Shown here one piece after another: positions 1 to 38,154 of a stretch of 38,154 bases of DNA (the stretch's first letter is position 1; the number at the start of each line of letters is the position of its first letter). Under the pieces are notes generated by a model. That model had not been told where the DNA came from and did not search any database. It saw nothing but the letters and a program-made list of their open reading frames with translations. The translations under genes and the position numbers were made by a program. The stretch comes from a virus, in the IMG/VR virus record IMGVR_UViG_3300032118_000026, positions 1 to 38,154 of that record; one strand, written 5' to 3'.

Positions 1-143
1 CATGGCTCATTCCGTGCCCATCCGCAACGTGAATGCAATAATGACCTAAAGCGGACAAATACAAGTTGTAGAAAAACCAATGGTCTACATCCTCTAGTCC
101 TTGAGCGGAGAAATGAGGATTACCTTGTATGTAAATTGGATAT
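1..143. repeat. Terminal direct repeat, left copy (circular-assembly overlap)
   Basis: Identical to 38012-38154 except at one base (G at 127, A at 38138). An exact overlap of this length at contig ends is typical of a circular or circularly permuted phage genome assembled past its start. The inferred unit is 38,011 bp. A true short terminal repeat is possible but would be unusual in the middle of the tailspike gene. Confidence 0.93.
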
Positions 144-1045
144 TCTGCAACTATTCGCAAATTGCTTAAACTGGATGCTTCTCTCCCAGCCGTCCTAATG
201 CCAATACTTCCAGTGCCCCCACCCCAATACGGTGCAACTGGAGTGCCTGCCTTAGCCCCAGATACGTATATATCATCCAAAATCAAGGAGCTTGTATCAT
301 AGAGGTCTATGGCTACCTTGGTGAAGGTTGTGTCCGCAGAATAAAAATGTAACCCCTTGATTACAGGTAAAACAACTTGATTAACACCATTGGAAACGTT
401 AAGGCACACATCGTCTGCCGTAGGGACGAAAGTTATTTGGGTAACTTTGGATCCATCTCCAATAATGGATGCGCTTCCATCTATAGACCATGTTGACGTT
501 AATTTATAAGTTCCTGCTGGAATCCTGAGCGTTTTCCCGGACGCTGCTGTACTTGCAGCATTGAATGCGGCTGTACTATCCGCAGATCCTAGCGGATCTG
601 CTCCCCAATCCGTAACACTAACGGTTTCCTGATTTTTGTCATGCTGAGTTCTGGCTACACCACCCGCTAAAGTCTGCTTGACTCCTATTAAATAATCACC
701 TTGTGTTGGATCAGTGGTATTAGCAAGACTTGCCAGAGAACTTGCCGCATCGTCTTTGACGCTAGGATTTGTGTATAGCGTTTCCTGCTTTTTATCCTTA
801 ATTTTTATCGAGTAGTCACTATTAGCGTATATCGAGGATGGAGTTCCGGCCCTTACAATAAATCCACCCATGGTACGCAATGGCTGTAATGCTGGTATAG
901 TTAAGGCACGATCCCAATATATATTTATTGGGTTAGTTTCTGGATCTAGATTTTCTGTCCCTACATAAATATATCCAAAATCTAGGTCATCTCCATTCTT
1001 ATCCACAAAGTACGGATATCCGGCTCCAATTGCTCGGGCGCTCAT
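1..1045 (-). CDS. Tailspike, N-terminal part (P22-type head-binding domain plus start of beta-helix)
   Basis: Receptor-binding tailspike. The start ATG at 1045 follows an AGGAG six bases upstream, and the frame is open to the window edge. Joined to 38011-37077 across the circular junction it gives 659 residues, close to P22 gp9 (about 667). Residues 1-110 resemble the P22 head-binding domain that plugs the spike onto the tail hub (GYIYVG, then NPINIYWD). From about residue 148 a pectate-lyase-like entry (VSVTDWGADP ... IPAGTY) starts the right-handed beta-helix that in this family binds or cleaves host polysaccharide. It is the last gene of the leftward late operon. Fold and role are inferred from the family; the sugar target cannot be read from sequence. 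Confidence 0.88.
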   Translation of the reverse strand, partial: MSARAIGAGYPYFVDKNGDDLDFGYIYVGTENLDPETNPINIYWDRALTIPALQPLRTMGGFIVRAGTPSSIYANSDYSIKIKDKKQETLYTNPSVKDDAASSLASLANTTDPTQGDYLIGVKQTLAGGVARTQHDKNQETVSVTDWGADPLGSADSTAAFNAASTAASGKTLRIPAGTYKLTSTWSIDGSASIIGDGSKVTQITFVPTADDVCLNVSNGVNQVVLPVIKGLHFYSADTTFTKVAIDLYDTSSLILDDIYVSGAKAGTPVAPYWGGGTGSIGIRTAGREASSLSNLRIVAEYPIYIQGNPHFSAQGLEDVDHWFFYNLYLSALGHYCIHVADGHGMSH

Positions 1046-1048
1046 CTA

Positions 1049-3448
1049 TTACTCCTGTTGGTTTTGTTCTGTAGGACGCATTGAATTAACTAACCAGATA
1101 TATCTTTCTTCAATCTCCTTCGGTATCCCTGCCATTTTCGCAAACACAGCAAACTTTGGAGACTTGGCTACTTCGCGTATAGCCTTGGGCGCTGGATTAG
1201 CCTTTGTTGATGCTTCAATGGCCAAACGCCTGAACTCCTCCGAGTTGAACAACTCCCCAATGGCTGCAAGCCGTTGTTTACTCGATTTACCAAGGGCATT
1301 GGCTAGCCTTTCGGTGCCTTCCGCAGCCGCAGCCGCGCCGAAAGGTCCCATACCAACGGCCCCGCCTGCAGTCGCTGCACCTCGTGTGTAGGCAGATTTC
1401 AGAATCCTTCCAATCATTGAATCAGCGCCCATGGCAGTCACCAAGGCTTGGTTCGCGGCTCCAGTCGTAGGTACGGTCGCGCGCGCTTCGGTCATGCGTT
1501 TTGACACAACATACAGGGACCTTAAAACTTCATCAGCTTCTGGCCCTAGTACTTCTCTTATCTGCTTGTAAACTTCTTTGTTCGCCCTGAGGCTGGGATA
1601 AAGCTTTGCGAACTCACTCATGCCGAATCCGCCACCCTTACCTGCCCTCGTTACGCTAGCCAACGCAGTAGTGATGGCTTCCTTTTTATACTCATCCGGT
1701 ATGGTCTTCATTAGGGTAGAAAATGCCTTAGTTTCGCCTTCTGCCGATGACGTGATCGCCCTTTTCATCAACCCAGCTACGCTTCCTTCAAATTCTTTCC
1801 CGAAAACAGATACAATTCTCTTCCCCAAAGCTCGCTCTTTGGCATACAACAGGTTTGCGCCTCTTAGTTGGGTGCGCAGTTCTTCACCCCCAATCTTGCC
1901 TACGTTTTGAAGCTGATCCTCTGCTAGGGCACCGTATAACCGCTTCAGAGATCCTTCCGTGACGCTGGAAAATGGAGATTGCTTCCCGGCAATAGCTTGA
2001 CCAATTTCATCTTTTTTGCGCAGCAATCCACCGTATGTTGGTTTTTCTTTCGATGTTAGCCAAGCTAAAAGTTGTTTTTCCTCGGGCCTGAATGCTTCTG
2101 AACCGACTTCATTCCTGATTTCTTCCAGCGTTGTTTTGAGATTGCCCAATTCAACAGGGGCACCCTTTGGAACAGACTGGTTAATATTTTCGTACATAGA
2201 CTTTGCTTCTTGGGCAATTTGCTCTCTGGTTCCCAAGAGAGATGATTTAATCTTGCTGCTAACTTCGGATGGGCTGACTTGACCCTCTATGAATTGAGCG
2301 TCAATTCCCTTCATTACTTCGTCGGCTTGGTCTAGGCTTTCTGCTACTGTCTGCCTCCATACTGCCGATGGTTCGGACCCCCGAATAGCACGAGAGATGC
2401 CAGCGGCTTCTCTGATTTGAGGATTATCTGTGAAAACATCAACAGGGAGATCCATGCCCAGCTTTTCAGCGGCGGCCTTGGCCTCTGGATTCACGGCTGC
2501 TAGATCCGCCAATTTATCCCGTGCCGCTTTGCCCCCAAAACCAGATCCCGAAGCTTTTTGTAATAGCGTGCCCAGATCCTTTTCGGCGATTTGTTCCCCG
2601 CTCTCTTGTGCTACTTTTCCGGCTGCCTCTTTGGCCGCTGCTTTTGCAACTTGACGAGCTTCAACGCCACCAGCAACTCCCCCAATGGCACCACCAGTTA
2701 AGCCCCCGAATACGGTTTCTGTTCCGATGTTGGCTAACCTGCTTTCACCCTCACCCGTAGGGCGTAACGCCGCCGCTGGTAACGCCTGCAAGGCACCCTC
2801 AAGAGCACCTGCCCCAACCTTAGATAGCAAGCTAGCGCCTCTCAGGGGAGCGCTTACAGCCTTGCCCGCAACACCTCCAACCCAATTGATAGGATCCACA
2901 ACCTCTGCCACAACAGACGGCAGAAAGCCACCCCCAGATCGTTCCTCGAATCTTTGTCTAGCTTCCATCGCATTCCGAGTGGCTTCCTGAGCAGCGGCTT
3001 CTTTCCCTTCTTGCGGTATCTCGTACCTTTGCGGGATGTAGATTGGGCCAACAGTCCCCAATTGTGCTCCCATGGCATTTGCTTGTGTTCCTAATTGCTG
3101 AGCACCCAAGATAGATTTTTGGATCCCATATCTAGTGCCTTCTTTGATTTGCTCCCACAGGCTTGGATCAAGATTGCTGCCTGTACGCTCGCCTTTGGGC
3201 GTAAACCACCCAGGGTCACCCGTATTACCCTGTTCTGGCCCATACCACAATGCACCATCTTCTCTTTCGACTGTAGGCTTGCCTGTATCTGGTGTTACTG
3301 CATCCCGTATGCGGAATCCATACTTAGATTCTTTCCAGGTTGATGCAAGAGTGCCTTGAGGCTCCCCCTTGCCGGGGAAGGCTTCAACATCACCATCCCC
3401 GCCACCGCTAGGAGGTTTTGATAGAAATTTCTCGAGATCGCTAGGCAT
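1049..3448 (-). CDS. DNA ejection protein, P22 gp16-like position (799 aa)
   Basis: Probable internal virion protein injected with the DNA. It is the largest of three consecutive genes upstream of the tailspike, matching the P22 order 7-20-16-9. Residues about 170-270 hold glycine/alanine-rich zipper-like hydrophobic segments, and a second such stretch lies near 680-715, as expected for a protein that inserts into or crosses the host envelope. The rest is alpha-helical and charged. The stop is 3 bases from the tailspike ATG, and the start follows directly on the stop of the upstream gene, so translation is probably coupled. P22 gp16 is about 609 aa, so this one is longer. I see no lytic transglycosylase motif. 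Confidence 0.65.
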   Translation of the reverse strand: MPSDLEKFLSKPPSGGGDGDVEAFPGKGEPQGTLASTWKESKYGFRIRDAVTPDTGKPTVEREDGALWYGPEQGNTGDPGWFTPKGERTGSNLDPSLWEQIKEGTRYGIQKSILGAQQLGTQANAMGAQLGTVGPIYIPQRYEIPQEGKEAAAQEATRNAMEARQRFEERSGGGFLPSVVAEVVDPINWVGGVAGKAVSAPLRGASLLSKVGAGALEGALQALPAAALRPTGEGESRLANIGTETVFGGLTGGAIGGVAGGVEARQVAKAAAKEAAGKVAQESGEQIAEKDLGTLLQKASGSGFGGKAARDKLADLAAVNPEAKAAAEKLGMDLPVDVFTDNPQIREAAGISRAIRGSEPSAVWRQTVAESLDQADEVMKGIDAQFIEGQVSPSEVSSKIKSSLLGTREQIAQEAKSMYENINQSVPKGAPVELGNLKTTLEEIRNEVGSEAFRPEEKQLLAWLTSKEKPTYGGLLRKKDEIGQAIAGKQSPFSSVTEGSLKRLYGALAEDQLQNVGKIGGEELRTQLRGANLLYAKERALGKRIVSVFGKEFEGSVAGLMKRAITSSAEGETKAFSTLMKTIPDEYKKEAITTALASVTRAGKGGGFGMSEFAKLYPSLRANKEVYKQIREVLGPEADEVLRSLYVVSKRMTEARATVPTTGAANQALVTAMGADSMIGRILKSAYTRGAATAGGAVGMGPFGAAAAAEGTERLANALGKSSKQRLAAIGELFNSEEFRRLAIEASTKANPAPKAIREVAKSPKFAVFAKMAGIPKEIEERYIWLVNSMRPTEQNQQE

Positions 3449-4783
3449 TTATCTTACCCTTCCACCACGGGCTCGAATATCTTGTTTTACCTGTTCTTCT
3501 GATAGCCCGCTTTTCTTGGCGTAATCTGCAACCTGTTGCGAAGTAAACATTTCTCGATTCTGATATGGCACTCCATATTTTGACGCCATATTGCGTTGTG
3601 CCTTCAACACAATAGCTTCAATTTCCTTAATATTGTTGATAAATCTATCTGAACTTTGAGTCATATCGATGCTTTGCAATGCTTTATCTAGTTTGGCACC
3701 CTCGGCTTCGGTTAACTGACCCATAGACTTCATCCTTGGAACTTGGTCCAAGAATATCTGGGACTGCAAAGTCTTTACAGTAGATTCAAGATCTGATGTG
3801 CTTTGCATAATTGTTGGGGACCAAGATGAACCTTGAATCCTACCAGTTGCTCTATCAATAACAGATTTAGGAGTAGATAGAACTTTATCAATTGTGTCCA
3901 AGAAGTTATCTGATCCAACCTTTAGATTTTCATACTCTGCTGATTTTGTTCGTACCTTTTCATCTCTTGCGGCTTCCATTTCTTGCACTTTAAGTCCAAG
4001 TTCTTGCCGTTTAAGCACATTGTTTTCTCGTGACAGGGCCACATTCGCCGCTGCAATCTTGGCATTTTGCTTGGACACATCAATGTCATTCTGTATTTTC
4101 TGGATATCCCAACCCTTTTTCTCGAGATCCTGTACCGCGGTTGATTCTGCAAACTTGGCCTTAACCGCAGCCTCCGTCGCCTTGGATTCCTGCTCTTTCA
4201 ATTTGGCTGGGGCTAGATCTTGTTCGATGTCTTGACCAAGTAGTGCAGGATATGTTTGCGCAAATTTTTCAGGCCCCAGAGCTATCGCTAAATGCATAGC
4301 AGTTGGGATTAAAAATGCTTTCCTGTCTTTTACTACAGATTCAGCCATGGCTTCCGCTGCCTTGGCACCCTGTTCATCTCCAGAGTTTCTAGCTGCCTCG
4401 GCCTGTTTGAGCAAGACATCCCTTGCAATCTCTGGTTTACCTTGCCTGGCTGCGTTGAATGCCTCTGTGGCTTTGGTTAAATTTGCTTGCTTCTGTGCTT
4501 CCGTAAGGCCTTCTCTAGCCTTATCAAACTTTGATGCAAACTCAGGGTACTTCAACATCAATTTGTTGATTCCGTCAACGGTTGGATTTTGATACAGGCT
4601 ATATGTGTCGTTATTGAATGATTCTGTTCTCTTGCGTTTTAATTCCTCATCCTGCAAGGCCATGGTTCGCGCTTTCTGCTGATCGGCCATAGCTCGGATA
4701 TCAAAAGAGTTTTTGAACCCATCCATTACTGATTGCATAGGATTAGGAACGTTCGCCAGGGTATAGTTGAATGGATCAGGCAT
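3449..4783 (-). CDS. DNA ejection protein, P22 gp20-like position (444 aa)
   Basis: Probable second ejection protein. Length is close to P22 gp20 (471 aa) and it sits in the gp20 slot between the gp7-like and gp16-like genes. The sequence is almost entirely helical, Gln/Lys/Glu/Ala-rich, with long coiled-coil-prone stretches (about residues 25-140 and 190-290) and no membrane segment. An AGGT precedes the start; the ATG overlaps the stop of the upstream gene by one base. Assignment rests on synteny and composition; similarity to gp20 itself is not obvious by eye. Confidence 0.6.
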   Translation of the reverse strand: MPDPFNYTLANVPNPMQSVMDGFKNSFDIRAMADQQKARTMALQDEELKRKRTESFNNDTYSLYQNPTVDGINKLMLKYPEFASKFDKAREGLTEAQKQANLTKATEAFNAARQGKPEIARDVLLKQAEAARNSGDEQGAKAAEAMAESVVKDRKAFLIPTAMHLAIALGPEKFAQTYPALLGQDIEQDLAPAKLKEQESKATEAAVKAKFAESTAVQDLEKKGWDIQKIQNDIDVSKQNAKIAAANVALSRENNVLKRQELGLKVQEMEAARDEKVRTKSAEYENLKVGSDNFLDTIDKVLSTPKSVIDRATGRIQGSSWSPTIMQSTSDLESTVKTLQSQIFLDQVPRMKSMGQLTEAEGAKLDKALQSIDMTQSSDRFINNIKEIEAIVLKAQRNMASKYGVPYQNREMFTSQQVADYAKKSGLSEEQVKQDIRARGGRVR

Positions 4784-5400
4784 TAGAATTTACCTATGAT
4801 TTGCCCGAAAGCGTTGCCCATTGTTCCTGCAAGTTGTGCGTTTGCTTGCCCGTTAGCCATGGCTTGCCCTGCTTGGGCTTGGCCTATTTGCGTGTATTGA
4901 TTTGATAGGTTAGTCCCCAGTTGCATCCCTTGCGCAGCCTGCCCCGCTGCTGATGCCTGTCCAAGGGTGGCTAACTGCCCAAGTCTCCCATATTGTTGGT
5001 CAATTAGCTGGGAAAGGACGCGTGGCCTAAACTGTGCTAATGAGGCTTGTATATTACCCCCCCTCAATCCCCCCGTTGCGGACGCATTTTGGAGCATGGC
5101 GTTTTCGCCTTGCTGGGTAATTGCACCGAATTGAGGACTATTCTGGATGGCAGCAATGGCTGCTTGCTGCGCTTCCGGCCCCTTGAGACCAAGAAGGGCT
5201 TGCTGGCCTCCCATAGCCTCTTGCCCAGCTCCAACATATGGAGACATTATTTCTTGTGCTGCTTGCCATTGTTCTTTTTGCGTGTCTATACCAGCCTGTG
5301 CAGATGCCTGCTGAGCCCTCCGGGCCTTATCCGCTGCGACCTTCTGCTGATTCGCTGTGACCAGGCCTACTACTACTGTAGCAGTGATAACTCCGCTCAT
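4783..5400 (-). CDS. DNA transfer/ejection protein, P22 gp7-like (205 aa)
   Basis: Small Gln/Ala/Gly-rich virion protein of the widespread DNA-transfer family. A hydrophobic N-terminus (about residues 4-16) is followed by a helical AARRAQQ-like segment and a Gln-rich C-terminal half (FRPRVLSQLIDQQYGRL, then repeated QA/AGQA). P22 gp7 is ejected ahead of the genome with gp16 and gp20. The start ATG overlaps the stop of the SET-domain gene (ATGA), so the two are translationally coupled although their base composition differs strongly. Confidence 0.72.
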   Translation of the reverse strand: MSGVITATVVVGLVTANQQKVAADKARRAQQASAQAGIDTQKEQWQAAQEIMSPYVGAGQEAMGGQQALLGLKGPEAQQAAIAAIQNSPQFGAITQQGENAMLQNASATGGLRGGNIQASLAQFRPRVLSQLIDQQYGRLGQLATLGQASAAGQAAQGMQLGTNLSNQYTQIGQAQAGQAMANGQANAQLAGTMGNAFGQIIGKF

Positions 5401-6239
5401 TTCGCACCTGTATGTTTCACATTATTCAATGATCTTGTTATTCTATAGTTAGTTGTTATTTCTTGGTTTTTTTTGATGCTTTTAGTAGCAATCAATACAA
5501 TATCATCACCACATTCTACCATCTCGGCATTTGGGTTAATTGAATGATTTGTATACCTTCCGAGTTGAGTTCTTAATCCAAATATTCTTGATGGACCTAT
5601 TACGCTATTATTGTCTATGTTTTGATTGGCAAAAATACCGAAACCGTGTATAGATGAATTGCTAATAGTCACTACAGGTAATTCGATATTCAATCTGTCT
5701 GATTCAATGCACGATTGTGCCCACACTTCTTGATCATCTATTCCCATTTCTTTCAGCATATCTGAATAGTCTGACCTCGAAGCGTTGTTATCATGCAATG
5801 GCTCACCTGTAGCATAATCTAATACCTTTGGCCCATCAAAATATAGAAACTCCTCAATCTCTTCTAAATCTTTAAGTGGGCAATAATGTACAGTCACCCA
5901 TAAAGTATCTTCATGCGCAATACCAATTTGACTTGTGCCAGCCTTGCTAGTGAATATATTATACCCAGTCATTCTGTTATACCCAAACATATCATTCAAT
6001 ACCGATATGTCTCCGTATATCATTATTTGAAGATCGTCTTGACGGTGGACTTTCCCCGTTAAGATTGTCCCCTTTTTTATCAAAAGATGGCGTGCATATA
6101 GTTTTTCAGCAAAATGATGCTCAGGCTTCATCAACACTTGAGGCATCAAAATCATTGCCTGTTGGCATGCCTCAATGGAGAATCGAATAGCATATTGCTC
6201 TTCAACCCCAATAGTAGCCATTTTATCGAGTTGATGCAT
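5397..6239 (-). CDS. Cupin-like plus SET-domain protein (280 aa), putative lysine methyltransferase moron
   Basis: Two-domain protein. Residues about 52-120 read like a single cupin barrel (GTILTGKVHR, IMIYGDISVL, AGTSQIGIAHEDT). Residues about 195-270 are a compact SET domain with its signatures intact: GFGIFA (GxG, SAM site), NHSINPN (NHxxxPN) and EITTNY (the E...xNY end with the active-site tyrosine). Known SET enzymes methylate protein lysines using SAM; the substrate here is unknown. An upstream ATG at 6284 is possible, but the ATG at 6239 has a strong CAGGAG five bases away and the longer start lies upstream of the predicted transcription start. The gene is AT-rich (17 of 60 bases at 5401-5460 are G/C), unlike the virion genes beside it. 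It has its own promoter and is inserted between structural genes, which is moron-like. Confidence 0.8.
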   Translation of the reverse strand: MHQLDKMATIGVEEQYAIRFSIEACQQAMILMPQVLMKPEHHFAEKLYARHLLIKKGTILTGKVHRQDDLQIMIYGDISVLNDMFGYNRMTGYNIFTSKAGTSQIGIAHEDTLWVTVHYCPLKDLEEIEEFLYFDGPKVLDYATGEPLHDNNASRSDYSDMLKEMGIDDQEVWAQSCIESDRLNIELPVVTISNSSIHGFGIFANQNIDNNSVIGPSRIFGLRTQLGRYTNHSINPNAEMVECGDDIVLIATKSIKKNQEITTNYRITRSLNNVKHTGAK

Positions 6240-6288
6240 CGCATCTCCTGATTCGAGCGGCTGGGGGCTCATGGTCTCAGACATTAGT

Positions 6289-6317
6289 ATTATAGCTCAT
6301 GGTTAGAATGGCGCAAT
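6289..6317 (-). promoter_or_regulatory. Sigma70-like promoter for the SET-domain gene
   Basis: A perfect TATAAT lies on the minus strand (6294-6289). TTGCGC is 16 bases upstream, or ATTGCG at 17. Transcription would start near 6282, just upstream of the ATG at 6239. It lies in the only gap (6240-6320) flanking this AT-rich gene in the tail module. Confidence 0.55.
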
Positions 6318-6320
6318 ACA

Positions 6321-6656
6321 TCATGTGGTTTCCCTTCCCGATGCTCGGATGCTTATGGCACTTGCTGCGCTTGCGGTTGTGTAAATTGAGCCACCTGGGG
6401 CAAGATTGTGTCCTACTACACCAGGGAATGTATACGTTTCGTTTGGTGCGATTGCACGTGTTATGGTAACAACATTAGCGTTCGTAGCTGTTCCACCCTT
6501 AGGGACCAAGTACACAGTCAACGTAGCGTTGGCTACACTAACATTAGTAGCAGTGAACTTATCTATACTAGCATAGCAGTTTGTTGCAGTGTATTGAAGC
6601 GTAAGCGCGTTTTCTGCGTATTTTCCGGTTATCAGTTCCCGAACATTCACAGCCAT
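6321..6656 (-). CDS. Small phage structural protein, function unknown (111 aa)
   Basis: Beta-rich small protein with alternating Thr/Val/Ala strands (ATLTVYLVPKGG, NETYTFPGVVGHNLAPGG), of a type common in podovirus virion operons as decoration or minor tail protein. A strong GAGGAGG lies six bases before the ATG. No signal peptide or membrane segment. It sits between the 501-aa head/tail fibre-like protein and the SET moron, where P22 carries genes 26 and 14, but I see no trimeric coiled coil that would make it a tail needle. Confidence 0.6.
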   Translation of the reverse strand: MAVNVRELITGKYAENALTLQYTATNCYASIDKFTATNVSVANATLTVYLVPKGGTATNANVVTITRAIAPNETYTFPGVVGHNLAPGGSIYTTASAASAISIRASGRETT

Positions 6657-6665
6657 ATATCCTCC

Positions 6666-8171
6666 TCATTTAGCAGAAACAGTTCTACTACCTACGGTAT
6701 CGGCTTCATAATGCACACCGAAACTTATTACAAACGGGTCATCAGCTGGAGCGACATTCGTGACGCTTGCGATACGTTTCAACCTGATCATCAATTGCGC
6801 CCCTATTCGCAATGTTGAAGCCGGTATTGTGTAAATCGTTGATATCCTATGAGTCCTATCAGGCTGGGCGGCTGGGATACTAAACTCGAGGCTCTGGGTT
6901 ACAGCCGCAGTATAGGCGTATGGAGCAACGGCAGATTCCAGGATGTTGCAAACCGTGTATTCTATTTCCCATTTGACGCCGCGTACTGTTGCATTATTGA
7001 GCCCACCTGTCGCCCAATGAATATGAACTTGCATATCAGTGCCTTCTTTCCAATCGTGCAATAGTTCAGCACTTTGATATTGGAGCGCATCGTTTACCGC
7101 AAACTGGTCTTTTACGATGTTCCCAACCAAAGCATTCCTTACCGGCACTCCCACACCAGCATTAGGGGTGAAGTCTCGGGTCAGATTCCAGTCATTCCAG
7201 ACGGTTGCATTTCCGTTGAAAACAAGCGTTCCGTCAGCCTCGAAAAAACTGTAATTTGTAGCGGTTCCACCATATTTCAAACCAACTGCAATTCCAGTTT
7301 TCTCGAATCTGCTATTAGCCGTATTCCATTGTAATATTTCATAATTAGACGGTGTTGGGGCATAAACATCGTTCAATCCTGTCAGGGTTTCACCTGTTTT
7401 AGCGCGGACATAGATTGATCCCGACCCACCCGCGCTGGCATTTATCACCATTGCCATCTTAGACCGCAGATTGGGCGCGGATGGCTGCACCTTGGTCAAT
7501 CCACCCGCAACGGTAGAGCTGAAATAGAGCACATCACCATCGGCCCAAGCCTCGCCGTATGGGGTTCCTGATGCGTCTATCCCCCTGACCATCCCATACC
7601 CTGTGACATAACCAAAAGCATTGATACCTATGTTTTGGGTAGCTACCCCTAGCATGTAATCGCCAACTATCGATCCGTCAGCGACGGCCTTAGCTATGGT
7701 CAATTTACCAGATGACCCGAGCGCACCGGTTGCCATAACGGATTGCCCGTTAGATATGGCTACACCGGATGTATTTTTGGCATAGAAGTGCGTTTCTTGC
7801 CCAACTTGTAAAACGACTCCATTAAAAAGACCTACATCTATGGTACCATCATCAGTATTCCACTGGAGACGCCTTTCCTGCGTTACATGTGGCCCATCTA
7901 TAGGTAGATCAATGTAGTCTGTTGTAATGGAGTTGTTCTGATGCTCAACAGGCCTTAATGCGGCTCCTTCTATGGAATTGCGCAGGGATTGCAGTTCATC
8001 TTGAGACTCTTGCGCCTTGGCTATCGCATTCCCAATAGATATTAATATATAATCAAGAACATTGGTGGATAAATTATCAACTTGTCCAAAAAGATTCTCG
8101 AATTGTTTTATTAATTCATGATCGTTCAAGAATGTTGAAAGTTGCTTGCGCGTAAGTCTCAGTTTAGACAT
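6666..8171 (-). CDS. Virion fibre-like or tail protein with C-terminal beta domain (501 aa)
   Basis: The N-terminus (about 1-75) is helical and coiled-coil prone (RKQLSTFLNDHELIKQFENL). A beta-rich middle (about 95-270) carries repeated hydrophobic/Gly strands including LQWNTDDGTIDVGL and a related ILQWNTANSRFEKTG at about 282. The C-terminal 180 residues form a probable beta-sandwich (HDWKEGTDMQVHIHW). This layout suits a trimeric fibre or tail-attached protein. It follows the gp10-like tail plug gene with a one-base gap, GGGAG in front of the ATG. It occupies the place of the P22 tail needle but is about twice that length. Precise role is unknown. Confidence 0.62.
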   Translation of the reverse strand: MSKLRLTRKQLSTFLNDHELIKQFENLFGQVDNLSTNVLDYILISIGNAIAKAQESQDELQSLRNSIEGAALRPVEHQNNSITTDYIDLPIDGPHVTQERRLQWNTDDGTIDVGLFNGVVLQVGQETHFYAKNTSGVAISNGQSVMATGALGSSGKLTIAKAVADGSIVGDYMLGVATQNIGINAFGYVTGYGMVRGIDASGTPYGEAWADGDVLYFSSTVAGGLTKVQPSAPNLRSKMAMVINASAGGSGSIYVRAKTGETLTGLNDVYAPTPSNYEILQWNTANSRFEKTGIAVGLKYGGTATNYSFFEADGTLVFNGNATVWNDWNLTRDFTPNAGVGVPVRNALVGNIVKDQFAVNDALQYQSAELLHDWKEGTDMQVHIHWATGGLNNATVRGVKWEIEYTVCNILESAVAPYAYTAAVTQSLEFSIPAAQPDRTHRISTIYTIPASTLRIGAQLMIRLKRIASVTNVAPADDPFVISFGVHYEADTVGSRTVSAK

Positions 8172-8172
8172 A

Positions 8173-9561
8173 TCATACTCCCAGGGGCTCTATTTGAGCC
8201 TCCAACCTGCCAAAATGCAAGTGAGCGCTACTATCCCCGGAGAATCTCTGGATACGCCAGTTCCTCATATTTCCTTGTTTATACCATACGATACGTTTTC
8301 TCCTGTCCCCTATTTTTCCACAACTGCGATATTTTTCTTGACTCCATGTTGATCCATCTATACTATATGCAGTAGATATGCTAGGATCGTCACCAATAGC
8401 TATATCTCCCGTAATAGCAACCAATTCCAACTCGTTCAATAATGCGCCTCTACTATTATTGTAAATAATTGATGTCTGGAACTCCCATCTTACTTTTGAT
8501 CCATAATGAGATCCAATATCATCAGTAAAATAACCTAATTTACTTGTGGTAGTGTCTCCAGATATCCACTTATCGTAGCACCACACGAGATTTCTAGCTC
8601 TATATTGGCTAAATCCACTTGTAGATGATGTAAGAATAAACCAAACAGGCTCACCAATCACCTGAGAAGCTGCGCCGTCATAAACAAGAGTCTTGTCTGC
8701 TAGGTGAACATATAAAAGCTGGTTTGCCCGATCATTTCTTGTCTCGAGTAATGCTTCTGAAAGCTGATACTCTGTATATTCTAATAGTATTTCGTCTATT
8801 TCCCTGGTGCTTAACTTTATGCTTTCACCGTTAGATCCAATATATATACTTGGTGATTCATTTCTTCCTGATCCCAAGAAGACCAAGTTTTCCATGTATC
8901 TGCAACATGTGTGTGTTCCTATACAGCCTTTTTGAATCTGCGCTCCCTCAATCCTCCCCAGAGGAAAGAACTCTCCTCCAACATTATCAAATACTTCTGT
9001 GGTGTTTCTATTTAGTACATATATCTCATTTCTAATTTTTACAAGGGCCAATATTTGATCTGGATCTGCTTCTGATGATCCATATTTTAATGGATTGACT
9101 TGTAATGGATCAATCAATTCTGTTACTACAAGGCTAGTTCCATCGGTAGTTAGAAAGTATCCATCGATCCACTCATGATCAATGACGGTTCCTAGATCGG
9201 GGTCAGATACCTTTGTTAACGATGCTCCATCATAATAATAAAGCTGACCAGATGCAGATATAGACAACCTATCAAAAGAATAGTTCATAGTTACTGTATC
9301 TGATCCAGGGATAGTCCCAATTATGGTAGCGGTGCCAGCGGGTGATATTTGGCATAAGTCACTGCCCATAACGCGGTAGAGCACACCGTTCCACTGTATC
9401 CCACCTCTATCGATCCCAGGTCCTGTCCCAAATTCTATGATTCCATCGGATGGCCTAAAGTACCCTGCGCTGATCCCAGTGGGCACGGGAACCGGAATCA
9501 TATTTACAGGATATGAGCGTCTCCAGTCTTTACCTATGCCATTAAGGATCGGTATTTGCAT
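8173..9561 (-). CDS. Packaged DNA stabilization protein, P22 gp10-like tail hub (462 aa)
   Basis: Strong family resemblance to P22 gp10 (472 aa), the hexameric tail factor that binds below gp4 and helps close the portal channel after packaging. The same landmarks appear in order: GIGKDWR at the N-terminus, the VNMIPVP segment, a beta-propeller-like run of strands, the QKGCIGTHTC motif (P22: QKGIAGTYC), then SPSIYIGSNGE and the C-terminal DGSTWSQE with KRIVWYKQG. Start is coupled to the preceding gene; its own ribosome site is weak (GGCTAG). Acts in the virion. Confidence 0.9.
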   Translation of the reverse strand: MQIPILNGIGKDWRRSYPVNMIPVPVPTGISAGYFRPSDGIIEFGTGPGIDRGGIQWNGVLYRVMGSDLCQISPAGTATIIGTIPGSDTVTMNYSFDRLSISASGQLYYYDGASLTKVSDPDLGTVIDHEWIDGYFLTTDGTSLVVTELIDPLQVNPLKYGSSEADPDQILALVKIRNEIYVLNRNTTEVFDNVGGEFFPLGRIEGAQIQKGCIGTHTCCRYMENLVFLGSGRNESPSIYIGSNGESIKLSTREIDEILLEYTEYQLSEALLETRNDRANQLLYVHLADKTLVYDGAASQVIGEPVWFILTSSTSGFSQYRARNLVWCYDKWISGDTTTSKLGYFTDDIGSHYGSKVRWEFQTSIIYNNSRGALLNELELVAITGDIAIGDDPSISTAYSIDGSTWSQEKYRSCGKIGDRRKRIVWYKQGNMRNWRIQRFSGDSSAHLHFGRLEAQIEPLGV

Positions 9562-9564
9562 GAT

Positions 9565-9912
9565 CTAGCCAATCCGCCAATTTGTGCCATCGCAATGAAC
9601 TGGCACTGTGTTCGCACCACCAGCGGCCACCACAGAATTAAACGTGGTGGCGTTAGCATCGGTAACAGTGGTCCTTGCCCCTGCCCCAACCGTAGCAGCC
9701 GCCGGTAAGACCGCAACGGTTGTAGCGGTGCTTTTTAGGTAGGAGCTAGCGGTAAGACTCGTGGCAAGAGCCGCACCAAGGTTTTGTCCCACATATGCAG
9801 CCGCAACGGTGAACGAACATTTCCGAGCATCCCCATTCGACGTTGAAAACACCGGGACAAGATCGCCACCAGAGACAGAAGTGACAGCTGAAAGTTCATT
9901 GATTGTGCTCAT
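9565..9912 (-). CDS. Small virion-operon protein, function unknown (115 aa)
   Basis: Thr/Ala/Val-rich protein without charged helices. The N-terminal INELSAVTSVSGGDLVPVFSTSNGDARK pattern is seen in many phage small tail proteins encoded next to gp4/gp10-type genes, and the C-terminus ends in a TVPVHCDGTNWRIG strand motif found in phage fibre tips. A short structural or adaptor protein is likely. AGGTG precedes the ATG. Seven bases separate it from the gp4-like gene upstream. Confidence 0.55.
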   Translation of the reverse strand: MSTINELSAVTSVSGGDLVPVFSTSNGDARKCSFTVAAAYVGQNLGAALATSLTASSYLKSTATTVAVLPAAATVGAGARTTVTDANATTFNSVVAAGGANTVPVHCDGTNWRIG

Positions 9913-9919
9913 TTATCAC

Positions 9920-10396
9920 CTATTCAAAGACGAAAATGCCATCAGATCCTATCTGTAATTGATCTTCAGGCGGGGAAGTAAACTCTTCTGACGAGTAAAT
10001 AGCTTTGGCTCCAGCCCCAGCAGGCATAGATGGAAGGCGCATCTCTGGCGGGAAGGTTGCCCGTGAATACAAAACATTCAAAGCATTCCGAGCCGTCATC
10101 TTGGTTGCTGGATTCAGAGTCTTACCCACACCAGGCGCTAGCCGCATAGCTAGATTGGTGATGATAGCTTCGTAGGCAGAATCAGGGACTCCGGTATCAA
10201 CATCAATGTCGATGGTTGATGGTGTGGTGGCTATAGGATAACCCAAACGGATGCCTTTACCATTCCATTCAGCCATCATTGCATCCAAGCGCCGACCAGC
10301 TGCATTCATGTCACCTATTTCTAGGTCAAATACATAATCTGCCATACCTATTTCGGCGTAGGCCTCAGTAATAAACTCGCGCTTGGTGTATGACAT
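9920..10396 (-). CDS. Tail accessory factor, P22 gp4-like (158 aa)
   Basis: Resembles P22 gp4 (166 aa), which forms the dodecameric ring added to the portal after packaging. Shared landmarks are an N-terminal helix (REFITEAYAEIGM), RRLDAMMAEWNGKGIRLGY (P22: LEAMMAEWYQDGIITGY), EAIITNLAMRLAP (P22: VFHNLACRIAP) and a C-terminal tail with SMPAGAG (P22: RMPTGSG). P22 gp4 also has muramidase activity; whether this one does cannot be judged. AGGTAAG precedes the ATG. Confidence 0.87.
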   Translation of the reverse strand: MSYTKREFITEAYAEIGMADYVFDLEIGDMNAAGRRLDAMMAEWNGKGIRLGYPIATTPSTIDIDVDTGVPDSAYEAIITNLAMRLAPGVGKTLNPATKMTARNALNVLYSRATFPPEMRLPSMPAGAGAKAIYSSEEFTSPPEDQLQIGSDGIFVFE

Positions 10397-10397
10397 G

Positions 10398-10769
10398 TCA
10401 CTTACCTGCCAAATGGTTTACTTTCTCCAATAGAGTTTCATAACTCATCTTCCAGTACGTTTTGATGCCTAGTTCCTTCGCCTTAGCATCAAGCTCTTCT
10501 CTGGTAGGGGGAGTGCTGTCTTCTTCAACATCATCTTCTTTATGCGCTAGATCTTCTAGTTCTAAGGCTACTTCTACGACATCAGGAACGGGATCCAGAG
10601 GCATAGATTCAATTTCCCACGGTTGTAGGGCTTCGCCCAAATTCCCAAACCATCCATCCTCTAGCATCGTGGAATATTCTTGATCATTTGTGACCAATTT
10701 ATAATCGTACTTGCCACCGGCCCTTTCGTGCGGGCCTCCATCTTTGTATACTAGGCGTGGGAAGATCAT
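10398..10769 (-). CDS. Acidic virion-operon protein with C-terminal SAP/HeH-like helix pair (123 aa)
   Basis: N-terminal half starts MIFPRLVYKDGG and contains YSTMLEDGWFGN, a combination common in phage head-proximal hypotheticals. The middle is very acidic (LEDLAHKEDDVEEDS). The last 35 residues, REELDAKAKELGIKTYWKMS followed by YETLLEKV, look like the helix-extended-loop-helix motif found at the ends of several phage head proteins. The ATG overlaps the stop of the 52-aa gene upstream and has GGGGAGG in front. Function unknown. Confidence 0.6.
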   Translation of the reverse strand: MIFPRLVYKDGGPHERAGGKYDYKLVTNDQEYSTMLEDGWFGNLGEALQPWEIESMPLDPVPDVVEVALELEDLAHKEDDVEEDSTPPTREELDAKAKELGIKTYWKMSYETLLEKVNHLAGK

Positions 10770-10924
10770 TTCTTCCTCCCCTTCGCTTTCCCAGGCTTAC
10801 CCTTGGCTTCTTTTGCCGTATTCAAAGCAATGGCCACGGCCTGCTTTTGAGGCTTCCCAGCTTTCATTTCTTTCCTGATATTACTAGAAATGCTTTGTTT
10901 GCTATAACCTTTAGTAAGAGGCAT
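10766..10924 (-). CDS. Small basic DUF6496-like protein (52 aa)
   Basis: Lys/Ala-rich protein beginning MPLTKGYSKQSISSNIRK and continuing with KAGKPQKQAVAIALNTA. This pattern recurs in many phage and bacterial short ORFs (the DUF6496-type family); no function is established. AAGGAG lies six bases before the ATG, and the stop overlaps the next start (ATGA). It is encoded between the glycine-rich fibre and the head-proximal genes. Confidence 0.8.
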   Translation of the reverse strand: MPLTKGYSKQSISSNIRKEMKAGKPQKQAVAIALNTAKEAKGKPGKAKGRKK

Positions 10925-10941
10925 TGGGTTCTCCTTGTGTT

Positions 10942-10969
10942 GAGAGGGGGCAAAAATCTACCCCCTCTC
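10942..10969. other. Nine-bp perfect hairpin between fibre-like gene and 52-aa gene
   Basis: GAGAGGGGG (10942-10950) pairs with CCCCCTCTC (10961-10969) around a 10-base loop. Neither strand has a U-run after the stem, so it is not a classic terminator. A 3'-end stabilizer or partial attenuator after the abundant head proteins is a reasonable guess. Confidence 0.6.
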
Positions 10970-10986
10970 GCGTCTATCGAAACTGA

Positions 10987-12114
10987 TTAGCCAATCCTAT
11001 ATCCAACCCATGCATTAGTTCCGGAATAACGGAAAAGCCACGTGCCATAACAATTAAAGGTAGATCCAGATGGACCAACCGTAACTTCCCCAACAAATGT
11101 TACATCACCATCCCCAGCGGTGAGAGTAGCGATATCATCGCCACCTGCACCAACCGTAATGAGGTGAAACAAGAATGAGTCGCCCGTAGCAATATCAGCA
11201 GGGCATGCAGCGGTTAGAAGTGCCCCAGTAGGCGTAGTGAGTGTACGGCCAGTAGTGACCGTGAACACAACGATGCCGTTGATCATTTGGGCACCCGTGA
11301 CGGTTTCGGCACCGTCAGCTTTGGGCGTGGCTGCGGTCTGTTGGAAGTAAATCTGCCCACCAGCGGACCGATGGAAGATGCCTCCCGCGATGCCTGACCC
11401 AGCCTTTGCGCCTGGGGTCATGATGATACTGCCACCATTACCGTTAGTAGACGCAGCGGCTCCGCCAGTCAAACTGACATCGCCACCATCTCCAGTGGCC
11501 CCAGCGCCGGACGCGCCGCCAGTGACCTGAGCAGCTCCACCAGCAGCGGTGCCTTGACCAGCTCCACCGACCACTTTACCAACACCACCGACACCATTAC
11601 CATTAGTGCCAGCTCCGCCAGTAACAGACGCAACACCACCATTACCAGAGGTGGCCCCACCAGCACCAGCGGCCACAGTGGCGGCACCTCCAACTCCAGT
11701 AGCACCAGGCTGCCCACCTGTGAGGTAGACCGCACCACCCGCATTGCCAGCCGTGCTAGAGGTGCCACCCACAACTGCCACATACCCGCCCTGAGCAGCG
11801 GCCAAACCCGAAATCGTAGCAGTAGCGTCAGCCATACTCAGGTCAGGGGTAGGTTCAAACACGGACGGTGAAGCACCGACTTCATAGTATGCTACAGCTT
11901 CACTAGCTTCCATCCTTACTTCAGTTTTTCCAGAGACTGCGGCACTTGTGTACTCGCTGCCAGCGGTGGTAGTAGCCACCAGGTCCCAAGTGTCAGGGTG
12001 GTTAGGATAGCCAACCTTTTTGTATAGCTGGACTGGAGACAAACTATAAATACCGATCTTTTCTGCGTCAGGTACGGTTGCATAACCAGTCCCATTAGAA
12101 TAAATAGTTCCCAT
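10987..12114 (-). CDS. Glycine-rich head fibre or decoration protein (375 aa)
   Basis: Immediately downstream of the coat gene. Residues about 105-245 are an imperfect Gly/Ala/Val/Thr repeat (VTGGAGTNGNG, VVGGAGQGTAAGG, VTGGASGAGATGDGG, LTGGAAASTNGNGG). Each unit is roughly 17-20 residues with a GG turn, suggesting stacked beta or polyglycine-type strands. The flanking N-terminal domain (1-95) and C-terminal beta domain (260-375, ending WLFRYSGTNAWVGYRIG) are non-repetitive. Position and repeat type suggest a fibre or decoration protein on the capsid. AAGGAG lies before the ATG. No collagen Gly-X-Y register is kept, so I do not call it collagen-like. Confidence 0.62.
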   Translation of the reverse strand: MGTIYSNGTGYATVPDAEKIGIYSLSPVQLYKKVGYPNHPDTWDLVATTTAGSEYTSAAVSGKTEVRMEASEAVAYYEVGASPSVFEPTPDLSMADATATISGLAAAQGGYVAVVGGTSSTAGNAGGAVYLTGGQPGATGVGGAATVAAGAGGATSGNGGVASVTGGAGTNGNGVGGVGKVVGGAGQGTAAGGAAQVTGGASGAGATGDGGDVSLTGGAAASTNGNGGSIIMTPGAKAGSGIAGGIFHRSAGGQIYFQQTAATPKADGAETVTGAQMINGIVVFTVTTGRTLTTPTGALLTAACPADIATGDSFLFHLITVGAGGDDIATLTAGDGDVTFVGEVTVGPSGSTFNCYGTWLFRYSGTNAWVGYRIG

Positions 12115-12133
12115 TGTTAGCTCCTTTCTAAGC

Positions 12134-13408
12134 CTAGGTCTGATTAAAGAGAATGATTCCGCTCATTTCGGGTTGCTTGTTCACAACGCCGAAGTATGTA
12201 TCACAGCGGAATTTGGTTTTCATCGTATTGATGTCGTATTGCTTAGACATAACCAGTTCAATCCCCTGGTCGGTGGTGCCACGCAGCACTTGGGCACCAG
12301 CACCATCCGGGACCGCGTAACGTCCAGGAATAATTTCTAGCGCGTCTTTCTGCCAGAAGCAATTTATAGGAGCTGCGACGGTGTTAAGGAACACGATGGC
12401 GCTATTTGGAGCCTTAGTATTAATAACGCAATTCTGGTATTGGGCCGTCGCATCGCTCACGACCTGGTTGGTGATCATAGGCGGGGTGATGACAAGATGC
12501 GTGGCATCAGTCACAGAAATTACGCGGAAGGTCTTGAGCTGGCCCGTGTCGCCCTTGGTGATGTGATGCACCGCGTCAAGAGTAGCAACCGTGAAGCAAT
12601 CACCAGCGGCCACGCCAACAGTGGATGAAATTGTAATCGTCTGGAAACGGTTATCGACATTGGCGGTTTCGCCCGTGGTGGCCGTAGAGGTGGACACAGG
12701 GACGTAATAATTAACGGCTGCATCCAACGTTGACATTGTAAGGCCCGCTCCACCACCAGCAGCGGTAATACGGTTTGCGTAGTCAAACTTGTATGTCTCA
12801 AAGCTGGCCACAGGACCAACGTACGCACGCTCATAGGCCTTTTCGCTCTTGGCATTACCGAATGATCGGCTAGCCTTGGACAAATCAGCGGCCATGCCGT
12901 TGTAATCACGGGTTGACAGACCCAAATACCGATCCCACCCAGGGACACCAGCCTCATTCATTACCGCCTCGCAGAGCGCGGCATCAGCGAAGCCCGAGGC
13001 AGCAGCAGCCACCTTAACCACCATGCTACCGTAGTTAGCGGCTGCATTCATGATTGCGACATTGATATCAGAAGCAAGCTTCTGCTTGGCCGAATCACCA
13101 AGCCGCTTTTCCTGGATCGCATCCCGCATTTCTGTTGCGCTCATAATCCATGGCACAGATCGGCTATAACCAATGGTGGCAGGGACGCTAAGTTGGGTCT
13201 GATCCCCAAAATTAGCAGTCATGTCCGTCCCGCTATAGGACTGCATGATGTAAGGTTGCGGACGCCAGATGACGTTATTGGTCCGCTCCATCAACACCTG
13301 GTCGGTCCTGTAAACACTCACATTGCGAGATAGCACAAGGGCATCATTGAACCCTTCAAGCAAATCCTCGAATGCGACCCGTTCCTCTTTATTAAAATCG
13401 TTGCTCAT
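12134..13408 (-). CDS. Major capsid protein, P22 gp5-like (424 aa)
   Basis: HK97-fold coat protein of the P22 subgroup, length matching gp5 (430 aa). The inserted I-domain is recognisable at about residues 230-310: NVDNRFQTITISSTVGVAAG parallels P22 [20 protein letters not shown], followed by FRVISVTDATHLVITP (P22: FSVVRVVDGTHVEITP). The helical N-arm and spine-helix segments precede it, and SAIVFLNTVAAPINCFW with GIELVMSKQYDI match the P-domain end. AAGGAG lies before the ATG, and the start overlaps the scaffold stop. Confidence 0.92.
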   Translation of the reverse strand: MSNDFNKEERVAFEDLLEGFNDALVLSRNVSVYRTDQVLMERTNNVIWRPQPYIMQSYSGTDMTANFGDQTQLSVPATIGYSRSVPWIMSATEMRDAIQEKRLGDSAKQKLASDINVAIMNAAANYGSMVVKVAAAASGFADAALCEAVMNEAGVPGWDRYLGLSTRDYNGMAADLSKASRSFGNAKSEKAYERAYVGPVASFETYKFDYANRITAAGGGAGLTMSTLDAAVNYYVPVSTSTATTGETANVDNRFQTITISSTVGVAAGDCFTVATLDAVHHITKGDTGQLKTFRVISVTDATHLVITPPMITNQVVSDATAQYQNCVINTKAPNSAIVFLNTVAAPINCFWQKDALEIIPGRYAVPDGAGAQVLRGTTDQGIELVMSKQYDINTMKTKFRCDTYFGVVNKQPEMSGIILFNQT

Positions 13409-14277
13409 ACTTCTCCTTTATTCTTTTGTTTTGCTTTTTGCTGAGCCCTATATAGGTGAACCTTTGTATAATCACCTGTTTTTTCAGCTTCAGCACGAAG
13501 GCGGTCTAGGTTGTTATCCATCCCGCCACCGACAGAACCAGACCTAACAGGCACAGTTTCAGGTGGGGGTGGGGTTTTCTTGGTTACACTCACTTTAGCC
13601 TCCAGGTCGCGAACCGCAAACGCAAACGCAATGGGATCAGTAATGACGGCCAGTTCTTTTAATCTGGCTTCGTTTTTACCCAATGCATAAATGAATGAAG
13701 CTGGGTTTTTGGTGTATTGAACAACAATCCCTTGCTGAGTCTGATTCAAAGCTTGCGTGACTTCCGCTTCTGACTCAACGTAGTCATTCACCTTCAACTC
13801 TGCCTTGAGCTTTGCATAGGATGACAGTCTCTCCTGCCAAGCCTGCTCATGCTCAGTTTGCTTTTTGCGTTTCTGCTCCTCTTCGGCTTCGGCATGCTTT
13901 TTGCGGTCATTCCACGCCAGTAATTCACGTTCAAATATTTCATCGTCGAAGTCGCAACCTGAAAGAGTAGGCTTTTCTCCCACAACCGAAACAGGTTCCG
14001 GCTGGGGCTTAGCCTTTTCTAGCTCAGCTTCAAGTCGCTTGATTGTACGCAATTGCTCTTTGTGGCTTTTCCGCAACTCCTTTACCCACGGTGGAGCCGT
14101 TTTAGTCTCCTCTTCCTCGGGTTGTGCTTCACCCTCAAAAGTTACTACGACTTCGTCACTCTCTGGCTCAGCAGGTGTTCCCTGTTTTGGCTCAGTCTCT
14201 GGGGTCTCCCCTTCGATAGGCTCTTGGGTAGTCTCTGCTTCTGGTTCCGTGACGATTGTTTCTGTGTCTAGGCTCAT
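13405..14277 (-). CDS. Scaffolding protein, P22 gp8-like (290 aa)
   Basis: Directly upstream of coat and close to P22 gp8 (303 aa). It has the expected layout: an acidic Glu/Pro/Thr-rich disordered N-terminus (about 1-60), a charged coiled-coil middle (about 65-160), and a basic C-terminal helix-turn-helix (LDRLRAEAEKTGDY, then RAQQKAKQKNK) that would bind coat. It guides procapsid assembly and leaves the shell before packaging. The start overlaps the portal stop. Confidence 0.85.
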   Translation of the reverse strand: MSLDTETIVTEPEAETTQEPIEGETPETEPKQGTPAEPESDEVVVTFEGEAQPEEEETKTAPPWVKELRKSHKEQLRTIKRLEAELEKAKPQPEPVSVVGEKPTLSGCDFDDEIFERELLAWNDRKKHAEAEEEQKRKKQTEHEQAWQERLSSYAKLKAELKVNDYVESEAEVTQALNQTQQGIVVQYTKNPASFIYALGKNEARLKELAVITDPIAFAFAVRDLEAKVSVTKKTPPPPETVPVRSGSVGGGMDNNLDRLRAEAEKTGDYTKVHLYRAQQKAKQKNKGEV

Positions 14278-16340
14278 TGTCCCTCCATCGCGCCGATTTC
14301 GGTTGGGCGGATACCGTTTTGCTGCATAAATGCCTGAATCGTCCTTATGGCGTTCTCACGCTCCATAGCATCGATCCCGGCGAGTGTTTCAAGCGTCTTT
14401 GCGTGCGTTAATTCTGTATTTGCAGTCACCTGGCCTGTCTCGGCCAATGCCTTTTCTGCCTTAGCGCTAGCCTCTCTTGACATGGCTTCGGCAAGTTGAG
14501 TGTTTGGATCGGGTGGCCTGTTAGCTTCTGCTTCCTCCAACCTCTTCTTGTCTTCTTCACTTGGGGGTAGCGTGCCCATGCTCACCAATCGACGACGGAA
14601 ATACTCTCGCACGTCTTTGAGCCCTTCACCCTCAAGGTTCATAATCATGAGTGACTGTAGAACTTGAAGCGTTTCTGGATCCTGCACAACCCCCATCAAA
14701 CTAGTAATAGATCTAGTCATGGATTCGCGCTGGGTATTGAATGATGGCCCAACCTCGACAAAGACATCCATCTTCGCTTCCGCAAGGTCATTCGAGTATT
14801 TTACCTCATCATTTTCGCCCAATGTAGGCTTCTTGATTTCTACGGTACCAGGTTCCCCATTGACCCCGACCGTTTTCATCTTTCGCTTATCTTCTACGTA
14901 TACTTCTTTGGCCATTGATAGCCAAATCTCTCCACCGCACTGAACAGACTTAGCAAAATTGCTCATATAAATATAAGCCTGCAAGTCGATGCGCGTCTGA
15001 ATCAGCTCTACAGTCTTGGAGCTGATATTTGACACCATCTTGTCCGCATTCTGAGGATTGCCCAGAATATCAGCCATGTCTGTTTCTGTAATCTGGAGCA
15101 AAGTTGCTAACGCTTGCGGTATCTGTGGGGGCTTGGTGTAAGCAAGCGGGCCAGAGGGCATAACCTGGCCTTCCGCGTCTGTGATAGGATTAACCAGCAA
15201 GTAAGGATACTGCTTGATATTATCCTCTTGCCACATCACTTGATGGCCTGCGATCTGCTCAGGGATGAAGATGGGCTTTTCGATAGACGAGTAAGCGCTT
15301 ATCTCTGCTAACTTGGAAAGCTGCATATTCTTCAGGCGCTGGGGATCGCGGGCTAGGCGCACATGCCCCATACATCGCTCAACACCATCTACAAACCATC
15401 GTTTGCCGTAGAATGGAGCAATTGGAATACGCTCACCAGCGATGTATCCACAGTCTTCCAATACCTTTCCGCCCGACATAATGTATTTGTGGACTCTCTT
15501 CTGAGGGATGCGCTTGCTTTGGACTAGCTTGTACCCAGTAGCCTCAAGCTCCTCTTGTAGCTCCTCATCCTCGTCATACTCTTTCTTGTCATAACGTTTA
15601 ACTTCACCATTGATCCCATTAAAAAACAGTACGGTTTTACCAGAGTCCACTACCTTGTAATACTCTGCAATATACACCTTGTCAGGAGTGGCCCAGTCAA
15701 ACTCTGAAGCGGTCACTTCCCGATCCCAGGATGATGGTGAATCATTATAAGTATCCTTATATGATTCATAACTCATAGGAACCAAAACAAAACAGTGTTT
15801 AGCATCCTTTTTGTCTTGCCTACTTGCGTCAATGTCGAAGAATACGCATGAATCAGCCTCAAAAATGGGCTCTATCCTGATCCTTTGGCGTGTGTCAGTT
15901 TCATCGTCAGGATATTCATATTCCGTTCTGAGCCTCCAGGCACCGAATCCACCACGCAAACCTTCACTGAATGCGTTATCGTATGCTTCATTGGCGATAC
16001 TGTCTTGTTCATCCGCCCGGAACAACCCATCGCATGTGTCTGCCAGTTCATCATCCCGGGTGCCATCACGAGACACGAAGTCGGCAGTAATACGGTTATT
16101 CCTATACTCGTTTTCAATCCTCAATACAGATAGGTGGACCTTGTTCACCTCAAACATGGGCTTATTCTGGAACTGCTCACCTAGGGCACCTTCCCATTGA
16201 GCACCTGGAATATCACAGAAGCGCCGATCCTTCAGGCATTGCTGGCGTTCCGGCTGCATAACCCCGATGATCCTATCAAACTCTCGTATTGCTTCATCAT
16301 GAACGGATCGAAGTTTTTCGTCATTTGTAGGACGGGCCAT
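14274..16340 (-). CDS. Portal protein, P22 gp1-like (688 aa)
   Basis: Forms the dodecameric ring for DNA packaging and tail attachment. Length is near P22 gp1 (725 aa). It has the P22-portal N-terminus (DRIIGVMQPERQQCLKDRRF, then GAQWEGAL) and HLSVLRIENEYRNNRITADF. FGAWRLRTEYEY, CVFFDIDASRQDKKDAKHCF and the MADILGNPQNAD region follow. The last 90 residues are helical and Ala/Glu-rich (SREASAKAEKALAETGQ), as for the portal barrel. GGGAG is seven bases before the ATG. Confidence 0.92.
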   Translation of the reverse strand: MARPTNDEKLRSVHDEAIREFDRIIGVMQPERQQCLKDRRFCDIPGAQWEGALGEQFQNKPMFEVNKVHLSVLRIENEYRNNRITADFVSRDGTRDDELADTCDGLFRADEQDSIANEAYDNAFSEGLRGGFGAWRLRTEYEYPDDETDTRQRIRIEPIFEADSCVFFDIDASRQDKKDAKHCFVLVPMSYESYKDTYNDSPSSWDREVTASEFDWATPDKVYIAEYYKVVDSGKTVLFFNGINGEVKRYDKKEYDEDEELQEELEATGYKLVQSKRIPQKRVHKYIMSGGKVLEDCGYIAGERIPIAPFYGKRWFVDGVERCMGHVRLARDPQRLKNMQLSKLAEISAYSSIEKPIFIPEQIAGHQVMWQEDNIKQYPYLLVNPITDAEGQVMPSGPLAYTKPPQIPQALATLLQITETDMADILGNPQNADKMVSNISSKTVELIQTRIDLQAYIYMSNFAKSVQCGGEIWLSMAKEVYVEDKRKMKTVGVNGEPGTVEIKKPTLGENDEVKYSNDLAEAKMDVFVEVGPSFNTQRESMTRSITSLMGVVQDPETLQVLQSLMIMNLEGEGLKDVREYFRRRLVSMGTLPPSEEDKKRLEEAEANRPPDPNTQLAEAMSREASAKAEKALAETGQVTANTELTHAKTLETLAGIDAMERENAIRTIQAFMQQNGIRPTEIGAMEGQ

Positions 16341-16352
16341 TTGTGACTCCCG

Positions 16353-17693
16353 TTACATCTTACGCCAATGGTTGGCTATTGGCAATGGGTATGCATCAAT
16401 TGTTTTGGGCTTTACTGGGGCGACTATACCACCGAACAACTCGGATAGCACCCAAAACCACGCGTCAGCCCTGTTTGGGCTATCTGATCCAGTGTAACCA
16501 TAGGAAGAAAATGCAACTAATTCATCTTCCAATTCATGGAAGTCGCCAACGTGCCTTACCTTCCCTTGCTCATACAATGCGCTGAATGGCTCAGCTCGCA
16601 CGTGCTTCCCACGTGATGCGTTGACGGACTTATACGGCGTGCGAGGCCTAGCCGATTGGATGGTCTGCTTGACCATGGCTCCACCATAGTTCTGCTCGCC
16701 CACAATAACGTTTGCCTCATGCTTGTCGTATGCCGTGGTGGCGACCCGAGCCCAGGTAGCAGGCCCTGCTTTGACTGTGCAATCCTCCAACAGATATGCG
16801 TTGCCGTCCGTCCCGAGTCCACCCACCACAATCCCGATTGCGTCATTGTCTGCATTGTTTTCGTCATCCGCTCCGCTCGGGTCAACACCTACCACCACTC
16901 GCACCAGGGGCGGGACAGTGGAGGCATCCAACACTCTCCATTTATCTATGTCCTCGTCATGGAATAACGCGTTCGGCGTTGCATCCGAAAACTCGCCTTG
17001 CATAAATCTCTTGCGCAATCGCGAAGGTAAGCCCTCGAGCGTTTGCATGTAGTCATCACTAATATTCTCTATATTGTCTTCAGGATTAATCTTGAACCAC
17101 ACATAGTCGTTTGGGTCTCGAAGCGGCAATTTGCCATCCGGCTCTCTTTTTTCGATGAATATACGATAAGTCCAGTGTGATTTGGATGGAGGATTCTCGT
17201 CATAATACATGCGAGGCTTTAGCTTTGTGGCTGGCCTGCCCTGAATTGCCTGGTCAACTTGCTGAGCAAGACGAGTTACCGCGATATTTCGAGACTCAAG
17301 CGGGATCTGGCTTACCTCGTTTAGATATATTGTGACAAACTCCATGCCCAATATCTTTTCGGTTCGTTCTTTGTCATCGAGGCCACCAAACCAAATCTGT
17401 GAACCATTTTCCAGTTCTGCATACCAATCTGTTTTACTGATTGAATATTTCACCCCCGGGAACGCTAGGCGCATCACCTTTGGAAATGTGTCCATAATCA
17501 CGGAGGCTTTAACTGCGTTGAAGCGAAATCTGAGTATCGCATGCCTTGAATTAGGGGCCTTTAGTGCCCTCATAACTACATTACGAGTCAGTAGGAATGT
17601 TTTCCCACTCCTGCTACCACCGAACAACATGAGATGCGTTGCTTCACCTGCCAGGACGGCCTGTGCCTCTTCCTGACGCCTGGTTAGCTTCAT
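16353..17693 (-). CDS. Terminase large subunit (446 aa)
   Basis: Packaging ATPase and nuclease. Walker A is GGSRSGKT (residues 25-32). The Walker B-like strand is VTIYLNEVS (about 134-142), with NE in place of the usual DE, a substitution seen in this TerL subgroup. The C-terminal RNase H-like nuclease begins at VVVGVDPSGADDENNAD (about 267), whose aspartate would bind metal. It docks on the portal encoded immediately downstream. GAGG precedes the ATG, and the start overlaps the small-subunit stop. Confidence 0.93.
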   Translation of the reverse strand: MKLTRRQEEAQAVLAGEATHLMLFGGSRSGKTFLLTRNVVMRALKAPNSRHAILRFRFNAVKASVIMDTFPKVMRLAFPGVKYSISKTDWYAELENGSQIWFGGLDDKERTEKILGMEFVTIYLNEVSQIPLESRNIAVTRLAQQVDQAIQGRPATKLKPRMYYDENPPSKSHWTYRIFIEKREPDGKLPLRDPNDYVWFKINPEDNIENISDDYMQTLEGLPSRLRKRFMQGEFSDATPNALFHDEDIDKWRVLDASTVPPLVRVVVGVDPSGADDENNADNDAIGIVVGGLGTDGNAYLLEDCTVKAGPATWARVATTAYDKHEANVIVGEQNYGGAMVKQTIQSARPRTPYKSVNASRGKHVRAEPFSALYEQGKVRHVGDFHELEDELVAFSSYGYTGSDSPNRADAWFWVLSELFGGIVAPVKPKTIDAYPLPIANHWRKM

Positions 17694-18205
17694 AGCGCCT
17701 CATCATACTTGGACGCTACCACAGTGACAATTCCGGAATGCTCGACACGCTCTTTAAGCAATCCATGGTACTTAGCCAACATTTCGGTATTCTTGTCTTT
17801 ATCGGTCAACTTAATTTTCCTCAGGAGACCGATGGCGTGTTTTTGATCCCCTGATCCTTCAAATAACTCCACCACTTCCATGGATTGGATGCTCCTGCGA
17901 ACATCTTCAGGGATATCGCTCATTAATTTTAATGAACCATCTTTTTCGTAGAGGTCTGCGCAGTCTAAGGTTGCCCTAGTAGAAATGAGTCTCAATAGGT
18001 CATTTGCCCCAAGATGTGATTCCCTGAGCAGATCTTCTGTCAGTCCTTGTATGAATGCCCAGGTCTCAGGATCGTCTAGGAGTTTGGATCCCAAGACATA
18101 TGCAGTCTTCGGGCTATACCCTGCGTCCTTCGCGGCTTGAGTGGCGTTGAAGCCATTCTCCACATATTTGTGAGCGAATAGGACTCTTTGTTCATTCAGT
18201 GGCAT
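17690..18205 (-). CDS. Terminase small subunit (171 aa)
   Basis: N-terminal helix-turn-helix of the Terminase_2 type: QRVLFAHKYVENGFNATQAA then KDAGYSPKTAYVLGSKLL. The middle is a helical oligomerization region, and the C-terminus carries charged residues that usually contact the large subunit. It would recognise the packaging site and start headful cutting. The ATG has GGGA upstream. No pac sequence was identified; in P22 it lies inside this gene. Confidence 0.87.
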   Translation of the reverse strand: MPLNEQRVLFAHKYVENGFNATQAAKDAGYSPKTAYVLGSKLLDDPETWAFIQGLTEDLLRESHLGANDLLRLISTRATLDCADLYEKDGSLKLMSDIPEDVRRSIQSMEVVELFEGSGDQKHAIGLLRKIKLTDKDKNTEMLAKYHGLLKERVEHSGIVTVVASKYDEAL

Positions 18206-18229
18206 ATTAATCCCAGGTAATTTCTCGGT

Positions 18230-18280
18230 TCATTTCTTCCCGCCCTTAGATTTACCTTTGCCTTTACTCTTGCATGCCAT
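18230..18280 (-). CDS. Possible Lys/Gly micro-ORF (16 aa)
   Basis: ATG with GAGG six bases upstream encodes MACKSKGKGKSKGGKK. Similar very short Lys/Gly-rich ORFs occur in phage genomes, but at 16 codons chance cannot be excluded. It fills the 100-base gap between the 137-aa gene and the small terminase. Confidence 0.35.
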   Translation of the reverse strand: MACKSKGKGKSKGGKK

Positions 18281-18306
18281 GATTTACCTCGCATGGGTAG
18301 GTTACG

Positions 18307-18720
18307 TTATAACGATTTAGTGCGCAAGGCACGGGTGACTCTACGGGCTTCCTTGGTCGGGTCAAATGACTTGGGGACATCTAGCCCCGCAATTGTGTAT
18401 AGATTTTTGAGGCACTCACTGAAAAGAGGCATCACTTGCACCGCAGTATCAGCCTCTTTGGTGGTGTAGAGAGTGGCATCGGCTGCAATCCAAGCGGCAT
18501 TCCACCGGATGGTTTTCCACTGCTCATCAGACATATCAGCTAGTTTGGGGTGCGTTACTATTTTTTGATGGGCCATTTGACTAAACACATCATTGAAGAT
18601 GAACCTGGCTTGCTGGTTCCACCGACGCCATTGACGTTTAGGGACTTTATTGATGTTTTCGCACGCCTCGGATGCGCTCAGAGCTTCCGGCATTTCGACC
18701 ACTTCTACTTTCTTAGGCAT
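18307..18720 (-). CDS. Hypothetical protein at head of late operon (137 aa)
   Basis: Helical soluble protein with SASEACENINKVPKRQWRRWN and RWNAAWIAADATLYTTKEAD. I do not recognise a family. It is the first gene after the triple-promoter region and precedes the terminase genes, so it is expressed with or just before packaging functions. GAGGTG precedes the ATG. A DNA-binding or packaging accessory role is only a guess from position. Confidence 0.6.
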   Translation of the reverse strand: MPKKVEVVEMPEALSASEACENINKVPKRQWRRWNQQARFIFNDVFSQMAHQKIVTHPKLADMSDEQWKTIRWNAAWIAADATLYTTKEADTAVQVMPLFSECLKNLYTIAGLDVPKSFDPTKEARRVTRALRTKSL

Positions 18721-18762
18721 CTTGCACCTCTTGCGGTATTGTGTGCCCCGCGTGGCGTGAAC

Positions 18763-18791
18763 ATTATCAGTCTATTGAGGTGTATATGCAA
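18763..18791 (-). promoter_or_regulatory. Leftward promoter P3 (late operon)
   Basis: TTGCAT (18791-18786), 17-base spacer, GATAAT (18768-18763). Start predicted near 18756, about 36 bases before the ATG at 18720. The -35 is preceded by CCC, as in P1 and P2. Confidence 0.6.
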
Positions 18792-18799
18792 GGGTACAT

Positions 18800-18823
18800 A
18801 AAAACCCCCTCACGACGAGGGGG
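18800..18823 (-). terminator. Rho-independent terminator, leftward
   Basis: Minus strand reads CCCCCTC, a five-base loop, GAGGGGG, then TTTTT. The stem is 7 bp and perfect, with the U-run at 18804-18800. It lies between P2 and P3. Confidence 0.85.
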
Positions 18824-18858
18824 CCAACGGTGAAGGCGAATGGAGTAACACCTTCATT
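18800..18858 (-). ncRNA. Candidate short RNA from P2 to terminator (about 59 nt)
   Basis: Begins at the predicted P2 start (about 18858) and ends in the terminator at 18800. It has no ORF with a ribosome site. A 6-bp arm pair (TGAAGG/CCTTCA at 18831-18856) lies upstream of the terminator stem. It could equally be an attenuated leader. Ends are predicted only. Confidence 0.4.
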
Positions 18859-18864
18859 GGATTA

Positions 18865-18893
18865 AATGTACAGCAATACAGACTAATGGTCAA
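18865..18893 (-). promoter_or_regulatory. Leftward promoter P2
   Basis: TTGACC (18893-18888), 17-base spacer, TACATT (18870-18865). Again preceded by CCC. Located between the two terminators. Confidence 0.55.
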
Positions 18894-18902
18894 GGGTACG
18901 CG

Positions 18903-18929
18903 AAAAGGCCCCCACACCAGGTAGGGGCC
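18903..18929 (-). terminator. Rho-independent terminator, leftward
   Basis: Minus strand GGCCCC (18929-18924), an 11-base loop, GGGGCC (18912-18907), then TTTT. GC-rich stem with a short U-run, placed after P1. Confidence 0.7.
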
Positions 18930-18991
18930 AATCACAGCATGCTGGGGTATCCATAAGGAGGCTTTTCAGCCCCAGGGGGGTCCTACTAGTG

Positions 18992-19007
18992 CAACGTGTA
19001 CACGTTG
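18992..19007. promoter_or_regulatory. 16-bp perfect palindrome, operator or RNA hairpin candidate
   Basis: CAACGTGT followed by its exact reverse complement ACACGTTG, spanning about +11 to +26 of P1. Dyad operators just downstream of a start site are typical repressor targets; as RNA it would form a hairpin at the 5' end of the P1 transcript. Confidence 0.6.
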
Positions 19008-19024
19008 AGACCCATTGCGTTACA

Positions 19025-19053
19025 AGTGTATCGTGTTCAGTGCCTCAAGTCAA
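19025..19053 (-). promoter_or_regulatory. Leftward promoter P1, strong sigma70-like
   Basis: TTGACT (19053-19048), 17-base spacer, TACACT (19030-19025); start near 19018. The -35 overlaps the last codons of the 85-aa gene. Confidence 0.7.
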
Positions 19054-19302
19054 GGGTTTAACGCAGCCCAATATAGTGAGGGCTTTCCCAATCCTGTTGG
19101 CGATATGGCGCATGATATCGACATCATCCATCGGGACGTAAGGTAGACCAAAGAGCTTCGCGGAATCTTGGCCGTAGCCAGGCTGCATCATTTCGTTTGC
19201 CTCGTGCAGGATGGATTCGAGGTGATCCCGCATGGTCCAGGGGGTGTCGGTTTCGGTGGCAGCGACATCAGCCTCGTGTCCGGTGAAAATCTTGGTGTTC
19301 AT
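19045..19302 (-). CDS. Hypothetical protein (85 aa)
   Basis: Soluble helical protein (TMRDHLESILHEANEMM; DIMRHIANRIGKALTILG). No family recognised. TAGGAG precedes the ATG, one base after the stop of the 52-aa gene, so the two are co-translated. Its 3' end carries promoter P1. Confidence 0.65.
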   Translation of the reverse strand: MNTKIFTGHEADVAATETDTPWTMRDHLESILHEANEMMQPGYGQDSAKLFGLPYVPMDDVDIMRHIANRIGKALTILGCVKPLT

Positions 19303-19303
19303 G

Positions 19304-19462
19304 TCAACTCCTACCCTGGAGAGGCAAATATTTGCGTGCCTGTGGATCCCAGACTTTACCCTGCCTCAGCATGGCGATATCGCAGAATCGGTCCATAATC
19401 TGTGCAGTGGTCAAAGGTGTATCAATGCCAAAAAGGTTCGTAGGTTCTACGGTAGTGTTCAT
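19304..19462 (-). CDS. Hypothetical protein (52 aa)
   Basis: The frame is open further upstream, but the ATG at 19462 has AAGGAG at good spacing, so I take that start. The product (NLFGIDTPLTTAQIMDRFCD) has no recognised family. First gene downstream of the CRP-like dyad at 19538-19553. Confidence 0.65.
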   Translation of the reverse strand: MNTTVEPTNLFGIDTPLTTAQIMDRFCDIAMLRQGKVWDPQARKYLPLQGRS

Positions 19463-19537
19463 CTTAGCTCCTTGTGTGTGTCGCCTCTCGACACAACAAG
19501 AATACGTCAACGCTCTACACTCGTCCAGCCCTTTCTG

Positions 19538-19553
19538 TGTGATTTCGGTCACA
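19538..19553. promoter_or_regulatory. Perfect CRP-type dyad TGTGA-N6-TCACA
   Basis: TGTGA (19538-19542), six bases, TCACA (19549-19553), an exact match to the Escherichia coli CRP core. On the minus strand a weak TAGAGC lies 20 bases beyond it, so it may drive the 52-aa and 85-aa genes, but the -10 is poor. Confidence 0.5.
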
Positions 19554-19572
19554 CTGAGTTAGGCTCTCTAAA

Positions 19573-19776
19573 TCAACTCAAGCCAATCGCAAGTGAGTCC
19601 TTGCCGTTGTTATGGACGGGGCACGAATCACGGGTTACATAGATGGGCGTTCCGTCCTCTTCCTCATACATCCCGAGACCATGACGGTTATCTAATACGG
19701 CGCATATGCAACCGTTTGCGCGCGCCTTGTCGCTGCCTGGTGCTCCTTTGGGGTGGTCACGTAGTGGTGTTGGCAT
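19573..19776 (-). CDS. Hypothetical protein (67 aa)
   Basis: Soluble protein with two cysteines in a CIC motif and a third further on (GCICAVLDNRHGLGMYEEED; CPVHNN), perhaps metal-binding. AAGGAG is six bases before the ATG. No family recognised. Two bases separate it from the gene upstream. Confidence 0.65.
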   Translation of the reverse strand: MPTPLRDHPKGAPGSDKARANGCICAVLDNRHGLGMYEEEDGTPIYVTRDSCPVHNNGKDSLAIGLS

Positions 19777-19778
19777 AT

Positions 19779-19961
19779 CTAGCTCCTTTGGGCAGGTTTA
19801 ACAAGCCATGTTTTGGCGACAATCAAATGCCGTGGTGGGTGGACGGGGATCAACTCTGTCACTCCCGTGCGTCGGGTTGATCGCACCATGCATAGGATGT
19901 AGTTGTACGTGACCAGTGCCCCGCGATAGATTCCGCCTCTTGGTTTACGCTTTGATGCCAT
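19779..19961 (-). CDS. Hypothetical basic protein (60 aa)
   Basis: Arg/Lys-rich small protein (MASKRKPRGGIYRG). TAGGAGG lies four bases before the ATG, and the stop is immediately followed by the next gene. No recognised family. It is the first gene after the tRNA. Confidence 0.55.
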   Translation of the reverse strand: MASKRKPRGGIYRGALVTYNYILCMVRSTRRTGVTELIPVHPPRHLIVAKTWLVKPAQRS

Positions 19962-19986
19962 TATTCCTCCTATGATGGTTTAATTT

Positions 19987-20062
19987 TGGTGCCCCCACAG
20001 GGATTCGGACCCTGGACCTACCGCTTAGAGGGCGGTTGCTCTATCCACTGAGCTATGGGGGC
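19987..20062 (-). tRNA. tRNA-Arg (anticodon UCU)
   Basis: Full cloverleaf on the minus strand. Acceptor GCCCCCA/TGGGGGC, D arm GCTC/GAGC, anticodon stem ACCGC/GCGGT with loop CCTCTAA, T arm CAGGG/CCCTG, and an encoded 3' ACCA. The anticodon TCT (20029-20027) reads AGA. Two near-universal positions are changed: base 33 is C, not U (20030), and T-loop base 55 is C. It lies between the spanin gene and the small genes at 19.6-19.9 kb. It may supply a rare arginine codon if functional. Confidence 0.9.
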
Positions 20063-20073
20063 CAGTATCACGT

Positions 20074-20697
20074 TTACCTCCCAGCGTAACGCCCCGCCAC
20101 AACCCCAAGCCCGAACCCAATGCTCAGGTTTTTGAACGATATTTTCCAAGCATTCGCCCGTGTGGCTGATCGTTCGGCATCAAGTGCCACTTTGTAGCTT
20201 GATGCCGACAGCATGTATTGGTTGGACATCTTTTCGAGTGTTTGATTGTCTAACGTTAGTTTTGAGATTTGCAGGGCTTTCGCCTGGTCTGATTGCTCGA
20301 GCTTGGCGATTGCATCGCTAGCGGCCTCCAGGGCTTGCTTAGATTGTACGAGCGCCTCTCTGTAGGGCTTGACCGCCTCTGCACACTCTGGGGGGACTGG
20401 GGGCAACGTAGGCTGGTTTGCTACGATTTGGGCGAGTTGTTTGTAGCGTGCAATGGCCGTGTCGGCAATCTGTTGTTTTTCCTGGATCACCTTGGCTTGG
20501 CTCTGGATCTGTACTTTGGCCTGCCCATGCTCAACCCGTAGCGCCTCGGCGTTTTTCATTGCCTCTTCGGCCCGGGTCTCAGCTCGGATCACCTTATCAT
20601 GTTCTGTTGATTTGACTATGCTTGCTACTCCCAGGACGACCAAGACAATACCGATTAGGCCCAGGCTCAAAAAGAAGAGTTTCGCTTTGCTTATCAT
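20074..20697 (-). CDS. Rz-like inner-membrane spanin candidate (207 aa)
   Basis: One N-terminal membrane helix (about 7-27, LFFLSLGLIGIVLVVLGVAS) is followed by a long periplasmic coiled coil (about 35-165, rich in Ala/Glu/Gln/Lys) and a hydrophobic glycine-rich C-terminal patch. This is the layout of an i-spanin or unimolecular spanin that disrupts the outer membrane after endolysin action. It is the last gene of the holin-endolysin group. No separate lipoprotein o-spanin was found. The start overlaps the preceding gene. Confidence 0.62.
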   Translation of the reverse strand: MISKAKLFFLSLGLIGIVLVVLGVASIVKSTEHDKVIRAETRAEEAMKNAEALRVEHGQAKVQIQSQAKVIQEKQQIADTAIARYKQLAQIVANQPTLPPVPPECAEAVKPYREALVQSKQALEAASDAIAKLEQSDQAKALQISKLTLDNQTLEKMSNQYMLSASSYKVALDAERSATRANAWKISFKNLSIGFGLGVVAGRYAGR

Positions 20698-20945
20698 GGA
20701 GCCTCCTGCGTTTTGTTGGATTCGGCGAATCGACCGCCCACGTATGCTCCTCCAGTAACGTAGAGCGCGGTTTTGAGTAGGTCAACAATTTGCCCCGTCA
20801 TTCCCTCTTTTTTATATGCTCCTCCGCAAAACGATATTGTTGACACCACGACAAAGGCAAAAAGGATGCGTTTGCTTGACGGTGTTCCGTTGGGTTCGCT
20901 GAATGCAGCACCAAACCATGTCAAGCATTTTTGAAGGATTGCCAT
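20694..20945 (-). CDS. Holin candidate, two-TM (83 aa)
   Basis: SEPNGTPSSKRILFAFVVVS is followed by a second hydrophobic segment (IVDLLKTALYVTGGAYVGG). This pattern (short N-terminus, S-x-KR before TM1, TM2 near the C-terminus) is common in small phage holins. An ATG one codon earlier (20948) overlaps AAGGAGGT, so the 20945 start is better spaced; the two may form a dual start. It lies directly downstream of the endolysin. Confidence 0.6.
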   Translation of the reverse strand: MAILQKCLTWFGAAFSEPNGTPSSKRILFAFVVVSTISFCGGAYKKEGMTGQIVDLLKTALYVTGGAYVGGRFAESNKTQEAP

Positions 20946-21403
20946 CATACCTCCTTGTAAACCGCTTTGCCTGTCTCAGGATCAACGGTTGCGGTTTTGG
21001 TGATTCGGCGCGGGAGTAGAGCACCTTTGCGAACCTGAACATGGATCCAGCGTGATCGGCCTTTGGTTTCTATGATGAGCTTGTCAAATGGAATGCTTGA
21101 GTTTTTGATCGCGTCGAATGCATACTCGATACCTACGCACGCGGGATGAAAATCATATGCTCTGCCATCCATGTGCGCACTGTTGGGGTCACCATGGCAG
21201 GCTGCGTTGACATACGGGTTACGGTAGCAACTATGCCCAACCAATGGGCAATCAAGCAACGCCAGGATTGGCTCCAATACGTCATTGCAAAGGCGTGTGA
21301 TGTTCGCCTCGATCTCTGCCACGCGATCACCAGGCATAGAGTTATCAAGGCCTGTCTTCGTGCGTGTCATTTCACTTTCGTTAAAATGTTCGCTGTATTT
21401 CAT
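20945..21403 (-). CDS. Endolysin, M15 peptidase (152 aa)
   Basis: Zinc-dependent peptidoglycan peptidase of the D-Ala-D-Ala carboxypeptidase-like (M15) family. The signature SAHMDGRAYDFHP supplies the first metal His and Asp, and the later WIHVQV supplies the third ligand. FNESEMTRTKTGLDN at the N-terminus is the usual start of this phage subgroup. It would cut peptide crosslinks. No signal peptide, so it depends on a holin. The ATG overlaps the stop of the upstream two-TM gene. Confidence 0.88.
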   Translation of the reverse strand: MKYSEHFNESEMTRTKTGLDNSMPGDRVAEIEANITRLCNDVLEPILALLDCPLVGHSCYRNPYVNAACHGDPNSAHMDGRAYDFHPACVGIEYAFDAIKNSSIPFDKLIIETKGRSRWIHVQVRKGALLPRRITKTATVDPETGKAVYKEV

Positions 21404-21573
21404 CTTTTATCCTTATATTGTGAGTATAGGTAGGATTCAGCCAAAACGAACAATAGTAATGCACCCCAAGCAGTGAAATAGATCCCGTCATTCGACGCTA
21501 CCATTATCAACGATGCGCTGATTGCTATGCCTATTAAGCATAGTATGCCGTAGAATACTTCAACGTGTTTCAT
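21400..21573 (-). CDS. Small two-TM membrane protein, alternative holin candidate (57 aa)
   Basis: Two membrane helices (VFYGILCLIGIAISASLIM and FTAWGALLLFVLAES) and a charged C-terminus (YSQYKDKR). GAGG lies upstream of the ATG, and the stop overlaps the endolysin start (ATGA). Size and position suit a holin or antiholin; with the 83-aa protein it may form a holin/antiholin pair. Confidence 0.62.
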   Translation of the reverse strand: MKHVEVFYGILCLIGIAISASLIMVASNDGIYFTAWGALLLFVLAESYLYSQYKDKR

Positions 21574-21577
21574 AACT

Positions 21578-21868
21578 TTACCTCACCTTATCAAGCAATT
21601 CGTCAAATGACCCCTCGCCTATAAGATTGCGTTCCCAAATATCCCAGAATTGCTTTGGGTTCATCTTCCTGACCTTATCGTATCTTTCCCCAATTTTGTT
21701 GATTGCATTAACCCACACATCCACCTCTTCCGATTTGGAGCGATACATGGACAGTAACCACTCAATCCTTGCTTCAGGGAGAGGACAGGTTATCCAGTCC
21801 TTTGAACCTGGGAAAAGGTCATCAGGCAGTAGATCCCGAATGCGTTGTATCTCACTTGATTTAGGCAT
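21578..21868 (-). CDS. Hypothetical protein (96 aa)
   Basis: Charged soluble protein (SEIQRIRDLLPDDLFPGSKD; MNPKQFWDIWERNLIGEGSF). The ATG at 21868, with GGGGAGG seven bases upstream, is preferred to the GTG one codon earlier. No family recognised. Encoded just before the lysis genes. Confidence 0.65.
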   Translation of the reverse strand: MPKSSEIQRIRDLLPDDLFPGSKDWITCPLPEARIEWLLSMYRSKSEEVDVWVNAINKIGERYDKVRKMNPKQFWDIWERNLIGEGSFDELLDKVR

Positions 21869-21897
21869 CACCTAGCCTCCCCACTTGTTTCCATTGT

Positions 21898-22149
21898 TTA
21901 GGCTTCATCCGGCCAGTTGTCACCAGCAATCCATTTTGCAAGATCAACCCGCCTAGAATTGATCCACCATTTTGCGCGCTCCATTCGTGTGATCTTCCTG
22001 GGGGGCATATAAGACTGCATCCTATCCATCCATTTGCGCTGCCAGATGAGTCTTTCCATTTGCATGGCCACTAATCGCCTCACAATGCCGACAGAGAATA
22101 CGTCTGGCCTAACCGTTGCATTAACCTGTCCCTCGCCTTCGTCGCTCAT
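21898..22149 (-). CDS. Hypothetical protein (83 aa)
   Basis: Starts MSDEGEGQVNATVRPDVFSV with GGAGG seven bases upstream; a longer open frame to 22227 lacks a ribosome site. Trp/Arg-rich C-terminal half (ERLIWQRKWMDRMQ; ERAKWWINSRRVDLAKWIAG). No family recognised. Second gene of the operon from the CRP-like promoter at 22356-22398. Confidence 0.62.
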   Translation of the reverse strand: MSDEGEGQVNATVRPDVFSVGIVRRLVAMQMERLIWQRKWMDRMQSYMPPRKITRMERAKWWINSRRVDLAKWIAGDNWPDEA

Positions 22150-22150
22150 G

Positions 22151-22336
22151 TCACATCCTCCACTTCCAGTAAAAATACCACTTGAACATACGACCAAATC
22201 GCGACACCTGGCGCAGATAGGGGTCAAACCAGCGGTCTACAAACTCCCCTTCAATCGTAAAAACGTCACCCTTCTTCATCCCGTAAGCTTCAATATCATC
22301 CTTAAGCACCCATTTCCTGAGCTTCCTTGGCTTCAT
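22151..22336 (-). CDS. Hypothetical basic protein (61 aa)
   Basis: MKPRKLRKWVLKDDIEAYGM, then KKGDVFTIEGEFVDRWFDPY. Basic N-terminus and aromatic C-terminus. GGAGG precedes the ATG at ideal spacing. First gene behind a CRP-like promoter whose predicted start is only about 13 bases upstream. Confidence 0.65.
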   Translation of the reverse strand: MKPRKLRKWVLKDDIEAYGMKKGDVFTIEGEFVDRWFDPYLRQVSRFGRMFKWYFYWKWRM

Positions 22337-22355
22337 CGCCTAACCTCCATACCAC

Positions 22356-22398
22356 ATTCTACGCCCGTTGAGCATGATTACCAGTGATACGCATCACA
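22356..22398 (-). promoter_or_regulatory. CRP-type class II promoter for the lysis-side operon
   Basis: TGTGA (22398-22394), six bases, TCACT (22387-22383), then 21 bases to TAGAAT (22361-22356). The dyad centre falls about 41.5 bases before the predicted start. The -35 (TGGTAA) is poor, as expected for an activator-dependent promoter. The dyad overlaps the stop codon of the upstream gene. Confidence 0.6.
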
Positions 22399-22717
22399 CC
22401 TTGAACCCTTCTAGGCCTTTAGTTGAACCGTTTTGGGATCTAGGCGGCTTAAAAAAACAACCAACTCCAGCGACTTCCTTGGGGTCATCGTCCCGGACCT
22501 TGTAGGCCAAGTGCTTGCGGAACGTCTCTGGCATGCCCCCCCAACCAGGCTCGAAATGGTTTTTGCAGTGGGGGCAGACGTAAACCCATCGGTTTATATG
22601 GACCTCACGCATATACCGCTGTAGGTCGGGTGGGATGCGTTGATCGTCAGGGTCTCCACTGTTCGGCGGGTGCCAGTTTGCGCAAGAGTCGTTACCCTCG
22701 GAATACGAGATACCCAT
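22394..22717 (-). CDS. Hypothetical protein with CxxC motif (107 aa)
   Basis: The ATG at 22717 overlaps the replication gene stop (TAATG), with GGGAG upstream. A single CPHC pair followed by KNHF and a later GVGCFF may bind zinc. Rich in Pro/Asp in the first third. Function unknown; co-translated with the replication initiator. Confidence 0.65.
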   Translation of the reverse strand: MGISYSEGNDSCANWHPPNSGDPDDQRIPPDLQRYMREVHINRWVYVCPHCKNHFEPGWGGMPETFRKHLAYKVRDDDPKEVAGVGCFFKPPRSQNGSTKGLEGFKV

Positions 22718-23547
22718 TAGCAATTCTCCCTTAGCGCGGATTCCCAACCCTCAGCCTCAAGCCACTGTTTGAAACCGATCATGAAATGGCTTTCATCTTT
22801 CGCCCTTTTGGGTGGCATATGTGCGTCGTAGTATGCTTTTGCTCCCATGGCGACTTTGACCATATCCGCCCCCCGGTCATGGATTGAGCGGTAGACCTCA
22901 GCAGCTTCACGCGGCCTGGGGTTTTTGGTCTGATCCCAAAACTTTGCCGTTACCCAGTAATTGTTTGCCAGCTTGCCATCGTCTCCCACGTCTAGCACGG
23001 ATGCAATGCTTGGGCCTGCTTTTGGCTTGAGTGCTTTTTTTGCCCTTGTGGGGGGGGTTGGCATTGCCTCTTCCGTGAGCAACGGCAGTTGCGCACACAC
23101 CGTAGGTGTACTTGTACTTTGTATCTGTATCTGTATGTCGTTACATGCGTCACTTTCTGTTACTCGTGGCGTTACGTAACGCTTGTTACGCTCCCTGAAA
23201 CGTCTCTGCCTTTCTGCGGCCTTTGAACGTATGTCATTGGCTGACATTAGGTTGCGGTATTTCTCATGGTTTAGGAGTCTCCATCCGTCTTCCGTGGGTT
23301 CAATTCTTCGACCGTCGAAATCCTTGGTCCTGGAATATGGATCGGGCGATGAAAACCGGGTGAGGGCATCTTCACACTGCTCTAGGGTCACGTCTGCCAC
23401 CTTCGCGATACCGGGGATACTCGCATGGACTTCCCCATCTTTGTCACTCATGGCAAGCATGGTTATCCACATCACTTTCACGTGCAACGGTGTTTGCCAC
23501 ACGGAGCTATGGATGATGTCGCATGAGAGTTTCGTATATCCTACCAT
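22717..23547 (-). CDS. Phage replication initiator (O-like, 276 aa)
   Basis: The first 120 residues match the family beginning MxGYTKL..., with VMWITMLAMSDKDGEVHASI, GIAKVADVTLEQCEDAL and FSSPDPYSRTKDFDGRRIEP, a winged-helix DNA-binding module. A basic linker (SKAAERQRRFRERNKRY) and a low-complexity hinge (DIQIQIQSTST) follow, then a C-terminal helical domain (FWDQTKNPRPREAAEVYRS) that probably recruits host helicase. The frame extends upstream to 23850, but the family start and GGAG support 23547. Iteron-like repeats lie inside the gene, as in lambda O. No phage helicase is present. Confidence 0.75.
   Translation of the reverse strand: MVGYTKLSCDIIHSSVWQTPLHVKVMWITMLAMSDKDGEVHASIPGIAKVADVTLEQCEDALTRFSSPDPYSRTKDFDGRRIEPTEDGWRLLNHEKYRNLMSANDIRSKAAERQRRFRERNKRYVTPRVTESDACNDIQIQIQSTSTPTVCAQLPLLTEEAMPTPPTRAKKALKPKAGPSIASVLDVGDDGKLANNYWVTAKFWDQTKNPRPREAAEVYRSIHDRGADMVKVAMGAKAYYDAHMPPKRAKDESHFMIGFKQWLEAEGWESALRENC
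23118..23190. other. Candidate replication origin inside the initiator gene
   Basis: Four GTTAC repeats on the plus strand (23140, 23159, 23171, 23185), one pair forming the 14-bp palindrome GCGTTACGTAACGC (23169-23182). A TGTATC-type hexamer tract sits next to it (about 23120-23138). Lambdoid origins also lie within the O gene. Function inferred. Confidence 0.4.
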
Positions 23548-23695
23548 CCATGCTCCAAGTAATGCCCCTCCCCCCCCTGTGAGGCATGGGCGCAACCAAA
23601 CCGGAGGTCTGCCGGTTTTGCGTGTCCACCAGGGAGGGGAGCTAAAGTTTTCAAACGTCCGCGCCTCATGCGGCGGTAAGCCCATTATAGGCCAA

Positions 23696-23986
23696 TCAAA
23701 CTCGATGGCCACGAATTTGCGCATTGGCCTTGAGGTGATCAATTGCCTCAGCATAGGTACCCGTGAAATTACGGATGTCAAAAAACCCATAGGCCAGCCA
23801 AAATACGTTATCTGCGTCTCGGTACCCAGTTTCCACGTCTCGGTAACCATACCCGGTCATACGGTCCAGCACCGTAAATTGATGTCCATCCTCAAGTAAT
23901 ATTCGCCATGCCATGTCTGTTTCGTCTAGGTCATCCCTCTGAACGAAATGAGTAGGGTCTACTTGGGCGTTAAGGGGATATCTCAT
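23696..23986 (-). CDS. Hypothetical protein (96 aa)
   Basis: Starts MRYPLNAQVDPTHFVQRDDL at an ATG overlapping the upstream stop (TGATG). Soluble, aromatic-rich (DRMTGYGYRDVETGYRDADN). No family recognised. The 149 bases from here to 23547 hold no clear gene; they include an 8-base C run (23570-23577), a TATAAT on the minus strand near 23686-23691, and a 7-bp hairpin at about 23600-23622. Confidence 0.6.
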   Translation of the reverse strand: MRYPLNAQVDPTHFVQRDDLDETDMAWRILLEDGHQFTVLDRMTGYGYRDVETGYRDADNVFWLAYGFFDIRNFTGTYAEAIDHLKANAQIRGHRV

Positions 23987-24213
23987 CAGGACACCAACCC
24001 ATGGAGCCTTGCCAGCCGGTCCATTTCGCCGAGGAAGTATCGGTTCCACCTCACATCCTCCCGGTTCTGCCCGCTGATAGGCCGCAGGGCAGCGATTGGT
24101 AGCGGTTCAAACTTCGCCAGCTTATCCGTGTTTTCCTCTGCCTTGGCAATCAGTCCATTCCGCAGGTTTTCATAGCTAGGGTCTTCGATTGCTTTACATT
24201 TCGCCCAGTTCAT
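23986..24213 (-). CDS. Hypothetical protein (75 aa)
   Basis: The ATG at 24213 overlaps the upstream stop (ATGA) and has GGAG seven bases before it, favoured over an ATG five codons earlier. Helical, charged (ENLRNGLIAKAEENTDKL; RWNRYFLGEMDRLARLHG). No family recognised. Confidence 0.6.
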   Translation of the reverse strand: MNWAKCKAIEDPSYENLRNGLIAKAEENTDKLAKFEPLPIAALRPISGQNREDVRWNRYFLGEMDRLARLHGLVS

Positions 24214-24449
24214 CTGTTTGCTCCACATCCACAGTTTATTTTACCGCAGTATTCACACGTTACATCTAATTTATACTCATACCGCTCCAACTCCTCCATC
24301 ACTTCATCCCTTCGTTTTTTTATATCTTCAAACCTGTAATATGCGTAGACATTGGGGTATCCACACTTTTTGATATATACACAATTTTCATGTATATGGG
24401 AAGAAGGTAACGGCACGGGTGAAAGCTTGATGGCTATTTGTTTGCTCAT
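24210..24449 (-). CDS. Hypothetical Cys-rich protein (79 aa)
   Basis: The C-terminus carries CEYCGKINCGCG, a likely zinc- or metal-binding cluster; the middle is a charged helix (FEDIKKRRDEVMEELERYEY). GAGGCAGGT precedes the ATG, and the start overlaps the nuclease stop. Function unknown. Confidence 0.62.
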   Translation of the reverse strand: MSKQIAIKLSPVPLPSSHIHENCVYIKKCGYPNVYAYYRFEDIKKRRDEVMEELERYEYKLDVTCEYCGKINCGCGANR

Positions 24450-24832
24450 ACCTGCCTCTTCGTGATGTATCTCGCCAGTGTTTGAACGAAACTAGCATCG
24501 TTTATTGTTTTCGTGTTGGCATAAAGAACATACCAACCCTCAAGCGTTGCAGCGTTGTGTTTTTCGTGGTCTCTCAGGATCCCGCTTATAGAGTTGTGCC
24601 CCATTACTCTTACTAATCCATCCGCTCCTTTGACTTTGCTGGACATGATTCCTCCTTGCACCTCCACTAGGAGACGCAATTCGGGCCACGCACGATCCCA
24701 GGCCCATTTCCGGCCCGGCACGGCCCTAAATTGAGCCTGTCCTTCAGGCAGGCCATACATCCGGATTTGGGTTAGCAAGGCGCGCTCGAGGTGATCCTTG
24801 TTCGCTTGCTCGATAATCTTTTTCAGGCTCAT
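24446..24832 (-). CDS. PD-(D/E)XK-type endonuclease (128 aa)
   Basis: Pattern of the small phage nuclease group related to Vsr/VRR-NUC folds: FRAVPGRKWAWDRAWPELRL supplies the Asp, LLVEVQGGI the Glu-x-Gln position, and DHEKHNAATLEGWYVLYA the conserved D-x-EK-N...GW helix-strand. The usual ExE/ExK is E-V-Q here. These enzymes often stand in for a Holliday-junction resolvase or repair nuclease. No ribosome site at the start, so it is probably translated by coupling with the overlapping 49-aa zinc protein. Confidence 0.68.
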   Translation of the reverse strand: MSLKKIIEQANKDHLERALLTQIRMYGLPEGQAQFRAVPGRKWAWDRAWPELRLLVEVQGGIMSSKVKGADGLVRVMGHNSISGILRDHEKHNAATLEGWYVLYANTKTINDASFVQTLARYITKRQV

Positions 24833-24893
24833 CGCACACCGGGCAGGAGTAATCTGGGTTTAGGTAGGAGTTGCAGTAAACGCATCTATCCAT
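24744..24893 (-). CDS. Small zinc-ribbon protein (49 aa)
   Basis: Encodes MDRCVYCNSYLNPDYSCPVCDE, with two CxxC knuckles that form a rubredoxin-like zinc site. GGAGG is seven bases before the ATG. The last 89 bases overlap the nuclease gene in another frame. Begins inside the stop region of the 58-aa gene. Confidence 0.62.
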   Translation of the reverse strand: MDRCVYCNSYLNPDYSCPVCDEPEKDYRASEQGSPRARLANPNPDVWPA

Positions 24894-25062
24894 TATCACG
24901 CCTCCATCTCTCTATCGCTAGGATGTGGTGGGCTTCCTTGCATATGCATGTGATTACATACTCATTTTGGGTGATTGAGAGAATAGCATCTAGCGCTTTT
25001 TGTGCTTCGTCATGCCATGGTTTATTAAGTCCCCAATCATTCCAATCGGTTTTTATTTGCAT
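24886..25062 (-). CDS. Hypothetical protein (58 aa)
   Basis: MQIKTDWNDWGLNKPWHDEA, then a helix and a short C-x-C/HH motif (ITCICKEAHHILAIERWRRD). The start overlaps the upstream stop (TAATG). Composition and coupling support a real gene; no family recognised. Confidence 0.62.
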   Translation of the reverse strand: MQIKTDWNDWGLNKPWHDEAQKALDAILSITQNEYVITCICKEAHHILAIERWRRDNG

Positions 25063-25280
25063 TATCTTGACCCCGGGACAATGACGTATTTGCGAACTGG
25101 GGTAATCATAATGATGCTTGGGTATAAGCTGCGTTGCACTCTTGCAATAGCTCTAGTTTTAAATGTAAACATTATATTACCACTCGGGAATGATACTGTG
25201 AACCCCCAGCAATGATCTTTTTGTACTAATACACTTGCACTATTATCACATTTTTGTTTGTTTTTGGCTAAAACGGGCAT
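25062..25280 (-). CDS. Hypothetical protein (72 aa)
   Basis: The ATG at 25280 with CAGGAG is preferred over an upstream open extension that overlaps the previous gene. Beta-rich basic protein (WGFTVSFPSGNIMFTFKTRA; YPSIIMITPVRKYVIVPGSR). No family recognised. Confidence 0.58.
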   Translation of the reverse strand: MPVLAKNKQKCDNSASVLVQKDHCWGFTVSFPSGNIMFTFKTRAIARVQRSLYPSIIMITPVRKYVIVPGSR

Positions 25281-25501
25281 ACTTTCTCCTGTGCCTCTTT
25301 GAGAGTCTTGTATGGTCCATACTGATTCGAGCTTGAATCCCAAGCGAAAAAATGTTCGTTGAACTTGATAATGAATGCTCCGTCATCTCTACGCCAATTA
25401 CCGGGTATGGTTTCTTCCCACTCGTTCATACAATCCTCGTTTCTTTGAGTCCACATATTACCCCAACAATGGACCCAGAAATGCTTTCTGAATGGATTCA
25501 T
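25268..25501 (-). CDS. Hypothetical protein (77 aa)
   Basis: The ATG at 25501 overlaps the exonuclease stop (ATGA) and has AAGGAG. Trp/aromatic-rich (FWVHCWGNMWTQRNEDCMNE; AFIIKFNEHFFAWD) with a C-terminal YGPYKTLKEAQEKV motif resembling the DUF/KTxxEA tails of small phage proteins. Function unknown. Confidence 0.62.
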   Translation of the reverse strand: MNPFRKHFWVHCWGNMWTQRNEDCMNEWEETIPGNWRRDDGAFIIKFNEHFFAWDSSSNQYGPYKTLKEAQEKVCPF

Positions 25502-26136
25502 TTCTTCTCCTTGTACCATTGGGTTAACTCGTCAACTTCCTGCAGAAATGCTTTGACTTCTTTGGTTATTTCTTCCATATAATCGGCGTGGTCTGATTTA
25601 TTGCATGTTACGATAAACTTCTGCAAGTTTTCTTGTAACCTGGGATCGAATGACATGAAATCCCACTCTTCCAGGCCGGAGCAAATCATGTTGCTCAATA
25701 CTTGGTCTAAGTGTTCTTTCTCTGGTATTACCCCATCTTTCATCCATTTAAGATGATTCATGGTATTGAATGGGCACTTGATTTCAAGCCCCTTCAAACC
25801 TGAATACTTTTGAGTCAAATCCATTGTCGTCCCGTCCGGTGATGCCCCGAACCACGGGATATCGTCGCAGGTATAGAAACCTGGTCGATCCACTGTGCAG
25901 TTGTGCTGCATTTCGTACGTAACCCTTGCGACAGGCTCAACCTCTGAACCCCATTTCATCGCCTCTGTCACGTAATGCTCGGAACATTGGCCAGTTAATC
26001 TCTCTGTTACAAGCTCCCAAAGATAGCCTTCTCGTTTGACTTTGGTTCCCATAACGTCTTTGACTCGGGATGCTGTAACCCTGCCACAACGCAGAGCATG
26101 CCACGCGCCTGTACCCTGTTCAACGTCGTGTAGCAT
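25498..26136 (-). CDS. YqaJ-family recombination exonuclease (212 aa)
   Basis: Lambda-exonuclease-like nuclease. N-terminal EQGTGAWHALRCGRVTASRV is the YqaJ opening motif; catalytic residues appear as WGSEVEPVAR (Glu), FGASPDG (Asp) and GLEIKCPF (E-x-K). It resects double-strand ends for annealing by the Erf-type protein encoded two genes upstream. GGAG lies before the ATG. The gene overlaps the small membrane protein by 17 bases. Confidence 0.88.
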   Translation of the reverse strand: MLHDVEQGTGAWHALRCGRVTASRVKDVMGTKVKREGYLWELVTERLTGQCSEHYVTEAMKWGSEVEPVARVTYEMQHNCTVDRPGFYTCDDIPWFGASPDGTTMDLTQKYSGLKGLEIKCPFNTMNHLKWMKDGVIPEKEHLDQVLSNMICSGLEEWDFMSFDPRLQENLQKFIVTCNKSDHADYMEEITKEVKAFLQEVDELTQWYKEKK

Positions 26137-26329
26137 AGACTACTCCGTGCATCACGTCCCCAAGATAGCTAATTGAGGAAAGCCCTAAAATTAAAATAAT
26201 GATGGATATTATTTCAATCACTCTTTTTGGAATGCTCGTCTTGCTCAGCATCCATACAAATATGCCAAATACAGCGGCTACCGTTAGCGATGCCAGAATG
26301 CCGTATGCTAGATATTGCCACGGGCTCAT
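26120..26329 (-). CDS. Small two-TM membrane protein (69 aa)
   Basis: Two hydrophobic helices (YGILASLTVAAVFGIFVWML and VIEIISIIILILGLSSISYL) separated by a short positive loop (SKTSIPKR). Lies between the Erf and exonuclease genes and overlaps both. No family; a membrane anchor or superinfection function is only a possibility. Confidence 0.6.
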   Translation of the reverse strand: MSPWQYLAYGILASLTVAAVFGIFVWMLSKTSIPKRVIEIISIIILILGLSSISYLGDVMHGVVYATRR

Positions 26330-27021
26330 GATAATTGCCCCCGCCTCACGTCATAATAGGCAACGATACCGCCCATGAGTTGAGGGTTTTTGGTCGTCCT
26401 GGCCTGTTGGAATAGCATTTTGTAGCAAACTTCCAGCTCTTCCTTGTTTTGGCATTTGTCCATTTGTTCGCGGGCTTCCGACATAGGCCCATCGTCATTT
26501 CCGTCTTTATCCTCACCAATGGCCAGGTTAAAGATCATGCCCAGGAGATAGCGCCTAGCGTAACTTGCCGCGCTTCCCGTTGCGTGCGTCTTTGTCATGA
26601 CATCGTTGCCCTTCGCTCCTTTACCGTCACGCGGGATAGGGAGCTTGTATTGGCGAGTATGGCCTGCCCGGTGAGATACATCACACACCATGACCATTTC
26701 GGCTTCAGTTTGCGACTCCACCGAAAAGCTAAGGCTAAACCCGTAATTCGTATAAACCGGCCTGATCGCACGGTCAAGAGCTGCAAACGATGCGTACCTG
26801 CTCCGTGTCTGTTCATTCTTGCAATCGGGCACGATGCGCGTTATTTCAGCCTGGGCATTGGCTAATGCTTCTCCGAAAAGCATTCTTGCATGCCTATCCT
26901 CGCTATCGCGTTGCATTCCGATAAGCTCTTTTAGTTTGTCGATGTCCAGATCCTTTTGTAAAGCAAACTGGATCAAGCCCATGGGTGTGGGTTGCTCAAG
27001 CGTTCTAACTTCGTCTGTCAT
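26326..27021 (-). CDS. ERF-superfamily single-strand annealing protein (231 aa)
   Basis: Matches the ERF family (P22 Erf relatives): FGEALANAQAEITRIVPDCK, then SRYASFAALDRAIRPVYTNYGFSLSF and the conserved THATGSAASYARRYLLGMIF with NLAIGEDKDGND. Anneals complementary single strands for recombination and genome circularization, paired with the YqaJ exonuclease. AAAGGTG precedes the ATG. Confidence 0.9.
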   Translation of the reverse strand: MTDEVRTLEQPTPMGLIQFALQKDLDIDKLKELIGMQRDSEDRHARMLFGEALANAQAEITRIVPDCKNEQTRSRYASFAALDRAIRPVYTNYGFSLSFSVESQTEAEMVMVCDVSHRAGHTRQYKLPIPRDGKGAKGNDVMTKTHATGSAASYARRYLLGMIFNLAIGEDKDGNDDGPMSEAREQMDKCQNKEELEVCYKMLFQQARTTKNPQLMGGIVAYYDVRRGQLS

Positions 27022-27617
27022 TTTACACCTTTCTTGAAGTTTTTGATTGATAGTTCAACCACGGACCACGGAAACATCTCTCTAATCTTGGCGGCTTGGG
27101 CAGCCCGCGCATCAGCCCGCGCAGCAGCCAACGCATCAGCCCGCGCATCAGCCCCCGCATCAGCCCGCGAAGCAGCCAACGCAGCAGCCCCCGAAGCATC
27201 CCGCGCAGCATCCGACGCATCAGCCCCCGAAGCAGCCTCCGCAGCAGCCCGCGCAGCATCCGACGCATCAGCCCGCACAGCAGCCCACGCAGCAGCCCCC
27301 GAAGCAACCAATTCCTCGTCTGTGGCTTCGCCGTTTGCATGTTTTCCAGCGACAATGACGGCGTTTTTACTGTGATCATCCGTCAAAAGATCCCAAACCG
27401 TACGTCCGTCCGCAAGTGGAGTATTTCGCACACACCAACAAGCGAAAAGACGGTGAGACTTTGGATTATCGTGTTTTACGATACGCAGTAACCACAGCAT
27501 CCAGTCGGGGCGTGTGCATGCCTCCCACGCTGCTTTTAGGCTTTTGTGCGTGTCTGCGAACTCCACAGCCTCACCGCATGCCCCGATGTTGTCTAACCAT
27601 TTCGCGTGTGCTCTCAT
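27018..27617 (-). CDS. Ala-rich repeat phage protein (199 aa)
   Basis: N-terminal 105 residues belong to a recurrent phage/bacterial family (WLDNIGACGEAVEFADTH; WMLWLLRIVKHDNPKSHRLF; VIVAGKHANGEATDEEL). Residues about 106-180 are a degenerate AxAARADAxDAA repeat, highly helical, followed by KIREMFPWSVVELSIKN. Function is not established. AAGGAG is at good spacing. The gene starts a new unit after the terminator at 27704-27726; an upstream TTGACG has no good -10. Confidence 0.7.
   Translation of the reverse strand: MRAHAKWLDNIGACGEAVEFADTHKSLKAAWEACTRPDWMLWLLRIVKHDNPKSHRLFACWCVRNTPLADGRTVWDLLTDDHSKNAVIVAGKHANGEATDEELVASGAAAWAAVRADASDAARAAAEAASGADASDAARDASGAAALAASRADAGADARADALAAARADARAAQAAKIREMFPWSVVELSIKNFKKGVK
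27100..27305 (-). repeat. 12-bp-period GC-rich repeat tract within the Ala-rich gene
   Basis: On the plus strand, units of the form GCAKCAGCCCGC and GCAKCCGAC-like variants recur about every 12-15 bases for about 200 bp. The tract is open in several frames on both strands because all units share codon-phase composition. Likely prone to expansion and contraction. Confidence 0.75.
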
Positions 27618-27703
27618 TTTATCTCCTTATGCGGCCTCTCCGCTCAATTAGTTTCGGGCATCCTTTGCACCCGTCAATGTGTTTTTGTGTGACTTCAGGC
27701 ACA

Positions 27704-27726
27704 GAAAAGCCCCGATGTCCGGGGCT
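27704..27726 (-). terminator. Rho-independent terminator, leftward
   Basis: Minus strand AGCCCCG, five-base loop, CGGGGCT, then TTTCTG. A 7-bp perfect stem ends transcription from the 27762-30169 genes. The gap 27618-27761 otherwise holds only this element and a possible weak promoter. Confidence 0.82.
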
Positions 27727-27761
27727 AGTCCACACTCACTTGAGGATCACTAGATCGAGCC

Positions 27762-27998
27762 TCAACTCGATGGGTTAAGGTGTTGGGGGGATAGGGGAGC
27801 GCGCCGCCAATGGGTCGGCTCTGAATCTAAAACAACACATGAATCATCATAACTTGCATCCACCCCGACAGGATCCCAGTCTGCATAACTAGATGTCCAC
27901 GATTTCCACACAACCGAAACGACACCTGATGGTGTATAAACCAGAATATTACTACCATCTTTTGGTGCCGTTTCAATCGGTTGCCATTCCATTTTCAT
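27762..27998 (-). CDS. DUF551-like protein (78 aa)
   Basis: WQPIETAPKDGSNILVYTPS followed by a C-terminal THWRRAPLSP is the pattern of the short DUF551 phage family. Function not established. The ATG overlaps the TSCPD gene stop. Confidence 0.72.
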   Translation of the reverse strand: MKMEWQPIETAPKDGSNILVYTPSGVVSVVWKSWTSSYADWDPVGVDASYDDSCVVLDSEPTHWRRAPLSPQHLNPSS

Positions 27999-28333
27999 CC
28001 CCCATTGTTGTATGTTTTATCCAGCTCATCAAACAAGATACGCACGAAATCAGGGTCCATTCTGAGCGTTTTGAATGTATCCACAAAGGTGTCAAGCGGA
28101 ACCCCATGTTGTAAACCCACCGATACCGCCATAGCAAATGCATGCATCATTGATTTACCGAACGTGCCTTCGCGACTGTATTCTAGGAATATCTCGCCAA
28201 GCCTGCCGTCTAGGTATTCTCCGCAGGAAACCGTCATAGCATGGCCATTGTCTCCAATATTGAAATGCATGCATGCGCGGCGCTGGGGCAATCTGTAGCG
28301 GCGTGCCGGGCCTTGGGGGGATTCACCTAGCAT
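27995..28333 (-). CDS. Stand-alone TSCPD-domain protein (112 aa)
   Basis: Resembles the C-terminal TSCPD domain of B12-dependent ribonucleotide reductase: RRYRLPQRRACMHFNIGDNG, CGEYLDGRLGEIFLEYSREG, then MMHAFAMAVSVGLQHGVPLD and FVDTFKTLRMDP. There is no reductase gene in the genome, so it may act with or against the host enzyme or on its own; substrate unknown. Start coupled to the preceding stop. Confidence 0.75.
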   Translation of the reverse strand: MLGESPQGPARRYRLPQRRACMHFNIGDNGHAMTVSCGEYLDGRLGEIFLEYSREGTFGKSMMHAFAMAVSVGLQHGVPLDTFVDTFKTLRMDPDFVRILFDELDKTYNNGG

Positions 28334-28677
28334 GAGAGCGCATTCCAGGCCTTGACTAGGCGTGACTCAATCGAATCGAGCTTGTCTGGCAATTCGTCGG
28401 GGTGGATAGCGTATGCCGTTAGGTGGTACCAATCGCCCGCGTATTCTCCGCAAACATCTATTTCGACACTTCGGCTTGTATGCCCATGATAGTCACTGGA
28501 ATACGGCTTCACTGTTATTTGCAAGCCTCTGGTGTTGTGCTCACATTCCCGTGTGGCTAGCTTGGTCCACCTATATGCAACCCAGTCGCACTGATTGTCG
28601 TGCGTTTCAAATGGGTCATTCCGTAATTTGAACCCTTGCTCCACAAGCCATTGGCGCAGTTTATCCTCACCTCTCAT
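28327..28677 (-). CDS. Hypothetical protein (116 aa)
   Basis: Soluble mixed alpha/beta protein (DKLRQWLVEQGFKLRNDPFE; VEIDVCGEYAGDWYHLTAYA). No family recognised. The ATG overlaps the upstream stop, with AGG upstream. Confidence 0.65.
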   Translation of the reverse strand: MRGEDKLRQWLVEQGFKLRNDPFETHDNQCDWVAYRWTKLATRECEHNTRGLQITVKPYSSDYHGHTSRSVEIDVCGEYAGDWYHLTAYAIHPDELPDKLDSIESRLVKAWNALSC

Positions 28678-28870
28678 TGATTACCTGCATCACTTTCTGC
28701 AATGTCTTTTCCCATCTCTCTACACATGGGCAATCCATCCCATGTAGGCGGTCCTTAAGTTTATGGTGGAACCACCTACACTGGCTATTGGTTGGTGCGT
28801 TCTTGCCTATCTCGCAAATTAATTTTCTCAATCTTGTGTTTTCGGCCACAATTGGATGAATCATCATCAT
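28667..28870 (-). CDS. Hypothetical His/Cys-containing protein (67 aa)
   Basis: Starts MMMIHPIVAENTRLRKLICE at an ATG overlapping the Ref-like stop (GAATGATG), with GGAG nearby. CRWFHHKLKDRLHGMDCPCV could bind zinc. Function unknown. Confidence 0.6.
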   Translation of the reverse strand: MMMIHPIVAENTRLRKLICEIGKNAPTNSQCRWFHHKLKDRLHGMDCPCVERWEKTLQKVMQVINER

Positions 28871-29181
28871 TCGTCTCCATACATTGGTATCAAAACTTCG
28901 TTTGTGACACGCCACAGATACGGCTCGCCGCCCGCTATGGCCTCAAATACCGGCAATGCCATGCAGACATACACGCCATTCCAATGATGCTTTTTCTGGC
29001 AGAGTGGAATCATATATTTGTCATCTGCCTTTTCATCACCCATTTTCAAAATGGTGCCATCCGGAAGATGCTTAAGGTGGTGCCCATCAGTCTTGCTTGT
29101 CTGCTCAACTTCCAACAGGTAGCAAACCACACACGGACATCGCAGGATGCATTCACGGCGTGCTCTGTCCTGGATTCGCAT
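28867..29181 (-). CDS. Ref-like HNH nuclease (104 aa)
   Basis: CPCVVCYLLEVEQ, then TDGHHLKHLPDG and MIPLCQKKHHWNG follow the CxxC...HH...LCxxHH order of the P1 Ref family (RecA-dependent HNH-type nuclease). At 104 residues it keeps only the nuclease core. Likely aids recombination with the Erf and YqaJ proteins. GAGG precedes the ATG. Confidence 0.6.
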   Translation of the reverse strand: MRIQDRARRECILRCPCVVCYLLEVEQTSKTDGHHLKHLPDGTILKMGDEKADDKYMIPLCQKKHHWNGVYVCMALPVFEAIAGGEPYLWRVTNEVLIPMYGDE

Positions 29182-29448
29182 TTATCCTCGTTTGTTCCGA
29201 AATCCGCACCCGTCGCATGAGTGCAAACCCTTGTTTTTCTTCCTTCTTCCGCATTTTGGGCATGGATAGCCCACTCTTACACCAAAAATAGTTGAGTTCT
29301 CTATCCCTAGCATGGGCATGTGCCCACACATAGCAGCGCATCGAATAGCTAAACTAGTAGGGACTAACATATCATCTCTAGGCATGCCCCGCGCGTGCTG
29401 GTCTGCTATGATGTCTAGCGCCTCTGAGTATGGGCTTTCGGGGTCCAT
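29182..29448 (-). CDS. Hypothetical protein with C-terminal zinc ribbon (88 aa)
   Basis: C-terminal CPKCGRRKKNKGLHSCDGCG is a four-cysteine ribbon; the N-terminal part is helical (SEALDIIADQHARGMPRDDM). I take the ATG at 29448 (GAGAGG seven bases upstream); an ATG at 29463 or a TTG at 29481 would add 5 or 11 residues. Confidence 0.6.
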   Translation of the reverse strand: MDPESPYSEALDIIADQHARGMPRDDMLVPTSLAIRCAAMCGHMPMLGIENSTIFGVRVGYPCPKCGRRKKNKGLHSCDGCGFRNKRG

Positions 29449-29483
29449 AACATGGCCTCTCATCCTAGTCGCATAATACAAAG

Positions 29484-29711
29484 TTAGACGGCTCCGCGTA
29501 GTTCATCGTATCGTTTGCATTCGGCGGCCCAACATTCATAGCAAATCCATTCGCCACCCGAAACAGGATCAAGTTCCTCGGGCTCCTTTGGCTGATCGCA
29601 CACGTCGCACTTGGTCGGCATATCCCGGAGCATGAAAATGATCTCTCTCCCAGTCAAGCCGCCTAACCCATCATTCGAGTCGGACGTTGCCGCTGTTGGT
29701 TCCTTGCACAT
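29484..29711 (-). CDS. Zinc-ribbon protein whose start lies in an attC loop (75 aa)
   Basis: CDVCDQPKEPEELDPVSGGE followed by WICYECWAAECKRY is a four-Cys zinc ribbon (residues about 34-65). The ATG at 29711 has GGAGG five bases upstream, but ATG, ribosome site and the first 17 codons all lie inside attC1 (29661-29756). The native N-terminus may have been replaced when the site arrived; a shorter start near MLRDMPTK is possible but has no clear ribosome site. Confidence 0.6.
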   Translation of the reverse strand: MCKEPTAATSDSNDGLGGLTGREIIFMLRDMPTKCDVCDQPKEPEELDPVSGGEWICYECWAAECKRYDELRGAV

Positions 29712-29756
29712 CGTTTCCTCCGTTTGCGGCAACGCCGCTCAATTCTTTCGTTAGGC
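29661..29756 (+). other. Integron attC site 1
   Basis: R boxes GCCTAAC (29661-29667) and GTTAGGC (29750-29756) pair fully. Inside, ATT/AAT, GAG/CTC, CGG/CCG and the 9-bp CGTTGCCGC/GCGGCAACG form the stem. Three unpaired bases (C29676, T29680, A29684) all lie on the left arm, and an unpaired spacer (CCATC / TCTTTC) sits by the R box. This is the R/spacer/L/extrahelical-base architecture of attC, and the asymmetry fixes plus-strand orientation. Confidence 0.85.
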
Positions 29757-30025
29757 CGCTAGTAAGTTGACATGCAATGTTCAGATCGGCTTGAAGATGT
29801 TTTATCCTCTAGCAGTTGTTTGATTATCTGCTTATCTGGTTCCGAACTACCTTTTACTGAGTCATATAATTTTGAGTCTTGCTCACTCAAATACTCGTAT
29901 CGCTTCGGCTCTATTGCGCTTCGTTTCAGCATCGCCCTAACCCCACATTGAACGCGGACGTTGTAGCCACTGGCTGTCCGCAAGTTTTGATGTCCGGCAG
30001 GCTACAACGCCGGTTAATTTTGCCG
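29751..30025 (+). mobile_element. Integron-type gene cassette (275 bp) between two attC sites
   Basis: Bounded by the predicted G^TTAGGC crossover points of attC1 (29750/29751) and attC2 (30025/30026), the usual product of IntI-mediated insertion. It contains one small ORF on the minus strand (57 aa) and attC2. No integron integrase gene is in the genome, so capture would have used a host integron enzyme. Confidence 0.72.
29759..29932 (-). CDS. Cassette-borne hypothetical protein (57 aa)
   Basis: MLKRSAIEPKRYEYLSEQDS, then a charged helix (EPDKQIIKQLLEDK). The ATG is three bases from the GTTAGGG core of attC2 and the stop is just before attC1, so it fills the cassette. Ribosome site weak. 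Its strand is opposite to the attC orientation, which occurs in some array cassettes. A 59-codon plus-strand ORF (29771-29950) overlaps but has an unlikely Ser/Cys-rich product. Confidence 0.5.
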   Translation of the reverse strand: MLKRSAIEPKRYEYLSEQDSKLYDSVKGSSEPDKQIIKQLLEDKTSSSRSEHCMSTY

Positions 30026-30031
30026 TTAGGC
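29934..30031 (+). other. Integron attC site 2
   Basis: R boxes GCCCTAAC (29934-29941) and GTTAGGC (30025-30031), with one extra base on the left. Stem: ATT/AAT, AAC/GTT, CGG/CCG and the 10-bp CGTTGTAGCC/GGCTACAACG. Extrahelical bases G29950, G29954 and A29958 sit at the same three places as in attC1. The stem sequence differs from attC1 while the architecture is kept. Confidence 0.83.
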
Positions 30032-30169
30032 GTCCAATGCGTCGTTTGCCAACATATGAAACCCCTCGGTAGTCATATCGGCCTGGGCTATTTCTTCCAG
30101 TGCTTCTCGGTATCGGTTGCATAGGTCTATCAATTTCTGGACATGTTGATCTGTCTTGTCTGTGCGCAT
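30026..30169 (-). CDS. Hypothetical protein ending in the attC2 core (47 aa)
   Basis: MRTDKTDQHVQKLIDLCNRY, then REALEEIAQADMTTEG, a type common among phage small proteins. AAGGG is six bases before the ATG. The stop TAA (30028-30026) is part of the GTTAGGC core of attC2. First gene of the leftward early operon. Confidence 0.68.
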   Translation of the reverse strand: MRTDKTDQHVQKLIDLCNRYREALEEIAQADMTTEGFHMLANDALDA

Positions 30170-30315
30170 ACATTACCCTTCATAATAGCCAAGAAGGTGG
30201 ACCTTTCCGTTTCCACTACGCAACCCCAACGCAACCGGATGCAGGGGTGGCCCTACTATCGCCCCTCGATCATCTCCGGGCGGATTTAGGCTTCCTGGTT
30301 TTCAAAGACAAGGAT

Positions 30316-30358
30316 AGCATATCTCTTTGTCGCCACCCGTCAAGTGACCTGCATCACA
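30316..30358 (-). promoter_or_regulatory. CRP-type class II promoter, leftward early operon
   Basis: TGTGA (30358-30354), six bases, TCACT (30347-30343), 21 bases to TATGCT (30321-30316). TTGACG overlaps the right half-site. Dyad centre about 41.5 bases before the predicted start (about 30309). The leader to the first ATG is about 140 bases. Confidence 0.62.
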
Positions 30359-30397
30359 CATAGATTTTACCGGAAGATCCGTAAACCTAGGTAACCA

Positions 30398-30425
30398 TTG
30401 CATAACCTAGAATACGCTGTATATT
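30398..30425 (+). promoter_or_regulatory. Rightward promoter for the plus-strand genes
   Basis: TTGCAT (30398-30403), 16 bases, TATATT (30420-30425), start near 30432. The palindrome ACCTAGGT (30385-30392) and a second AACCTAG lie around the -35, a possible operator. With the leftward promoter it makes the 30170-30446 gap a divergent control region. Confidence 0.6.
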
Positions 30426-30446
30426 CATTGAGTATGCGGAGATGCC

Positions 30447-30779
30447 ATGGTCCAACCCGTCAGAACAGACAGTGACATTCGCAGGGTAGCAGTGCTTGAA
30501 GAAAAAGCACTCTCGAATGAGAGAGCCCATTGTGACCTGGGTAGGGCAATCGAGGTTATGACATCGGCCATTGGAGAGCTAAAAGAAGCCGTTGACCAGG
30601 CAAGAGGTACATCAAAGTTTATCGCGTGGTTCGTGCCTATAATTTTAGCTAGTTCATTGGGCATTTCTACCACTATCTCAGAACGCAGATATGCTAGCAT
30701 TGAAAATCAGTTCCGTGACAACACAGAACGCATTGCAAGGCTAGAGAGGCTTCACATGGAGAAAAACAAAAATGACTAA
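30447..30779 (+). CDS. Coiled-coil membrane protein (110 aa)
   Basis: N-terminal helical region (about 10-50), one membrane segment (IAWFVPIILASSLGISTTIS, about 58-78) and a C-terminal coiled coil (ENQFRDNTERIARLERLHME). GGAG precedes the ATG. Layout resembles XhlA-type or small exclusion proteins, but no specific family is certain. First gene of the rightward unit; its end overlaps the next start. Confidence 0.62.
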   Translation: MVQPVRTDSDIRRVAVLEEKALSNERAHCDLGRAIEVMTSAIGELKEAVDQARGTSKFIAWFVPIILASSLGISTTISERRYASIENQFRDNTERIARLERLHMEKNKND

Positions 30780-31131
30780 TATCAAATCAATCTTCCCTAT
30801 CGGCGAAAAGGGCTCCAGAAGCTACACGTCGCACTTTATGAAGTATGATGATGCCAAGTTCGCCATTGACGAGTTCAGGGCAATAGATTTGCACCCTGCA
30901 AAGTCATTCGCAGAGTCTGTTGAGTATGGACCATGGTTTTACTCTATCTCGTGGCACAACAAAGCTATCAAGAGATTGATGAACCAAGATGGTGCCATGG
31001 GCACTAAATCATACCTGGCGTATCACCAAGGCGAGGTGACAATCGTCCTAGTAGCCACAGACAAACACGGCAAGGATATCCCGACATTCGCGGTTAACGC
31101 TGGTGTCAAGTGCCCGCCTCACTGTGGTTAA
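30772..31131 (+). CDS. Hypothetical protein (119 aa)
   Basis: Mixed alpha/beta soluble protein (SYTSHFMKYDDAKFAIDEFR; YLAYHQGEVTIVLVATDKHG), ending VKCPPHCG. No family recognised. The ATG overlaps the upstream stop (ATGAC). Confidence 0.62.
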   Translation: MTNIKSIFPIGEKGSRSYTSHFMKYDDAKFAIDEFRAIDLHPAKSFAESVEYGPWFYSISWHNKAIKRLMNQDGAMGTKSYLAYHQGEVTIVLVATDKHGKDIPTFAVNAGVKCPPHCG

Positions 31132-31688
31132 ACCATAGCACCGACCTACTACTGCTCGCGACTGAGTTAGCTGGAGCGGTAGTAGGCAGTGCCAGATGGG
31201 TGAGGGCAGGATGCGCGTCAAAGCTACTCACAACCTATCTCTGGATATCAGTACTGCTGGGGGTTCCAGGTCTGGTGATCGCGTGGCGTGGGCACAGTAA
31301 TGTTTGGACGGTACACCTCTGGATCCTCTGTGCAATCGTGTTTTTGGGCCAATGGGTCCTGATCCGATCGCGGGCTAGGTGTGCCAAACACTTGCGGCCA
31401 CTGTTGGTATGCGTCCTGTTTGGTTGGTTCTTCTGCGCCTTCACGTTGGGAATCCTGCAAGATTACACGTATCTACACTTAGCCATGGCGGTGCTGGGTT
31501 TATCCGGCATGATATGCTCCAGGCATTCGTCTCTTGCCGACTGGGGCATGATTGCAGCGTTTGCGAGTGACGTGTTTTTATGTGCCATCACGACATACTG
31601 GCATGCTGAGTTTCCGATGTTTTGGGCGGTGCGAAATGTGGTTTGGTCCATGGCATTGGCATTAGTGGTCAAAGGATCCCATCAATGA
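31110..31688 (+). CDS. Multi-TM membrane protein next to a glycosyltransferase (192 aa)
   Basis: GTG start overlapping the previous gene. About six hydrophobic helices (for example LLLLATELAGAVVG, LLTTYLWISVLLGVPGLVIA, LLVCVLFGWFFCAFTLGILQ, MALALVVK). Coupled to the GT2 gene by an ATGA overlap. By analogy with phage gtr clusters it could be a lipid-linked sugar flippase or an exclusion protein, but no family match was seen. Confidence 0.6.
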   Translation: MPASLWLNHSTDLLLLATELAGAVVGSARWVRAGCASKLLTTYLWISVLLGVPGLVIAWRGHSNVWTVHLWILCAIVFLGQWVLIRSRARCAKHLRPLLVCVLFGWFFCAFTLGILQDYTYLHLAMAVLGLSGMICSRHSSLADWGMIAAFASDVFLCAITTYWHAEFPMFWAVRNVVWSMALALVVKGSHQ

Positions 31689-32125
31689 CCCCTGCTTTGA
31701 GTGTGTGTATCTGTACCTACAACCGCCCAGAATGGCTCCATGAATGCGTGCTTTCGGTGCTCAGGTCCGTCGGCGTGGACATGGAGATACTGATAGTAGA
31801 CAATGGCTCCACCCCAGAGACCGCAGAAGTACTGGACCTGTTGGGGGACCCCAGGATCCACGTAGAGAGGCTGGAGCATAACGACCAGGCAAAGGCCCAT
31901 CGGATACTCAGGGGCCTGGCCAGGGGCCGCTACACGCTCATCCTGCCCGATGATGACGTGATCGTTGATCCCTTGTGGCTCGGGCATGCGGTAGAGCGTC
32001 TGGACCAGACTGGGGCAAGGATATGTAGTCAGTGGAACCCAACAGGATCAAATGCTACAAGTGCTGGCATCCATATTGGTCCACCTCCCGAGCGTGCAGG
32101 CATCCGATTACGTCAGGCAATTTGA
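31685..32125 (+). CDS. GT2-family glycosyltransferase, probably frameshifted (146 aa)
   Basis: N-terminal GT-A fold: LSVCICTYNRPEWLHECVLS, EILIVDNGSTPETAEVLDLL, then RGRYTLILPDDDVIVDPLWL with the PDDD metal/nucleotide site. Most GT2 enzymes are 230 aa or more; this frame ends at 146 with an atypical tail. The +1 frame from the GGGG near 32012-32016 stays open to TAA at 32148-32150 and reads a plausible QGYVVSGTQQDQMLQVLASI, then DYVRQFEDLFSVGL. A one-base error or real shift is likely. Possible surface-polysaccharide modification. Confidence 0.7.
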   Translation: MTPALSVCICTYNRPEWLHECVLSVLRSVGVDMEILIVDNGSTPETAEVLDLLGDPRIHVERLEHNDQAKAHRILRGLARGRYTLILPDDDVIVDPLWLGHAVERLDQTGARICSQWNPTGSNATSAGIHIGPPPERAGIRLRQAI

Positions 32126-32149
32126 GGACTTGTTCAGCGTGGGCTTATA

Positions 32150-32194
32150 AAGATTTTGCCCCCCCTTGACCGGAGTCTTGGGAGGGCGTATCTT
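32150..32194. other. Imperfect long hairpin after the glycosyltransferase
   Basis: AAGAT/ATCTT and a GCCC.CCC/GGG.GGGC stem with one mismatch around a central loop. The tail is TTTGCCTTT, too broken for a confident terminator. The gap 32126-32217 holds only this and the shifted reading frame of the GT2 gene. Confidence 0.4.
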
Positions 32195-32217
32195 TGCCTT
32201 TGCAACAAGGTGAGGTA

Positions 32218-32568
32218 ATGGTACCTTCTTTTCGTGAAACGCGCAAGGCTCCCCAGCAAAAAAGCTTGGGCTCATATCGTATCGCCGCCTTCGTGTATTC
32301 CCCTTGTGGCAACCCGATCTGGATAACGTCCAGAAACGCTGATCAAGCCGGGTGCATGGCTCCAGCGTTGCCCGCGTTGTGCGGGGAATACCGTTGTGGG
32401 ACCGTCGTGAGACAGACTCAGAAGGCGGTATGGGATACACTCGCTGCTAATCCTTCAATGGGTGACAGCGTGGACTTTCGCGTGTATCGGCAACCGGCGC
32501 GCGAAATGATGGAAGATCTGCCCATATCATGCATCGAAAATAGAAACCTCAGGAAGATCCAGGCCTAG
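32218..32568 (+). CDS. Hypothetical protein (116 aa)
   Basis: The ATG at 32218 with AAGGTGAGG upstream is preferred over a TTG at 32194. Basic N-terminus and a mixed fold (YRIAAFVYSPCGNPIWITSR; CGTVVRQTQKAVWDTLAANP). Several cysteines but no CxxC pair. No family recognised. Confidence 0.58.
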   Translation: MVPSFRETRKAPQQKSLGSYRIAAFVYSPCGNPIWITSRNADQAGCMAPALPALCGEYRCGTVVRQTQKAVWDTLAANPSMGDSVDFRVYRQPAREMMEDLPISCIENRNLRKIQA

Positions 32569-32596
32569 CCTGTTCTAGTTTCGTTTTACCTTTAAC

Positions 32597-32664
32597 CCTT
32601 CTCCCTGTCAGAATGTCCCCTTCACGGCGAATTGGGGCACTGGCAGGGGGAAGGTTTTTTATTT
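32597..32664 (+). terminator. Strong rho-independent terminator, rightward
   Basis: 15-base arms (32597-32611 and 32640-32654) pair with two G-U positions, with a further inner TGTCCCC/GGGGCA pairing. The stem is followed by TTTTTT at 32655-32660. Ends the unit from 30447. Confidence 0.88.
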
Positions 32665-32691
32665 CCTAGGAAGATCAAAAGAGAACCCCAC

Positions 32692-32850
32692 ATGCAAAGA
32701 CAGTATGACCCCGAGAAAGGCAAACAAGACTGGATCCGTCGCCAGATCAACGAACGAAGAACACGCAAGCATGCCTTGCAGGTCAAAGAGGACGAAAAAC
32801 GGCTAAGTTCGAGCACCGCAAAGCAGATCTTGGTGAAAAAATGCGAATAG
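32692..32850 (+). CDS. Small charged protein (52 aa)
   Basis: MQRQYDPEKGKQDWIRRQIN, then a Lys/Arg helix. No good ribosome site, and it directly follows a terminator, so expression is uncertain. Sequence looks protein-like. Function unknown. Confidence 0.45.
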   Translation: MQRQYDPEKGKQDWIRRQINERRTRKHALQVKEDEKRLSSSTAKQILVKKCE

Positions 32851-32852
32851 GC

Positions 32853-32896
32853 TGTGACCAACATCACTTGACGGGCGTAGAGTGATGCCGTAACCT
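32853..32896 (+). promoter_or_regulatory. CRP-type class II promoter, rightward
   Basis: TGTGA (32853-32857), six bases, TCACT (32864-32868), 22 bases to TAACCT (32891-32896). TTGACG overlaps the right half-site. Predicted start about 32903, immediately at the ribosome site of the 85-aa gene. Confidence 0.55.
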
Positions 32897-32914
32897 GAAG
32901 TCAGGAGGCAACAC

Positions 32915-33172
32915 ATGAACCAGCACGAGAAACCCAGACTTGAAGTTAGAACCCATGACCATAGCCCAGAACAGGCAGCCTTTGTCCATGTTTCCTTCCA
33001 TATGCTGGGTTGCGGGGTCGGGTCATACTTTATCATCGATGGCAATGATCATGACTCCATCGAAGCTTTAAAGTCCTCACTCGATACCGCATACCGACAG
33101 ATACAAGGGTGGGAAGAGCGCATGAGGTGCCAGGCCATTATTGATCGTGAGCATACCAAAAGGGAGGTTTGA
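32915..33172 (+). CDS. Hypothetical protein (85 aa)
   Basis: Soluble protein (AFVHVSFHMLGCGVGSYFII; SIEALKSSLDTAYRQIQGWE). An ideal AGGAGG lies before the ATG. No family recognised. First gene behind a CRP-type promoter. Confidence 0.65.
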   Translation: MNQHEKPRLEVRTHDHSPEQAAFVHVSFHMLGCGVGSYFIIDGNDHDSIEALKSSLDTAYRQIQGWEERMRCQAIIDREHTKREV

Positions 33173-33176
33173 ACCG

Positions 33177-33398
33177 TTGTGTAACCTTGCCCCCGGAACT
33201 CCCGAAGCTAAAAGCAGAGGATGCCGTTGCCATATCTTGGCTTCAGGGCATATCGTATACAGCACCAAATGCCACTTGCACGGGATCAATAGTGATGAAG
33301 CCCTGGAATGGTGCACATGTGGAGTCCCAAATACGCCGTGCCTAGTCCATATCGATGCCACAGAAACGTGTGATTACGGTCACTTGACAACCGTATAG
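33177..33398 (+). CDS. Cys/His-rich protein, TTG start (73 aa)
   Basis: A TTG at 33177 with GGGAGG upstream avoids the long overlap of the alternative frame start. CRCHILASGH, KCHLHG, CTCGVP, then CLVHIDATETCDYGH give eight or more potential metal ligands. Function unknown. The CRP-type dyad of the next promoter lies in its 3' end. Confidence 0.58.
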   Translation: MCNLAPGTPEAKSRGCRCHILASGHIVYSTKCHLHGINSDEALEWCTCGVPNTPCLVHIDATETCDYGHLTTV

Positions 33399-33411
33399 CA
33401 TGCGTTAATCT
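33369..33411 (+). promoter_or_regulatory. CRP-type class II promoter, rightward
   Basis: TGTGA (33369-33373), six bases, TCACT (33380-33384), 21 bases to TAATCT (33406-33411). TTGACA is a perfect -35 overlapping the dyad. Start about 33418, with the ribosome site directly after it. Confidence 0.62.
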
Positions 33412-33428
33412 TGTGGTGAGAGGTGAAC

Positions 33429-33656
33429 ATGAACGGAATCAAAGCCCCAAGCCACTACACGTATGCAATGGTGCGATATCGGCTCTACAAGGAAACCAAA
33501 GTCAAATTGAGTAGATCCCGCATTTCCCAGCTCGCAAAACCAGGCAAACCCCTAGAGGCTGAAACGCACGAGGGCCAGCGTCTCATCCCTGCGCACCTCG
33601 TCATGGCGTTTTTAGAGTCGCGTAAACGTCAGGACCGGAACCTAGAAACTGAGTGA
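33429..33656 (+). CDS. Small DNA-binding-like protein (75 aa)
   Basis: SRSRISQLAKPGKPLEAETH, then QRLIPAHLVMAFLESRKRQD reads like a short MerR/excisionase-type winged helix with a wing (GKPLEAE) and a basic tail. GAGAGG precedes the ATG. It heads the GC-rich small-gene block and could be its regulator. Low certainty on fold. Confidence 0.6.
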   Translation: MNGIKAPSHYTYAMVRYRLYKETKVKLSRSRISQLAKPGKPLEAETHEGQRLIPAHLVMAFLESRKRQDRNLETE

Positions 33657-33695
33657 TAGTGCGATTATGTCCACAACCAACCCATGGAGTGAGCC

Positions 33696-34307
33696 TTGAT
33701 CGCCGCCCTTTTTGTTGAGACCAACGGATGTTACTGCGGTTTGCCTGGCGTGGATCCCTGGGACATCCAGCGGGACGCCCGCCTCTACCGTGGCCCATGG
33801 CCAGTGGTGGCCCACCCGCCATGCGAACGCTGGGGGCGGTTCGCCAAGGGATCCATGACCAATCAGGTCCACCAGGTGGGCGATGACGGGGGATGCTTTG
33901 AGGCGGCATTGGCATCACTCATGCGCTGCGGTGGAGTGCTGGAACACCCCGCTCACAGCAAAGCGTGGGATGCCTACGGGCTCCGAAAACCTCAGCGAAC
34001 AGGCTGGTCCTACGATGACGCAAAAGGGCTATGGGTCTGCGAGGTTGAGCAGGGCCACTATGGGCACCGCGCACGAAAGCCAACCTGGTTGTTAGCCTGC
34101 GGACCGAAACCTGCGGATCTGATCTGGGGGCCATCCCCCCAGCGCCTGCCACAAAAGCGCCTTGAAGAGCGTGGTTATAAGTCAGCTAGCCGTTGTGGCA
34201 TGGTGGCCAATATGTCAACCCGCCAAAGGCAACGCACCCCCTTGCCGTTCCGAGAATTGCTCTTGGAGCTCGCCAACAACTGCCAACCCGCCGCGCTGTG
34301 CGGCTGA
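33696..34307 (+). CDS. Phage protein with HPPC motif (203 aa)
   Basis: TTG start with GGAG six bases upstream. Belongs to a recurrent phage family: GVDPWDIQRDARLYRGPWPV, VVAHPPCERWGRF, GGVLEHPAHSKAWDAYGL, then HYGHRARKPTWLLACG. The HPPC segment recalls the PC/PPC catalytic motif of cytosine or adenine methyltransferases, but no SAM-binding glycine motif is evident, so enzymatic function is not claimed. Confidence 0.65.
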   Translation: MIAALFVETNGCYCGLPGVDPWDIQRDARLYRGPWPVVAHPPCERWGRFAKGSMTNQVHQVGDDGGCFEAALASLMRCGGVLEHPAHSKAWDAYGLRKPQRTGWSYDDAKGLWVCEVEQGHYGHRARKPTWLLACGPKPADLIWGPSPQRLPQKRLEERGYKSASRCGMVANMSTRQRQRTPLPFRELLLELANNCQPAALCG

Positions 34308-34323
34308 TGTCCAGGAGCATGCC

Positions 34324-34518
34324 GTGACCTTTTTCGATTTTCTTGAGTCGCAGGGCTTTCAGGCAAGTGCATGCTCCGCGCTGATCAACACTGATTTCTA
34401 TCGGTTAGCTGAACAATTGTGGGGTGCCCTGGAAACAATACGCTACCTAGATGATGCAGAGGCTATGCGTGATGTGGCGGTTGACGCTCTCAAAACTCAA
34501 ATCGAGCAGCCCGAATGA
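34324..34518 (+). CDS. Hypothetical protein, GTG start (64 aa)
   Basis: The GTG at 34324 has CAGGAG six bases upstream; the longer open frame would overlap the previous gene. Acidic helical protein (FFDFLESQGFQASACSALIN; LDDAEAMRDVAVDALKTQIE). No family. Shares its leader design with the gene at 36054. Confidence 0.6.
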   Translation: MTFFDFLESQGFQASACSALINTDFYRLAEQLWGALETIRYLDDAEAMRDVAVDALKTQIEQPE

Positions 34519-34552
34519 GGCTATCCAGCCACGGCTGGAGAAAGGGGGCCAT

Positions 34553-34714
34553 ATGGCCGCAATCAACGAAAAGCGTGTGAACTGGCGCAAGGTCGCAAAG
34601 GAGCGGGGCGATGAAATCAATACCCTACGTAGCCAGATCTTAAACCTAGAGCGCGAAATCGTCCGCCTACGCGAACAGAACCCAACCCCTCTACCTGAAT
34701 GTTGGGTGGAGTAG
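34553..34714 (+). CDS. Small leucine-zipper-like protein (53 aa)
   Basis: MAAINEKRVNWRKVAKERGD, then a heptad helix (INTLRSQILNLEREIVRLRE). GGAGAAAGG lies in the leader, which can fold CCAGC/GCTGG next to it. A dimeric coiled coil is likely. Function unknown. Confidence 0.6.
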   Translation: MAAINEKRVNWRKVAKERGDEINTLRSQILNLEREIVRLREQNPTPLPECWVE

Positions 34715-34735
34715 CTGTCCAATCTGGAGCCTTAC

Positions 34736-34915
34736 ATGTCTGCTTGGGTGATCGAAACGCAGGGGTTCGCCTCCAACACCTACCTCAAAAAAGATGGCGG
34801 GGAGACCACGAATCTTTCCGAGGCAACCATATTCCATTCTCTCGAAACCCTGACAACTGCTGAGCAGCAGATCAGTGAAACCTATCCCAATGCCTCCGGG
34901 CATTGGATCCCGTGA
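34736..34915 (+). CDS. Hypothetical protein (59 aa)
   Basis: MSAWVIETQGFASNTYLKKD, then SEATIFHSLETLTTAEQQIS, a type of short phage protein with an N-terminal WVI strand. GGAG is six bases before the ATG. Function unknown. Confidence 0.62.
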   Translation: MSAWVIETQGFASNTYLKKDGGETTNLSEATIFHSLETLTTAEQQISETYPNASGHWIP

Positions 34916-34935
34916 TCTTGTCCACTGGAGGAACC

Positions 34936-35115
34936 ATGCGAGAACCGATGATCGCCATCTTCGATTCCCTCCCAATTTTGTCCCAGCGGCAAGACTCCAT
35001 CACAGAACAAATCTGGGACATGGTGGCCTTCGCCAACCGCCTCGGATGCTTCGATGTGGCCGATTATCTCAAGGCCTCGATCGAACGCTGCTATGAACCG
35101 TCCTATCAAGAATGA
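34936..35115 (+). CDS. Hypothetical protein (59 aa)
   Basis: ATG behind GGAGGAACC. Helical (EQIWDMVAFANRLGCFDVAD; YLKASIERCYEPSYQE). No family recognised. One of four genes in this block with exactly 59 codons. Confidence 0.6.
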   Translation: MREPMIAIFDSLPILSQRQDSITEQIWDMVAFANRLGCFDVADYLKASIERCYEPSYQE

Positions 35116-35167
35116 GGCTATCCACTCCACGAACCATCTTCCCGACGCCGGGAGAAAGGTCTGATCT

Positions 35168-35347
35168 ATGGCGCTCTACATCAAATGGGCTTTTTGGCTT
35201 GGCATCGTTGGCATCGCTTTCAGGGCCATTGCTATGTGCGTCAGCACCTATCCAAGGACCAGGAAGTGGAAGCTCGGGGAGGATGTCGTGGCACTACTCA
35301 TCTCCGCGTTCTTTGCTTTCTGGGCATGGAACCTGGTTTACGCCTGA
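35168..35347 (+). CDS. Two-TM membrane protein (59 aa)
   Basis: Hydrophobic helices at about 6-25 (KWAFWLGIVGIAFRAIAMCV) and 40-57 (VVALLISAFFAFWAWNLVYA), with a positive loop between (YPRTRKWK). GGGAGAAAGG precedes the start. Function unknown. Confidence 0.62.
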   Translation: MALYIKWAFWLGIVGIAFRAIAMCVSTYPRTRKWKLGEDVVALLISAFFAFWAWNLVYA

Positions 35348-35353
35348 CCCCTC

Positions 35354-35506
35354 ATGTCCACCATGCGAACCCTCTACTACATGCTGCGCGGGGAGTGGAG
35401 TTGCGGCTTCCGCAAGGACTTCCGGCTCTGGATCGATCGCACCTACTACGACGGCGAAATCACCCAACTCAGCCTCGGGTGGTTCTGGATTTTCAACCGC
35501 TACTGA
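35354..35506 (+). CDS. Small aromatic-rich protein (50 aa)
   Basis: MSTMRTLYYMLRGEWSCGFR, then WIDRTYYDGEITQLSLGWFW. The YYDG...LGWFW layout recurs in short phage proteins. The start could be the second ATG (35363). Its own ATG is part of the TGTCCA junction motif. No good ribosome site. Confidence 0.55.
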   Translation: MSTMRTLYYMLRGEWSCGFRKDFRLWIDRTYYDGEITQLSLGWFWIFNRY

Positions 35507-35532
35507 GGCTGTCCATCAAAGGGAATCAAGCC

Positions 35533-35820
35533 GTGGATCTTCAATCTCGCATCGGAGAGTGGCAAACCAGGACCTTCGGGGATGCTCAGACCATCCAAGG
35601 GATCGACTGCCACTTGATCCGCGAATTCACCGCGCTGATCGACGCACAGACGCCAGAGGATGCACGGGATGAATGCTCCGATGTGCTGATCCTCCTTATG
35701 GGTAGGGCTCATATGATGGGATTCGACCTGCTGGAGGCCGCCGAAAAGAAACTTGCCATCAACCAGGCGCGAACCTGGGGCAGACCTGATGCCCAGGGCG
35801 TCATCGAGCATAGCCGTTGA
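35533..35820 (+). CDS. DUF550/MazG-like nucleotide pyrophosphohydrolase (95 aa)
   Basis: GTG start with AAGGGAA upstream. IGEWQTRTFGDAQTIQGIDC, HLIREFTALIDAQTPEDARD, ECSDVLILLMGRAHMMGFDL and AAEKKLAINQARTWGRP match the small all-alpha NTP-PPase pattern, although the first acidic motif is FT rather than the usual E-x-x-E. Such enzymes hydrolyse (d)NTPs to monophosphates. Confidence 0.72.
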   Translation: MDLQSRIGEWQTRTFGDAQTIQGIDCHLIREFTALIDAQTPEDARDECSDVLILLMGRAHMMGFDLLEAAEKKLAINQARTWGRPDAQGVIEHSR

Positions 35821-35854
35821 GGCTGTCCAAAACCAACCCAAAAGGATTCCTCTG

Positions 35855-36034
35855 ATGAAGGTGGAAATCGAAGTCACCCTGCTGAAAACCGTTGAACTGG
35901 AAACAGTCACACCCGCAACCTTGCGCGAAGCCAAGGACGACCTGTGTTCGAGCCACAGCCTGGAGGATTGCGATTTCACCGCCCGTTGGCTCCAGGTCGG
36001 GCATCAGCGCCGCACAGTGCGGGCCGTCCGTTAG
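35855..36034 (+). CDS. Hypothetical protein (59 aa)
   Basis: MKVEIEVTLLKTVELETVTP, then AKDDLCSSHSLEDCDFTARW. The ATG follows a short TGA-terminated leader peptide frame (TGATG), with AAAGGA upstream. Function unknown. Confidence 0.6.
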   Translation: MKVEIEVTLLKTVELETVTPATLREAKDDLCSSHSLEDCDFTARWLQVGHQRRTVRAVR

Positions 36035-36053
36035 TCCTGTCCAGGAGTACGAC

Positions 36054-36419
36054 GTGACCATCCCTCCCATTTGCGAATCCTGCAATGACCAGATCGACGC
36101 CGGGGAAGCGAACCTTTGCTACGTCTGCGCGGCCACCCTGCTCCACCGCGCGGAAGATGCCGAAGCCCGCGTGGCGGAGCTGGGGGCTGCCAATGTCAGG
36201 CTCCTCCAGGACCGCATGGACTACTCCAGCGTCAAAACCATCGAGGGACTGAACGCATCCGAATGGATCTGGCGCACCGGGAAAGCCGAGCGCCAGCGCG
36301 ACCAAGCTATCGAGCTGCTGGGGACCATGCTCAGGTATGCCGACTACGGCACCACCCCAACCGAGGACGACAACGTGGTGATCGAATCCCGCGCCCTCCT
36401 CGCATCTCTCAAACGCTGA
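36054..36419 (+). CDS. Zinc-finger plus coiled-coil protein, GTG start (121 aa)
   Basis: Two CxxC pairs (CESCND, CYVCAA at about 7-25) precede a coiled coil with ARVAELGAANVRLLQDRMDY and a helical C-terminus. CAGGAG is six bases before the GTG. It shares the ARVAELG segment with the next protein. Function unknown. Confidence 0.65.
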   Translation: MTIPPICESCNDQIDAGEANLCYVCAATLLHRAEDAEARVAELGAANVRLLQDRMDYSSVKTIEGLNASEWIWRTGKAERQRDQAIELLGTMLRYADYGTTPTEDDNVVIESRALLASLKR

Positions 36420-36436
36420 TGTCCACTGGAGGAACC

Positions 36437-36712
36437 TTGGCAACCTACGCCCACATGTGCCGCATGGACCACGAAGAGATCGGATTCAACACCGACTCCG
36501 AGACGTGTCCGCTCTGTATAGCGAATGCCCGCGTGGCGGAACTGGGGGAAGAGAAATCAACCGGCTACGCGAGTGGACGATTCCATGCCTGCGCACTCTT
36601 GAGCGCCCAAGTCTACGACTCATACGGCGAATCTCTGGGCCTCGACGATTTGCTTGCCCTGTGCGATTACGTGGCCGAAGAATTACTAGGACCATCTTAC
36701 AAAAATGATTAG
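36437..36712 (+). CDS. Hypothetical zinc-knuckle protein, TTG start (91 aa)
   Basis: TTG with GGAGGAACC upstream; the ATG at 36419 six codons earlier lacks a ribosome site. AHMCRMDHEEIGFNTDSETC, then PLCIANARVAELGEEK gives Cys/His ligands and a short coiled coil. C-terminus helical (LDDLLALCDYVAEELLG). Function unknown. Confidence 0.62.
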   Translation: MATYAHMCRMDHEEIGFNTDSETCPLCIANARVAELGEEKSTGYASGRFHACALLSAQVYDSYGESLGLDDLLALCDYVAEELLGPSYKND

Positions 36713-36713
36713 C

Positions 36714-37076
36714 ATGAAAACATTTGCACTTGCTTTTACCCTTTCAACGTGCCTTTTTGGGCAAACCGCATACACACCAAAGGGGTGGGTATGGTGTGAT
36801 AAGCAAGATACTGATGGCAAATGGCACCTAGGCTCTAAAGATAAGCGTCAGCACTTCATCGCCGGGGCTATCGTTGGGGGGAGCGTGGTTATGTATGCAG
36901 AGCACAATGGATGGAAGCACCCCAGGTTATGGGGCATCGTTGCAGCTTTCGCGATTGGGTATGCAAAAGAAATACACGATATGCGCAAAGGCTCAGGCAC
37001 CGCCGAACGTGCGGACGTGCTATGGACCGGGTTGGGAGGGGTTGTTGGCACTGAGATTGTAAGTTTCAGGTGGTGA
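36714..37076 (+). CDS. YfiM-like exported protein (120 aa)
   Basis: Signal-peptide-like N-terminus (MKTFALAFTLSTCLFG), then DKRQHFIAGAIVGGSVVMYA and IGYAKEIHDMRKGSGTAERA, ending in a Gly-rich hydrophobic segment, as in the DUF2279/YfiM family. An ATG three codons earlier overlaps the previous stop. More AT-rich than its neighbours. Its stop abuts the tailspike stop with no gap. Confidence 0.65.
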   Translation: MKTFALAFTLSTCLFGQTAYTPKGWVWCDKQDTDGKWHLGSKDKRQHFIAGAIVGGSVVMYAEHNGWKHPRLWGIVAAFAIGYAKEIHDMRKGSGTAERADVLWTGLGGVVGTEIVSFRW

Positions 37077-38154
37077 TTACCCTGGACAAACCTCTGCACA
37101 CCATGTCAAAAGCATAAAATCGTCACCAGCTGTACCCTTTTGTGCGGTTATAACTAATGTTTGTGCAACGGTCGTATCAATGGATCCAGTCAAAGGGCCT
37201 AATGCGCTTACTCCCTGACCACTGACATTCGACAAGCCTCCTGGGGGAGGGCCGTACTGTGAATTGGTTGCTGATCTATTACCTATAGTGATTTCATTGA
37301 TAGTGGACAACGTACTGGCGAGACTAGCCGTAAGAAAATCTGTTCCACCGATACCGCCAAGTCTAATTCTTGCCGTTTTGGCATTTGCATTATTCGTTGT
37401 GTACCATTGAGTTTTCACTCTGATCTGACCATATTTGCCCATCACCCCAGCCGGAACGGTGCATGTCGCTAGTATATTTTCGTTTGTGTCCGCAGGTGTA
37501 ATGCTAGCAGTGGCCCCCCTCCCAATTACAAACCAATTACTAAGCGTAGACCCACTATTATCAAATACATATGTTGCACTAGCAGGACCGGCGCTAACAG
37601 GTGGCAAAGATCTAAGCTGAGATATTTTCATATTCGTCAGCGTAACCGTACCTGATGTATCCCAAAGGCATTGTTCCATATCAACAGTACCTGTATACAC
37701 CATATCATCAACCAATAGCGCAACGCCTGCCGTTGCTGTTGTTATATTAGATAGTGTCAATCTTTCGACTCTTCCAACATAAATACCATTACATCCATAG
37801 CCGCAAAGTATATTTTCTAGTCGTATTTGCTGAGTCCCTAGTGCTGATTTCAAATATATCGCATACCCAGCGGCATCAGTCTGTTGTTCTGTTCTTAAAT
37901 TACGAATCACAATATTGCGGGATGGCAAATACCCTCCGCCTGCTCCACGATTATCATTCATGCGCAAACCGCCTGTGCCTCCTACCCAGGCCTGATATCC
38001 ATCAAATACGGCATGGCTCATTCCGTGCCCATCCGCAACGTGAATGCAATAATGACCTAAAGCGGACAAATACAAGTTGTAGAAAAACCAATGGTCTACA
38101 TCCTCTAGTCCTTGAGCGGAGAAATGAGGATTACCTTATATGTAAATTGGATAT
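37077..38154 (-). CDS. Tailspike, C-terminal part (beta-helix)
   Basis: Continues from position 1 across the circular junction. Parallel beta-helix rungs (IRNLRTEQQTDAAGYAIYLK; RLTLSNITTATAGVALLVDD) are followed by a beta-sandwich-like C-terminus (YVFDNSGSTLSNWFVIGRGA). In this copy base 38138 turns Gln307 (CAA) into a TAA stop, while the left copy keeps CAA, so the redundant end probably carries an error or a minority variant. The stop is the TAA at 37079-37077. Confidence 0.86.
38012..38154. repeat. Terminal direct repeat, right copy
   Basis: Copy of 1-143 with a single difference at 38138. Marks the circular closure of the assembly inside the tailspike gene. Confidence 0.93.

Follow-up and report, generated by a model that had tools for sequence, protein, structure and literature searches.

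Gene cassettes of reversed polarity at attC sites of a P22-like podophage and other viral genomes

Introduction

Integrons are generally viewed as bacterial devices, and the attC sites of phages are regarded as rare strays. In canonical cassettes the attC site is situated 3' of the gene and both read the same way. The integron integrase (IntI) cuts the folded bottom strand of attC at the R' box, and the strand is selected by the extrahelical bases. Insertion of cassettes at non-classical sites, such as attG and secondary GTT sites, is known in bacterial chromosomes and plasmids.

The closest described systems are the CALINs, attC sites without an integrase, reported in virulent or temperate phages by Qi et al. 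2023 (PMC9892861). Small ORFs were present between the phage attC sites, DNA methylases were found among the cargo, and IntI1 recombined five of the six phage attC bottom strands tested. The arrays of TJE1 and PH101 were typical in orientation, the sites of P12002L were divergent, and MW202573 was also shown as a CALIN phage. Phage attC sites are already known from this work, the only survey of them found in a literature search that left out preprints and most subscription journals; within the same scope, no report of reversed polarity of the cassettes was found.

Results

Genome of the phage

The window analysed here comprises all 38,154 bases of one IMG/VR record. It encodes a P22-like virion with portal, terminase, coat, scaffold and injection-type proteins, and the record is a P22-like podophage. 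The closest annotated match of its portal is MW202867 (58% identical). Most genes in the left three quarters of the window are carried on the minus strand, and a tRNA-Arg gene with the anticodon TCT is present at 19987-20062 (minus strand). A phage recombination pair, consisting of a YqaJ-type exonuclease and an ERF annealing protein, is situated at 25498-27021 on the minus strand, a few kb from the array described below. Profile searches of the record with the integron integrase model (TIGR02249) and the tyrosine recombinase model (PF00589) gave no match, in agreement with the first-pass annotation, which had seen no IntI gene. A complete integron, with an intI gene and an attI site, is thus not found in the window.

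Two attC sites on the plus strand

Two hairpins on the plus strand possess the features of attC sites. attC1 occupies 29661-29756, with the R'' box at 29661-29667, the R' box at 29750-29756 and a loop of 33 nt; its crossover is G^TTAGGC, cut after 29750. attC2 occupies 29935-30031, with the R'' box at 29935-29941, the R' box at 30025-30031 and the crossover after 30025. Both sites have R''/R' boxes of the form RYYYAAC and GTTRRRY around an imperfect stem, and both show the same order of R box, 5-nt spacer, stem, 6-nt spacer and R box. In each stem three extrahelical bases follow pairs 3, 6 and 9, all of them on the left arm, so that three pairs and one left-arm base are repeated three times. 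The structure scores of the two sites were 15.4 and 14.4, compared to a best score of 10.8 in 400 dinucleotide shuffles, in which the second-ranked score was at most 9.4.

A covariance model was built solely from 28 bacterial attC sites, with the window sequence excluded. On the 38 kb of the window it matched only at attC1 and attC2, both on the plus strand, with 60.4 bits (E 2e-13) and 48.3 bits (E 3e-10), the E-values being rough because of a short calibration. The alignment to the model draws the same one-arm extrahelical bases and unpaired central spacers at both sites. The structure, the shuffles and the covariance model all agree with the two sites first proposed from reading the letters, and by their structure attC1 and attC2 are true attC sites. 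Their crossover points are 275 bp apart, as had been proposed, and with two close attC sites and no match to TIGR02249 the locus is a CALIN, defined by at least two close attC sites in the absence of intI. An Rfam search left both sites unmatched. No useful match came from BLAST of the array in phages and plasmids or from scans for two proteins neighbouring the array.

Cassettes and genes of the array

Within 29401-30100 only three GTTRRRY boxes are present, at 29483, 29750 and 30025. The third crossover-type box, G^TTAGAC at 29483-29489 on the plus strand, has no attC hairpin beside it and forms the left limit of the array. On the basis of the G^TT boxes two cassettes are predicted, both on the minus strand: cassette I (29484-29750, 267 bp) with gene C and attC1, and cassette II (29751-30025, 275 bp) with gene B and attC2. 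The first-pass annotation had the two sites bound a single cassette; the sites do bound a cassette, and the third box closes a second one, making the total two.

Gene C (29484-29711, minus strand) encodes 75 aa with two CxxC motifs. Its ATG lies within the attC1 loop, 5 nt past the SD sequence GGAGG (29721-29717, minus strand), and its stop codon TAA sits in the box at 29483-29489. In the RNA fold of the gene C strand, both the SD and the ATG are placed in a large loop of the centroid structure. Gene B (29759-29932, minus strand) encodes 57 aa from its ATG, or 74 aa if translation begins at the TTG of the attC2 loop (29983). Protein searches with gene B found no relatives, bacterial and plasmid homologues included. 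Gene A (30026-30169, minus strand, 47 aa) is the upstream neighbour, and its stop codon TAA (30028-30026) falls in the R' box of attC2.

Genes B and C are on the minus strand and are antisense to attC1 and attC2, a point about the 57-aa ORF which the first-pass annotation had missed. The units of the window have G^TT limits and one gene plus one attC each, and they lack the arrangement of the canonical cassette, in which a gene is followed by an attC of the same sense. The region is quite probably a two-cassette array in a phage without an integrase of its own. Joining of the flanks would plausibly leave an empty site with GCC TAA C at the end of gene A, ahead of the next phage gene; the predicted sequence is gene A ...GCCTAAC then TTTGTATTATGCG. 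A close relative of the window with an altered array was searched for and not found.

Polarity of cassettes in viral and bacterial loci

A strict attC pattern gave nothing useful in viral contigs. A relaxed pattern for the attC type of the window, followed by further patterns, yielded about 100 IMG/VR loci; these scans cover some stem types only and viral records can be fragments. The relaxed pattern also led to the first other phage and, in mostly betaproteobacterial genomes such as those of Ramlibacter, Hydrogenophaga and Limnobacter, to integron arrays. The control set, 25 loci of bacteria and plasmids, gave 82 strict attC sites, of which 81 were sense to the genes; among the strict sites in the viral loci, 191 of 240 were antisense. 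When the strands were taken from the covariance model and near-duplicates were removed, with related loci still counted, 57 viral loci showed this mirror polarity, 6 were sense and 1 was a tie. Grouping of loci sharing at least 1 kb gave 49 groups without a clearly sense locus.

The codons at the ends of the genes follow the same arrangement. In the mirror loci, 89 stop codons were situated antisense in the R' box against 1 sense in the R'' box, and start codons in the hairpin loop were antisense in 39 cases and sense in none. The gene caller used here was crude, with errors at gene B of the window and at L051, whose twin L050 is a mirror locus. The cassette genes with Pfam domains, for which the gene caller is not needed, were all antisense (6/6), and the annotated phage MW202573 possesses three minus-strand attC sites among plus-strand genes. 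Portal, terminase, RecE/T, tail and primase genes are carried by the viral loci. In one viral contig of 4.5 kb (L036:1-4484), 12 consecutive attC sites lie on one strand and every gene on the other; the cassette genes of this contig include one DNA methylase.

The exceptions with sense arrays were the phages of L059/L078, which have terminase and head genes, and one site of TJE1. Our own scanner found no convincing sites in the known phages TJE1, PH101 and P12002L, and the covariance model placed one TJE1 site, in sense orientation, among the matches listed for these three. BLAST with two short phage attC sites did not find annotated phages. Of 74 viral records searched for IntI, one gave a match above the cut-off. 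This record (L123, IMGVR_UViG_2834908352_000001, 48 kb) has a sense-polarity array together with a full integron integrase (489 bits), and resembles a bacterial integron or a prophage that carries one. The survey implies that polarity could serve as a simple test of phage versus bacterial origin of a cassette.

Comparison of individual viral sites revealed free variation in the loops but conserved R boxes and bulges. The near-identical attC sites L057:674-744 and L097:2459-2530 differ by three compensatory changes in the L stem, which is a sign of selection on pairing. A 203-aa gene of the window at 33696-34307 (plus strand) has homologues, 31-66% identical, which are mirror cassette genes between attC sites (L067, L092, L115 and L052). 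No attC was detectable beside the window gene, which may be a settled former cassette gene.

Gain, loss and sharing of cassette units

The terminase and portal DNA of L050 and L051 matches that of the window at 66-68%. A unit of exactly 534 bp, present in L050 (3431-3964), separates these two phages, which are otherwise near-identical; in it an attC precedes a 134-aa gene. The unit has both of its ends in GCCTAAC, from R' box to R' box, and the gene upstream keeps its stop codon. A 9-bp repeat, GCCTAACGC, is present at the L050/L051 junction, and it would equally allow deletion by microhomology. Among relatives, the number of units at this locus was 3, 2, 1, 1 and 0; L139 and L149 have one unit each, different from each other, and L140, L155 and L159 have zero.

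L105 and L107 have a common unit of about 660 bp, with identity that extends from GTTAGCC to GTTAGGC and a cut at both R' boxes; neither flanking homology nor other similarity was found between the two. The natural junctions in the relatives fall at the R' box defined by the bulges, which is the position where IntI cuts. The units move as attC-then-gene blocks. Two other shared segments (L101:9098-9436 with L111:5806-6144, and L057:683-1128 with L104:711-1156) end at R'' instead of R'. In both pairs one gene is joined to differing attC stems, for which recombination at R' is no explanation.

A second insertion locus was observed before the terminase gene in the L050 lineage (L139:5700-5995 and L145:2136-2843). 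The genes inserted there end in CTAAC or CATAAC boxes, which are possibly decayed attC sites; the covariance model found no attC in either interval.

Discussion

A possible route of mirror cassettes

The cassettes of the window appear to belong to a pool of mirror-polarity cassettes which circulates among phages, and not to be copies of host cassettes. We consider it likely that such a pool exists and is moved in trans by the integron integrases of the hosts. The action of host IntI in trans is inferred, and a host integrase probably helps to move the cassettes of the window. In the reading direction of the phage, a mirror unit would consist of a crossover (TAA^C), the attC hairpin, the gene and the next TAA^C, and the gene may have its ribosome binding site and start codon within the hairpin loop. 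Host IntI would use the folded gene-sense strand, which is the bottom strand of attC. A unit would enter at the R' box of an attC already in place or, initially, at a stop codon TAA^C. The stop codon of the upstream gene would be rebuilt at each insertion, and the TAA in the R' box would spare that gene.

Since the resident site fixes the orientation of insertion, only mirror cassettes would be accepted in readable orientation by a phage operon with one mirror attC. Bacterial cassettes would land backwards, and the phage pool would thus stay apart from the bacterial pool. With slightly more confidence than doubt, we take this further to an integron-type gene economy of the phages' own, in which mirror cassettes pass among unrelated phages by means of host integrases and are separated from the bacterial pool by polarity alone.

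Alternative explanations

The first-pass annotation had suggested that a host integron delivered an ordinary cassette, which would make the locus a standard CALIN in a phage. The attC type does match that of integrons in Ramlibacter and further genomes, most of them betaproteobacterial, and CALINs were already known in phages. The antisense genes of the window and of 57 of the 63 decided viral loci, against sense orientation at nearly all control sites, do not fit such a delivery, and the bacterial or plasmid homologue that had been sought for gene B was not found; this origin is very unlikely. A different possibility is that the attC-like hairpins are translation-start or transcript elements of the phage, with the units exchanged through homologous or microhomology recombination. 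The start codons in the loops, the ERF and YqaJ genes of the window, RecE/RecT in L034 and the 9-bp repeat at the L050/L051 junction are in line with it. Against it, the grammar of bulges and spacers is that of IntI substrates and fits a model made from bacterial sites, the homology of the unit shared by L105 and L107 ends at the R' boxes, and the sites conserve their R boxes and bulges but not their loops. We hold this explanation to be quite unlikely.

The mirror polarity itself could be a by-product of harmless G^TT targets at TAA^C stops in gene-dense genomes, and the 89 stop codons in R' boxes of mirror loci and the TAAC ending gene A in the predicted empty site of the window speak for it. 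A count of gene-sparing targets in seven sequences gave 242 mirror and 184 sense targets; this mirror bias of about 1.3-fold is too small for 57 to 6, so target availability alone does not explain the polarity. As a sole cause the effect is unlikely, and it may set the first insertion. An artefact from chance hairpins, wrong gene strands or bacterial contigs misfiled as viral is extremely improbable. It would draw on the miscalls of gene B and L051 and on the shortness of some contigs, such as L036, but the shuffle scores and covariance-model E-values, the same polarity of the Pfam-supported and GenBank-annotated genes, and the phage genes carried by the loci all speak against it.

Implications

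A phage-circulating pool of mirror cassettes remains our preferred reading. Systematic reversal of polarity in phages implies a separate and long-lived pool of cassettes. Such a pool would explain one-step swaps of small genes, DNA methylases included, which leave the neighbours intact. If it is true, host integrases are predicted to serve phages.

Comparison with known systems

The left limit of the window array, G^TTAGAC without an attC, resembles an array founded at a secondary site, and one junction suggests such a founding insertion in the window phage. The sedentary chromosomal cassettes of Ramlibacter and other betaproteobacteria have the same class of attC, with three extrahelical bases, 5/6 spacers and a CGGACG...CGCCG stem. 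In these cassettes the attC lies at the 3' side of the gene and shares its sense, whereas in the window it is 5' and antisense. The attC of qacG2, from a class 1 integron of the control set, shares with the window sites the 5/6 spacers and the pattern of three pairs followed by one left-arm base; in class 1 plasmid cassettes such as qacG2 and aadA1 the attC lies 3' of the gene, the genes are read from Pc and intI1 is present beside many arrays. The phage CALINs of Qi et al. (PMC9892861) are alike in their attC sites, the absence of an integrase and their small ORFs, but that paper makes no mention of antisense genes, start codons in loops or gain and loss of units, the features found here. MW202573, a phage of the same paper, is of mirror polarity by the present analysis.
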